From assembly GCA_950295325.1 (NCBI GenBank), contig OX485807.1, positions 5,148,501 to 5,212,500 of the forward strand: a stretch of DNA of 64,000 nucleotides, read 5' to 3'. A program made the translations under genes and the position numbers. Shown here piece by piece: positions 1 to 64,000 of this stretch. The stretch's first letter is position 1; every line of letters begins with the position of its first letter. Under the pieces are notes generated by a model. That model was not told the DNA's origin, searched no databases, and saw only the letters and a list, made by a program, of their open reading frames with translations. This DNA comes from Polytrichum commune (Eukaryota; Streptophyta; Polytrichopsida; Polytrichales; Polytrichaceae).

Positions 1-166
1 GATCGAGTTTTGTAGGTTTCGGGCTGGGGTTGGGGTCATCTGGCGATGGAGACCTGAAGACCCGAAGGGTTTGCACGCGGGGAGCAGGGCGGTTGTGCGG
101 GGCTGCATTGGAGTGGAAAGGGAGGGGCAGGCGGTTTTGACGTCGTAGGTAGGCAGGGAGGCGAAG
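1..166 (+). promoter_or_regulatory. 5' leader / proximal upstream of the beta-COP gene
   Basis: GC-rich stretch directly upstream of the beta-COP start codon at 167. It is cut by the window edge, so the promoter and transcription start cannot be placed. I see no clear TATA box. Confidence 0.35.
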
Positions 167-3100
167 ATGGAGAAAACATGTACGTTATTAGTGTACTTCG
201 ACAAGGGGACGCCGGCGCTGGCGAACGAGATCAAGGAGCAGCTGGAGGGCCACGACACGGAGCTGAAAGTGGACGCCATGAAAAAGGCCGTGATGCTGCT
301 CCTGAATGGCGAGACCCTCCCCACTCTGTTCATCACGATTGTGAGGTACGTGCTGCCCTCGGAGGATCACACCATTCAGAAGCTCCTGCTCCTGTACTTG
401 GAGATCATTGAGAAGACGGACTCCAAGGGCAAGATCCTCCCGGAAATGATCCTCATTTGCCAGAACCTGCGCAATAACTTGCAGCACCCGAACGAGTACA
501 TTAGGGGGGTGACATTGCGGTTTCTGTCGAGGCTGAACGAAGCGGAGCTCATCGAGCCGTTGATTCCGTCGATTCTGTCCAACTTGGAGCACCGGCATGC
601 GTTCGTGAGGAGGAATGCCATATTGGCCATGACGGCCATCTACAAGCTGCCGCAGGGCGAGAACCTGTTGTGCGATGCGCCCGAGATGATCGAGAAGACG
701 TTGAACATGGAGCAGGATCTGTCCGCCCGGCGGAACGCGTTCCTCATGTTGTACACATGTTCCCAGGACAGGGCGGTGAATTACTTGTTGAACCACTTGG
801 ACAGCGTCTCCACATGGGGCGATATACTCCAGATGGTCGTTTTGGAGCTGGTGAGGAAGGTGTGCAGGACTAACCAGGCGGAGAAAGGGAAGTACATCAA
901 GATCATCATCATGTTGCTCAACTCCCCGTCCGCGGCAGTCATGTACGAGTGTGCGGGGACGTTGGTTTCTTTGTCATCGGCACCCACGGCCATCAGAGCC
1001 GCCGCCAATTGCTACTGCCAGCTGCTGATTTCCCAGAGCGACAACAATGTGAAGCTGATTATTCTGGATCGGCTGACAGAGCTGAAAGCGGCACACAGGG
1101 AAGTGATGGTGGAGATGATCATGGACGTTCTCCGGGCCCTTTCGAGCCCCAACCTGGACATTCGTCGCAAGACCCTGGACATTGCGTTGGATCTCATCAC
1201 CCCACGAAACATAGACGAGGTGGTGATGACCCTGAAGAAGGAGGTCGTGAAGACGCAGAGCAAGGAGCTGGAGAAGAACGGCGAGTATCGGCAAATGCTG
1301 GTTCAAGCTATCCACTCTTGTGCATTGAAATTCCCGGAGGTTGCAGGCACGGTCGTGCATCTATTGATGGACTTCCTGGGAGACTCGAACGTGGCATCTG
1401 CACTGGACGTCGTGTTCTTCGTCAGGGAAATCACAGAGACGAATTCCAAGCTGCGGGAGTCCATCATGGTCAGGCTTCTGGACACCTTCTACCAGATTAG
1501 GTCATCCAGGGTGTGCACTTGTGCTCTTTGGATCGTGGGCGAGTACTCACTCTCCCTAGAGGAGATCGAGAGTGGAATTGCAGTGATCAGGCAATCGCTT
1601 GGAGATTTGCCATTCTACTCCACGGCAGAAGAAGGTGACACCGTGGACACAGGGGACAGCAAGGGGGCACCCGCAGGTAGCAAACCCCCAGCCCCAGTGA
1701 ACGTGTCCAGCGCTTCTTCAAAGCGCCCTGCCATCTTGGCAGATGGGACGTATGCAACACAGAGTGCTGTGGCGGAGAGCGCATCCTCGTTGCCTGCGTC
1801 TTCGTTGTCGGCCGGTGCCTCGGCAAACCTGAGGGCGATTCTGTTAACCGGAGACTTTTTCTTGGGAGCCGTGGTGGCATCCACGCTGACGAAGCTCCTG
1901 ATGCGGTTGGAAGAGGTCCAGCCTTCAGCCGTGGCGGTGAACAAGGCGAAGGCTGAAATCTTGTTGATCCTGGTGGCAATGCTGAGACTGGGCCAGTCCT
2001 CTGCCCTCCCCCATCCCATAGACAAGGACTCCAGTGACCGAATTTCTCTGTGCATCAGGGTTCTTTCGAGCCCCGATGATGTGATAAGGACCGTGTGGCT
2101 CAAGTATTGTCGGGACAGTTTTGTGACGATGATCAAGGAGAAACAGCACCGTGAAACGGAGGATCTGAAAGCAAAGGCCATGGTGTCACATGCTCAGCCG
2201 GACGACCTGATCGACTTTTACCATCTTAAGAGCAGGAAGGTGAGTGACGGTTGTTCCACTCCAAACCACCATATTTGTTGCACTGGGGGCTGTCAATGCG
2301 TCCATCTATTGACATATGGGCGTGCCAAATCAAAGGGTTCGATATACGTGGGGACATTGTTTGAAGTTTGTAACGGAACATGAGGTTTTAGTGTATGATT
2401 GGTTTGCCAGGGTACATGAAGTATCGTCTTTCCTTGGTCAACAGCTTACCTCCAGGTCGTATTTCAAGCTTTGTTTAAAGATGACATCCTTCAGAATCGT
2501 GGGGGTTGGGAGTAAATTTGCTAGATGATCTCTTGCATCTGTCATTGGATGGATTTCAGCGCGTCTAATCAATTGGGAAGGCTATCAATATTTTAGGCCC
2601 GCCCGTTGTCCGAAGCACACACAATCCTTAAAAGTCCTGTGGACAACGAGGCGGTGAAGACTCGATAGTAGATTTTTGGGTCTTTACGGTTTTTGGTTGA
2701 ACGAATGTGAGTGGGTTTGGTTGATATGTTAGTGGCCACCTCCTGCCTGCAAGCTTTACTTTCACTGATTCCAGTGAGTATTCTCCTGATTGTCAGGGTA
2801 TGAGCCAGTTGGAGCTTGAGGACGAAGTACAGACGGATCTGAAGCGCGCTACAGGGGAAGTGACAAAGGACAATGAAAACAATAGGAACTTGAACAGAGT
2901 TTTGCAGCTGACAGGATTCAGCGATCCTGTGTATGCAGAAGCATACGTAACCGTGCATCAATACGATATAGTGCTGGACGTGACGGTTGTGAACCGCACC
3001 ACAGACACATTGCAGAACCTTTGCTTGGAGCTGGCAACCATGGGAGATTTGAAGTTGGTAGAGCGTCCACAGAACTATGCATTGGCACCCAATTCCAGCA

Positions 3101-4042
3101 AGCAGATTCGGGCCAACATCAAGGTTTCTTCGACAGAGACTGGGGTGATCTTCGGGAACATCGTATACGAGACGAGCAGTGTGATGGATCGGAATGTGGT
3201 GGTGTTGAACGACATCCACATCGACATCATGGACTACATCTCTCCAGCCTCGTGTGCAGACGTTGCTTTCCGAAATATGTGGGCAGAATTTGAGTGGGAA
3301 AACAAGGTGCTTCTATAACACACATGGTTTGTGTCGGGAAATAGTTATGGAGAGGAGAGCCATTTCGATATGACTTTTGATGTTGATACACATTCTAGTA
3401 ATTTTCCCATCTACGTGTCGTTTTGAAAAGTCTGTTCAGGACATAATTTCCCATATAGCGATATAAATCGTGCACTTTGACATGCGCAGGTTGCTGTGAA
3501 CACTTCCATCCAAGACGTGCAGGAGTTTTTAGACCATGTTGTGGCGTCCACAAACATGAAGTGCCTCACTCCTCCGTAAGCGGCCCTAAACCAATCCACT
3601 ATATACCAATTTCGTCCCTCCATATGGACTGCCAGTTTTTAGCAGACCGATTTGCATTTTAACCAATGTCATGGCTTAGGTTTTTCTTAAGCTTTAGAGA
3701 TCTGGTTCTATTTTGATGTCAAGTAGGTTGTACATGATAATTTCGTAGTTTTGTGGAGAGATCTGGTAACTACTGCAGTGAATGCCCGGAGGAATCTGAA
3801 GATGTTTAACACTTGACTGATGTTGTTGTTTGACGGCGTGCAGGTCTGCACTAGAAGGAGATTGCGGCTTTTTGGCTGCAAACCTGTATGCAAAGAGTGT
3901 GTTTGGAGAGGATGCTTTGGTTAACGTGAGCATAGAGAAACAACCAGATGGCAAGCTGGGCGGCTACATTCGAATCAGGAGTAAGACGCAGGGAATTGCT
4001 CTTAGTTTGGGAGACAAGATAACTTTGAAACAAAAGGGCTAG
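167..4042 (+). CDS. COPB1: Coatomer subunit beta (beta-COP), four exons
   Basis: Beta-COP is a core subunit of the COPI coat, which forms vesicles for Golgi-to-ER and intra-Golgi transport; it is cytosolic and is recruited to Golgi membrane by Arf1. Exons inferred by eye are 167-2239, 2797-3306, 3490-3575 and 3844-4042, giving about 955 residues; plant beta-COPs are about 950. Exon 1 encodes the adaptin-like HEAT solenoid (roughly residues 20-540) and a Ser/Ala-rich linker (about 490-550). Exon 2 encodes the coatomer beta C-terminal region, including [17 protein letters not shown] and [19 protein letters not shown]. Exons 3-4 encode the end of the appendage domain, finishing [20 protein letters not shown]. 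Donors are gtgagt at 2240, gtgctt at 3307 (weak) and gtaagc at 3576; acceptors are tgtcag, gcgcag and gtgcag. Reading phase is kept across all junctions. I see no break, so it is probably functional. Confidence 0.95.
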
Positions 4043-7000
4043 GACACATTCGTAGTTTCAGCAACCCATTCCCCCGTATCTAATAGTGATTTACATTGTT
4101 TCACAAAAGCTTGGTAGCATTCCCGACCCTACTCATACAGTTGTAGAAATTTCAAGGAGCTTAGTCGTCAGGGTTACTGTATTTAGAAGAGCCTTTAGTT
4201 GTGCGCACACATAAATTGTTCTCTTTGGTTTGACTCCTTCAAGCCTCCCCTTCAACAAGAAGAGCTCATTTTCTTCGGCAGCAAGTCTCTTAAAAAGTAT
4301 ACGCAGCAGGGCTCCACAGATTGTAATCTCATATCTATGCCAATGTTAGAGTCACTCTTCATCTCATTAAGTCTTGAATTCGTATCGAGCATAGTGAGGA
4401 AGTTTCATGATTGCATATTTTGAGAGGGTACCTGTGATTGCATACTGAGAGGGTGCCTGTGATTGCATACTGAGAGGGTGCCTGTGATTGCATACTGAGA
4501 GGGTGCCTGTGATTGCATATTGAGAGGGTGCTTATGACAGCAAACATACCATTTGTTTTGAAATTCTGTATGGCTTCTGGGCCCACATGTAATTGTGATG
4601 TTTCTTGTGCTCATGTTTTTTGTACATTTAACCCAATCTACGGAAAGTTTATACAAAGTATCCATTCCATTCTCAACCATTGGTTTTAGGAATATGAAGT
4701 CTTCCATTTAAATTTTGAGGCTTCTTGAAATCAAAATTTGGAATAGGGTTTATTATCATGCTGGAGTGTGCATAGTTGGGGTCCAAATCTCTGAATAAGA
4801 TTAACGTCTCATCTCCATTTTGAGTTCCTTGTTCAAAGTTTGGTATGGGTGGCCTTGCTTGTAGGTGCTCATGAGATTTTAAGCTTGGCAATTGTACAAT
4901 CTTACATTCAATAGTGGGGATTTTGGCTTGAATTCGCACTGCAATCCAGGGGAAGTTTAGATGCCATGGTCAATCATTTTGTCAGTAGGGAATTCCTTTT
5001 CACAGGGCCAGAACTGAAATTTAGTATTGAATCACTCAACATTAATTGTGTATTAAGATTCTTTTTTGTGGAATATACTACTGATCACATTTTTATGATA
5101 GATAAACAAAATGAGTGTCAACATTTACACTGAAACCTCCTTGATGTCACCCTCCGTAATGTCACTCTTCCTCTTATATCCCGAAATATTAGGGAATGGA
5201 TATGCTCAGCTTGAATCTCCCTCCTTGTTGTCACATTTCCCGCTTATATATTATGGGTCTTGACATTAAAATAATCCAGTAAAGGATTCAAACCACACGT
5301 TCACATCCATCACATTGTCATCATTGTCATTATTGCAATGTTGACTTTTATGTTATTTCATAATGTCACATGCTACACTAATTCTTTATTGTCATGCATC
5401 CATTCTAACACTACATAACTCCTTAATATCATATGCACTTTGGTTGCCACAAGCATGACATTATGGAGTTTAGGATGTACTTAGATCAGGCTAAGATAAA
5501 AGTAGGTGCAATAGATAACTAAGGTAGAGGCAACTTAAACCAACCCTTTAAACATTTCATAGTATATGCCAAAGTCTTGTGTTTCTATAAATGCATATTT
5601 ATATAGGGAAATGCACATATAATGCAAAAAAATATCAAAAATTTAAGTAAGACTAAATGAATGTAATTTACATTAAGGTAGGAGCATCTTGAACCAAGAC
5701 ATCACCCAAAACCAACACCTCAAAATCTTGCATAATAAATATATGTTGGCTTTGAGAATGCTCATTGTGTGAACATTAGGGTCCCCTAATGATTTTGGGT
5801 GCCAACACAATTTTCACTTCAATATTTTACATTTATTTTAAAGTTGGGGGGGGGGGGGGGGAATTCCACATGGTCTCTTCTTTCCAATAAAAGAATATTA
5901 AAAAAAAAATCTAAAAAATTCGGTTCATATGGCTACCACATGTATGCCACATGTACCTTAACTTCTCGGTTTACGGTAGTCCTACCTTATTAAAGCTCAG
6001 CTGGGTAGGCTCTCATAGGTGCTCTGTACACTACTAGGATTGTGGATGTATAATGGCACTTTGTATTGACACAACGCATTTGTCAAATGGGATGCCCACA
6101 TGCATGGTCCCATTAACATCACAATTAGTTGGAGCATGCCATTTGTGCATTATACCCATTGTTGCCATCTCAACAATGGAGGTCCTCACATCCAAGCAAA
6201 TTCATGAGTATCCTGGAGTTTTCTAATCGCTTGTTAGTCAAGACTGACAGGTTGCTATTGCTAGCTAGCTCACCCTTGTTTTACGTTGTTGAAACATGCT
6301 TGATGTACCAAATCACCTTCATGACATTACCTTGCACTGAGATTTGATTTTTGTGCAACTTTAAGTGTAATTGCTATACTCTATTATAAACTCTACCTCC
6401 ATAATGTCTACCTTTATTTTTACATATTCACATATATTATTCACAAAATATTTTAGCACCACGATGCATGTTGGTTCTTCATGTCCAACATTGGTAATGC
6501 TTATGAGCAAATAAGTTACCGAGTTACCACAATGGTAACCGAGTTACTGTGGATCCTTACATTGCACTAGGTAGTAATTTAACTTGGTCTACATGTTCAC
6601 TTCCCATATGTTGCACATATCCTCACATTATGCAATGGTTTAGACAATGACAATGAGGTGTACGTAACTTTGGTTATGACTGGTTGCATCTAATTGTGTT
6701 GTACGAGCTCTTGTCATATACAAGTTTGGTATACACCTTACATTTCAAGCCTTACACTTATGTTGATATTCATGAGCAAGCATTTGGCACGCTTATCACG
6801 CGACTATATCATCGACAACATGAGATATATGTAGACCCTTTTAACCAAAACATATTCATATTACAATTTAAATTGAAATGATGCCACATAGTCGACATTT
6901 CACAAAGGAACTGCGTACATACCAAGGTAAGTTGTAACTTCACCTAGCCCTGTAATCCTAATTTCAAATGGCAATCATTTAGTGAGGAATACATTTACTA

Positions 7001-7600
7001 ATCAAAATATTCGAGGTCAAGCATAATGTGAGGCCAAAACCACCCCCCTTAAGCGTCCTAGTCCGGGTGATGGTGTTGAGAATCACATGTATTGTTCGTA
7101 TCAAAAGAATGATCTCTTTGCATCCCAAGGCATTCATGTCATTTTGAATCACTTTGTTTATTAGTAGTGACCTCTTGGCTTGTGGCCGAATTGGCCTTCT
7201 CAAGAGTCCAACCGGCAGCCTTGGCAACACAAGCTCTCAAGGATATTCTCCTTGCGCCTTTGATTATCCTCTCCTTCACCTTGCCAATGCTAGAGTCCTC
7301 CTCTTTCTCCATTGTTATATAAGTGATTGATTTTTGACCAACAAGGATGTAAGTGTTGAAAAACACTCCCTCAATGGTTAACCTCAAATACAGTTGCTTG
7401 TAAAAACCACACACCCTCCTAGCTATCTAACCACACACCCTCCTAGCTATCTAACCACACAACTCACACATTGACTAATTTCATTAAGTCATCTCCCTAA
7501 GTCCTAATTCTAAAGTCACCCACATCACTCATTAGTTGATGGTTTCACTAGCTTAATCTCCAACTAATTCTTAGATCTCCTAATCCTAGCTCGGCCTGGT
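4043..7600. other. Non-coding stretch after beta-COP with short repeats
   Basis: No gene recognised. It includes the likely 3' UTR of beta-COP, a small minisatellite near 4.4-4.55 kb, a run of 16 G at 5846-5861, and a dispersed repeat at about 5690-5790 that resembles sequence at about 50060-50150. A 24-bp unit is duplicated in tandem at about 7407-7454. A short minus-strand reading frame at 7139-7414 has no recognisable similarity and is not called as a gene. Confidence 0.5.
4408..4548. repeat. 25-bp minisatellite, about five copies
   Basis: The unit tgagagggtgcctgtgattg plus five bases recurs about five times with few changes. The outer copies are the more diverged, as expected for slippage or unequal exchange. 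It lies about 370 bp after the beta-COP stop codon. Confidence 0.85.
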
Positions 7601-7644
7601 ACATCCTTGATCTGGTGGTAACTTCGGTTGAACACGTAGCTCCT

Positions 7645-8040
7645 TAGTCTGCTGGCCTAACCGGTAACCTTAGTCTGCTGCCCAACCGGTAACCTTAGTC
7701 TGTTGGTCGAACAGGTAGCCTTAGTCTGCTGGTCGAACATGTAGCCTTAGTCTGCTGGCCCAACCGGTAACCTTAGTCTGCTTGCCTAACCGGTAACCTT
7801 AGTCTGCTGCCCAACCGGTAACCTTAGTCTGCTTGCCTAACCGGTAACCTTAGTCTGTTGGTCGAACAGGTAGCCTTAGTCTGCTTGCCTAACCGGTAAC
7901 CTTAGTCTGCTGCCCAACCGGTAACCTTAGTCTGCTGGTCGAACAGGTAGCCTTAGTCTGCTGGCCCAACCGGTAAGCTTAGTCTGCTGCCCAACCGGTA
8001 ACCTTAGTCTGCTTGCCTAACCGGTAAGCCCTTAGCCTGA
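7645..8040. repeat. 25-26-bp minisatellite, about 15 copies
   Basis: The unit ccttagtctgctggcccaac followed by cggtaa is repeated about fifteen times. Variants alternate between a cccaaccgg form and a gtcgaacagg/gtcgaacatg form, so the array has a higher-order mixture of two unit types. No reading frame runs through it. Confidence 0.85.
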
Positions 8041-11000
8041 TGGGCAGAACTTAGTACATTTGCACTAAGGTTTGGCGAAGCTCATTAATGGCCCTAACTA
8101 ACACACTAATTAGGAGTCCACCTAAAGGGATTTCAAACTACAAACTAATTTGGTGACCCTAAGCCTCTAATCAAATACTTTGCTACTTGGTTTCTATGAT
8201 TTGGACTAATTAACTAAACTAACTCCCTAACATCACTAAGGGCTAACTAATCCACACACGTGGCTTTCAAGCTATAAGAGCTCACTCCCATGGGAGGAAT
8301 TGAGAGAGAGAGCTTAACTAACTAACTTCACTAGAAACTAACAATCCACACACGTGGCTCAAGCTCTTAAGAGCTTGCTCCCTTGAGAGCGCTTGATGGA
8401 GAGAGTGGAAAATGAGAGAGAAAACACCTTAAGTAGCAAAGAGGGAGAGAGGGAGAGAGGGAGAGAGAGGTGAGGATAGGGTGAGAGGATTAGCACCTCC
8501 AATCACAATCCCTTAACCTTCTCCTTCAAAGTAGGGACTAATCCCCATCCACCAAGCTTCCTTCTTCCTAAACTAACAAGATGGATCCAAAAGTGGCCAT
8601 TTAACCCGTGGAGCTCACCTTGCCTCACCTTACCCCTTACTCACATAATCAAGGCATTCTCCTATTGAAATCAAACCTTGAAATAACCACACAACACATT
8701 CTAATGCCTAAACTTAAATCCACACCACACTTCACTCTTTTTATGTTTTGTGAATAATCATAACACCTCAAAGTCAAACTAAAATTGGTTTCAAAGAGTT
8801 AATCACCACATGTGGGCACCATTTTGGGCTCACACATAAATCATTTCAAGTGAATTCATAGTCCCATTTAGAATTAGTAGATCATAAATGACAATTCTAG
8901 CACATTTTCTCATTTAGTGTAGATCATGTCCACACAATACAACACAAGTATCTATAATTGTCATCATCTTATATTCACTCTAGAAGAGCTTTCTTACATA
9001 TTTGCATGACTATTGTGATTTCTAGCTCAAAGCATCCTCCCATATTCTCTCTCAATTATGAAAAGATCATTATCTACATTGAAGAGAACATATAGTGTAG
9101 TCAAAAGGCGTGAATGTGGTATGGAATTGGTGAGTGAGTTGCACATACATTAGGGCACATAATGCCAACAAATCAAGGTCGGTCAATTTGCTTGACATTT
9201 GTTTGCTTGCAACACACATATGTTTCTCACCCTTATTTCTCTTCTTTTCTTTTCATTTCATTATCTTAGGTTTTGAAACACACCTTGCATTAATAAAAGC
9301 CAAGTTATGAGTTGGAGTTTGCAAATATTTAGTTATATAAGAATTCCAACCATATAAGTTTCCTTTGCAAGGTTTAATTCGGTGTCAAAGCACTCAAGGT
9401 TTGTGTGGACAAAATACTTGTTTCCTAGCATTGTCATAGCATCAACTTTGAAGAGGATCCTTGGTACTTACTTACTGGCAATGTCATTAAGCTCCCTTAA
9501 AATTAATTGGCTTGAATTGAAAATTAGGCTTGTCATGAACAACCTCTTTGAAGAGGACCTTGGTAATTATTTCTTCCCATTATCATTAGACACCTTGGCG
9601 CTACTAAGATTGTGGTGATCTGAGGTGTGTTTCTAAACCCACTATCCTGCTAATGGAATTTCTCATTAGGCACATTCAAAGAGGCTGTAAATACTTATTT
9701 CTTGGCATTTCATTAGGCTTATTTGAATGGTTTGGCTCAAACTTAGTTCCCGGAATTGTCATAGACACTCATATGAAGTGGCCAAAGATCTTCCATAGAG
9801 GATGCTTCATTTTGATTGGGGATGGCCAATTAGGTGGGCTTGTCATTTGTTGAGATTGCCTTTTAAAGGTGACACATAGATGATGATCACATTGTATTCA
9901 TTGGCATTCCCAAAGATATGGGTTTTTGTCACTTAGACGTGGCATTGTAATTCTTAAATGTCAAAAACCTATTTCTATGTGTTAGGATGTTTCATGTTTA
10001 CTTTCTTGCCTTGACATTTAGGCTTATTAGAAGAGCTCATAAGTAGTTCATGTTCATAAGGTATTTGGTAAGTTGATGTTTCATAATGGTTTCATAAGGC
10101 AATTGATTTGACGAGGAATGTTTCATATGTAATTGTTGGACTTTAGACCTAGTCATATAATGCTTAATGTGATATCTGGGCAGTGAACGTGGCATATGTA
10201 ATTATTAGACTTTTATTTTGAACAATCTTATCAACCCAACAATGTCATTTAGATGTGGGTGGAGATGATATTTCAATCAAACTTGTTAAGCAACCCATTA
10301 GATTTTGGTCTTGAAGATGAAGACTTTTACTTATCCCACTTAAACGTGGATGAAGGGGAAATTATTAGCAATATTGACTAAACAATTTTCGTTTGGACAT
10401 CATTGCCTGGTCTAGCATGGGTTTACTGATGTGGGTGGGTTGACATCAGAATTATATGCCTGGTGGGTACCCAAACCACATGTTAGAGTCGACATTTGAA
10501 CATCTCATGATAGATTTTATGCTCACTTCGCTTATGCCCAATGTCTTGTTTACAAGTGTATTGTTTTTTTAATCTTATATGCAATGGCTGACATGAAATA
10601 GTGAACGTGTGAGGTGGAACAAAACAAGGGCTCTTCAATTCACATCCAATCATTCACAAACAACTGTAAAATCACCAAGGGATGCGGTCTGGGTGTTCTG
10701 GAAGTTCAATGGGCGAGTGAACCTATTACCATCGCTACCTAGGGAAGGAGTTCAATTTGTGAAGGTATCAAAGATCCACAAGAAGAATGTTCTGGTGATG
10801 TACATTCTAGGTAATTTATCTATTAAATGCCTAGAGGAAGTTATCGATGGCAAGGCTCTCGAAGACACTTTGCTGAAGTGGGGAATGCGTTACTTGATGC
10901 CTATCAAGCAAACAAAATGAGCACGTTCAACATTTTGGAAAGGTATAGTAAACCTAAGGTAGTTACCCATATAGAAGTAGAATCTTGTAATAAGAAGCCT

Positions 11001-14000
11001 TGTCATCAGTGGAAGTTGGAGTTGTATTAAGAATGGTGTGTAGTTCAATGAAACACCAAATGCAATAAACAAAAGGGCTTGTTAAATGAACCATGTAGTT
11101 TGTTAAAACGACCACAGGGCCAAGTCACGCAGTCATATGATTTGTCAAATTTTCTTTTTCTTTGTACACGTGAAGAGGAGTAAGGTATCAATTTTGTGTT
11201 AGAAATTAAGAACTTGGTCAACTTGGATGACAAGTCAAAGCCTAGTTGAAACCTTACATATTGATTGTGGTTGTTTTAACTAGTGTGTGGTTGATTTAAC
11301 AATTCCCCTAAACAAATAATTGGTTTCAAAACTCATTTGTGTTGCTGGTATATGTTGTAGTACGTGTGTGTCATTCAACCCAGTTCTCACATTCAATTTG
11401 GTCCGCAATAACCACATCCATAACCATGCAGCCCTACTGCAGTAATTCAAGCCACATTCAATAAACCATGCAGTATCTTTCCATTTGATTACTCCAATAA
11501 CAACACCCCAAAAATTTCACCACAAGTAATTTCATAAAACAGACAGTAACTGTAGTAGCATTAGAAAAATTGACGCTCGTGTAATTACCTTGCATTGACA
11601 TCTAGTAAGTTCTCGCATTTGGTTTTTATAGTAGGCCGCGGGAGTAATGCATGGACCGGGTTGAAATTATTACATCATTTTATGTATGGATTAGCAAATG
11701 GTACCGAGGTCCAATTTGGATGGCACAATCCACTTATATTAGTGGGATGCATTTTCTGACATGCAACCCAATAACAAAACCATGATCAAGCATAGAGTAT
11801 GATTACTTCAAGCACAGTGCACTTGTTAGACGACTGAAGAGGGCATGGTTTATCCAAGTCCTATAAACCATTTTGAGTTGCAACACATTCAATGCCTCCA
11901 CCAATCCAATCGCTACCTAATCTTGACACTTGGCGGCTTGGGGTTGGGCTAGAAGGAGGGATTGGTTATGGAGGATGCAAGGATGTGGGAACATAACATT
12001 GTTCCACAGATTCAGTCCCACATAACACTGTTATGAATTTGAATAATGTTTTGAATGGGGAGGGACGTATATGAGACCCTCTTACAGGGGAGGGGGTAAC
12101 GGGTTCAGTTGCTATATCTACAATATTTGGGTAATGTAGGTCTAAAGTAGCTCAATTCTATACAAGATTTAGGAAATTTTGCATTGCTACAAATAGATTT
12201 GAATTCAACCATCTGGTTCCGTTGAGTACATCAGAATGGTAGAATGTAGCTAGGGGTGTTTTGGAAGAAAGTGTGGTTGGTTTTGGGCGGAAAATGGGGG
12301 CGATTTTGGGAGCCATTTATAATGGGAAAAATGTGGGTCGGGGGGGTTAGAAGCTAGGGTAAGTGATATCATAAATTTGTAATACATTCATATGATGTGC
12401 AATTTGAGTTATTTTTGTTTCTAAGCCAATGTCTAAGCCAATTTGGTAAGCCAATCATGCAGGGTGACTGGTATTTGCATGTACATGTACTCGGACACAT
12501 TTTGAATCTTGTACTTGGACAACTTTCATGATCTTGTGTACAAGTCTCCCGAAACCCTAATTGCATGTATTTTGTCCTTGCAAGAGGGTGAGGGTGGTAC
12601 ATGCACCTTGGGAATGCTTAGTTCTGAGTCGGTTTTGAGGTCACTTGTTCTTGAGGGGCAGTGTTACCTTGGGAGCTGCATTCAGGTGTGTAAGTTGTAT
12701 ACTTAAGACTCTCAAGTGCCGTGGTTTGCTATTTGCTACTTGTTTGAAGTATAAGTCAGTACATGGTCATCACTCGAAGTAAAGCTTGAACGATGGACAT
12801 TTCTTTTACAATACACTATGAATAAGCCAATTATTTAGCTCACACTCAGGTTCATGATGATGTAGTGTTCTTGTTCTTGTTCCAAGTACATGGATTGATG
12901 CTATTGTAAACTTAGAATCCGGTTTGTGTGTTTTGTGCTTAGGTTGAGAGCTTACTCTATATTGAATGTGGAAGGTCAAGTTAGTATTGGCTAGTGTAAT
13001 TTGCTTGAGATGGCCCTCTATGATTGCATGGCCCTTTGAAGCATGCTTGGATGCTATTGAGAGACCCATTTAGGTCATCTTGATGTTTTTCCTTTACCAC
13101 CATTCTTGTAGTTCTCCTAAGGTCTGAGATGACTAGTATGCAATGTTTTAGAGACTGTACAAGATTGCTTGGTTTTGGAAGTGCAGAAAGTGCTATTCTT
13201 AAGAGAAAGTGAACAAAAAGGTGACAACGTTGACAGTCACAGAAATGTGTTTTTAAAAATCAAATTACTATAGGAAGTAGATATCCTGGGCCAAGTACAT
13301 AATTCTATTGATTTGAAGTTTTCAAATCATGACATAAAGAGTCTATGTGAACGCGAAGAAGCGGCTATCAAATAAGCTTCCGTTGTCCCCCCTTTTGCCT
13401 CTTGTATTTTGCGTAGATATGTTTGTTTAGTTAAAGCTATTGAGGTGCAAAAACAAATAGCAGTGTGAATTCACACACTTGTTATGAAGTTCTTAGGTAA
13501 CATATTTGGTTCTCATAAGTCCCCTTGTGGCCGTTCTGATTGAAGATCTTAGATCTCATACTTGAAAGTAAGGGACTAGTTTCTGTTAGTTTTCACACAA
13601 TTTATTGATACTATATTCAGCTCCACAACTCCGGTATTTTTCACACATGTCATCATGATAATTCTTCCAATGTTGTCAACGTCATTAGAAAGGAAGTTAT
13701 GTGGCTCCTGTACGGGACATTTAGAAAAATGTAGAAGAGCATTCGTTCAAGAACAAATTTATAGTTTCTTGCCAAACATGTGTCTGAAGAGTCTCTGTTG
13801 TCACTAGGTTGCAGTATCATAGTTGTGAGCTGCAAACAGTTTGATGTGTTCTCAACAATGACACTTTCATTTTAGTCAAATTTTAAGTTGTGAAGAAATA
13901 TTAATGAGATATTAATACGTGGTGGCAAATGGAAGTTGATGCATGGGTCTTAGTTTGCTTTGGCCTTGGAAATAATCAATAAGTTAACCTTAAGCACGGA

Positions 14001-14794
14001 TCAAGTATGACATGGATTTCATGATCATGAATACAAGTTTGGGTAGCAGAGGTGTCTACGGCTCAACTTGTTAGTAGGTTACATTCTCACACCTATGGAG
14101 ATTTCAGCAAACAATATGATATGTTCTCAACAATGACGTTTGGTTGTAGTCAAATTTTGAGTTGTGAATAAATCTTGAGTTGGCCATTATCTTGAGGTGC
14201 AAACCAAAGCAAGAACCTAGAAATTTACACCTTCCAAGATTTTTCACATTTGTATACTAGTCATGTGTTTAATTCTCTAAACATTTTCTTTTGAACTCAA
14301 CCTTATACTATACCAATTTTTTGGTTCATTTGTATGCAAGTTATGTGTATAACTCTATAAAGATTCTCTCAACAATCTTTGTGGAACTCGATCTTGCACT
14401 CTACAATTTTGATTCATTTGTATGTTGGTTACATGTGTGACTCTCTAAAGATTATGTTTTGTCCTCAATTTTGTGCTCTACAAATTTTTTGGTCCATTTG
14501 ATTACTAGTTATGTGTGTGATTCCATAAAAAAACTATAAAGATTCCGTCTTGAACTCAATTTTGCACTCTACAACAATTATGTGTAATATTTTGTAAAGA
14601 TTCCATTTTGTGCTCAATCTTGCAACTCAAGTGTATTTGGCATACACTAAATACGAGTGGGTACATATACACATACATGCAGAAAAAATACATATACTCA
14701 GTACTTCACAACTATGCATACGTCTAATCCAAATGGACTCTCAAAATAGGCCAAATCAGCCAAAGGGTTGGTTTAGGCACCGTCTACCTTAAGC
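8041..14794. other. Long AT-rich intergenic region, no gene recognised
   Basis: No supported gene. There is a purine (GAGA) tract at about 8400-8470 and duplicated phrases around acacgtggct near 8258 and 8349. A weak, degenerate repeat of roughly 110-150 bp runs from about 9400 to 10070 (phrases like tttgaagagga ccttggta and cattaggctt). Two phrases recur near 13.85 and 14.1 kb (gatgtgttctcaacaatgac). Small open frames, for example at 10609-10920, show no known domain. The region looks like old, eroded repetitive DNA. Confidence 0.45.
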
Positions 14795-14872
14795 CTCAGC
14801 CAGTTCACCAGCTTGACATCCTTCCCTACCTTCTTCAGTGTTGATATACTCAATCTGCCTAGTGTACTGTAG
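14795..14872 (-). pseudogene. Scrap of a duplicated carboxylesterase last exon
   Basis: This segment resembles 15160-15242, which encodes part of the neighbouring carboxylesterase (around residues QIEYVNTLKKAGKDVKLVE). Shared phrases include gacatccttccctaccttct against acatccttccctgccttct. Only about 75-80 bp can be matched, with small indels, so it is a non-functional remnant of a local duplication just downstream of the intact gene. Confidence 0.7.
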
Positions 14873-15065
14873 ATCACAATTTCAACTCACAGATTCTTTG
14901 AGAGTAATAGCAACAAATGTGTACATTTCATGACGATGTCACAATATAGTGTTGGTCCCAACAATAAGCTATTGAAGGTTCCACAGCTTATAAGCCTCTC
15001 AAAGATGCCTGATGGAAGATGTCATCTAAATAGGCAGTAAGAATGTACATGAATTTTTCTTGTGT

Positions 15066-17828
15066 TCAGTCAGAGAGATGAATGAATTCAAAGATGGCTT
15101 TATCAACCCTCGCATTCTCCGCCTCTAAAGCACGGTTTGCCCGAAACGTATGTAGGCCCTCAGGCACTTCCACCAGCTTAACATCCTTCCCTGCCTTCTT
15201 CAGTGTGTTGACATACTCAATCTGCCGAGTATACAGTGGATCCTTGCCACCCACAAGCACTAACATTCTTGGAAACTGAACCTCTGCTAGATTAGGAGCA
15301 TCTGGAGTTAATGGATTGCAGTAAGGGTGATCGCGATTCGATCCCTCGGGAAGGCAACATCTCCAAAAAGTTCGATGTTTGTCTGTGGGGAGGACTTCGT
15401 CGTTGCTGTAGAGCTTCTCAGATTCGCTTTGAGACTCTCCGCTGAAGAATGGAACTACAGGAATGATTCCCTTGATTGAAAGAGGGGCCAGCTCGCTCTG
15501 CGGTTTAAGGACTGTCAGGTAATGCACTAAGTTTCCTCCTGCGCTCTGGCCCATTACAAATACTTGCGAAAAGTCCGCATGGTTGTTCAGCCATGACTCA
15601 CCTCCTTCAGCTGAGCTGGCTTGAAGCTTGCACTGCAAACATATACCCTAAACATCAGGACATTGACATTGATATGCAACATCTTGAGTTAACTCTCTAT
15701 GAGTCATTTTACATAAATGTATGAGCTAAATGAAATCATGCAGTAGATAAATGAACCAATTTTAGTTAGGGTATCTTTTGAATGTCTTTCAAAGCCCCAG
15801 CCGCAAGGAACATGACTGTAACCCTTTACACACACCAATAACATCACTATTTCAGCTAACGAAAGAGAGTTTCCAGTGAAGAGGATTTAGAAGCTGGGGC
15901 CAACATATTGAGTATTATCTTTCATTCCAGCAATTGAAAAGGCATCTATTCATCCATTGATTTTTTTAAACATATGAAGGGTGTGAAGGAAGGAAGTATT
16001 TGGACTTCCAGAGACTTCAGTGGTGAGGTACTTACACATCGTCAAATCCCAGCCGATGTATGCATAAACGAGGTATTCACTTGAAACTCAAGTTGCACAT
16101 TGGGCAATACAGGATCAGTCAATCACTCATCTTTTAAACTTCAAACGGAGTTCTGTTGATTCCTTATAAACAAAATGTGGTTGAGGTTATGCTTGATAAT
16201 GGCGTGCTTTCTTACCTGTTTCTGAAGCCACAGGAGAGTAGTAATTCCATCATTGTAAGCTGTGGGAAGTCGGTGCTCTGGTGCAAGCCTGTAGCTCGGA
16301 GCGACGACCACAACATTCACATCCTTGCAAATTCTTGTGCAATGGTAGGTTGTACTCTCAGCACCTGCAAATCCAATACACAGGGTTTGATGCACAGGCA
16401 GTAAATGACTCAAAGCACATTATCAACTGCCACAACACCCTAACCTTCTGCTCAAGACCCTCAATAGGTTATGCTCAAAGGTTTGAACCCTTACTCTATC
16501 AACAATGTCGACCCTTGCCACAGGCACTCAACCAAGATAGAACTCCTTGTTTCAAAGGTCAATGTATCTTTTCTAGTATCAAATTTCCTTCTATTGACTT
16601 TGATTCAACATCGGTCAACAATGTGGAAGAGGAATGAGACCTAAACAACATCTGATTCCAGGGACATCCCTTAATGGTTTGAAGCCTTTTCCAAAAAACA
16701 ATGCCAATCCTTGTCACAGCAGGCACTCCGTTTTAAAGGCCAATATATCTTATCTAGCATCAGATTTACTTATATTTCCTCTGAATAAACATTGATCAAG
16801 AATATGGAAGACAAGGTGACCTAAACAGCAGCTGATTCCAGGGTTAATCTCTCAAGGGTTTGTAGCCTTTTCCAAATAACAATGCAGATCCTTGTCACAG
16901 GTACTCAACGAAGATAGAACTCCTTCCATCCATATGCCAATGTAACTTTTTCTACTATCAAATTTCCTTCTATTTTCTCTGAATCAGCATTGATCAAGAA
17001 TGTGGAAGAGTGACCTAAACAACAGTTACTTCCAGGGACAACCCTCAAGGGTTTGAGGCCTTTTCCAAATAACAACGGCTCTTTCTAGTATCTAATTTCC
17101 TTCTATTTCCTCTGAATCAAAAATGATCAAGCATGTGGAAGAGGAAAGTGATCTGAAAAGCAACTGATTCCAGGAATATCCGTCAAGGCTTTTCCAAATT
17201 AGTTGGGACAGGCACTCAATGAAGATAGAACTCGTTTCGAAGGCCAATGTATCTTTTCTAGTAACTAACTTCCTTCTATTAACAGTGATCAAGAATGTGG
17301 GAAATGAAAGCGACCTAAACAACAACTACTTCCAGGAGTATCCCTCAAGGGTTTGAGCCTTTTCCCAGATAACAATGCCGATGATTATCACAGGCACTTA
17401 ACGAAGATAGGATTCCATGTTTGTATCTTTTCTAAACTCAATTTCCTTCTACTGACTCTGAATTAACATTGATCAAGAATGTGGGAAACGAAAGTGACCT
17501 AAACAGCATCTGATTTCAAAGATAATTTTTCACCTGCATCTCCCAAGCAGAAGCCGCCACCATGGAAGTAAACCACAACCGGGAGTTTCTTGGATTTCTC
17601 TGGTGTGACTGTCTCAGGAACGTAGATTCGGGCCCATATTCCAGTTTCTGGATCGATCACTGCATCCCTGCAGGCTATGCCGTTGACGAAATTGGGTGAT
17701 GGAGGGAGACGGACGGTGCTACGAACAACTCTTCCGTCCGGTTTGATAAGCAAGCCTCCAGGGAACAGCTCTTCGTCGCCCTCTTCTTTCTTGTACGTAG
17801 TGATAATTGGATCTGATGTGGAACTCAT
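15066..17828 (-). CDS. Plant CXE/GID1-type carboxylesterase (alpha/beta hydrolase-3), three exons
   Basis: Predicted serine esterase of the plant carboxylesterase family, which hydrolyses small ester substrates; the GID1 gibberellin receptors are a branch that lost catalysis. Exons inferred are 17534-17828, 16216-16364 and 15066-15632, giving about 336 residues, typical for the family. The oxyanion-hole motif HGGGF is at residues 89-93, and APSYRLAPEHRLPTAYNDG follows near 120. The nucleophile Ser178 lies in GQSAGGN, Asp279 in GGKDPLY and His309 in EGLHTF, so the triad is complete. A catalytic His rather than the substituted residue of GID1 receptors favours an active esterase. Junctions are GT-AG and keep phase. 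There is no signal peptide, so it is probably cytosolic. The substrate cannot be read from sequence. Confidence 0.9.
16480..17520. repeat. Degenerate tandem repeat filling intron 1 of the carboxylesterase
   Basis: About six imperfect copies of a roughly 130-190-bp unit. Recurrent phrases are tgatcaagaatgtgg, gacctaaacaacagctgatt ccagg, ctcaagggtttgagcc and ccttgtcacaggcactcaac gaagatag. Copies differ in length and have diverged, so the expansion is not very recent. The array accounts for nearly the whole intron (16365-17533). Confidence 0.8.
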
Positions 17829-20260
17829 GGCTGTTCAATGTTCAATTTCTAAATTCACAGCTGCCAACAACCTTCAACTACAATTCCTACAAAAAAACAC
17901 ATATAGACACGCAAGAATAAATGTTTTGCTCCTCAGGATAGGATGAGGGACACATCACAATATCAATCAAAGCCTTCCTATCATTGAAATCTAAACTTTC
18001 TTATGAGTTTTCTAATCTATGTAGCAACTAATACTCTGACTCACAAATTAGTCCTCCCAAGCTCTCATTCCACTCGCCATAATAAATAAGAACAATTTTT
18101 TTTGCTCTGTGCTGATTACTACACAAATATTTATTCTCTAATGACTTGATCAAATGAGGAAGAGTTCTTCTAGAGTGATTGGGTGTGCATTGTTTGTGAG
18201 CACATCGCCCAAACCCTCGTATAGTTTCAACTCTCAAAATGTAGGCATATGCTAGGAATCTTGCACTCAAGGGAATGTTGCAAGGCCCTCCAATACAAAC
18301 ATCACATGACATTTCTCACACTAACAGTGCACACAATGCTTTGATACAATATTTCACAAGCTTTGATAGAATAACCCAAGAATAGTGCACTGCAACCTAC
18401 ATCTGTGTACATTGAAATCATCGCCTACTAATCTCACGAGCGAACACTAAATATCAAACACCAAGGGGCCATGGGTTTTTGTTAACCACTTCAATCAATT
18501 CGCAACCATGGTCTGCGAATCCTAATCTCGTGAAATTTCACAACCGGCGAAGAAAAGATTGATTAGACAGTAGAAAATCCAACAAAACCATGAAGAGCTG
18601 AAATGCGAGTTCCGATTGAAATCTTCACGACTCAACCCACCAACAAAACTCAACTGCAAATCCACGAAAAATTCCTTACTGTACTTTTCGATTGCCAGAC
18701 TTTGAAGTAAGCGGGCAATGCAGGAATTGAATGATCTCCGAGACCCATCAAAGAACTTACCTCGCAGACAAAACCCAGGAAATGTTTGTGGACGTTCCGG
18801 ATCCACAGCGCCAAAAACGTGACAATGTACTTATTTAGAATACATTCAGAACCTAGCGGTAAGTGTCACCCAGGTACATCGAAAGTAATATATTTTCATC
18901 CATTAAAATATCCCATCCACATTATATCATCCGTGGAGATGGATGTATTGAAGCATGTTAATCGTGTAAGTTCCTTAGTTATCTTGATTGTTGAACTTAG
19001 GATAATCAACAATTTTTGAGGATGTCGTTCAATCTCTCTTAACCACATCATGTCTTATTAGTGTATGTTCTTGGACTCGCACCTAATCACACACCACTCA
19101 AATACATATGTATTATGAAGATAAGTAACCGAATCATATATGCTCACCTTAGGTTTCTTTTGTGACTTGCTAGTCATGAATTTCACATTGGAGAACTACA
19201 ATAGTCATGCTACTACAATGGGCTCGGTGTGAGGTGATAGGACTAGGCAAAAGGCGTGACCACTAACATCGCCAATTAAGAGTGTTAGATGTTTCTGTGG
19301 TAGTTTGGATACATCTAACTCATGTATCTATATGCTTAGTTCAAACTCACTTGCATGATTTACGTATTTTGTTTCTATAAATCATATTATGCCTATAATA
19401 TAATTGCTTGGGCCCTTCACTAGGGGCATTTTGGTACAAAATTTTACTTGCAAATTCCAAACTTTTATGTACAAGATGAAGCGTACCAAAGTTTCAAGGT
19501 ATTTAAATTGAACCCTCCTTTGAACCTCTTGCATGGAACTTCAAATAATGAATACTTTTATGCCTGAAAAAGTTGATGATATTATAGTGAATGTCATGTC
19601 TAAAATCATTGAAGAGGGACATAAAATTGAAAATGAGGCGAATGTTGAAGCTACAATGGATGGCAACAGGACAACATCATTCAAGAGGTAGTGGTTAAGA
19701 AGGCACTGAAAATGATAATTAGAACAAAGGTAATGCTTTTCAATTTATATTATCTACATATTAAATGTTTAGAAAGAGGGCACATTGGACATGTATATGT
19801 TACATTGTTTTAAGTAGGCATGAAATCAAAGATACTATAGCAATGATAGTTTTTGTTAATCCCTCAATTTTGGATCTTAGATCAACCAATGGACCTCATG
19901 AATTGTGGTGGTGTCAAAAAGATGAAGGAACCTTAAAATCCAATCATGTGAGGTTCTTAAACATAGTAGAAAAAAGCATTTTCATAAAGCACATCTTGTT
20001 GAGTCTTTTCTTTCATCCCATAATGTAACCTTAAGGAAACCCTTCAACAATTTTAGGACTTTACACCTTTGGTGCTTTATTAAGCTTTATATGTATATTC
20101 TTTGTGGTGTTCAAGTACCCTCTTCTAATCTTCAAATTCCTTGGTTCTTAAAAGCTTTGCAATGCATGGTCGCCATTTGTTCTTGATTCAAAGATGAAAG
20201 ATTGACAATTACAATTTAACTATGGTTCCATATTGTCTAAGACACAGTAACATACACACA
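17829..20260. other. Upstream of the carboxylesterase to the LINE; no gene recognised
   Basis: The first few hundred bases should contain the 5' UTR and promoter of the minus-strand carboxylesterase, but I see no decisive element. The rest is AT-rich with short frames lacking known domains. Confidence 0.4.
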
Positions 20261-20272
20261 TCGCATGCAACA
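20261..20272. repeat. 5' target-site duplication of the LINE
   Basis: tcgcatgcaaca, identical to 31502-31513. The pair brackets the whole retrotransposon and fixes both ends. Confidence 0.8.
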
Positions 20273-20303
20273 GAGTGGTGCACAAGGGTGTGACGGCGGG
20301 ACG

Positions 20304-23300
20304 ATGAGGAGCGGCACAAGCAGACCCAGGAAGGGGGCACCCGGGAGGAAAACGAGTCGGAGCTCAACGCCGACCCAACACACAAGATCAACAACAACAA
20401 GAAACGAAGTCCCTGCATATCGGCTCTACCAGCCGCACCCGGCAGCCGAACCACACAACCCAGACACCTACGGAGCGGTAGCAGCAAGAGAAGCCCTCGC
20501 AGCAGCAGAAGACAGACACCACCGGCTGACACCACCGGCCGCAACCAACCCCAGCAGACACAGATGCAAGTGGAGGAGCAGAAACTTAGATCCAGATCCA
20601 GAAGAGAAAGAAGACGGGAGTGAGACATCACCAACATTCATCAACAACAAAAGGGTTACACCCTTCATTACAATATGGGCGCTTATAAGCACCCTAACCC
20701 TGTGTACCTACACACCTCACAAAGCTCCCTCACAAAAGCTCCCTTCACCACTCTATCTATCAAGATACCACTCCCACTCAAAGCTGCCACCCAATACCTA
20801 CTCACTAAAATGCCACACCTCCACAATAACACCGAAAGAAAACCCACCAGAGGGCCCCCCATCAAACTACTACTCCCCACCACCTCTAACCCTACACCAC
20901 CAGCAAGAACCATCTCCAAACTCGGATCGCACTCCACAAACGCCAATGCCGCCGCCGCCGCCCACACCACACAAACCCACACACCCAATGGTTAGAAACA
21001 CCACTTGCACCTATCAAACACCTACCAACACCAAAAATCACCCAAATACCCAAAACACACTAGATCCAAACTTACCTTCAAGAAAAGCACATCGCCGCTC
21101 CAAGATCCTCCCCACAAAGCAAGATCAGCCACCTCCTTGTCAGAAAACCACCAAAAAACACATAAAACATAAGCAACACACTGTCGCACACATGAGTGCA
21201 TCACCCATAACCCCAAAAACCGCCCACCCAACAAACAATCCAACCCACACAATACATGCAACACCCCACACTCAACCAAAATACACCTCACTCCCCCATA
21301 TTAGATCTGACAATACAACCCGCCACCCTAAGAATGCAGAAACCCACAAAAACAACCTCACATACCCACTCACTCACCCAAAAACAACAGTCCGCCACCC
21401 ACCTCTCTCGCTACACACACACACTCAAATACCCTCATCCCGCACACATTCCCACACTCCTCCCTCTCTCACCTTGCACACTTCTATCCCCCTCACCTCT
21501 CACACATCTCTCCCCCACTCTCACACATCTCTCCCCCCCACCTCTCACACATCTCTCCCCACCACCTCTCACACCTCTCCCACCTCCCTCTCAGACACAA
21601 TGACGCCCAGCACCGAAGCCCACAACCCAGCAACCGCAGATCAAGAAACAGCTCCCCGAACGCGCGGAGGATCGAACATCCAGGCAGTTCTTGCGCGAAG
21701 GCACCCAGGGTCCGGTAGCAGAATGAGCAACAGCAGCCACAAAAGCAGCGCCGAAGGCAGAATGGAGGCTAGAAAGAGCGGAGGGCAGCCCAACACTAGC
21801 ACAGGGACGGGAGCGGGCGGCATCAGCAAGCTCTACGCCGGTGCGGGTGTGGGAGCGGGAGCGGGAGGTGACAGGGAGCCAGCCAACGGCAGGGACGGAG
21901 GTGGCACAAAAACCGAGGTCGGGACCAGTCGAAAACCCAACAGCTCCAACAGTAACCACCATAGCCTCACCAGCACACGAAGTGCAGGCAGAAGAAGGGC
22001 ACTTATTCAAACTTACAGCGACGATGATGAGGAGTTCGCCATACCGCCCAACCAACCAACACTTTTCAAGGGGAAGACCACACCCTATCATGATGCCGAC
22101 ATCGACATGCAGCTCGACAATGTCACACCCGAGCATGGGGGAAGCTCCCTCCACATCTCAACCTCAAACGACGAGTACTTGGCCGCCGCCCGCCAAGCCG
22201 CCATGTCGCTCGACCAAATGGACATCATCAACCTTGACGAGGCGACACCTCCAAACAACCCACACAAAAGCCCTAGGCAAGAGTCTGTAAAAGACACTCA
22301 AAGCGCCAAACGTAGGAGTGAAGTAGGGGGTCATGCACTCAACTCCGACGCAATCAAACTTCCAAACATGCGCACCAAAGAGGCAATTCCAAGCATTGAC
22401 ATTGTGTCACACATGTGGTTAGGCTTCTCAATCCACGAGGCCATCGCTACACAAAGGGGTAAGGGAATCATCCATGAAACTCGTACCCACGCGGAATTTG
22501 AGAAACTAGGAACCCCCACAAATGAAGTCTTAGAGTTCAAAACCATTAGACGTGCATTTCCGAGAGTCCCACAAATATGTTATCCAAACGAGAGGCCGGA
22601 TGCAGTACCCGGCAACCACCTCCACTTCACACAAATCCCAAGGCAAGAACGAGTGGACCCCACCACCGGACTTTCCGAGGGCTTCCACATCACTATCCGT
22701 TTCGACTACGGCTTCAAAGGCATGAGCAAACACGAAGCACGAGGAGCATGCGTGGAATGACTAAGACAAATGGACATCCCACTGGGCTCAACTTACTCCA
22801 ACCCAATCGACATTGGGACCAACGCCGTCACCAAGCATTGGGCGGGTTTCATTAAGGTACATCTAAAAAACCCACAACAAGATGGCATAGCACTACTTAG
22901 AGGCCATAGAGCATTTGTTATGACAATGGAGGATGGTGAAAGGGTGATAGGTAAAGTAGAAAAGGGATATGAATTAGTTACTAAAGCTCGCAACCTAAGG
23001 TTACACCTCAAAGGCGAAACCCTTCGCCATGAACATGCATCCACCATCTTTGAGTCACTAGTGCAAGAGAGTTACTATAATGGTCACCAACACGAGTTTA
23101 TGGGTTTTGCCAAACCGGAACTAGATAAAAACTTTGCTTTTCTTACTCTCACCACGGAGGAGGCTAGAGATTTAGTACTCAAGGAAGGAATTGTCTACAA
23201 CAACGAGAGGTTACAAGTGAGCATCACCCGCGATAGGAATGGCGGCAATCCATCCGAACTCCGAATTAGCACAACTCTAGTGGCTAATAACCTCCCACAA

Positions 23301-24292
23301 CGCGAGACACCAACCGCCATCATCAAGGCCATCAAGCAAATTTTTGGAGAAGACAATATCGTAGACATTAGCTTTGGCAACACGAATTAAGGCACCACCA
23401 ACAAGCAAGCGGGATGGTGCCACATTCAATGTCTTAACGCCGCGGTCTACACGGCATGGATACATAAATCCACTACATTCTAGGACGACACATCGACTTC
23501 ATTCCGCACCATAGGAGCATCGACGGAACGGCCCCCAACAAGACGGCGATCCGACTAGCCCAAGCTCCCGTTAGAGAAGTCATTGCGGATAAAATCCAAG
23601 CTATGGGTAACGCCACTAACCTCAACCCACTCATCACCGAGAAGCATCTCACAAAGACCATGAAGGAATTTGAGGATAAAGTAGATGAGAAGTTTAGCTC
23701 CCTCACTACCACCATAAACAACCACACGGATCGGACACATAAAGAGCACACATTCTTGTTCCTACTCCAAGTACTCTCTCACTTTATGTATCTCCCTACA
23801 TATCCCTCCTATAGCAAAAAATACACTAACACACTAAAACCTTTGTATTGGCACAACAAAAACACCCACACCAAGCACCACCAACTACAAACCGGAAAAC
23901 CTACAAGAGAGCTACCCCCACACACATTACCAATCCCCCATACACATTCACACTACCACATGAGAAAAATAATAACACTAAGTCTCACCCTTCTAATATG
24001 GATAAGCCACCTCCCCGTCACCAACCAAGATAATCTTACATATCATAACAAATATGACCCCCATACTACTCCACCAAAAAAATTCCCATTTAAAATGTAT
24101 CATACAACCTTCACACATAACAAGACCTACAACACAATCCCCCCTATAAGCCAATACAACATACACCCACAACTCACAAATCCACCACCACTTCCACACA
24201 CCAAGACCACACACATAAATATAACACACACGACCCCCCAAAATGCCAAGCCCAAGCCCAACACAAAACAAACACACCAATGTCACCCATAA
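20304..24292 (+). pseudogene. LINE ORF1: RNA-binding-type protein, broken
   Basis: Two Gly/Arg/Ser-rich, GC-richer segments (about 20304-20640 and 21600-22100) flank an A/C-rich, low-complexity stretch. A more conserved part follows (about 22330-23760). Residues around STTLVANNLPQRETPTAII and AGWCHIQCLNAAVYTAW resemble an RRM with a beta-alpha-beta pattern, as in ORF1 proteins of L1-like elements. A short possible coiled coil follows (TKTMKEFEDKVDEKFSSLTT). One frame carries an in-frame TGA at 22758 and then ends at 23390; the reading resumes one frame over from about 23462. The first ATG at 20265 lies inside the target duplication, so the ATG at 20304 is the more likely element-encoded start. 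The last 170 codons are low-complexity and may not be true coding sequence. Confidence 0.65.
21400..21600 (+). repeat. CT/CA-rich simple repeat inside LINE ORF1
   Basis: Repeats built on ctctcacacatctctcccc, ending in a pyrimidine tract and cag just before an ATG at 21600. The tract looks like the 3' end of an intron or an untranslated spacer within the LINE. Confidence 0.6.
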
Positions 24293-27200
24293 CTACCACA
24301 AACCTCATAGGCCACATACAACACATTACACACCTACACCTTAAAACCCCAAAAAGAATAAAAATACATTATTACAGTTGGAATAACTCCACACTCATCA
24401 TCCTAAGTGGAGATGTAAAACCCAACCCGGGCCCACTCTCACACATCCTTGACAACCTTCCTCGCGAACTCATACAACGCCAAAAGCAATATTTCATACC
24501 AAACACAATAACCCTTAAACCTCACTATATCCACATAGCAGAATTATTCAAACCCTACCTAACTCTCCCGACATATAGCACCCAAAATCAAGATTTACCC
24601 CACCTACGCAACCAAAGTTTGGCACATGCAACATTCCCCATCCACTTCCAAATCTACGCATTCATCATAACCTATAACCCAATCCCACAAACATGCAACC
24701 AATTAATGGCCGAAAACATAGATTAAAATTGCCTTACCATCCTACAAAGACTCCAACAACTACCAACTAGCACATATCTAAGAACATACCCAATCACCAC
24801 CCAACCCTCTCATAACAAAGTACCAACCACCATAACACAAGCATATACACACATTAATGAGAAAATAGCCAAAGGAGAAATACTAACCATAACCAATCTA
24901 CAAACAGAACTACCCAACCTCCCTCACAAAATAACCCAAAAACTAATCAAATGTACACAACCAGTAAGAGGATACACCCCCAATACAAACCCTAGCTCCA
25001 CTCACCATATACAAACTAATAACACTAGTGGAGCCAACCCCCAAGCCATTACCCTAAGAATCATCACCTGGAATACTGGATGCATCAGTTCTAGCCTACC
25101 TGGCATACAAGAACTCACACGGACATTACATACAGATCCACACATAATACTCATACATGAAACCAAATTACACAAACTTAAATCCACAACCTACATCGAC
25201 CGCAAATTTCAAAACTATAAAATCATTTATAACAACTCCCACAATGAAACAAAAACACAAAATAGATACTCAGGACCTACCCAAGCTCGAGGCGGCATAT
25301 TGGCCATGATACCCAAAAACATCTACACAAACGAAAATATTACCAAAATACCCACCCCTAGCCCCATATCACCATACCTCCAAATCATAGTAATTAATAA
25401 CAAACCACTCACACCAATAACTATCATAAATATGTATATGCCCACCCACCCTCAAGATACACACCTCATAAGTGAGATACAAAACCAAATCCAACTCCTA
25501 ATCACACAACACCCTAACCACCAAATTATCCTAGCCGGAGACTTCAACCGGGATATACTACTTAAAGGAAGAACATCCAACGGGTCACACCTCCCCCCTA
25601 ACCAAAATGACCTCGAATGGGCCCACTTCACAAATAACATAGGCCTCACCACAATCAACAACCAACACAGCCACACAAGACAAGGCGGATTAAACTACAC
25701 TTCAACAAGCCACATAGATGGCTTTTACTCCAACCTCCCCAACCATAGTCACCTAACTTGCTACACACTCGACAACCTTAACCAAAATTCCGACCACTAC
25801 CCGGTCCAATTAAACCTACACCCGAATAGCATAATCATCAAAGAACCACACCCCCCACACAAAAAACCCACGTATCACATACCCCATCCACCCCGCCAAC
25901 TTACAAAAACTCCAAACAATCTTCATGGAAACACAAAGCCTAGCAATAGCCACACTAACAACCACACTACAAAACGAACAACTCACCCACATACAATGGG
26001 AAAACGCACAAAACTCATTTCAAGAAATCATTAATTCCCTTAGTACGTGCATTGAGCAAACATGTATGACACACCCCAAACCCCCATTACCCAATAGAGT
26101 AAAAACCCAAGGTGGATTCCTCCCTAGGACACAACATAAACTATGGAAACGTCAACTAAAAATACACCACGGAGCCCGCAAAGCCATCCACGCCGCATGT
26201 CAAAACCCCCACTCACACCTTCACACCCATCCGAACATCAAAGCCTTACAACTCATAAGTAACACTAATATACCACCCCTCCCCACAAACCCCAAAGACC
26301 TCACAATATGGATAGAGGAAATAGCCAATATAGGTAAAAAAAACTAAAGATGAAGCCCACAAAATCACCACCAGACAAACCGCAATAAATTGCAAAACTG
26401 CCATTACAAAATACAGAGCACTATTAAACATAAAACCCAAAACGATACATAAAAAGATATTTCACCCCACAACTGCTAACTCCCTGGACTGCCTAAAAAC
26501 CCAACAAGGTCATATTCTCACAAACCCCAATGATATAGCCAAAGAGATACATCATACACAACAACTATCCTTCCAAAGACAAGCACCCCTATGCGAAGAC
26601 ACCACGGATCACCCAACTACATGCACTTGCGCAGTACGTAAATATCCATGGCATACGCACAAAGGCATCATACTAGAAAAACGAGGCCCCCCAAACACGC
26701 AAATATACAACCACTTCACCCGAGAAACATACGACACATGTATTCGAAGACTAACACGTGGAAAAACACCCGGACCGGATAACATCCCCAACGACGTAAT
26801 TAAAATTTTACCATCACCTTGGCACGATTTACTCTTCTTATTTTTCAAACAATGTTACAAACAAAAAGAAATACCAACCCACTGGAAACATAGCAAAACC
26901 ATCCTATTGCACAAAAAAGACGATCCAACCTATATCACCAACTACCGCCCAATCGCCCTAGCCAATACAATATACAAACTCTATACAAGCACCCTCACAA
27001 CACTACTTACGAGTTACGGAGAACAACATAGAATATTACATTTTAGCCAAGAGGGATTTAGGCCGCAACGAAACACCTCAAGACAAATTCAAATGATCAT
27101 TGCCACACTCGAAGACGCAAGACTTACCAACAAGGACATATACCTAACCTACATAGATTTCCGTAATGCCTTTGGATCCATTGACCACGCAAGGCTACTA

Positions 27201-30200
27201 GCTCTCATGGAAGACCTAGGATACCCTATAGACGCAATCGGCATTGTTGGTAATATATATAAAAATTCAACCACCTCCTTTACCGGAAACCACTTCGGTT
27301 CAACACCACCAATAGAAATTAGCCGAGGGACGATCCAAGGGGACACCCTTAGTCCATATTTATTTATCATATTCATTGAACCACTTTTAAGATGGTTAGA
27401 AAAAAATAACCTAGGATACCATTTCAATACGTCATCTACCACATGCACCACAATCGCATACGCGGATGATTTGGCAATAACTACCGACAACATATACAAC
27501 CATAAATAAACAAACTACAAAAATTCGCCGAATGGTCACACATGGACCTAAATCTCTCGAAATGCGCAATAACGGGATGCCCTAACCAATCGAAACTCAA
27601 ACCAAACACCTTCAAAGCATTCATCCAATCACAAAACATCACCTACAAATCCCAAAACTTCCCAACCCTCACACAAAACGAACCCTACACATACCTAGGG
27701 ATACACCTAATACCGTCACTGAAATGGAACCTACAAAAAGAAATCACACTCCAAAAGACCAAGCAACAAAGCAAACTATTAACCCTCTCCCCGGCAAGCC
27801 TCAAACAAAAAATCAAAATCTTAAATACAGTCATCAAACCTCGCATTGCATACGCATATTACGCCGTCCCTTTCTCTAAACCCGACATCAAAAAATTGGA
27901 CAAAATCATTTGCAAACTAACTAAAGATATATGTCACATACCCAAGAGCTCCGCCAATATCCTCACACAACTCTCACACAAAAACTTTGGCATAAATGTA
28001 ACATCACTCCTCCCAGACTACATACATTGTATTGGACAACAACTTATACAAGCCCTTAACGACCCCGGCCAATTAGGTAATATATACCAAGGACTGGCCA
28101 AGTATATATCGGCCAAGTACGGAGGCTCACTTCACCTACCCAAACTAAAACAACAAGCATGCACAAGGTCACCAATAGCTAGAACATTATTTCTTCTAGA
28201 AAGAAAATACGAAATACACGTCACCACCGCAATCCGTGCATTCCCCATCAAAAACACCCCCCTTGAAGAAATATGGAAAAACAACCCAACCTATACTAGC
28301 CTTACGGACGACTCAAAAAAGAAAACCCAAACATACCTAGACAAACTATATACATACGGCATCACCACAATAACACAAATACAAAACAAAGATACTAAGG
28401 CCATATTAACTCCAGACGAATTCAAGACCATATATAGACACACACCAAGAACCATCAAAGAGGCACTCCAACAAGCCAAAACATTATTCCCGAACCCACC
28501 ACCACTCCCCACACCCCAAAGAACCCACCCCGCACTAGAACAACCAATACCCTCTAACAACACCCAACACCCAAATATACACACACAACACAACCTTGGG
28601 AGAGCAATACACACCATAACCCAAATAAAAACCACTACCAGGAAAGATAAATGGGGGGCCCAAACTATCCGAAGAACATATCTATGCCAATGGCAATCCA
28701 CACAAGGTTCCACACAACAATGGCGCCCAGAAGAAGTCCTACTACACCCCGACAACATATTGCTCGACCACAACCTACTTCTCATAACACAACACCAACG
28801 TAAAATATTAGAACAAAAAACCACCCAACAATACGCCGACCTCCTAAAATCCTCCCAATCAAAAGACAAACGATTTATACACCCCCCTCTCAAAATAACC
28901 AACCTCACAACATCCACACAAGAGTGCAACCCGGACAAAGATATAATTACCAACAAACCAACCATACAAATACATGCCAAAATATCTAACATCTACGATC
29001 AAAAAGGGAATTATATAACCTCCCTAAACACCGAAAGACTACAATGGCTATGGAACCGCTTCTGTGACAACCACCTCCCACACCTCGCCAACTTTCTAAA
29101 ACCCCCACCACAAACTTTGAAACCGAAATACTATGGCTTATCCAACGATATATAACCATACTCCCCAAGAAAAAACCCAAAAACATACTACCAAACAACC
29201 TACACCACACCCTACACCCAGACATCACTAAACTACTAATAGAATCATACAAAATTACGCACTCATACTACTCTTCCCCCCTCACATGCCCTATGCAACT
29301 TACACAGTACAATTCACCACATAGCCGAGACATACTATTTGGCTCCATGGGACACGCACAGTCCTCCCGCTGGAGAGGAATAGGCCTAGCATTCCCCACG
29401 GACCACAACACAACTCTAGAAGCTATTCATTGGGCAAGAATGGCTGCCAAAGAAGACACACATACGCTCACCATTCTAATAGTTAGCCACAAAGACTGGA
29501 CAACACAACCACTACCACTTAATATTAAGGAGGACATCCACACGATTGCAACTATACCACCACACACCATACAATACGCCCCTACACCGGAATGGCCAAA
29601 ATACTACCAATACGTGGAACCATCGCTCACATCCATAATTTGCGTATCCAACCCCGCACATCTATCAATGAATATACAACCCCCACAAGAACTACAAAAT
29701 GTCCTAAAGAAAACACTTAACATACACATAGACACTCATCCCATCAAACCCAACACAAAACCCTATAAAGTCAAATTCTCCAATTCATGGAACAATGCAC
29801 CCAAAGCAATCCCTCCGCCAATGCATTCAAACCTCAACACACCACCTCTCCCTATTGAACTTAATCACATCCACCCCCTTAAATTCCAACCACAAAAATG
29901 TACATACACGGACGGATCATTTATCCCACCCACCAAAAATTCCGAAGGACAAATAGAAGGTAACACAGCAGGATCAGGAGTATATAGTCCCAACAACAAC
30001 ACCCACATAGCAGAAAGACTACCCGGATACCAAAACATACTAAGAGCAGAACTCAATGCAATACTCATAGCCATCGAAAACATACAAAATACCCAAACAG
30101 AAACACATATATTTACAGACAGCCTTAATAGCATATTCCTAATTAACAACCATATACAACACCCCACATCACAACATCACCACCCAGATAAATTACTCAT

Positions 30201-31336
30201 AGCGGCCATCATCCGACAAATATATTGGACACCACATAAAGTACACATACATAAGGTACGAGCACACACAGGCATCATCGGAAACGAAATAGCCGACGCA
30301 CTAGCCAATGAAGGGAACCTCAAGGAAAAACCATCCCCCACACCCCACACCCCACATACACATAGCACACTCAACTCCTTATTGGTTAGCAAGTTGCCCG
30401 ACAGCCACGCATGACGGAGCCATACGCAACCTAAACACATTCATAACAAAAGAACACGAATCTCGAGAAACGCAAACAGCCAAACATAAATTTCCATACA
30501 TCGACAAATGGCTCTCAAATGAGCAAATAAACCAAAAACTCTCTAACCATTTTTGGACAAACGACAAAGTAAGCGACGCACAAATTACCCAAACACTAAA
30601 ATTCAGATACGCCCAATACATGGGCAACCATAGGAAAAACATTTTTTGGCCTCTCACACACCAAAACCCCAACTGCACATTATGCCACAAAAATGACAGA
30701 GATACATGGCCCCACCTACTATCCACATGCGAACACCCATACCTAAAAGGATTAAGAATTGCACGACACAACAACGCGGTACACCTCATCACCCAAACAC
30801 TACAAGCCAACAAAAACACCCGATACTTCACACTAACCAATGCAGGAAAAATTAACAACACTATACCAGAGCAAACAATCCCGGACTGGCTCATTAAATG
30901 CTCATGTCAACAAATGCCATGCAATTGTCAAGCTAAATTAAGACCGGACATCCTATGCATAATTGGTGCTCCTAACCAAACACAAACACCCATACTACCC
31001 TCCCCAAAACACACAATCCAATTTATTGAATTTACATACTGCCATGACAGATTCCCAGAACAAGCAATCACCCGAAAACACACGAAATATGACCCACTAA
31101 TCAACACCATACAAAACAATGGATGGAAGACCAACCCTATTATTACCATCACAGCTGGAGTTAGAGGTGCCATCCACGAACACTCCATTGAAAAACTAAC
31201 CGAATTAAAAATCCCTAAGTCAAACATCAAACTCCTTATGAAACATTTACACCAAAATGCCATCAAATATCTCACATACTTGGTCCTAAATAAAAGGAAA
31301 CTAGATAACAAACAAGTACCCATCCCCCCGCCTTAA
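24280..31336 (+). pseudogene. LINE ORF2: APE, RT, RNase H, zinc knuckle and restriction-like endonuclease, broken
   Basis: ATG at 24280 overlaps the ORF1 stop by 13 bases (ATGTCACCCATAA). Domains: APE endonuclease 25057-25836 (ITWNTG, ILIHETKL, RGGI, LAGDFN, HIDGF, SDHYPV); RT about 26700-27500 (TPGPDNIPNDVIK, NYRPIALAN, FSQEGFRPQRNT, YIDFRNAFGSIDH, IQGDTLSPYLF, YADD at 27459-27470); thumb and connection to about 29280; RNase H about 29895-30320 (YTDGS, RAELNAIL, FTDSLNS, HKVRAHTGIIGNEIADALA); CCHC about 30672-30730 (C-x2-C-x9-H-x4-C); restriction-like endonuclease about 30742-31230 (RIARHN, RPDILCI, FIEFTYCHD, RKHTKY). The APE catalytic set and RNase H acidic residues are present. One in-frame stop (24724) and frameshifts near 25860, 26342, 27505, 29115 and 30380 interrupt it. 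Confidence 0.85.
24409..24435 (+). other. 2A-like ribosome-skipping motif at the ORF2 N-terminus
   Basis: Residues 44-52 of ORF2 read GDVKPNPGP, preceded by STLIILS. The 2A consensus is D-x-E-x-N-P-G-P with an upstream Leu/Ile-rich helix, and skipping occurs between the last Gly and Pro. Here Lys replaces the usual Glu. Motifs of this kind, often with His at that place, are known near the start of ORF2 in several animal and trypanosome non-LTR retrotransposons. If active it would release a roughly 51-residue leader and start the mature ORF2 protein with Pro. Confidence 0.75.
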
Positions 31337-31501
31337 AATTATTACATATACCTAATAGTACATCAGAGCCCACCTCCCCACAGAGGCATAACACCTTATA
31401 TTGCATCATGGTACGCTATGATCAATACAAGGTTAACGGGCTCGCTTTCATGCCGGTATTAAAATACGGGCGTTATTTTTTCTTTTTTCTTTTTCTTTTC
31501 T
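31337..31501 (+). other. LINE 3' UTR and pyrimidine-rich tail
   Basis: Short 3' UTR after the ORF2 stop, ending in a run of T5-6C units (about 31472-31501) right against the target-site duplication. The sense-strand tail is T/C-rich instead of A-rich. Confidence 0.7.
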
Positions 31502-31513
31502 TCGCATGCAACA
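31502..31513. repeat. 3' target-site duplication of the LINE
   Basis: tcgcatgcaaca, identical to 20261-20272 and lying immediately after the T/C tail. Confidence 0.8.
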
Positions 31514-32464
31514 ACTTCTTAATCACAATGAAACCTCTAATTTCATTTATCAATGCTCATTTCACATTCACCCAATCACATCAAACTACATCATTGAATC
31601 AATGCCTACCAAATACAAAGTTGCAATTTTAATATTTTGCTGTCTCTATGATTCACAAGAGTTGAATGAGTGTCGAATGAATAATTAGCTAAATGTTGGG
31701 TTAGCACTCAAAAGATATTCATGAACCCTGACGGATGTGTGTTTATCAACGCTTAGGATTAAACGCCCGACGCTTGCATTTTGAGATGTTTATTTCTAGA
31801 AGTAGCGTAGTATCATTGTGCTTGCGTTTACACAGACATCCGGTAATCCCTCTATGAAAACTAATTATGTTTGCAGCCATTCGGGCTGCTGTGATCAGCT
31901 TTGTAATTGCAACTGTAAAGTCTCCATCCATTGAGAATGGAAACAAATCATAAGAACATCAAAATACTACACCAAGTTCTTTTGCAGCAAAGTAAAAAGG
32001 CAGTAAAAAATGCTCAGACAAAATAATTGATACATACGGACTATGGACAAATCATAACAAGATTTTGTAGAGAACCTATATAGAAACACAAAGTAATATA
32101 ATGGATGTCTTTGATAGAGCGACATAGATCACATGTCACAATCTTGTGGTTAGATGAACATCCACCATGAACAAAACTCTATTACCAAGTATTGAACGTA
32201 AGTGAGATGGTTGATTTTCTCTCTACACCCATTTCTTGTAGGATATGCGACATGCAATTAATGCAAAATGATTCGCAAATTCTAATTGTGCCCAAACCAT
32301 TTGCCTCATAATTTTCGGATAGCAAATGAAGATCTTATTCATTATCAAAGTGAAGATTCAAAGTGCTCATTAAGAAAATGACAAACTTCTAGCATATGGG
32401 GTATGAATCATTTGCACTTTTGCATTCCACAAAATTGGAACTATGTAAGAAGAAATGTAAGAAA
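31514..32464. other. Intergenic between the LINE and the LRR array
   Basis: AT-rich, no gene or clear repeat seen. It probably contains the 3' flank of the minus-strand resistance-type gene. Confidence 0.4.
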
Positions 32465-33047
32465 TGAGGATTCCAAGTCCCTCGGGTAATGTTGTCAAGC
32501 TTGAACATCCCTCCAAATTAAGCTCTGTCAAAGAAGTGAGGTTTCCAAGTCCCTCTGTTAATGTTGTCAAGCTTGAACAACCCCCCAATTTAAGCTATGT
32601 GAAAGAAGTGAGGTTTCCAAGTCCCTTAGGTAATGTTGTCAAACTTGAACATCCCTCCAATGTAAGGTTTGTCAAAGAAGTGAGGTTCCAAGTCCCTCTG
32701 GTAATGTTGTCATGCTTGAACATCCCTCCAATTTAAGCTCTGTCAAAGAAGTGAGGTTTCCAAGTCCCTTTGCTAATGTTGTCAAGCTTGAACATCCCTC
32801 CAATTTAAGCTCTACCAAAGAAGTCAGGTTTCCAACTCCCTCTAGTAATGTTCTCAAGCTTGAGCATGTTGACAAATAAACCTCCATCAAAGAAGTGAGG
32901 TTTCCAACTCTCTCGGGTAATGTTGTCAAGCTTGAACATCTCTACAATTTAAGCTTTGTAAAGGAAATTAGGTTTCCAAGTCCCTCTAGTAATATTGTCA
33001 AGCTTGAACATCCCTCCAATTCAAGCCATCTCAAAGAAGTGAGGTTT
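32465..33047 (-). pseudogene. Decayed LRR tail downstream of the receptor's stop
   Basis: LRR units continue out of frame beyond the receptor's stop. After the one-base insertion near 33070 the next frame reads LRR units but meets a stop in place of the usual Glu codon near 32946; a further one-base loss lies near 32690. The ancestral protein therefore probably had seven or eight more repeats, unless these are assembly errors in the array. Confidence 0.65.
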
Positions 33048-34800
33048 TCAAGTCCCTCGGGTAATGTTGTCAAAGCTTGAACAACCCCCCAATTTAAGCA
33101 TTGTCAAAGAAATGAGGTTTCCAAGTCCCTCTGGTAATGTTGTCAAGCTTGAACATCCCTCCAATTTAAGTGTCGTCAAAGAAGTGAGGTTTCCAAGTCC
33201 CTCTGGTAATGTTGTCAAGCTTGAACATCCCTCCAATTTAAGCGTCGTCAAAGAAGTGAGGTTTCCAAGTCCCTTTGGTAATGTTGTCAAGCTTGAACAA
33301 CCCCCCAATTTAAGCGTCGTCAAAGAAGTGAAGTTTCCAAGTCCCTCGGGTAATGTTGTCAAGCTTGAACATCCCCCTAATTCAAGCCATCTCAAAGGAA
33401 TGAGGTTTCCAAGTCCCTCGGGTAATATTGTCAAGCTTGAACAACCCCCCAATTCAAGCATCGTCAAAGAAGTGAGGTTTCCAAGTCCCTCGGGTAATGT
33501 TGTCAAGCTTAAACATCTCGTCAAATTAAGTTCCGTCAAAGAAGTGAGGTTTCCAAGTCCCTCGGGTAATGTTGTCAAGCTTGAACATCCCTCCAATTGA
33601 AGCGATCTCAAAGAGGTGAGGTTTCCAAGTCCCTCGGGTAATGTTGTCAAGCTTGAACATCCCTCCAATTTAAGCGTTGTCAAAGAGGTGAGGTTTCCAA
33701 GTCCCTCTGGTAATGTTGTCAAGCTTGAACAACCCTCCAATTTAAGCGTTGTCAAAGAGGTGAGGTTTCCAAGTCCCTCTGGTAATGTTGTCAAGCTTGA
33801 ACAACCCCCCAATTTAAGCGTTGTCAAAGAAGTGAAGTTTCCAAGTCCCTCGGGTAATGTTGTCAAGCTTGAACATCCCTCCAATTCAAGGCATTCCAAA
33901 GAAGTGAGGTTTCCAAGTCCCTCGAGTAATGTTGTCAAGCTTGAACAACCCCCCAATTTAAGCATCGTCAAAGAAGTGAGGTTTCCAAGTCCCTCGGGTA
34001 ATGTTGTCAAGCTTGAACATCCCTCCAATTCAAGGCATTCCAAACAAGTGAGGTTTCCAAGTCCCTCTGTTAATGTTGTCAAGCTTGAGCATGTCGACAA
34101 ATAAATAATCATCAAAGAAGTGAGGTTTCCAAGTCCCTCTGGTAATGTTGTCAAGCTTGAGCATGTCGACAAACAAAGCATCATCAAAGAAGTGAGATTT
34201 CCAAGTCCCTCGGGTAATGTTGTCAAGCTTGAACATCCCTCCAATTCAAGCCATCTCAAAGAAGTGAGGTTTCCAAGTCCCTCGGGTAATGTTGTCAAGC
34301 TTGAACAACCCCCCAATTTAAACTCTGTCAAAGAAGTGAGGTTTCCAAGTCCCTCTAGTAATGTTGTCAAGTTTGAACAACCCACCAATTTAAGCGTCGT
34401 TAAGGAAGTGAGGTTTCTAAGTCCCTCGGGTAATGTTGTCAAGCTTGAACATCCCTCCAATGTAAGGTTTGTCAAAGAAGTGAGGTTTCCAAGTCCCTCG
34501 GGTAATGTTGTCAAGCTTGAACATCCCTCCAATGTAAGGTTTGTCAAAGAAGTGAGGTTTCCAAGTCCCTCGGGTAATGTTGTCAAGCTTGAACAACCCC
34601 CCAATTTAAGCGTCGTCAAAGAAGTGAGGTTTCCAAGTCCCTCGGGTAATGTTGTTAAGCTTGAACATCCCTCCAATGTAAGGTTTGTCAAAGAAGTGAA
34701 GTTTCCAAGTCCCTCGGGTAATGTTGTCAATCTCCAACATTGCGACAAATTAAGGGCCGTCAATGAAGTGAGGTTTCCAAGTCCCTCATGCAATGCTTTG
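32465..34800. repeat. 72-bp tandem array (about 32 copies) encoding LRR units
   Basis: A 72-bp unit, tracts such as aagtccctcgggtaatgttg tcaagcttgaac, repeats about 32 times in direct order. On the minus strand each unit encodes one 24-residue leucine-rich repeat. Copies differ mainly in a short variable window between the conserved blocks (for example atccctccaatttaagcgtc against aaccccccaatttaag). The array continues about 580 bp past the stop of the long frame, where units carry indels and stops. Confidence 0.95.
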
Positions 34801-37800
34801 AGCATGTTCAATCCTTTGATATCAAAGCTTTTCAATGAATGCATTTCCCACAATTGGTTTGGTAAGTGTTGAAAGTTACCATTTATAATTATGGCTTGCA
34901 ATTGACATAAACGTTCTTGATTGTATGAAAGAGGAACTTTGAATAGTTGGAAGTCGGTTGATTTATTGTTGGTATGATCGTGAATTATCAGTAGGCGAAG
35001 ATTGCTTAGATCTAAGTCTAAACAAAAACTCTGACCTTGTAAATGGCACTGCGATCTTTTGTACAATATACCTTCAACTTTCTTGGTGCCCTGCTTAGCA
35101 AGCTGTAAAAATTATATCAAAAAACAAATAGAGTATCAATAGAATCATATATTATTTTGCAGAAAGATGGAATAAAATGAATCATTGCAAAGACTATACA
35201 AGAATCTGAATTGATTATTAATATCTTGTCTGTTATAAACATGAAACTAACGGTCCAATATAATCCAAATCTAATTACACGTTTTGTTTATATAGACTTT
35301 ACAAAGACAACATGGAACAAACTTTGTCATACAAATCGTTCATTACAATTCGCACCTTGCTTGTAGATTGAGTTGATGGAATGAAATCAACGCCCCAAAC
35401 TCGAGTGCCCAAGTATTCTTCATCCCTTTGCACGATCATTCGTCCCATGTCACGAAGTTGGTCGTGCATCTCTATGTCTCCATATATGTCAACATTTACC
35501 AATGACCGCTCTATCAATATATTGAATGATTTCATCGGGGGAATATCATTCATGGTCCACACGTACAAGGCTCTACCTATTGACATGCCTTTAGGCCACA
35601 CGTCCTTGCAAAAGAAACACGCTATGTCCAAAAACATATTTCTTTCAACCATTTCCAATCCATCAAAGCTTATCCTCAATGTGCTCCAAAGATTCGTGTC
35701 TTCAAATTCTTTGTTACCATCCAAACATCTTCCCCTTTTCATTCTTCGTAATGCTCGCTCCCAACTTCGCAACCTCCTTTTATTCCGCAAAAATGCACCC
35801 AATACTCCTAGGCTTAAAGGCAAGCCATTGCAAGCTTCCACAATTCTTCCTCCTATATCACAAAATTCAATTGGTAAAGAACCTCCGGGCCCACATGAAT
35901 GAAGGATAAAAAACTCCTTTGCTGCATTTTCATCCAATGTGTCAACCTCTATTTTGCCATTCTTCCCGACGAGATCTTTAATCTTATCCCAATGGCGGGT
36001 TGTTATAATCAATGTGACGCCTCCGTTGTCCCTCAAAATATCCGGATGGAGAAGATTATCTATTTGATCTCGATGCTTTATATCATCCAATATTATGAGA
36101 ACCTTCTTACCAACCATAAATTGCTTCAACATGTTTTGTGCATCCACTAAATTTGTTGGTAAGTTTTTAGGATCTTCTCCAAAGTTTGTTAACATGTCAC
36201 ATAGAATTCCAAGTGAATCACTTTCATTCTTCAAGTCCTTGGCAAAATATGATGCATTGTATGTGGACTTCAATTCATGAAATATGACATTTGCCAATGT
36301 AGTTTTCCCAATTCCACCCATGCCAATGACACCCAAAATCCTCACTTCCTTGAGGCGATTTTTTACTTTTGTAAGGTTTCGTTCAACACCAACCACCATG
36401 TTGTTCACTTGCATTGTTGCTTCATTCACCTACATAAACAACGCATGCAATAAGTACATAATTCTCATTCAAAATTACACCCTCAAAGACCTATATTTAA
36501 TCTAATCAATAAAAGTGACAAGCTACATACATACATACATACATATATATACATATAGTTGCTTAAGTATTTTAACACCAAATTGGTTCGTACCTCTATA
36601 ACATGATTCTTCTTGACCTCCTTGGCCTTCTCAATTCTTGACTTTTTTTGGAGTGAGGCTCCATCCTTTTCAAACTTGGGATGTAGGCTTGCCGAATATG
36701 TTCCTCTCAAGAACATTTTCTTCAAATCGATCAATTTCTGACAAATTTCAAAAAATGTCGGCCTTTGTGAAGGATCCTCCACCCAACATTCCTCAATCAA
36801 CCTCGTAAGCTCTTCACAATTCATTGGCAACTCTGGTCTCTCAAATTCCTTTATTTTTTTCAAAATGTCTTTGGTTTGCACGAAAGTGCTCCCAAATGGA
36901 GCAATTTGTGACAAGATCTCTGAACATGTCATAGCAAAGGACCATACATCAACTTGAAATAGACTTGCATGAGATTCAAGGTTTTGTTGAATTATCTCCG
37001 GTGCCATATACTTAGGTGTACCAACACGATGGCAAGTTTGGTTCTTGGAAACTTTGCTTGGAACCTCAATGTTGGAAGTACCATAATCAACCAACTTGAC
37101 CGAATATCGCCTAGAATTCAATTTTCCTCCTGTATTGGAATTGGGTTTCATGAGCACATTGTCCGGCTTTAAATCAAGATGGGCAACATGCATGTCATGA
37201 AGATAACACACACCACTTGCAATTTGATGCATGATATCAATTGCAAGAAGATATGGTAATGGTTTAGGTTGCTTCTCCAACATGCCACTCAAGCTCATGT
37301 CCATGAACTCCATCACTAAATACAAATTCTCAAGAGTTTTGCCATTTCCTCCTTTGCATTTCCGTAAAACTTTGAGAGTCCAAGAACATAACTCGTCTAT
37401 GCTCCGACCAACTCCACAATAAATGAATTTGATGAGATTTGGATGGCTCAAGCCTGCCAAAATACCAACCTCTTTGCGGAGATTTTCAATTCCATCTGGA
37501 GCTGGCAAAATCTTTGTTGCACATTTAAATCCCAACCATATTGATTCAAACACAACACCATATGTCCCTTTCCCAACTTGTTTAAGAAGTTTTGGTTTCA
37601 ATGAATCGATAACAGTTGGAACCTCCACACTATCGAGTTCTCCGCCTTCTAGTTGCAAATCCCCCAATCTTTGCCGTAAATGTTCGTTCCATTCATAGTT
37701 GCTACCATCTTTGAGACTTTCTTGAAGAACTTTTTCGTCATCCTCAATTTCTTTCAAGGTGGGCATGTCTATATCAATGAGAAACATGTCAAAATGCGAC

Positions 37801-38279
37801 CCTGGATGGTTTGTTGAATGCATCTCACAAATCACATCCCAACAACACCTCAAATCGGACACAACTTCTCGGAAAGCCTCCTTGTTATTTATTTGGAATG
37901 CAATTGCTTGACTCCGATTTTGATTTCCGCATTCACTCATCACAACTCCCAATTTTTGTGTAATGCAACATAGCTCCTCAAGTGCAACACCGAACTCTTG
38001 GACCTCACTACTCAATGTGATCATCTTACCAACACATTCTACGACTTGGTTAAGCTTGGTGAGAAGATGTTTACATTGCTTCTTATTCAACACTTCATTC
38101 CCATTTGAAATCTCTTCAAGCCTACTTATTTCGTCCTTCTGCCATTGCAATACACCTCCAATGTCATATTTGTAAATGGTTCCTCGTTGCCGATATGTCC
38201 AGAACATCATAAAGCAAGTGACAATGAAATCCCAAACTCTTGATAGTTGCTCAAAAACCAATTGTAAAAGCTCTGCCAT
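33048..38279 (-). CDS. Protein kinase - NB-ARC - LRR resistance-type receptor, three exons
   Basis: Intracellular immune-receptor architecture in which a kinase takes the place of a TIR or CC domain, the moss PNL class. Exons are 36594-38279, 35356-36429 and 33048-35102; both introns are phase 0 and the product is about 1604 residues. Residues 1-225 form a helical N-terminal region with a hydrophobic stretch near 12-28. The kinase spans about 230-520: VGKGTYGVVF (235-244), Lys256, HLDLKPDN (367-374), DYG for DFG (398-400), APE (426-428). HLD without the usual Arg marks a non-RD kinase. NB-ARC: GMGGIGKTT (598-606), LIILDD (673-678), GLPL (764-767), MHD (883-885). Residues from about 990 are LRRs of the type LTTLPEGLGNLTSLTTLKL. 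The long frame ends just after a one-base insertion near 33070, so this allele's C-terminus may be shortened. Confidence 0.9.
36520..36560. repeat. catacata / tatata microsatellite in the receptor's first intron
   Basis: Tandem cata units followed by ta repeats lying in the intron between the kinase and NB-ARC exons. Confidence 0.8.
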
Positions 38280-41200
38280 GATGAAATTTTTGCGGGAAGC
38301 CTAAATTGTCTTGATCAACGACAAATATCCAAAGGGATATAATCTATGTAGTCCAAGCATATGAAAGTGGTCACTCCATCTGCAAACATCCATGGACCAT
38401 AAAGTCATACCGACAACCACCTAAAATCTCCACAATTCACAATGAAAACATAAATTGAAATAGGTACATACAAATTGTCATTAAAGTAGCTAATAATACA
38501 TGCAAACATATAAATTTAGTTAGCCTTGGCCCCAAGTGCTCTCTTATTAGCAACATGTGAAACACGGCAAGAGCACCTAGTTTTTTTAATTTTGTATGTA
38601 CATGCATTTTTTGAGTATCTAGATAGGGGCTATTATGCTTAATTCAAGATTTTCCCAACATACTCCAAAACCCCAAAACTGTAACATTTAATAACGTTCC
38701 TAGAGACAAATTCAATACACTTAAAACTACATAAGTGTAGTATATACTTCGAGTGCTTCATTCATAACATGAGCAAGTGCACAACATTAGTAACTACACC
38801 TTGCTCCCCTGAGATAAGAATTGGAGTTCTAGATTATATACAAGAATAAAAACTCTACTTTTATAATATTTGTAGTTAATGAAAAATAAGACAAATTTAT
38901 CAACTCAATGTGACCCATAGGCTTCTCCACATTGGCTTATAAGCCACTCGGTGCTGAAAGTGGATGGTCACCCAAATGCAAGTCGTCAAGTCCTAGGAAT
39001 CAACACTCCATTCAATCTCCCTTTCAAAATTTTAAAGCAACCTCTTGCAAGTTACAATCCTCAATGTACAAATTTATGATTCTAGTTAATAATTATACTC
39101 CTATTTTGTCTTGGCTATCAACCCAATATTGTCGTCCTTGTGCTTAGTTCAATGGAGATTGACTTTGGATGCAATGAAGATGAGAGGTATAAAATTACCT
39201 AGAATGTCTTTAAAAGATTACAATCTGAATTAAATAAAGATGCACAATCAAGTTGATAAGGTTTTTAGTTGCATATATTGCATTCATGCCCATGAAACTA
39301 GAGTAAATTGCCACAAAAAGTTCTTCAAAAAGTATAAAAAGCAAAGATTACCTTCACATTATCCATACATTGTAGTAAAAGATTTGATCATTATTTTCTC
39401 TACTGTCATATAAATATGTAGATTACTTGATTTAAAAAGGCCATTAAAGATTACCAATTCTAATCAACACATAGTACAGGCCCCTACTCCAATCAAGATT
39501 GTCAATGAAGTGCAATTTACGAGGCCAACAAGGTTCCATGTAAAATGAGGAATTAAGGATCTTCAAATGTTGGTGTGACACAAATTTGAAATGCAAAGTG
39601 TTGAAACTTCAAACTGCCATAATACTATGGAATATAAGTGATGTGCTTTTCAGAAGATGCAATAACCACCTCATCTTCAATCCTAATTAATTCTTGAATT
39701 ATTCCTCAAGTTGTCATCATGATCAACTTTAAATTCAATCCGTTGACATTCTTGCAGATCACATATAAGGGCTTGCATGAAAATAAGCCCAAGAGCTACC
39801 CCGCCCAAAACCCTAGACTTTGCCACAACTAAGAAAATGCATGTCTAAAAAGAGAGCTAAAGTTCCTCCAAACATAATGCAATGGGCTTATTGATGTTTA
39901 GACGAACTAAACAAAACTTGAACGTTGAATCTCTACCAAAACGCATTTTGTTTTTTCTAATATTCCATTCATCATAGAGAAAAAAATCATCAAAAGCAGT
40001 TGAATAGAGAAACAAAATTATTGAATTACTTCTACATGATGGTCGAGATAGTTGCAAGCAATCAATTTTTCATGTGCATTGCACAAGTGAAGAATTATGC
40101 ACCAAACCATTGATACGGATCCTTTAGGTGTTCATTATGTATAAAAATACCTCAGCCACATATGGTGGAAAAGCGCCAGACAAGTGGGAGAAGCCTGGGT
40201 GGCACAAAATCTGGTAATTTGCTAAAGCAATAAATGTATCCAAGACACTGCACACAAAGTATACACATTCTTAGATGTCTACAACTGTTCCAAGTTTGAA
40301 TACTCTGAGAATCTCTTCCCTACCTCCAAAAGGATTAAAATTTACCATATTTGTTCCTCGCAGCTAGTGCAAAATTCGTCTAGAGTCCAGACTACACATC
40401 CGTCAGGGGTCAGCATGTAATGTTGAATCAATCTTATTACAGACCATTCATGGCTTGATGTCTTCACAGGGGTGTTCCAAAATTTGCCCAACGGCTAATT
40501 CAACATCACTTCAAATGTTTTATGTTGATCCAACATTGATTTAAAGAATGAAATTGGTTGGAGTGCAGCTTTATGGGCAACTAAGCACTTCAAGGTTGCA
40601 CATCTTGACAACATTTCGCTACAGTACTCGTCTGCTTCCAAGATTATTGAAGAGCTTGTAAGGCTAGTTTCCTTGATGCGCATGAGATGATGGGAGCTAA
40701 TGTCAGGAAGCAAACAAAAATAGGGCTTGCTCAAATATAAAATTAAGAGGGAGCTACAGAAGGTGAGCCTCTCTGACCCCATTTGGGTCATGTCATCACA
40801 AACCTCTACATCCATATGTATTGACTCAAAACATCTATGCACTGAATCAACATTAAACAGCCAAGGTACGATGCACAACTGCTGTGAGGGTCAGTAAAAA
40901 GGGACTCTCAAGCTCCTCACCTATGTCTAGTGTCTAACAAATAGGTGGATATTGGTGTGCATCTCATCACCAACCTCGACATCCATATGCCTTGATTCAA
41001 CGTAAAGCGACAAAGGTATGATGCATAGCGGGTGTGAAGGTCACTAAACAGGCACCCTGAAGTTCATCACCTATGCCAACACATCATAAATCCGAGTGCT
41101 TGGACAGCATTTGAAAGGGATCGAAGAAGGTATGGTCTCTGGTACAAAATTCATGGTAAGAAAAATTCGAAATAAAAGGTCACTGGAAGGTTATCAATTC

Positions 41201-42130
41201 TCCTACATTTTCAAAATTCAGAAATCTCACCCCACACTCATATTCTACCGTGATGCATGCTACCTCTGCAACTGTAGTTTCCCACATCCTCAGCTCCACA
41301 TGCACCGAGCCGAGTAGTCTATGTCGGTGTGACAAGATCCATGCCCTAACATACACGCGTAACCATTTCCCACTAACTATATTGTGTCATGATTGTTCGC
41401 CATGCCCTAGTATACTGAGATCCTGAATTTCAAATGGGAAGATGCCATAGAAAAGAGTAGATAATGCCTGGGCTCATGAACTGTACCACATCTCCCAATG
41501 AGGTCATTCGATGTCACACGTTCTACTCAGGCCCGTTTCTTGGAGAAGAAAAAAAAATCCGTACAAGAAGTGCACCACGGCAGCCATAAATAGCTATGGC
41601 AGCAGAGCACAAAGGCGGTGAGCGTGCGTACATTTCTCAAAACGATACTACTCACGAATCATTCGAGCACGGCCAACCTCGCATCCTGGCAATCCCTACC
41701 GAACCTTTCAGTACACACCCCTAGCTTCTAGAGGTGCGCAAGATCCCGGCACATTATGTCTCTTTCCTTACCCTATATTGCCCTCACAGAACTTATGTTC
41801 ACAGACCCCCTGCGTGAGCACCTGGTGGAGATCGAAGTTCCATCGAGATTAGTGACCACTCTACCATTATGTACACTTTAAGTAAAATAAGGCCATGAAT
41901 CTTCAATGAGCTTTGAACTACTTATAGTTGCAACTTCATGTTCATGTTTGCTTGTACATACGGGGGTTTTGAAACGCTTAGAGCTTTGTGGTGTCTGTAT
42001 ACATTCAACCGTTATGAATCAAGGGGCTCAGTAAAAACTCCTGCATGAGCACCTCAGCGCACCGGCCCTAAGCTCCACTGGGAGCAAGAAACCCTAACGC
42101 AAGGGCAAAGGGCAAGCGCCACAACGTACC
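38280..42130. other. Upstream of the kinase-NB-ARC-LRR gene; intergenic
   Basis: Starts with the presumed promoter and 5' leader of the minus-strand receptor gene. Beyond that it is AT-rich without a recognised gene, apart from the unassigned segment at about 40490-41080. A telobox-like aaaccctaa occurs at about 42089-42097. Confidence 0.4.
40490..40925 (-). other. Unassigned 127-residue frame with a partial downstream duplicate
   Basis: The minus-strand frame 40495-40878 reads as a Ser/Leu-rich polypeptide with no motif I can name; a decayed LRR-protein tail is possible but unproven. Part of it (about 40785-40925) is repeated imperfectly at about 40955-41080: shared phrases include catcaccaacctcgacatcc atatg, gattcaacgtaaag and caaggtatgatgca. 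That suggests a small tandem duplication of a former gene segment. Confidence 0.3.
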
Positions 42131-42571
42131 ATGATGGACGACAGGACGGGACGGAACCGCGGCAGCCTCCTCCGATCAAATCAACATTCACATCGCCACG
42201 CTATCCGCAGAATGACAGAAGAGAGTCGTCGCAACCTCGTCACTCACCACTTTCACACTCTCTCTCTCTCTCTCTCCCTCTCCCTCTCCCTCTCTTCCAC
42301 TCGATCCACAGATCCACTCAACCCTACCGCCACCTTCACTCCTCCCTCCCTCCCTCCCTCCCTTCGCGATCGCGTCACACCACCACGACACACCCTCAAA
42401 TCAACTCCAATTAACCTTCCTCACCACACCGCCGCTGCCTTCCATCCCCTACGACATCAAAATCCGAAACCCCATCCTGTGCAACCAAACCCGCGACTTC
42501 CCCCGCGACCTCCCCGTGCGATCGAATATACCGACCCGAACGTCAAATGGTCGCCCGTGAGCAGATTCTGA
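42131..42571 (+). other. Pro/Ser-rich open frame over a CT microsatellite
   Basis: A 146-codon frame that passes through a (CT)n tract (about 42258-42297) and a ccct-rich stretch. The composition suggests a GC-rich 5' leader or promoter segment rather than a conserved protein. A donor-like gtgagc lies near 42557, so it could be a first exon; I cannot find the next one. Not called as a gene. Confidence 0.3.
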
Positions 42572-42668
42572 ACAGCTCGGGCTCGAAATGTACCGATGGC
42601 AGAGATGTAGCTCCAATTTCGATCACATGTATAAATCCCATTTATAGATCGATGTTTTACTAACATTT

Positions 42669-43166
42669 TCACCTCCAACTTACATGGAATTTTTTGGCCA
42701 AGTCTACATCACCGAATATATGATATATGATGTGTTCGAAGTAAGCCCGAATACATGGGTTGGGTACATCTATACCACTACAACCAAGTAAAATGGAATG
42801 TAAACAGGGTCCAGAGCTGGAGCTGCTGCTGCTGCTCACTGAATAGGCTAGTCTCGCTCTGTTCACATCTCTAACCATGAGCTGAGCGAATCTCTCCCAG
42901 GAGCTGTTCCTACTTGTGGCAAGCTTAAAGTGGAGGATGCAAGCTATCTCGAATTTGAAAACCTCTGTTTCAGTTTTCTTCAAGGTTCGGTGGTGGAGGC
43001 CGAGCTACAACCCCTTGAGAGTTGGGAAATGATCAGGATATTTTTCCTTCAAGAGCGTGGGCACCTCAAACACAGTGCATTCTGGTTGTATAGTTACCAC
43101 TACCTCAGCGCCTTGCTTAATATCACTCTTGAGCTGTTGAACCAGGTCTAGTACGCTTTCCGCCAT
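42669..43166 (-). pseudogene. Uncharacterised protein frame split by one TAG codon
   Basis: ATG at 43166 opens a 53-codon frame beginning MAESVLDLVQQLKSDIKQGA and ending FPTLKGL at a TAG (43005-43007). The same frame continues without shift as LGLHHRTLKKTETEVFKFEI and on to 42669, with a Ser run from CTG/AGC triplets. The amphipathic, balanced composition on both sides of the stop looks like genuine protein. Options are a recently broken gene, a short 53-residue gene with a long 3' UTR, or an intron over the stop. I do not recognise the family. Confidence 0.4.
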
Positions 43167-43221
43167 GGAACTAATCGGGTCATGAGATCAGGCAGTTCTT
43201 GTATATACAATCCTTGATCTC

Positions 43222-43333
43222 GGCGGATCGCCGAAGACAAGTTACACTGAAAACTAATTAACCAAGTTCTTTAACATCTGAAGCCGAAGACAAGCTACAC
43301 TGGAAACTACTAAACCAAGTTCTTCAACACCTG
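43222..43333. repeat. Two tandem copies of a roughly 55-bp unit
   Basis: ccgaagacaagttacactga aaactaa... and ccgaagacaagctacactgg aaactac... lie in tandem, each followed by accaagttcttyaacayctg aa. Upstream flank of the split frame at 42669-43166. Confidence 0.75.
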
Positions 43334-43556
43334 AAACCTGCGTCAAAAGCGAGGGGAATTTATGTCAGGCACAAGCAGGTGCCTAGATCAGAATTGATCT
43401 AATTAACATTCCGGAAGCAAGGGCTACTCGCTGAGAATCCAATCGATAGGAAGACACCTCCCGGAAGCAATAATCGATCTGAGGAGACCATCGAAGGAGA
43501 CAAACTAAACCCAAGAATGAATGTTGTCTACTGATGCCTTTATGCAATTATTTTCC

Positions 43557-44024
43557 TAGCCATTCTTAGCCCATTACATAAAGGTATAATCATCGCACCC
43601 AATCTTATCATGTCATTCACTAGCTAATTCATCAAGGCTCGAAATGCGAAGTTACTGTGACCTGTGAGTGCAACCTGAGATCTCTCAATTGTCGGTACGG
43701 CTCTTGACATCGTCGGTAAGGCTCTTAACATGAGGATTCTTTACACAAGAGCGAGGCGTAGGCGAAGAAACAAACGGGGAAGACAGAAAATTAGCCATTC
43801 TTAGCCCATTACATAAAGGTATAATCATCGCACCCAATCTCATCATGTCATTCACTAGCTAATTGGTCATCAAGGCTCGAAATGCGAAGTTACTTTGACC
43901 TGTGAGTGCAATCTGACATCTCTCAATTGTCGGTAAGGCTCTTGACATCGTCGGTAAGGCTCTTAAGGATTCTTAACACAAGAGCGAGGCGTAGGCAAAG
44001 AAACAAACGGGGAAGACAGAAAAT
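43557..44024. repeat. Tandem duplication of a 235-bp unit
   Basis: Copy 1 is 43557-43791 and copy 2 is 43792-44024. Both begin tagccattcttagcccatta and end gaagacagaaaat, with only scattered differences and small indels, so the duplication is fairly recent. No coding capacity seen. Confidence 0.9.
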
Positions 44025-45059
44025 GAGAGGATTACGAAGATACTAGGATTGGTAGATTTGGAACAACATGGACGGAGTCTCCAAGGAAGCAAAGAACGAC
44101 GTGGCCTCACGAGAGGCCAGAAGCTCATTTCACCCCACATAGACTTTTTCTCGATCACATGATATTGACATGATTCTTAAATAGATGAAAGAACATGAAT
44201 TGTCAGGTGGTTGGATTTGCATCCGTCCTTTAATTGTTTATGCAGACATCCTGGTGCACATGGCACTCCTAGTACTTCAAAGAACAACGTGGCTTTCCCG
44301 AAACCGACCCCAGTAGCAACCCTCCATTTCCTAACCTTGATAAACATTTCTAGGTAAGGTGTGACTACACTACTCTACCAAATAGGTATTGCATTCGGTG
44401 CCAATATATTCCATATATGTTTGACTTGCAACCTACACCGGGTCTTCCCTGACTACATTATAAGGGGATTGTTGATTTCATTAGGAGGCTTCTGCCACTC
44501 ATAAGTCCGAAGATCCTCATGCAAAAGATGCGTGGAATTTTTCAAAATGATTTGATACACAATATGCCAGTTGGTTGTCAGTGGTTCCTGCTTCCCAGAA
44601 TCAATAGAAATTTGCAAGCTGCAGGAAGCTGCACATCAGCAGGGTTAGGAGCATTAGGAGGGGAAGACATGGCAGTAGGGGTGATCTCAAGTTGCTCTAC
44701 TGCACTAAGGCCGATGCTGCGACCTCAGATGCACACAGTAAATAGACTTCAGCACCAAACGACACAAAATCCATCAAATTGCATTGTCCAAAAAAAGAAC
44801 GTTTGCATAGTTGTGGACAGGCCTGCCATGGCCAATATTTTTCAAACACATTAGAGTAATAAAAAACTTGTCACTGTGCATGCTGTACAAGACCACAAAA
44901 CAGTGAAGTCCAAAACAACACTCGGCAATTAACACTTTCCATCAATACAAACTCAAAGTCTGACCGTTTAACCCTCTTAAATTAAGGACTGTGATGTATA
45001 AGTCATGCAAACCGTGCATTGACATTAGACGCCATAAAACAACCCGCTCCATGGATATG
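44025..45059. other. Intergenic, no gene recognised
   Basis: AT-balanced sequence with short frames, for example 44519-44854, lacking known motifs. Confidence 0.35.
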
Positions 45060-46250
45060 GAAATTTTCCACCACAAGCGAGGAATTTCCATCATCAAGAA
45101 TTTCAGCACACGAGTCTTGTCTTCTTAGTCCTTGACATATTCCCAACAGTTTTCAAGGACCCGGTGTGTTGGCAACTTAAACTGCTCAAATGGTGACAGC
45201 GTGTACTCGCATCCGATTGGGCTTGGATTGCACTCAAATGCTGACTCCTCCCTATCGATGCAGGTGTGTCTCGACACATGCGAATTTCACCAATTAACGA
45301 CCCCATTACCCCTTGAACTCCACAAATGCAAGCTTCACGTACTCCCAGAATCTCCTTTTTTGGAAATCGTCTATTTTCACCTGATGAAACTACACAACTT
45401 CCACAAGGAAAAGCTTCATCCCCACAGGAGCAGCTCGTTACATTCTTTGTAAACATCTTTATAAGACCTTCGCCACCATCCACTGCAAGGAACAAAGTAT
45501 TTCAGGCCGGCAAGGATTAATAGGTGCAATAGACGTGGGCCATCTTCCCTCGTTTCTCAACATAACATCTCCGTCGCTGGCTTTCCAAAGAGACGATCGA
45601 CTCGAAAGTCGAAGGAATGATGGAGGCACGGTGGACGAGATGGGAAGGTTCAAATTCCCAGACATCACGCTCAATCTGCTTCATATTCTTCAGCCCTTTT
45701 TCAAAGTCACGAATTCCTTGCCATCAGCACGTTCTGAACAACTTTCATCACACACTCCAAGTACTCCTTGGTTCACTCAAGCTGCCTCTCGGATCAAAGA
45801 ATGAAGGAGTCACGAGGTTGTAGAAGTGGCATACATCCATTATTTGGCGACATTCGCAGGGAAGGCAGTTTTACCACATCGAGACATCGACAAGCAGAAA
45901 GCGATTCAACCACTGTCAAGATTCTCACTTCATGGAAGTTTGATACACGTGTCTTGGACATAACCAACCACTGTAACTTCTTCACCACACACTCACATCT
46001 GGCATAAATTCCATCTATTTATCATCCCTCGGCAATCTCACAAAATGGGAATAAATCACCACCCGGAATGCTCCGAACCGGTGTAAATGGAAGCTTCAAA
46101 CGTGTCAAATTGGGGAGCTTCTCCAAACTCGGCATGTTTGTGACATTGGAGCATTCAATAAGACCTAAATGCATCGAAACCTGAATGCCTGTGACTCTAA
46201 CATTCTGCCTTGCAATCATCATCAACAGCACCATTCATGCACTCATAAAA
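45060..46250 (-). pseudogene. Relic of an LRR-containing resistance-type gene
   Basis: The minus strand near 46234-46022 encodes LRR-like text (SNVTNMPSLEKLPNLTRLKL). The segment 45988-45794 continues with LRR-like phrases in broken frames (KLQWLVMSKTRVSNFHEVRI). Several frames are needed and stops are frequent, so no intact protein exists. The lower part (45495-45103) has Cys-rich text that may be a former C-terminal domain, but I cannot identify it. It lies next to CHLM on the same strand, about 40 bp after the CHLM stop. Confidence 0.4.
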
Positions 46251-46287
46251 CAAGGAAAGTGGTGAGGAACAGGGGATAAAATCAATT

Positions 46288-47328
46288 TTACTGAGCTTTC
46301 GCTGCAGGGACAGCCTCAAGCAACCTAGAGAAATAAAATTTAGTGGCAGTCATCTCTCTCCTCTTCACAACCCATCCCGCGGCTTTAAGTGCGGCTTCCA
46401 CTTCCTCCTCAGCGTGCAAGTAAGCTCTGGTTGCTTTCGACGGCCCTGGGAACAGCTCACCTATCCTCTTGAGCACACTGTAATACAATGTCTTCGGAGC
46501 AAAGCTAAGAATGAGACGGTTCTCTGCGAGCGAGGCCAAATGCGTGACCATAGCGCCTGCCTTCTCCTGCGGATAATGTATCAATACGTCTAAACAAGCC
46601 ACCGTGTCATATTTCCCCGTTATAGACTCCAGATCCCTAGCTTCAAACTTCGGAGGCTGCCTCTTCCTCCCATTGGCTTGAATCGCAGCCTCCGCACGCT
46701 TGGATGCCTCGTCCACCATAGCGGAGGAGATGTCGCTTGCGTAAACCTCAGCTCCTTCGAGCATTAGAGGAATCGATAAGCTACCGGTTCCGCAGCCCGC
46801 ATCGCAAACCCTAACGCCCTCAAGTGGCGAGTCCTTGAGGAACCGCACTACTTTCTCCACGGTCTGTGCGTGGCCTTGACGAATGTCCAATTGCACGGAG
46901 TTTACGTCGTCTGTCTCGCCGTAAATTCGTTTCCACCGGTCAGCTCCCACGGTGTTGAAGTAGTTGCGCACCACCGCTTTCTCGTCTCCGCCCGTTGCCT
47001 CCGCTTGCTTCTGTCTCCTCTTCTCCGGGTCGGCTAGTGAGAGCGCGGCCGCGAGCGCAGCGATGGCGCCACCGCTAACCACAGCTAATTGTATCCCTGA
47101 GAATCCGCTGCTGTCGATCACGGCCAAACCCCCGCTCCCGCTGTCCATCGCCTGCGTGGCCAGCTCCACCAAAGGTTGCATTGTTGCCGCAACTCGCACG
47201 CTGTTCCTGCCATTCCTGCCACTCCTGCTTTGGGATAACCTCCCGCCATTGTTGCCCTTCAATGGCGACAGTGTCGAGGTGAATGAGGAGGAGAATATGG
47301 CGACATTCTCAATGAGCATCGTGGCCAT
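46288..47328 (-). CDS. CHLM: Magnesium-protoporphyrin IX methyltransferase, chloroplastic
   Basis: CHLM transfers a methyl group from S-adenosylmethionine to Mg-protoporphyrin IX, making the monomethyl ester, a committed step of chlorophyll synthesis at plastid membranes. The 346-residue frame is uninterrupted, close to plant CHLM length. Residues 1 to about 48 are Ser/Arg/Asn-rich with few acidic residues, as in a chloroplast transit peptide. A hydrophobic Ala/Gly segment at about 78-98 may be membrane-associated. The SAM-binding motif DAGCGTG is at 176-182, followed by VYASDIS near 195-201 and the family phrase CLDVLIHYPQEKAG. The start at 47328 gives the full transit peptide. No intron is evident in the coding region. 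Probably light-regulated as in other plants, but no motif was identified here. Confidence 0.95.
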   Translation of the reverse strand: MATMLIENVAIFSSSFTSTLSPLKGNNGGRLSQSRSGRNGRNSVRVAATMQPLVELATQAMDSGSGGLAVIDSSGFSGIQLAVVSGGAIAALAAALSLADPEKRRQKQAEATGGDEKAVVRNYFNTVGADRWKRIYGETDDVNSVQLDIRQGHAQTVEKVVRFLKDSPLEGVRVCDAGCGTGSLSIPLMLEGAEVYASDISSAMVDEASKRAEAAIQANGRKRQPPKFEARDLESITGKYDTVACLDVLIHYPQEKAGAMVTHLASLAENRLILSFAPKTLYYSVLKRIGELFPGPSKATRAYLHAEEEVEAALKAAGWVVKRREMTATKFYFSRLLEAVPAAKAQ

Positions 47329-48396
47329 GGCGAGATTGAGGGTGAACCCCTCGCAATTGGATTCAGCAAATTCTCGGCGATCACTGCATCGTCTCTTGGG
47401 AGCTCGGGAGGCGAGTGTGAACCCTGACGCCCACGGCTATAGGCGTCCATTATCCACTTGGAGATTTCCTCCACCTCCCACCCATGCTTGCCACTTCAGC
47501 AGATTTCGTGTGCCATGTCACACCCCACAGGATTGCTCTTTCTCTCCATTTGATTGGCTAACTTATGCGTTGCGCCAAATCCATTTGTGCTGAGCAACGA
47601 ATGCACACACTGCTTACAAACACTCCTTTGGTATATACCACTATTGGATTGTTATATCGGTGAGTGCATAGTATCAATAACCAACATTAATAATGGTATC
47701 AAAGAACTTATCCGTGGGTATCAAAATTATAATACCAGTCAAATATTGATATTTGGTGGGTATCTCAAGGTCAGAGAATTTTGTATACCTGAGTTATTAT
47801 TCGGGTCAATGCCTTTCTAAATCATATTAATATTAGGGTACTTTACTTAGATATGAAGGTTTTCGCAAAGTCTATAAATCGAAATGGCATTGAATTTTTT
47901 TTTTATCAAATATCCATACTTTATTGATATTAACAAAAAGTGATATCTTCATCATAAATATCCAATTGGTATAGGAAAAAATGATACCCATCCAACATTG
48001 GTTTATACCATGAGACATGTATTAACCTCCACTCATGCTCACTATCGCAAACGAGTGTATCTCTCTATCCATCTAACATAAAAATTTGACTGTTGATAAG
48101 TTTGTGCCCAATTCATCTCAAATGACCTGCACTACAATAATTTGGGATCTTTAAAAATTGGTTATAGTGTCAAATCAACTAAATATGGTAACTCCCATGC
48201 TACATGCTATTTCAGGGTTTTTGGCACGGTTATAGGCCCCATTATGTAGTTGGAGAATTCCTCCACTTCCCCCCTTTGCTTGCCATTTCAACATATTTCA
48301 TGTGCAAAAGCACTTTGTCTCTAAAACTTTGTCATGTGGTTATGGCTTGCAAGCAAACCCACACAGTGTTGTTATCAACCACATAGAACTTACATA
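47329..48396. other. CHLM upstream region and AT-rich intergenic
   Basis: The first 200-300 bp are GC-richer and should contain the CHLM leader and promoter. Beyond this is AT-rich DNA with no recognised gene. Confidence 0.4.
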
Positions 48397-50045
48397 CAGT
48401 GGCTCACAAAACTGTTCCAATCATTAGAACTTCTAAATTCAAGAAGAAGTTTCAGACAAATGGATGTCCAAACTTTCAAGTAGTAATTTGAGGCATATAT
48501 TGCATCCAATCTAGTACACATATGTAAAAACTTGCAACTAAATCAAGTATCATTGAAGGAAAAATGAAAGCTTAAAATCAGTATATATATTGGTACAATT
48601 TTGTGAGTGCTCTAAGTAAGCTACCTAATACTTTGTCCATTCCCCTTTTGAAGCTACTACAACTTCCAACCTTTTGGGCATGCTTTCAACAAGTCTCCTG
48701 CAATCATGTGTAGTACGTAATAGAAGAAAAAACTTGAACTACACGTTCCCATAATTTAATCATTCTTTTTGGAGGTGATTCCTATTGATTCAATCTCCTT
48801 TTGAGGATTACCCATAGATGTTCTATTGGATTTAAATCAAGGGATTGGGTTGGCCACGTTAGAAGACTAAAACTTTGTCTTGAGAACCATTCTTGCATCA
48901 TCTTTGTGGTGTGAATAGAAGCATTATCTTGCTAGAAAATGACTTTTGTAGCATCTAATTTATATTTTATGATTGTACCATCTATTGTTTGCTCTAAAAT
49001 TTGACGGTATCCATGTTAAATGAGGTGACCTTCAATTTTGTACACCAATCCTGGCCCATGACTAGTCATACTACCCCAAATCATGATCCCACCACCACCA
49101 CCATGCTTTAATGTCTCCGTAACAATGCGAGTTGACAACTCATGTGGATCACGACTCCAACACCAAGAGATACCATCGGAACAAAATTGATTGATTTTAG
49201 ACTCATCGGAGAAAATGACATGACTTCAATCATCTATAGTCCAATCTAAATGGGCTCTTGCAAGGTCTAAATGTGCTTTGACATTCTTGATTGAGAGACA
49301 TGGTTTTTTTTGCTTCACTTGTGATTGTAAACCACCTCTACGCAAAGCACATCTCATTGTTTCAACACACACTTGCATCCCAAATGCCTCTTGCACATTT
49401 TTTGTAGCCTTTACAACAGTATTAAGCTTCCCTCTAGTCATATCCAACACACATGACCGTTCCATTGCATGAGTCAATTTTCTTGGTCTACCTCTGTGTG
49501 ATAATTCTACAGTGTAAACAATTTCTTTCAAAGCTTGTGTACGTACAGTTCCAACACCTACATGCAAACTTCTTGACACTTCTCTAACACCAACCCCTTT
49601 TTGCAACATGGAAATGACATATGATCTCTTATGAGAAGATAATGGACAAACCATCTTTTCTACTTGGGAGCAGGGACTTCAAAGTACAAAGAAAGTCAAA
49701 ATAGATGGTGTGTACACACAACTTTACAACAAGAGTACAAGTCTAATCAATATTGCACAACTCTCCAAGGCAAGAGTATAAGTCTAACCAATATGCACAA
49801 CTCTACAACAAAGCAAGTTCTTGTACACAATGCATTCACAAAATTGTTCCATTGATTTATGTGGCTTTGAGCTTCTGATTATCGTGCATGTGTGCTTCTG
49901 CATGCCATTGCTTCTGACATGTGGACTCTAGACTTGCATTAGAAGTTAATTGGAACTTACACATGGCCATTTGCTTTTGCTTGGTGGCATTTAAATTTAA
50001 TCAAAGGTAGATTTTTCCAACACTAGAACAATTTTGTGAGGTACT
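48397..50045 (-). mobile_element. Tc1-type DNA transposon, full length, inactive
   Basis: A 1,649-bp element flanked by TA on both sides (48395-48396 and 50046-50047). The terminal inverted repeats pair cagtggctcacaaaactgtt at the left end with the complement of the right end, cagtacctcacaaaattgtt. A related sequence sits in opposite orientation inside each end (about 48592-48612 and 49828-49850). Length, TA target and DD34E transposase all fit Tc1. Short tandem units (acaactctacaa type) lie between the transposase start and the right end. Confidence 0.88.
48625..49654 (-). pseudogene. Tc1-type transposase, broken
   Basis: Reads from ATG at 49654 through a helix-turn-helix region (about residues 5-100), then the catalytic core: Asp in IFSDESK, Asp in QDNASIHTT, and Glu in LNPIEHLW exactly 34 residues after the second Asp. 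It ends with KGEWTKY and TAG at 48625-48627, as Tc1 proteins commonly end KGG-x-TKY. About 343 codons, the usual length. It carries about five in-frame stops (the first a TGA where the family has Trp, at 49226-49228) and at least one frameshift near the C-terminus, so it is dead. Confidence 0.88.
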
Positions 50046-50612
50046 GTAAGTGTAAGTTAGAGGCTGCCAAAGCCAACACTCTAAAATCTTGCATTATAAG
50101 TAAAATATTGAATTTGAGAATGTCCACCACGTTAACATTAGGTTTTTGTGTTCATAACACTACTCAGTTGATGAGTTGTGTTCATGAGCCCAACAATATA
50201 TTCAAAGAATAAAGATTCCAGATGCCAAAACTCCATTGCTTCACATTGAATATGAAATCAGGGCAACTAAACACAACTCATTAGCTGAGGAATGTTATGT
50301 TGGTTTTGGGTCTTCTACCAACAAAAAATTGAATTCTTATAACATTTTCATATAGAATTCAATTGAAACATACGTTGATGTGGTGGAGTTCCTTTCAATT
50401 GCTAGTAGCAACAAAAATAGGAAACATCTATTTGTATTTTTTTGTTTATTTAATATGATAGATTCACTTAGCATTTAAAGTGATAGTTACATAAACTTGA
50501 CACTCCTTTGGTGTAAGGTAAGTGGGCTTCAAAGACAGACTTTGAGAAGTGGCACACAAGATTATTGTAAGATGATTGACGCCGGCCCCTAAAAGGGACC
50601 GGAGCTTCTATC

Positions 50613-50641
50613 TATTCTATCTATCTATCTATCTATCTATC
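50613..50641. repeat. (TATC)n microsatellite
   Basis: About seven tatc units, just after a short hairpin-like ccggcccctaaaagggaccg g at 50582-50602. Confidence 0.9.
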
Positions 50642-50891
50642 TGTAAGATGATTGGGAGATCCAAATCGCGTCCATAGCCTTTTTCCTCATAATGTTGTTA
50701 CCTTGTATGGATATTTTATTCCTTATTAAAGTGAAGTTTATGTTCCCATTAAATATTCATATAATTCTCCATAATTTTATGTTGCCCCCCCCCTCCACCA
50801 AATCATGTTGAATATTGAGTTTGATATATATATATATATATATACAGGAAAAGAGAGATAAAGAGAAAAAAACTTATTGAATAACTTATAA

Positions 50892-51115
50892 CTACACTAA
50901 ATACAATATTTAGTGTCTCTTACTATTTGGAATTACATGATCTTATATTTATTTATTGTATATCTTGTATTTTACCAAAAAAATGTTAAATTGGTTGTTT
51001 GGACATTACAAAACACTAACAAATTTATTTAGTAAAAAAAATATCAATAGCGAAAAAATATAGCATTGTATAAAATGCAAATAATAAGTGACACTAAATA
51101 TCATATTTAGTGTAG
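50892..51115. mobile_element. MITE with self-complementary ends
   Basis: 224 bp. The left end is ctacactaaatacaatattt agtgtc (50892-50917) and the right end is its inverted match (51090-51115). Each 26-bp end is itself nearly palindromic (acactaaata...tatttagtgt). The interior is AT-rich without coding capacity. Confidence 0.65.
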
Positions 51116-51479
51116 CTATCATTTTGAAGTTGGAAAGCCAAAACATTGCAAAGTAACATTTACAGCATATTGATGAACTCTACAAATTGACATTCTTTTG
51201 TAGGATAGTGGACTTTGTATAAGAAAAAACAAGTTTTTAATTTGGTAATCTCAAGTCAAAATGTTTGTGTGCTTCTATGTCATGCCAATTTCTGCACCGT
51301 TTTTTTGTACATATTGTGGGTCAAAGTATTAATGAGACATTTCATACTAAAACTTGAGGATAATAATGTGGGTGCCAACACACACTATGCACTAACATTA
51401 GAAGTCCAAGAAACAATTGATGGTATCTTTTCATTCTTACTTGTATTTCATAAATAAATAAATAAATATTTTATGAAAT

Positions 51480-51747
51480 GTTTTTGGGGAAGAGAAGATG
51501 AAGACAAGAGAATGGTTGAACTTGATTTTTTTTTCAAAAATGCCCCTTTTGGACATATATTAAAAAATTCAGCACATTCACTTTTGGTGCACGGTCATTC
51601 TTCTTGGTCCACATTCGGTTTACACCTAGTGAGGGGCCCAAATGCTTTGCAAATTTTTTTTTTAAGAAATCGGACCATGGAAGTGGGACCATGGAAAAAA
51701 GCCATCTTCCATGGTCCGTTTTCATGGTCCATGGTGTAAACCGGCCC
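51480..51747 (-). mobile_element. Fragment of a Harbinger-like inverted-repeat element
   Basis: The reverse complement of this segment matches 62195-62420: both start gggccggtt-acac-atggaccatg, carry repeated ggaccatgg phrases, and continue with tttaatayatgyccaaaa and ttcattctcttgtcttc-like text. It is followed by TTA (51748-51750), a TWA target as in PIF/Harbinger. The other terminus was not found, so it is truncated. Confidence 0.65.
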
Positions 51748-52043
51748 TTATGTGCAATAAGAGAGCCACATGCCCACATGTTGTGGTTTGTATGTTGCTT
51801 GTTCAATCAGAGCAAAGTGGGAAGACCTGCTTAGAGTTGTCCCCAAATTTAGCAAGATTCACCAAGGGTGGTGGATTTAAACAAGTTGGATACTACTGAT
51901 AATAATGTTATGATCAAGCAACATACAATGAGGCTTGCCATGGAGACTTGAACCCTTTGGTTCATATTAGACTTGTTTGTAAAGTCCCTCAAAGAGGGAC
52001 AAAAGCGTGGGTTTGATCCTTTATTGAGAAAATTTTCTATTAA

Positions 52044-52447
52044 GGGCCGGTTCACATGGGATCTCAAGTCCCAAGTCCCACTCATGTTAGCAAGTCCCAA
52101 CATGGAGGCAAAGTCCCATCTTTTTAGCCCCAAGATAGGTCCATTGAAATATGCATTGGTTAATTATCCTTAAAGTTGGTTCTTGATTATTGTATGCAAA
52201 AATATTCACGGAACTTGTGTTGAGAGTTGTGTCTAGCTTTTTGCTTGACCCTACTCTTAACACAAGTTCCAAGCCTCACCTCCAGAAAGTGTTGCCATGT
52301 AGGCATCCTGTCATACTTGGAATGTAGGACTTGGGACCTATGCGAAGTGGTAGGTCCCACCGTCCATGTTCTCAATGGCTAAAATTTGCATGGATTTGAC
52401 CTCAAGTGACATGGGACTAGGACTTGGGACCTTGTGCGAATTGGCCC
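52044..52447. mobile_element. MITE, PIF/Harbinger-type ends
   Basis: 404 bp flanked by TAA on both sides (52041-52043 and 52448-52450). Left end gggccggttcacatgggatc; right end, reversed, gggccaattcgcacaaggtc. The inverted repeats extend imperfectly to about 40 bp through caagtcccaagtccc-type text. No transposase. Confidence 0.7.
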
Positions 52448-54948
52448 TAAGATCTTGATAGCTCGTCGTCTATTGGAGCCTCTTTGGAAAGTTGGGTGAA
52501 AATTCTGGGCCCTCCTCTTTCCACCTCTAATCTTTTGAGAGATTTTCAAGAATTCAAAATAGGCTATGCACACGGGGATCTATTGTCATGAATCCTAAAT
52601 TGAACTATACAAGGCTAGCTTGGCCTATCCATTCTTATAAGACAAAATAGACAATTAATTTTAATAGCATGACACTACTCTTTGTGTATGATAATTTAAG
52701 CATCAAAAAAACTCGGGCAACTTTTTGTTACTTCTCATCAACTCAGGGTTTGGGACTAAATCCATGGTTTCATCTAGTACTTTACTTTACAGATAACTCT
52801 ATCACTTGGTCCAATGTTTGGTTCTTTGATGTTGGTGAGACATCATGTATATCAAATTGGTCTTCTCCAAGCAACTCATGTCTCAACTCCAACTTGGGGT
52901 TGCTATGTGAGGTGTACATTCTCTTTCTAAATGGAAAAGGCTTTGAGCTTTGATGAAACAACTGTTTTAAAAAAAAAAAAAAACTTTTTTGCAGAAGCAA
53001 TCTTAGGCCCACTTCACATACAAGACAAGGGCCATGGCCATGTAATTAAGAGAGCCCTTGATTCTCATGATCCAAAGGTTGTACCATTGACATGGTATGC
53101 TGGTATGCCTAATGCAAATCCTGGTAAATCACAAAACATCATTTATAATTTGGCTTGTAGGAATCCATATAGACTTTTCATCCATGATAAATTTTTTGGG
53201 CCCTTAGGTCTACACCTTCTAGTGTGAAGTGAACTTGGACAATCTCCGCCTTTTCCCACCAATTAGAGATCTAAGAAAATCCAATGGTCATGGGGTTTTT
53301 GCGTTATTCCAATTAGTTAGTGACACTAAATACAATATTTAGTGTAGTGATATGAATTCATTGCAATGTGTTTCCAATGTGATGGTAAATAGATTCAGAC
53401 TTGAGTTTGTTACTAGCAGATGGATGTTACTGAATGTCCAGATGGCAGAGTTTAGGGTTACCTTAGTTCACCTTAGAAGGCCATTTGCATTGCACTGACC
53501 ATCACATCACTATGCATGTTCCATCCATTATCATATCTTCACATTATATTTGTACAAGATCAAGCTTCAGGAGAAAGTAAAGTACAAAGCTTCCATACTG
53601 ATGTAGACACATATGAGAACTTGTCGAAATGCTTCTGCGTGATTTTGTCAACAAAAGTCCATGGCTTTCAAAATTCTTTGAAGTGCCAATACAGTTATAA
53701 CTACACTAAATATGATATTTAGTGTCACCAATTCTAATCATCTTGCTCATTACTAATTGTAAATCACGGTATAGTGTCACCAACACTAAATGTTAACCTA
53801 ACATTATTTGTCATTCCTTGTACATTTTTGGGGGGATTATACAATTACAGTGTTGCAATTACTGTCACTCACCAAGTGATTTTTTCATCTAAATTTCAAT
53901 CATCCATGACAATATTTGATTACAAGTTGATGACAAGAGAAGGTAGGGTTTTGGCCAATGGTTGAACTCATTCATCATCCATGACAATATTTGTTCACTT
54001 ATTCATAAGAGGTGTCATCTGAAAAGTTCCTAGTGACATTAAATACCATATGACACTAAATATCTATTTAGTGTACTAAACCAAGTATAGGAAGAATGTT
54101 TTGCACACCTACACTACATCTTTTGCTAGAATTTTGCGACCAAATCCACCTAGCAAAGCAAAAGGTTGAAGGAGCTCACGATCACCTACACTGAACCTCG
54201 CTCAAAATCCTTCACTCGCGCCCTACATGCCGGCCTGGCTCTACATAGTCATCAGCGTTTTGATCGCCCTTTCCTCAGCAGATGTTGTGAACCTTCAATC
54301 TACACATGATGGAGTTGAGGCAAATATTCTCGTCGATCAGTAAGACTCAGAAGCTCAAAATCCATCCCTCCATGAGCTACCAGACAATTTGGAGTCTGTA
54401 TATGATCGATAGAGTATATATGTGTTACGATGTGCATCATCCTGCACCTCCTCAACATGCACCACTAGTTGAAGCTCACCACAGATATATGTTTATCCCA
54501 CAAAACTATAATTATATACCTACTGATCATGGGATAGGCGTTCTGTGACTTTTCTGGTGAGAAATCAAGTGCTTTGACTCTAGTATCAGACCAATTCCCC
54601 TTGTGCGAAATGTAAGAGGTGGTCAAATTTGTTGAACGTCTTCACAATAAAATGTGACAGCAATATGGATTGATCGATATTAATATGCAAGACACAAAGT
54701 ACAGTAGCTGTGGAAGCATGACGACATTCCTTTCTCAATGACACTCAAAAGATGCAAATCAAATGAAAAGCAATCATCTTCAAAACAGTTGAAAAATAGA
54801 GTTACCTTGACATGCATGACCAGTCAAATTGACCCCTCACATTGTTCAAATTTCAAATCATATTGGCCTGATAGAAGCTACTGTTTGATAGGATGAAGAA
54901 TCGATGCAGGCGCCGTACTCTGTCGACGATGATTCGGGAACGTCTTGC
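52448..54948. other. Intergenic with palindrome-ended elements
   Basis: AT-rich. Contains the 26-bp palindromic end sequence at 53322-53347 and an element at 53701-54076. Short frames such as 52931-53227 contain no recognisable domain. Confidence 0.4.
53701..54076. mobile_element. Second MITE with self-complementary ends
   Basis: Left end ctacactaaatatgatattt agtgtc (53701-53726); right end gacactaaatatctatttag tgtac (54052-54076), preceded by a second partial copy at 54034-54050. Same family as 50892-51115. Confidence 0.55.
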
Positions 54949-56274
54949 CTATGCGGAAGACTCGTGAGTATTGACGTGAATGTCCAATGGCTGAACATCC
55001 CAGTCCTCATCGTCCTCTTCCTCTTCCTCTTCCTCGTCCTCGTCCTCGTCCTCGTCCTCAGAGTCGAAGTTCGGGGGCTTTTCCAGAAACAAACCGCGAA
55101 GATGTGATCGGACGCTGCCATCGTCGCCCCCTCCGTCTCGAACGACGGGGTTACGATTTCCTGCATCTCGCCTGAAGTGACAGACATTTCCTGCAGCATC
55201 AAATCTGAAAGAGATGGCACGGAAACCAATTAAAACCTTCTTATCGGGTCCAGCATCGATCGTGAAGGTCTCATTGGCGGTCCGGGATACTGTCAGGCCG
55301 GCCCCTGGAGTAAGGCCCGGTATCACGACAGGAATAACTGCGGAAGTTGCACTCTGGACACCATGTGAGTAGGAAAAATCTGACGATACAACCACCTTTG
55401 AGGCATATAGTAACTGATGAATCAGCCACATCTTACGCCCCCTGCCAAAATACGTCACACGAGGAACTGATCGTGAGAATCGCATCGAGGTTTTAATAAA
55501 TCAATCAGCAACACCTAGTCTCATCCAAGTCAATATTAACACTAATTAATACACAGTCCTGCTCGCGGTGGGGCAGATCAACCTTGGTTGAGTTCCCGGA
55601 AACCACAGGCATCGCTGAGGCCACTTCTTCAGACGGTTGTTTTCAGTGTCAGGCTTCCATTTGCCTGCATGTATAATGTCCTCGAGTTGCCCCTTGTCGA
55701 CCCTGGCTGTTGCAAATGACTCCAACTGCACATTGACCCCTCTCGCTCTTGTAAATAAATTCAAGTCAGCATTGACCACGCCACTCAAGAGTGAACCTGT
55801 CAAGGAAGATGTAGAAGAGAATGTGTAGACAATTTTGTCTAGCTCGCCTGTCCAACTGAACAGGTCGGTATCTGCGCGCGGCAGGTCAAATTGTTATTAG
55901 TTTCTAGTATAGACATCGATCGCAAGTAGCTAGCGCGCATACTCATGTTAATTGAACTTAATATCGACTCCTAAATCCCGTATGCATGTAATAATAGTAC
56001 ACTTGAGATATGAAATACCTTGACGTTCGTCATTTTGGAACTTTTCGAGCCCCTCACGTAATTCCTTTTCAGTCTCTTCGTATTCAGCTCCAAAAATCCC
56101 AAGTTTCAGCATTGAGCCAGCATTCTGCAGTACAGGATGCCGGCCCTCGTCTTTCTCCTTGACAAGTATGTCAAGCAGGTTGAGTTTAGTGGCAACCTCC
56201 GTAAGAGATTTAACGACCACAACACTGTGATCCTTGTACATCAGTTTTGCAAATGATCCACGTTCGGTCGGCAT
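54949..56274 (-). CDS. Uncharacterised three-exon protein with possible gasdermin-like fold
   Basis: Exons inferred are 56019-56274, 55583-55871 and 54949-55441; all junctions are GT-AG and keep phase, giving about 345 residues. Residues 8-40 (FAKLMYKDHSVVVVKSL...LLDILVKEK) recall the N-terminal strand and membrane-binding start of gasdermins. A central part (VNVQLESFATARVDKGQLED, about 120-150) recalls the S-x-G-x-L/VD-x-x-x-L pattern, and WLIHQLLYASKVVVSSD followed by ETFTIDAGPDKKVLIGFRA (about 195-265) recalls the late N-domain strands. Gasdermin N-domains form membrane pores that kill cells. No large autoinhibitory C-domain follows; instead there is an Asp/Glu run at about 308-328. The assignment is a pattern match by eye and may be wrong. 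The frame is open upstream to 56592, so the start could lie higher. Confidence 0.55.
55015..55068. repeat. Hexamer repeat encoding the acidic tail
   Basis: Tandem ctcttc and ctcgtc triplet-pair units on the plus strand, read on the minus strand as alternating Glu and Asp codons of the preceding gene. Confidence 0.85.
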
Positions 56275-56592
56275 CTCTAGACAACACAGACAGTACCTCT
56301 GGTTGCAATTGGGCCTTGAAAACCCTAATGAAACTATGATCTTTAAAGATACCTCAATCAAACTGTAATCCAACACCAATACAAAGGGATGTTTGAAATC
56401 GATCGAACCATGAAACAAACAGAAACTGTAACGACTTGCTTTGCAGAAGACGCCGGGCTCGACACAACCAAGAATGGCCAAGATGAGCGAACACAAGTGC
56501 CTTTCGACAAAAGCGGCGAGAAACAACAGCACTAATGGATGGAAGAATACGTTCATCCAGTTATCAAGGATGAAATGTGTTAGTCCAGACAT

Positions 56593-58749
56593 TCCAACAA
56601 AGAAAGTTCTAGAAGACAGAGTAGAAGTAGCTTCGTATATACTCGGAGATGAAGTAGAATGATCTTATCTTAGTAAAGCAGTGTATCGAATACAAGAGTA
56701 GTTTCCGTGAATACAGAAATGCATGATGCTAGATCCAGCAGGCGTAGGAATAGAAGAGTTCAATGTTCCGTAAGGTGTTTGATACATGAGAAATAAAAGT
56801 TTGCATTCCAATTACAGAGTTGGTCACACAGATACTTGTGTAATCTCGCTATACTTGCATCAAGCACGAACCGACGTCAGATTGAGGAAGAGTTTGACAT
56901 TCCTTGGACAGAATTGTGGGTCCATAATACCATATATCTCTGCGGCAAGTTCCATTACTTTAGACTTCCTGTGCATGAAGGACTGTTGGATCCACCATAG
57001 TGTATATGTATAGAGGAAAAAATCATTGTTTTCACTGCCACATGTGACTTGCTTACCGACGACAGTCCCGGGAGTTCTATACAAATATCTGTACATTTCG
57101 TATCTTTAATCAAGAGGTTCGGATTTTTTTTCTTTTTACTCGGAAGCTACAGAAAGCCACTTTTTTTTCTCGGTTAAATTTTGAGATTTACTTTTACCAT
57201 TCAGAAACTTTCCTGGTTTTTAAGTTTTACTGCGGTATATTTCCGAAGCTATGTATAGGAAGTCGGATTTTTTGTTTTTATTTTATTTCATAAAAGAAAA
57301 GTGGTGTTATGCTTTTAAGGGGGTGAATTTGTGTTAAAAGAAATCTCAAGTATCCCTAGAAGGAGTTGAACTTTGCTAAGCCCCCACCATCTTGGAGCCA
57401 AGGATATAGCTTTTGAAAAATGTATGGATCCAAAGAGGGTGCATACATTTTTTAGAGGTTGGTTAGTACAACAATACATGCAACCTTTAAACTAATGGAC
57501 ATCCTCGGAATTGGTAATCATAATTAAAGTTACTAAACAAGAAGCGTCACTTGCAAAATACATATAACATGAAGGGTTAGCATATAGAAACCGGTACTTA
57601 GTTTCATTTTTCCACAAAGAAATTGCCTATTCAATGGTATTATCAAATATTTCATAAGGTCCCTCCAAAGCAATTTTAAGCATAGCTTCCAACCCATTGG
57701 GTTTTGAATCACTCATAGCCGACACTCAATTCTGATCCCCCAAACGACTTGAAGCACCCACAACTTACAATCAACCCACCAACATGAAAATCTAGTATAA
57801 ATGTTTCTCGAAGCTCCATGGCATCCGTGAACATCAACACTTGGTTTGCAATCGATTTGCCTTCATAATCGAATCTAATGGCATTGTAATGACTTGAAGT
57901 TCACTGATGCAAATCAAACCCATTTGGCCTTGATCACTCACAACCGACACCCAAATTTGATCCCCCAAACCACCAAAAGCATCCACAACTTACAATCAAC
58001 CCACCAACATGAAATTCTAGCATAAACATTCCTCAAACCTCCATGCATCTACGACACAATAGCACTTGGCTTGCAATTGATCGATTGTCTAGACAAGGCC
58101 ACAACACCATAACTACTGCTACCCACAATTTTGAAACCAAAAAAATAGATGAAGAGAATACCAACATTTTAGCACCTCATTCAACTTACCCATCAATGAG
58201 ATTGGCGAGTGGTACAAGATCGGAAGCCACCCACTAAGCTTGAAGCCAAACACATAACTTGAAACACATCAATTGAAAACACAATAGCGGAAGCGGAAGC
58301 TTAGAGTAAAGAGGAAAACCCCAATAAAGGAGTGAGATACTTTGCCCAAGGGGTTCAAACTATTCTTATACTTGTGAGAGAGGGTCCATGGTTGCTTAGA
58401 GCCTCAAAAACCCTAATCGATATGGTGACAACGGAACTAACCATAAGTTAACCTCCGTAGTTTTTGACTTTACGAGTCATGACTCTAGTTTTACCCTAGT
58501 AACATTTCCGCCCTACCCTAGTCCCTTTGGCTACTTGCCTAAATTAAAAAGATTATCTCGGTAACTATCCCAAACTATGATGCCTCACCTAGCCGTATTG
58601 CGAGTCTATCTCCCTTGAATTGGTTGATTTCCAACCTCAACCGATTTTACATCTGTACCTCATCCAAATCATTGCGTATTCATTTGGAAATCTCCCAAAA
58701 AAATCAACTAGCTCGTCATGACCCATCATGACCTCATCATGGGGGAAGG
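56593..58749. other. Intergenic with a tandem duplication
   Basis: No recognised gene. A segment at about 57706-57855 is repeated at about 57942-58086, sharing gatcccccaaac, cacaacttacaatcaaccca ccaacatgaaa and gcacttggyttgcaat. Before that (57120-57300) is a T-rich stretch. Confidence 0.5.
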
Positions 58750-59290
58750 GGTGTCAGGGCCCGGGCCGTGATTTGGCACCACTTGACTAGCCCCGCCAAT
58801 TTTTTATATCTTTAATTCCAACTGACTATTGCTACACGCCCCACTTGATTCCCCGAAAAAATTGCCCTTGCATTATTGAAAGTTAAAATAACACAAATAT
58901 AAGTTTCATTTTGAAACTTAAAAGAGCATATATATTGAATTTTGGATCTTCAAGGTGAAGTGCACTCAATATGGGATTTGTGGACAAACAACCTTCAAGT
59001 ATTCAAGGGTTATTTTGTTTGGAATCAGGTGGGGTGAGGAACAATTGTCGGTTGGGATTGAATTTTGTTTTCTTAACAAAACTTCATGGATATTTCTGGA
59101 TCGTGGGCCCGGATGTCGGGTAGAGAGCGGTCTGCTTTGGGAAAGCACTGGGCTTTTGGCTGCAACTAGATTTGCTTGCTGGACCGTCGAATCTTCTTGT
59201 CTTCAAAAGTCTTGGTCTTCAGTTTCTTCAAAACTTCAAACTCTTTCCCGTTGGCCTATCTTGTTGCGGCTCTAAACGGTTTAAGGGTAG
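58750..59290. repeat. Diverged relative of the 60.8-kb foldback element
   Basis: Text such as gaattttggatcttcaaggt gaagtgcactcaatatggga and gttgggattgaatttt matches the right arm of the foldback at 60769-61922 in order and orientation. Its start, ggggtgtcagggcccgggcc, resembles the foldback's outer end. Heavily eroded. Confidence 0.5.
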
Positions 59291-60768
59291 CGGTAGGGTA
59301 ATAAGAAAACATAGGCCTCGTACGGGTAAAACAGGACGTCAGAACACGAGCTAACGTCCGACAGATTGGCTCCTAAACTTTCAAACTCACGGTGACCAAC
59401 AATCGCGCCTCACTAGTGGGAACAACAGAGTACAACCTTGTGGATCATCAAACCCACTTCGTTGTCACAAACACAAAATGAGGTTTTTATGGTTTCCCAC
59501 AAAAAAACCCGCAACAGTTTTACGATGCAAAGAAATTCAAGTACAACTAGCCTCCAAATTTGGCTGGGAATCACAAAAAAATGACAACGGACCACAAACC
59601 ACAACACACTTGAATTTTCAAAATTCTTCAATCTTCAAATCTTCACGCCAAATTGATCGATTCAAATCTTTACAAAAAAAATCTATCGATAAGTGTTACT
59701 CCCTCAAAGGATTGTTGACAACAAAAGACTTGTCCGTCTTTTTGTGGTCGGTCGAAGCCTCAACCCTTCTATGCAAGAGCTAACATACTTCCCTCCACTC
59801 AAACTAGCACAACTTTTGTTTTTGCTAACTCTCATTCAAGCAAGTGATCACTCAAGAGAAAATAGTCTCATGAAACACAACTCTTCCATATTTTATTTTC
59901 CGATTCTCATCAAATCCACACAAAACACACCAATGAGCATGGGTAGATCACTCCATTGTCAAGTTGAACACCACGTGCGACAAAAAAAAATCTTCTTTTG
60001 GTAAGTTGCACCACCAAAATGGGTCAAAATTTTATCAATTTTTTTCATGAGTAGATATACACAGTACCTATGGCATAGTCAAAAGTGGTAACTAAATTTG
60101 ATGATTTGTTTTTTTCATAAAACATACCGTTTCTAACTAGAATGATACAGAACTGAACTAAAAAAATTACTAAAAAAATAAAGATGACTAAAAATTTCAA
60201 AAAAATATACAAAAGATACTATCAATGGTTATGTATATGTAGAAAAAATATCATAAATTTTAAAATTATATATGCCATGTAATATAGGGGTAGCAAACTT
60301 TGTCCGCACGTGGTGTCAACTTGACAATGAAGTGACCTCCCCGTGCCAATGAGTTTTCCACAACGAAAAAAAACTTTTGTCTCCCCAACCTCTCTTCTCT
60401 TCAACCACACATGTGAGATAAGGCCAAAAATCCTCCTCTTATCCTCATCACATGGCTTCTAATTATTCATTGGTCTAAAAATAAACTAAGGATAAAACTA
60501 GAAGTAAGGCTAAAAGGGTAATAAGAATAAACTAAGAGTAAAAAAAAAAGATAATATTAAAAAGGGTAAACGAAAAGACACTAAGAATAAACAAAAATGT
60601 AATCTATTTCTACTCCCTTTTACTTTCCTCCAAATCAAAGAATCGTAATGCAACACAAAATAAGTTCACATGTAAATAGTGTACGCATTTACACTACGAC
60701 ACCGGCCTTGACACCCTTCTCCATGGCCGTGGCTCGACCAGCTAAGGCATGCCCAAATGGCATCAACT
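59291..60768. other. Intergenic, no gene recognised
   Basis: AT-rich; two stretches near 59926-59990 and 60300-60400 share, in opposite orientation, a phrase like caatgagcatgggtagatca ctccattgtcaagttg, so a short inverted pair (about 60 bp) lies here. Confidence 0.4.
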
Positions 60769-61922
60769 CGGCATACATTAAACACCCCCCTACGAACTTT
60801 GGAGCATTTCAGATCTGGGTGGGGCAACCCTCTTGGGAAATTTTTGAACCCAACCGAAAATTGCTGCCTGCCCCGCCCAACTTCAAAAAAACATTGCCCT
60901 TTCATTCTTGAAGGCCACTTGACTACTAATCCCATATTGAGTGCACTTCATCTTCAAGGCCCAAAATCTAATATATATGTTCACTTCCATTGAGTAAATA
61001 ACCAATTGATTGGGATTTCATTATCAAAGTGAAACCGTCAATAAAACATGTAATTGACTTGGAAGTCAAAATTATTACAAAACCCTCACTAGCACCGAGG
61101 TTATAATTTTTGTGACTTACAATTTGAAATTGTCTTTGTCATTCTAAAATGGCACTTAAATTGATGTGCTGATTTACTATGTATATTCTATAATATTTTA
61201 GGTAATGTTGTCTACTTTCACATGTGTTCATACGCATTCAAACTAATTAAGTGTGATTGAATGTAATTAAGTCTAATTAATCCCAAATAAATCAGAAAGT
61301 ATGTTTACAAAGTTAAGTAAACATACTTAATTATAAAATGCACTGTAATTACTTACTGTATGGAATTAATTCCAGTGAATTAATTATTATAATAAATTAA
61401 TTTTAGTCTTAATTATTATAATAAATTAATTTTAGTCTTAATTAATTATTGAATGCATACGAATACATGTGAAAGTAGGCAACATTATATAAATATTATA
61501 AAACATACATACTGAATCATCACACTAATTAAATTGTCATTTTAGAATGACAAAGACAATTTCAAATTGTAAGTCACAAAAATTATAACCTTAGTGCTAG
61601 TGTGGGTTTTGTAATTTTTTTGACTTCCAAGTTAATTACATATTTTATTGACAATTTCACCTTGATAATGAAATTCCAGTCAATTGCTTATTTACTCAAT
61701 GGAAGTGAACATATACATTGGATTTTAGGCCTCGAAGGTGAAATGCACACAATATGAGATTTATAGTCAAACGACCTTCAAAAATGCAAAGACAATTATT
61801 TTTTTTCCAAGTTGGACAAGCGGACATCAATTTTTGGTTGGGTTCAAAAGTATCCTGGGAGGGCTGGCCTCGGCCGGATCTGACACCCCCGAAAGTTCAT
61901 AGAGGGTTTTTAATGTATGTCC
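60769..61922. mobile_element. Foldback element with roughly 480-bp inverted arms
   Basis: The left arm (about 60769-61250) is the reverse complement of the right arm (about 61440-61922), with many small differences. Matching text includes ggcatacattaaa, ccaaccgaaaattg, ttcacttccattgagtaaat, gaaattgtctttgtcattct and ttcacatgtgttcatacgca. The 190-bp centre is AT-rich with its own aattaattattataataaat repeats. There is no coding sequence. The arms could form one long hairpin. Confidence 0.8.
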
Positions 61923-62132
61923 ATGAGCTCTAGCCTCAATCAACCAAGAATATCATGTGCACGTCAGATGACGCCTTCATGGAAAGATCAGCGCTCACAT
62001 TATCAACAAACAATATTATTTACATTCTGAGATCCACTAGATGAGCCCTGATTCACTGGGGAGGAAAATTTCCATTGTTTCTCTCATCAGAGTGCAGTAC
62101 CTAACAGGCTCCGGCGGAATCCCAACATTTGG

Positions 62133-62193
62133 ATGGTGGTGGGTACTTGACAAGCTCCAGCGCCGTCCCAGAGCCGAAAAATGCATAAGAATA
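62133..62193. repeat. Direct repeat, left copy, flanking the Harbinger-like element
   Basis: About 61 bp, atggtggtgggtacttgaca through gccgaaaaatgcataagaat a, matched at 63276-63336 with few differences. The two copies directly bracket the inserted element. Confidence 0.8.
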
Positions 62194-62194
62194 A

Positions 62195-63273
62195 GGGCCG
62201 GTTCACACTATGGACCATGAAGTCGGACCATGGAAGATGGACTGAGTTCATGGTCCGACTTTCATGGTCCGACTTCATAAAAAATTAGTTTTGAGAGCCT
62301 TGGGTCCCTCTCTAGGTATAAAGCAAAAACTGAAGGTGCTGATTTTTTAATACATGCCCAAAAAGGGCATTTTTGAAAAAAAAAATTCAAGTTTGATCAT
62401 TCTCTTGTCTTCTCTTGGGCTTCAACTATCTTCACTTCTTGTTAAATGTGTTGAAGATGTGGCTTGCAAATCTTCTCACAAAAATTTCTACAAAAAAAAA
62501 TGAGCGATTCAATTTGTACATGTTCAATGTAATTTACATGTGACATGTACCTTGTGTTGTCACTACACTTAATAGGATATTTAGTGTTTGATTATATCTA
62601 ATGTTGTTACCACCCTACCTTGCTCAACACTAATTTTCAATTCTTTGTTAATTAATGTTAGAAGATTTCCCATTGTGCTTCTTTTGACCACCCTGATCTG
62701 CAGTCACTAAACAACTACAGAGTTTTCTTTTTTGTTTTTCAACTGTATTATGTAAACATTTTGGGGCGTGTAATATACCGTTGGAAAGGTATTTTCAAGA
62801 CCTTTCCAACGGTATATTACAAGCCCCCAAATTCCAAACATTGCAGTTGGTAGACCAAAAAAACAAATCTGCCCTTGAATTCTTGAGTTCTAGATGTCCC
62901 GCGTTGTTTGATGAAACATGTGTAAGCCGGTTTAAGGAGTAGGGCAAGGTATTGATGGTATGTCTCATGGGCTTTGATATAATTAAGGCACAGAAAAGGT
63001 AGATTCATTAAAACATTCTTGAAATGACATTTCTTTGACATTGGCCCTTGCCTTTTCCTACCAGACCACCTCTCTTGCCTCTCTCACCGCAAAACCCGTT
63101 GGACCATGTCAGTGCATTTATTAGGCCTTAAAAATTACATTTTGGGGACCTCAACCTCCATGATCCCCTGCCATTTTTTCCTTAGTGTTAACAGAAGTTG
63201 TCCCCGGACAACTTCAAGAGCCACTCAGCTGCTTGCAGAGTCCTGGTCCATGCACCATATTGTAAACCGGCCC
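62195..63273. mobile_element. PIF/Harbinger-like non-autonomous element, about 1.08 kb
   Basis: Left end gggccggttcacactatgga preceded by TAA (62192-62194); right end, reversed, gggccggtttacaatatggt, followed by TAA (63274-63276). TAA targets and ends starting GGGCC fit PIF/Harbinger. Related copies lie at 51480-51747 and, with the same end type, at 52044-52447. It encloses a palindrome-type MITE end (62563-62588) and a perfect hairpin (62770-62820). No transposase seen. Confidence 0.7.
62770..62820. repeat. Perfect 21-bp inverted repeat with 9-base loop
   Basis: gtaatataccgttggaaagg t (62770-62790) and its exact complement (62800-62820). Pairing continues imperfectly outwards (ttggggcgt against aagcccccaa) to about 30 bp. 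Confidence 0.95.
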
Positions 63274-63275
63274 TA

Positions 63276-63336
63276 ATGGTGGTGGGGACTTGACACGCTC
63301 CGGCGCCGTCCAAGCGCCGAAAAATGCATAAGAATA
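63276..63336. repeat. Direct repeat, right copy
   Basis: Counterpart of 62133-62193, ending in the same aaaaatgcataagaata. Confidence 0.8.
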
Positions 63337-64000
63337 CATTGACACTATCATAGACTATCGTAATTGAACAACACTACACAGAAGATGCGTTACTTCTTAA
63401 CAGATTCTGGACACGGAGGGGAAGTTTTGTGCTTACACGAGAAGACATTCTCAAAGTTTTACAAGTGTATGCTTAAAGGAGATCTGCAAGTTTCATACTC
63501 ATGTCCACGTCCTCTTCGGAAGCTTGCATCAAACTCCTAGCTTCTTGAGTCAGAATTAATCAGTGGATCAGGTGTCGGCTGAGCCTGCAATAACGCTTAT
63601 TGTTTGAGAATTGGTTGAGTTGTATGCTATTATCATCAGCACCCTAGCCCTACTTTTAGCAAGTTTGAAAACCGCAAGTCTTAAAGGGGATTTGAGCCGA
63701 GTAACGCAGGTTGTGGTTGGGATCATTTTCTCTGTGGCCAGGGTGAGTTATAGAACGCATATGGCAATTCTGTCATTGCAATTCTAGTGGTAAGGCTCAT
63801 GACCTTCGCGCTACCGATCGAACGAAGCTCAGTTGCCGATACAATTAGCTCTATAAAGGAATGATCCCGCGATGTCCACTGCCAACGGTCAGATTTCGAT
63901 GTCTTCATGATATTCTATATGGTGACCGGGTACCTGTGTGGCGATTTGTGGAACCATGGGAAGATGGCTTGGAAGAAAATCTCTCAAAGATGTCGCCGGA
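63337..64000. other. Window end, no gene recognised
   Basis: More balanced base composition than the preceding kilobases; it may be upstream of a gene outside the window. Nothing specific can be supported. Confidence 0.3.

Follow-up and report, generated by a model that had tools for sequence, protein, structure and literature searches.

The window, the whole 64,000-nucleotide stretch of DNA that was analysed, contains on its forward strand a decayed LINE copy of 11,229 bp (20273..31501), with all of the parts described below on that strand. The copy is bounded by two identical 12-bp target-site duplications (TCGCATGCAACA; 20261..20272 at the 5' end and 31502..31513 at the 3' end), which fit the limits drawn in the initial annotation. 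The remains of ORF1 (20304..24289) are split by a TGA stop at 22758 with frame changes after it, and gave no Pfam match. In a sibling copy (C7) that is 95.3% identical to the window copy across 24169-31485, ORF1 is an open frame of 1305 aa. ORF2 of the window copy is interrupted by TAA at 24724 and changes frame near 26.03-26.33, 27.51, 29.1 and 30.3-30.4 kb; its motifs are spread across several reading frames and no single ORF holds all of them. A 2A-like (StopGo) sequence ending in GDVKPNPGP lies upstream of the first nuclease domain (24367..24435). A 2A leader had been proposed earlier, and the motif is in the ORF2 frame in four of five long relatives (in L049, the fifth, it sits immediately upstream in a different frame). 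Elsewhere the window encodes kinase, NB-ARC and LRR frames adjacent to one another, as well as a Mg-protoporphyrin methyltransferase. Together with the 7 large scaffolds of the genome, a number that fits Polytrichaceae, these genes make a land-plant host probable. Rfam searches gave no match in the window or in four relatives (L049, L050, L051 and L053), and no tRNA genes were identified in the window or in seven loci.

We identified an APE-type endonuclease domain at 25057..25836 (PF14529, 1.5e-8, above the cut-off; PF03372, 3.4e-5, slightly below it). Its motif set is RIITWN (25057), HETKL (25156), GDFNRD (25537), IDGFY (25714) and NSDHYP (25786). The catalytic motifs are present in all five long relatives, which have Q where the window has the H of HETKL. 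Reverse transcriptase (RT) follows at 26334..27800 (approximate limits; PF00078, 3.2e-26), with PGPD, NYRPIAL, GTIQGD and AYADD and a frame change near 27506. The RNase H domain is encoded at 29896..30315 (PF00075, 8.3e-16), with YTDGSF at 29905.

Downstream of RNase H is a CCHC zinc knuckle (C-x2-C-x9-H-x4-C, 30674..30730) and then a putative restriction-like endonuclease (RLE) core (30755..31160). The motifs RIARHN (30755), RPDILCI (30941), FIEFTYCHD (its FIEFTY at 31022) and RKHTKY (31073) all lie where the initial annotation had placed them, as do the APE motifs, RNase H and CCHC. They supply RH (30764), PD (30944), the E of FIEFTY (31028) and KxxKY (31076-31090). RLE LINEs are described as having CCHC, RH, PD, D/E and KX2KY, the first K of the last motif being catalytic (PMC5678591); the catalytic residues of R2Bm are given as D996, D1009 and K1026 (PMC10499050). 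We aligned the window with 18 relatives that were picked for open frames and are 38-98% identical to it. The knuckle and the R-H, D, E, K and K-Y residues are invariant in all 19 rows, the P of PD is found in 18, and the ordered signature RH..PD..[DE]..KxxKY also in 18. The family departs from known RLE LINEs in several details. The knuckle spacing of x9 is one residue longer than in the CX2-3CX7-8HX4C form, the PD-to-E gap is 26 residues versus 12 in R2Bm, and a CxCx4CxC insertion lies inside the window core (30899-30928). By eye, the C-terminus lacks the GXW motif that follows the fourth strand in RLE LINEs, the only invariant GW being at 31121. The region appears to be an RLE, a call based on its motifs and its register with R2Bm. 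The claim that one LINE carries both an APE and an RLE-type C-terminus is supported, by Pfam for the APE and by motifs and conservation for the RLE.

Overlooked in the initial annotation was a domain resembling PCIF1, of the cap m6Am methyltransferase family, which lies between RT and RNase H at about 29101..29600. The Pfam match to PF12237 (29101-29367) is 1.8e-6 in the window, under the curated cut-off, and above it in two relatives (L050 and L051). This is the only Pfam family matched by all 11 aligned relatives (E<=0.01, best 6.5e-14), and the top solved structure for the profile is PCIF1 itself (E 0.01). With PCIF1, a cap-specific m6Am methyltransferase, the domain shares PF12237 across the segment ending in FGS; it differs in sitting within a LINE ORF2 and in the lack of NPPF, the catalytic motif of PCIF1, which is missing from all 11 aligned copies. 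Thus, the domain more likely binds RNA, perhaps capped RNA, than methylates it. No PCIF1-like domain inside a LINE turned up in the literature searched.

The 3' UTR is predicted to form a structured RNA (31366..31473), made up of an outer stem that carries two hairpins and, after it, a terminal hairpin. The structure is indicated by covariation: in a 17-row alignment 98.4% of cells are paired, and two-sided changes occur in 13 of 34 pairs. It is a candidate template-recognition element. The window copy ends in a (TTTTC)n-type tail (31474..31501), and across the family (TTTTC)n or (TATC)n takes the place of poly(A).

Group A, to which the window copy belongs, numbers at least 118 copies in the same genome with that copy counted, and group B at least 150. 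Some copies have open frames of 2305-2924 aa, and there are sibling pairs that are 99.6% identical with different flanks; these relatives look recently mobile. All five long copies encode the APE, RT, PCIF1-like domain, RNase H, CCHC knuckle and C-terminal RLE signature. For the pair L051/L053, dN/dS is 0.07 (APE), 0.06 (RT), 0.11 (PCIF1), 0.05 (RNase H) and 0.09 (RLE). For L049/L052, with dS above 1, the values are 0.18, 0.06, 0.14, 0.07 and 0.12. Judged from these two pairs, both APE (0.07-0.18) and RLE (0.09-0.12) are under purifying selection. In L050/L051 and L051/L052 dS is saturated; the latter pair, read with that saturation, gave 0.34 for RNase H, 0.43 for the linker and 0.18 for RLE, with APE not computable. 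In the three copies whose two ends were both covered, the target-site duplications measure 12, 14 and 13 bp, although their edges may overlap the tail by a T or TTC. None was found in three group B copies tested, whose 5' ends probably lie beyond the stretch compared. When 29 loci were scanned on short flanking sequences, L018 gave a single 10-bp candidate; at L017 the 3' end was not recognisable, and at the other 27 none was found, as expected where the 5' end is outside the stretch compared. No site specificity was evident by eye among 29 distinct group A 3' flanks. Scans of IMG/VR with the RLE, RT and PCIF1 alignments found no relatives, in a search from which records near the window's genome were possibly excluded.

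We conclude, with a probability of roughly 0.85, that the window element is a copy, now dead, from a dual-nuclease non-LTR retrotransposon family that is large, was recently active and resides in a moss-like land plant. The least probable of the other readings, a plant L1 of the usual kind whose C-terminus bears an unusual extension, would account for the APE, and RNase H has been reported for plant L1 as well (PMC4640811). It is contradicted by the structured UTR, the absence of a poly(A) tail and above all the RT. In an unrooted tree of six dual-nuclease rows, R2, eight L1-type RTs from the same genome and human L1, the dual-nuclease rows and R2 are separated from plant and human L1 with a split support of 99/99. 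The tree has long branches (human L1 and R2Bm), its sample stops short of Dualen, RTE, I, Tad and CR1, and 9nl3, a near-copy of R2Tg, was omitted. The family RT profile agrees in its best R2 match (5.7e-36, against 5.6e-22 for L1), although R2Bm itself (1.1e-21) scores no better than L1 and only other R2 proteins are clearly higher. Among the RTs sampled, the family is thus placed outside the plant L1 group, as had been anticipated, and we reject the L1 reading as very improbable within that sample. It is also improbable, if less extremely so, that the C-terminus is an unrelated CCHC plus an unknown domain whose RLE motifs are coincidental, the element being an APE LINE with RNase H. Profiles and folds are where this idea gains ground. 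No Pfam nuclease model matched convincingly (the best nuclease-like one, arenavirus cap-snatching, reached E 0.12 in one of 19 rows), and single-sequence AlphaFold on the window RLE frame alone was uninformative (mean pLDDT 32.6, pTM 0.18). Against 177,635 PDB sequences at E<=10, R2Bm was the sole protein reached by the RLE profile (E 1.1, 2 and 0.97 in three versions), and a match below E 1 can arise by chance (another profile gave a fucosidase at 0.24). The initial annotation would be refuted by a C-terminus that fits no PD-(D/E)XK profile or fold, and these results do not clear it of that objection cleanly. Yet that one protein is an RLE LINE, and its 40 matched residues, from the end of the CCHC to RHN, are in register at HxxxxC and RHN, with the catalytic D/E/K outside the match. 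The RT also groups with RLE-bearing R2. In shuffled C-termini the signature recurred 23 times in 200,000 for the window and 15 in 200,000 for L051, and together with the knuckle in 0 of 200,000 for either; none of the 412 further open segments of at least 100 aa in the sequences compared contained it. These figures flatter the family because the signature spacings were widened to fit it, and we reject coincidence chiefly on conservation.

The more serious contender holds that the C-terminal domain is RLE-derived but does not cut, serving next to RT to bind DNA or as a structural part, while the APE alone nicks. The duplications of 12-14 bp resemble those that APE LINEs make, and the extra CxCx4CxC is inserted in the core. 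A precedent is Prp8, in which RT, linker and RLE are arranged similarly to those of RLE LINEs although the protein works in splicing (PMC5678591). A dead domain would, however, be expected to lose some of the D, E, both K and Y residues that all 19 rows retain, and dN/dS of the RLE region is similar to that of the other enzymes. We consider a non-cutting RLE unlikely.

For a family with two working nucleases, the following route may be proposed. The 2A-like sequence would free the ORF2 protein from its leader, and the protein would bind its own transcript at the 3' hairpins. First-strand nicking by one nuclease would release a DNA 3' end that could pair with the U-rich or UAUC tail and prime target-primed reverse transcription. 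RNase H would remove the template, and a second-strand cut about 10-14 bp away would produce the duplication. The presence of two nucleases suggests one for each strand, and the RLE, which the CCHC linker would couple to RT as it does in R2, would most likely be the first cutter; this division of labour is a guess. More speculative still, and rather doubtful in our view, is a land-plant LINE lineage that combines two unrelated nucleases, one per target strand, with a PCIF1-like module captured for cap recognition and placed between RT and RNase H. The ORF2 protein could thereby hold both ends of its own capped messenger, with the PCIF1-like part near the cap and the 3' hairpins held by RT plus linker. 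Which nuclease cuts which strand is a question that would become testable in a land-plant family that is young, numerous in copies and selected in both nuclease regions.

The family shares APE, RT and RNase H with plant L1, which also makes staggered duplications; it differs in an RT outside the L1 group sampled, the RLE-like C-terminus and the lack of poly(A). With R2 and other RLE LINEs (R4, NeSL, CRE, Hero, Utopia) it has in common an RT that falls with R2 in the tree, CCHC followed by RH, PD, D/E and KX2KY, and 3' UTR RNA structure. Unlike them it has an APE, RNase H, a PCIF1-like part and a separate ORF1, along with the longer PD-E spacing, the extra CxCx4CxC and no site specificity seen by eye. 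The architecture matches Dualen/RandI as described in the literature. In Dualen/RandI elements an APE is combined with a PD-(D/E)XK-like endonuclease (PMC3636483), and their 3' ends are short tandem repeats, (ATT)n or (CTATTT)n, not poly(A) (PMC3747384, Table 3). The likeness covers the APE, RNase H and short tandem 3' repeats and, so far as motifs, their order, conservation and the R2Bm register indicate, probably the C-terminal endonuclease. The initial annotation regarded RNase H as an addition of the land-plant lineage, which it is not, because RNase H is already listed for Dualen/RandI (PMC4640811). The absence of an OTU protease, an enzyme that the annotation attributes to Dualen but that no text in the literature searched does, was borne out: no Pfam match to OTU was found in three whole ORF2s or in the ORF1 and ORF2 pieces of the window. 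For the PCIF1-like domain and the 2A-like leader, we found no Dualen record either way. The (TTTTC)n or (TATC)n tails and the probable land-plant host set the family apart, since the Dualen/RandI hosts in the literature searched are mainly green algae (Chlamydomonas and others), with cryptophytes annotated in 2025. The idea that APE LINEs arose through replacement of an RLE draws on where Dualen is placed (PMC4640811).

The element is one LINE copy on the + strand of the window (positions 5148501-5212500, contig 5, in a genome of 408 Mb with seven large scaffolds). The initial annotation placed its limits at 20273-31501, and these fit, because the element sits between two copies of TCGCATGCAACA, one at each edge. 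Its frames carry ORF1 remains, a 2A-like GDVKPNPGP, and APE, RT, RNase H, CCHC and RLE motifs. ORF2 is broken by a TAA at 24724 and several frame changes. In the sibling L049 (98% identical to the window copy at the C-terminus), the 2A motif and ORF2 lie in different frames, so the arrangement there may equally reflect 2A separation, reinitiation or simple decay. Base composition is strongly strand-asymmetric in 20273-31501 and in both whole siblings (A 0.37-0.38, C 0.31-0.34, G 0.13, T 0.17-0.18). Other frames in the window include adaptin, NB-ARC, kinase, LRR and Mg-protoporphyrin methyltransferase, a set that indicates a green plant host, probably a moss. A 72-bp repeat (about 32 copies, 32459-34787), when translated from the minus strand, gives leucine-rich repeats adjoining the NB-ARC and kinase frames; the region looks like a resistance gene of the kinase-NBS-LRR type, directly downstream of the LINE insertion.

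The family appears to encode two nuclease regions. The APE catalytic motifs (TWN, QETK, GDFN, IDG, SDH) were identified in all five long copies read (L049-L053; two of group A, the window copy's own set of relatives, and three of group B). An alignment of the C-terminus with 19 rows (the window plus 18 relatives picked for open frames) retains the CCHC without exception, and likewise the RLE-signature residues R, H, D, E, K, K and Y; the P of PD and the N of RHN are each present in 18 rows. The motif order agrees with that listed for RLE LINEs in PMC5678591 and with the R2Bm catalytic residues described in PMC10499050, but the knuckle spacing (x9), the 26 residues lying between PD and E and the lack of GXW differ. 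An invariant CxCx4CxC, possibly a second zinc site, is inserted between RHN and PD (30899-30928 in the window, and in relatives), where the R2Bm spacing leaves no room. C-terminal profiles built from 6 rows, 19 rows and a 195-column core reach R2Bm alone in the PDB (E 1.1, 2 and 0.97); the match, which spans HxxxxC-RHN, is weak by E-value, yet of all 177,635 PDB sequences R2Bm is the one that would be expected. A Pfam search of the C-terminus gave no convincing nuclease model, and a single-sequence AlphaFold model of the RLE region was uninformative.

The RT profile finds R2 proteins as its best solved structures (5.7e-36, 1.5e-32, 2.3e-32), followed by L1 (5.6e-22) and R2Bm (1.1e-21) at about equal scores. 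An unrooted tree of 18 RTs (6 from the dual-nuclease family, here called dual, 3 R2, 8 L1-type from the same genome and 1 human L1) separates dual plus R2 from L1 at 99/99 and recovers the dual group at 100/100; it was built without Dualen, RTE, I or Tad, with a partial RT for the window and some long branches.

Between RT and RNase H lies a PCIF1-like domain. PF12237 is the sole Pfam family matched (E<=0.01) by all 11 aligned copies (best 6.5e-14), under the curated cut-off in the window and L052 and over it in L050 and L051; the top PDB match of the domain profile is PCIF1 (E 0.01; 0.069 with five rows). The NPPF motif of PCIF1 is absent from the aligned copies, and a binding role is thus more likely than methylation. 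The domain is kept by selection, since its dN/dS is 0.11 and 0.14. We found no report of such a domain in LINEs in the parts of the literature covered by a search of limited depth. Across APE, RT, PCIF1-like, RNase H and RLE, dN/dS is 0.05-0.18 in L051/L053 (dS 0.40-0.61) and L049/L052 (dS 1.0-1.9). The two other pairs, which are saturated, give 0.09-0.14 where computable (L050/L051) and 0.11-0.34, with 0.43 in the linker (L051/L052). Constraint is more relaxed in the frame preceding 2A (0.37-0.52), with intermediate values from 2A to APE (0.15-0.43).

Copy counts from genome searches are lower bounds. The last 343 residues recovered at least 118 copies including the window's own (76-100% identity; 7100 candidates); six of these copies occupy frames 2038-2638 aa long, and one such frame has an internal TAG. 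At least 150 copies were scored with PF12237 (697 candidates; six in frames of 2107-2924 aa), and at least 150 with a single group B PCIF1-like query (2040 candidates; 82-100% identity). Fifteen loci from the PF12237 search were fetched, L050, L051 and L053 as long stretches and L054-L065 as shorter ones, with siblings L076 and L077 added later; all 12 shorter loci match ORF2 downstream of RT, the L057 match stopping before RLE. Identity among the five long copies is 72% between the two of group A, 57-87% within group B and 42-44% between groups. Three pairs of copies with different flanks share 99.6% identity, two in group B (over 2266 and 3828 nt) and L028/L037 in group A (over 2663 nt), so this family has been mobile recently.

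In group A, the 107-109 nt after ORF2 form an outer stem that encloses two hairpins and is followed by a terminal one. The alignment takes in 17 of 21 distinct sequences recovered; two-sided changes occur at 13 of its 34 pairs, and 98.4% of its cells are paired. None of 500 shuffles reaches the group A value on four of five measures, while 124 reach it for further pair types. Group B has another sequence in a similar arrangement, with two-sided changes in 3 of 39 pairs (7 of the 8 sequences caught by the pattern), and the terminal hairpins of both groups begin with a common TTCACGCCGG-like sequence. The tail is (TTTTC)n in group A and (TATC)n in group B, and target duplications are 12, 14 and 13 bp in the three copies read at both ends. 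The group B 3' UTRs, downstream of ORF2, also contain an antisense tRNA box-B-like stretch, which precedes the terminal structure by about 150-180 nt. Of the 14 loci scanned (L050, L051, L053-L056 and L058-L065), 11 have GRATCGAAC exactly and three have near-matches; ARAGORN, run on seven loci, identified no tRNA.

No report of a land-plant Dualen was found in the portions of the literature searched, and other papers or Repbase entries could hold one. The combination of APE and RLE is the mark of Dualen/RandI (PMC3636483), which is listed with RNase H (PMC4640811), carries (ATT)n and (CTATTT)n as 3' repeats (PMC3747384 Table 3), and is reported from green algae (PMC4438587 Table 3; PMC8226300) and, from repeat annotation, in cryptophytes (PMC12747079). 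The dual family probably works like Dualen and may belong to it.
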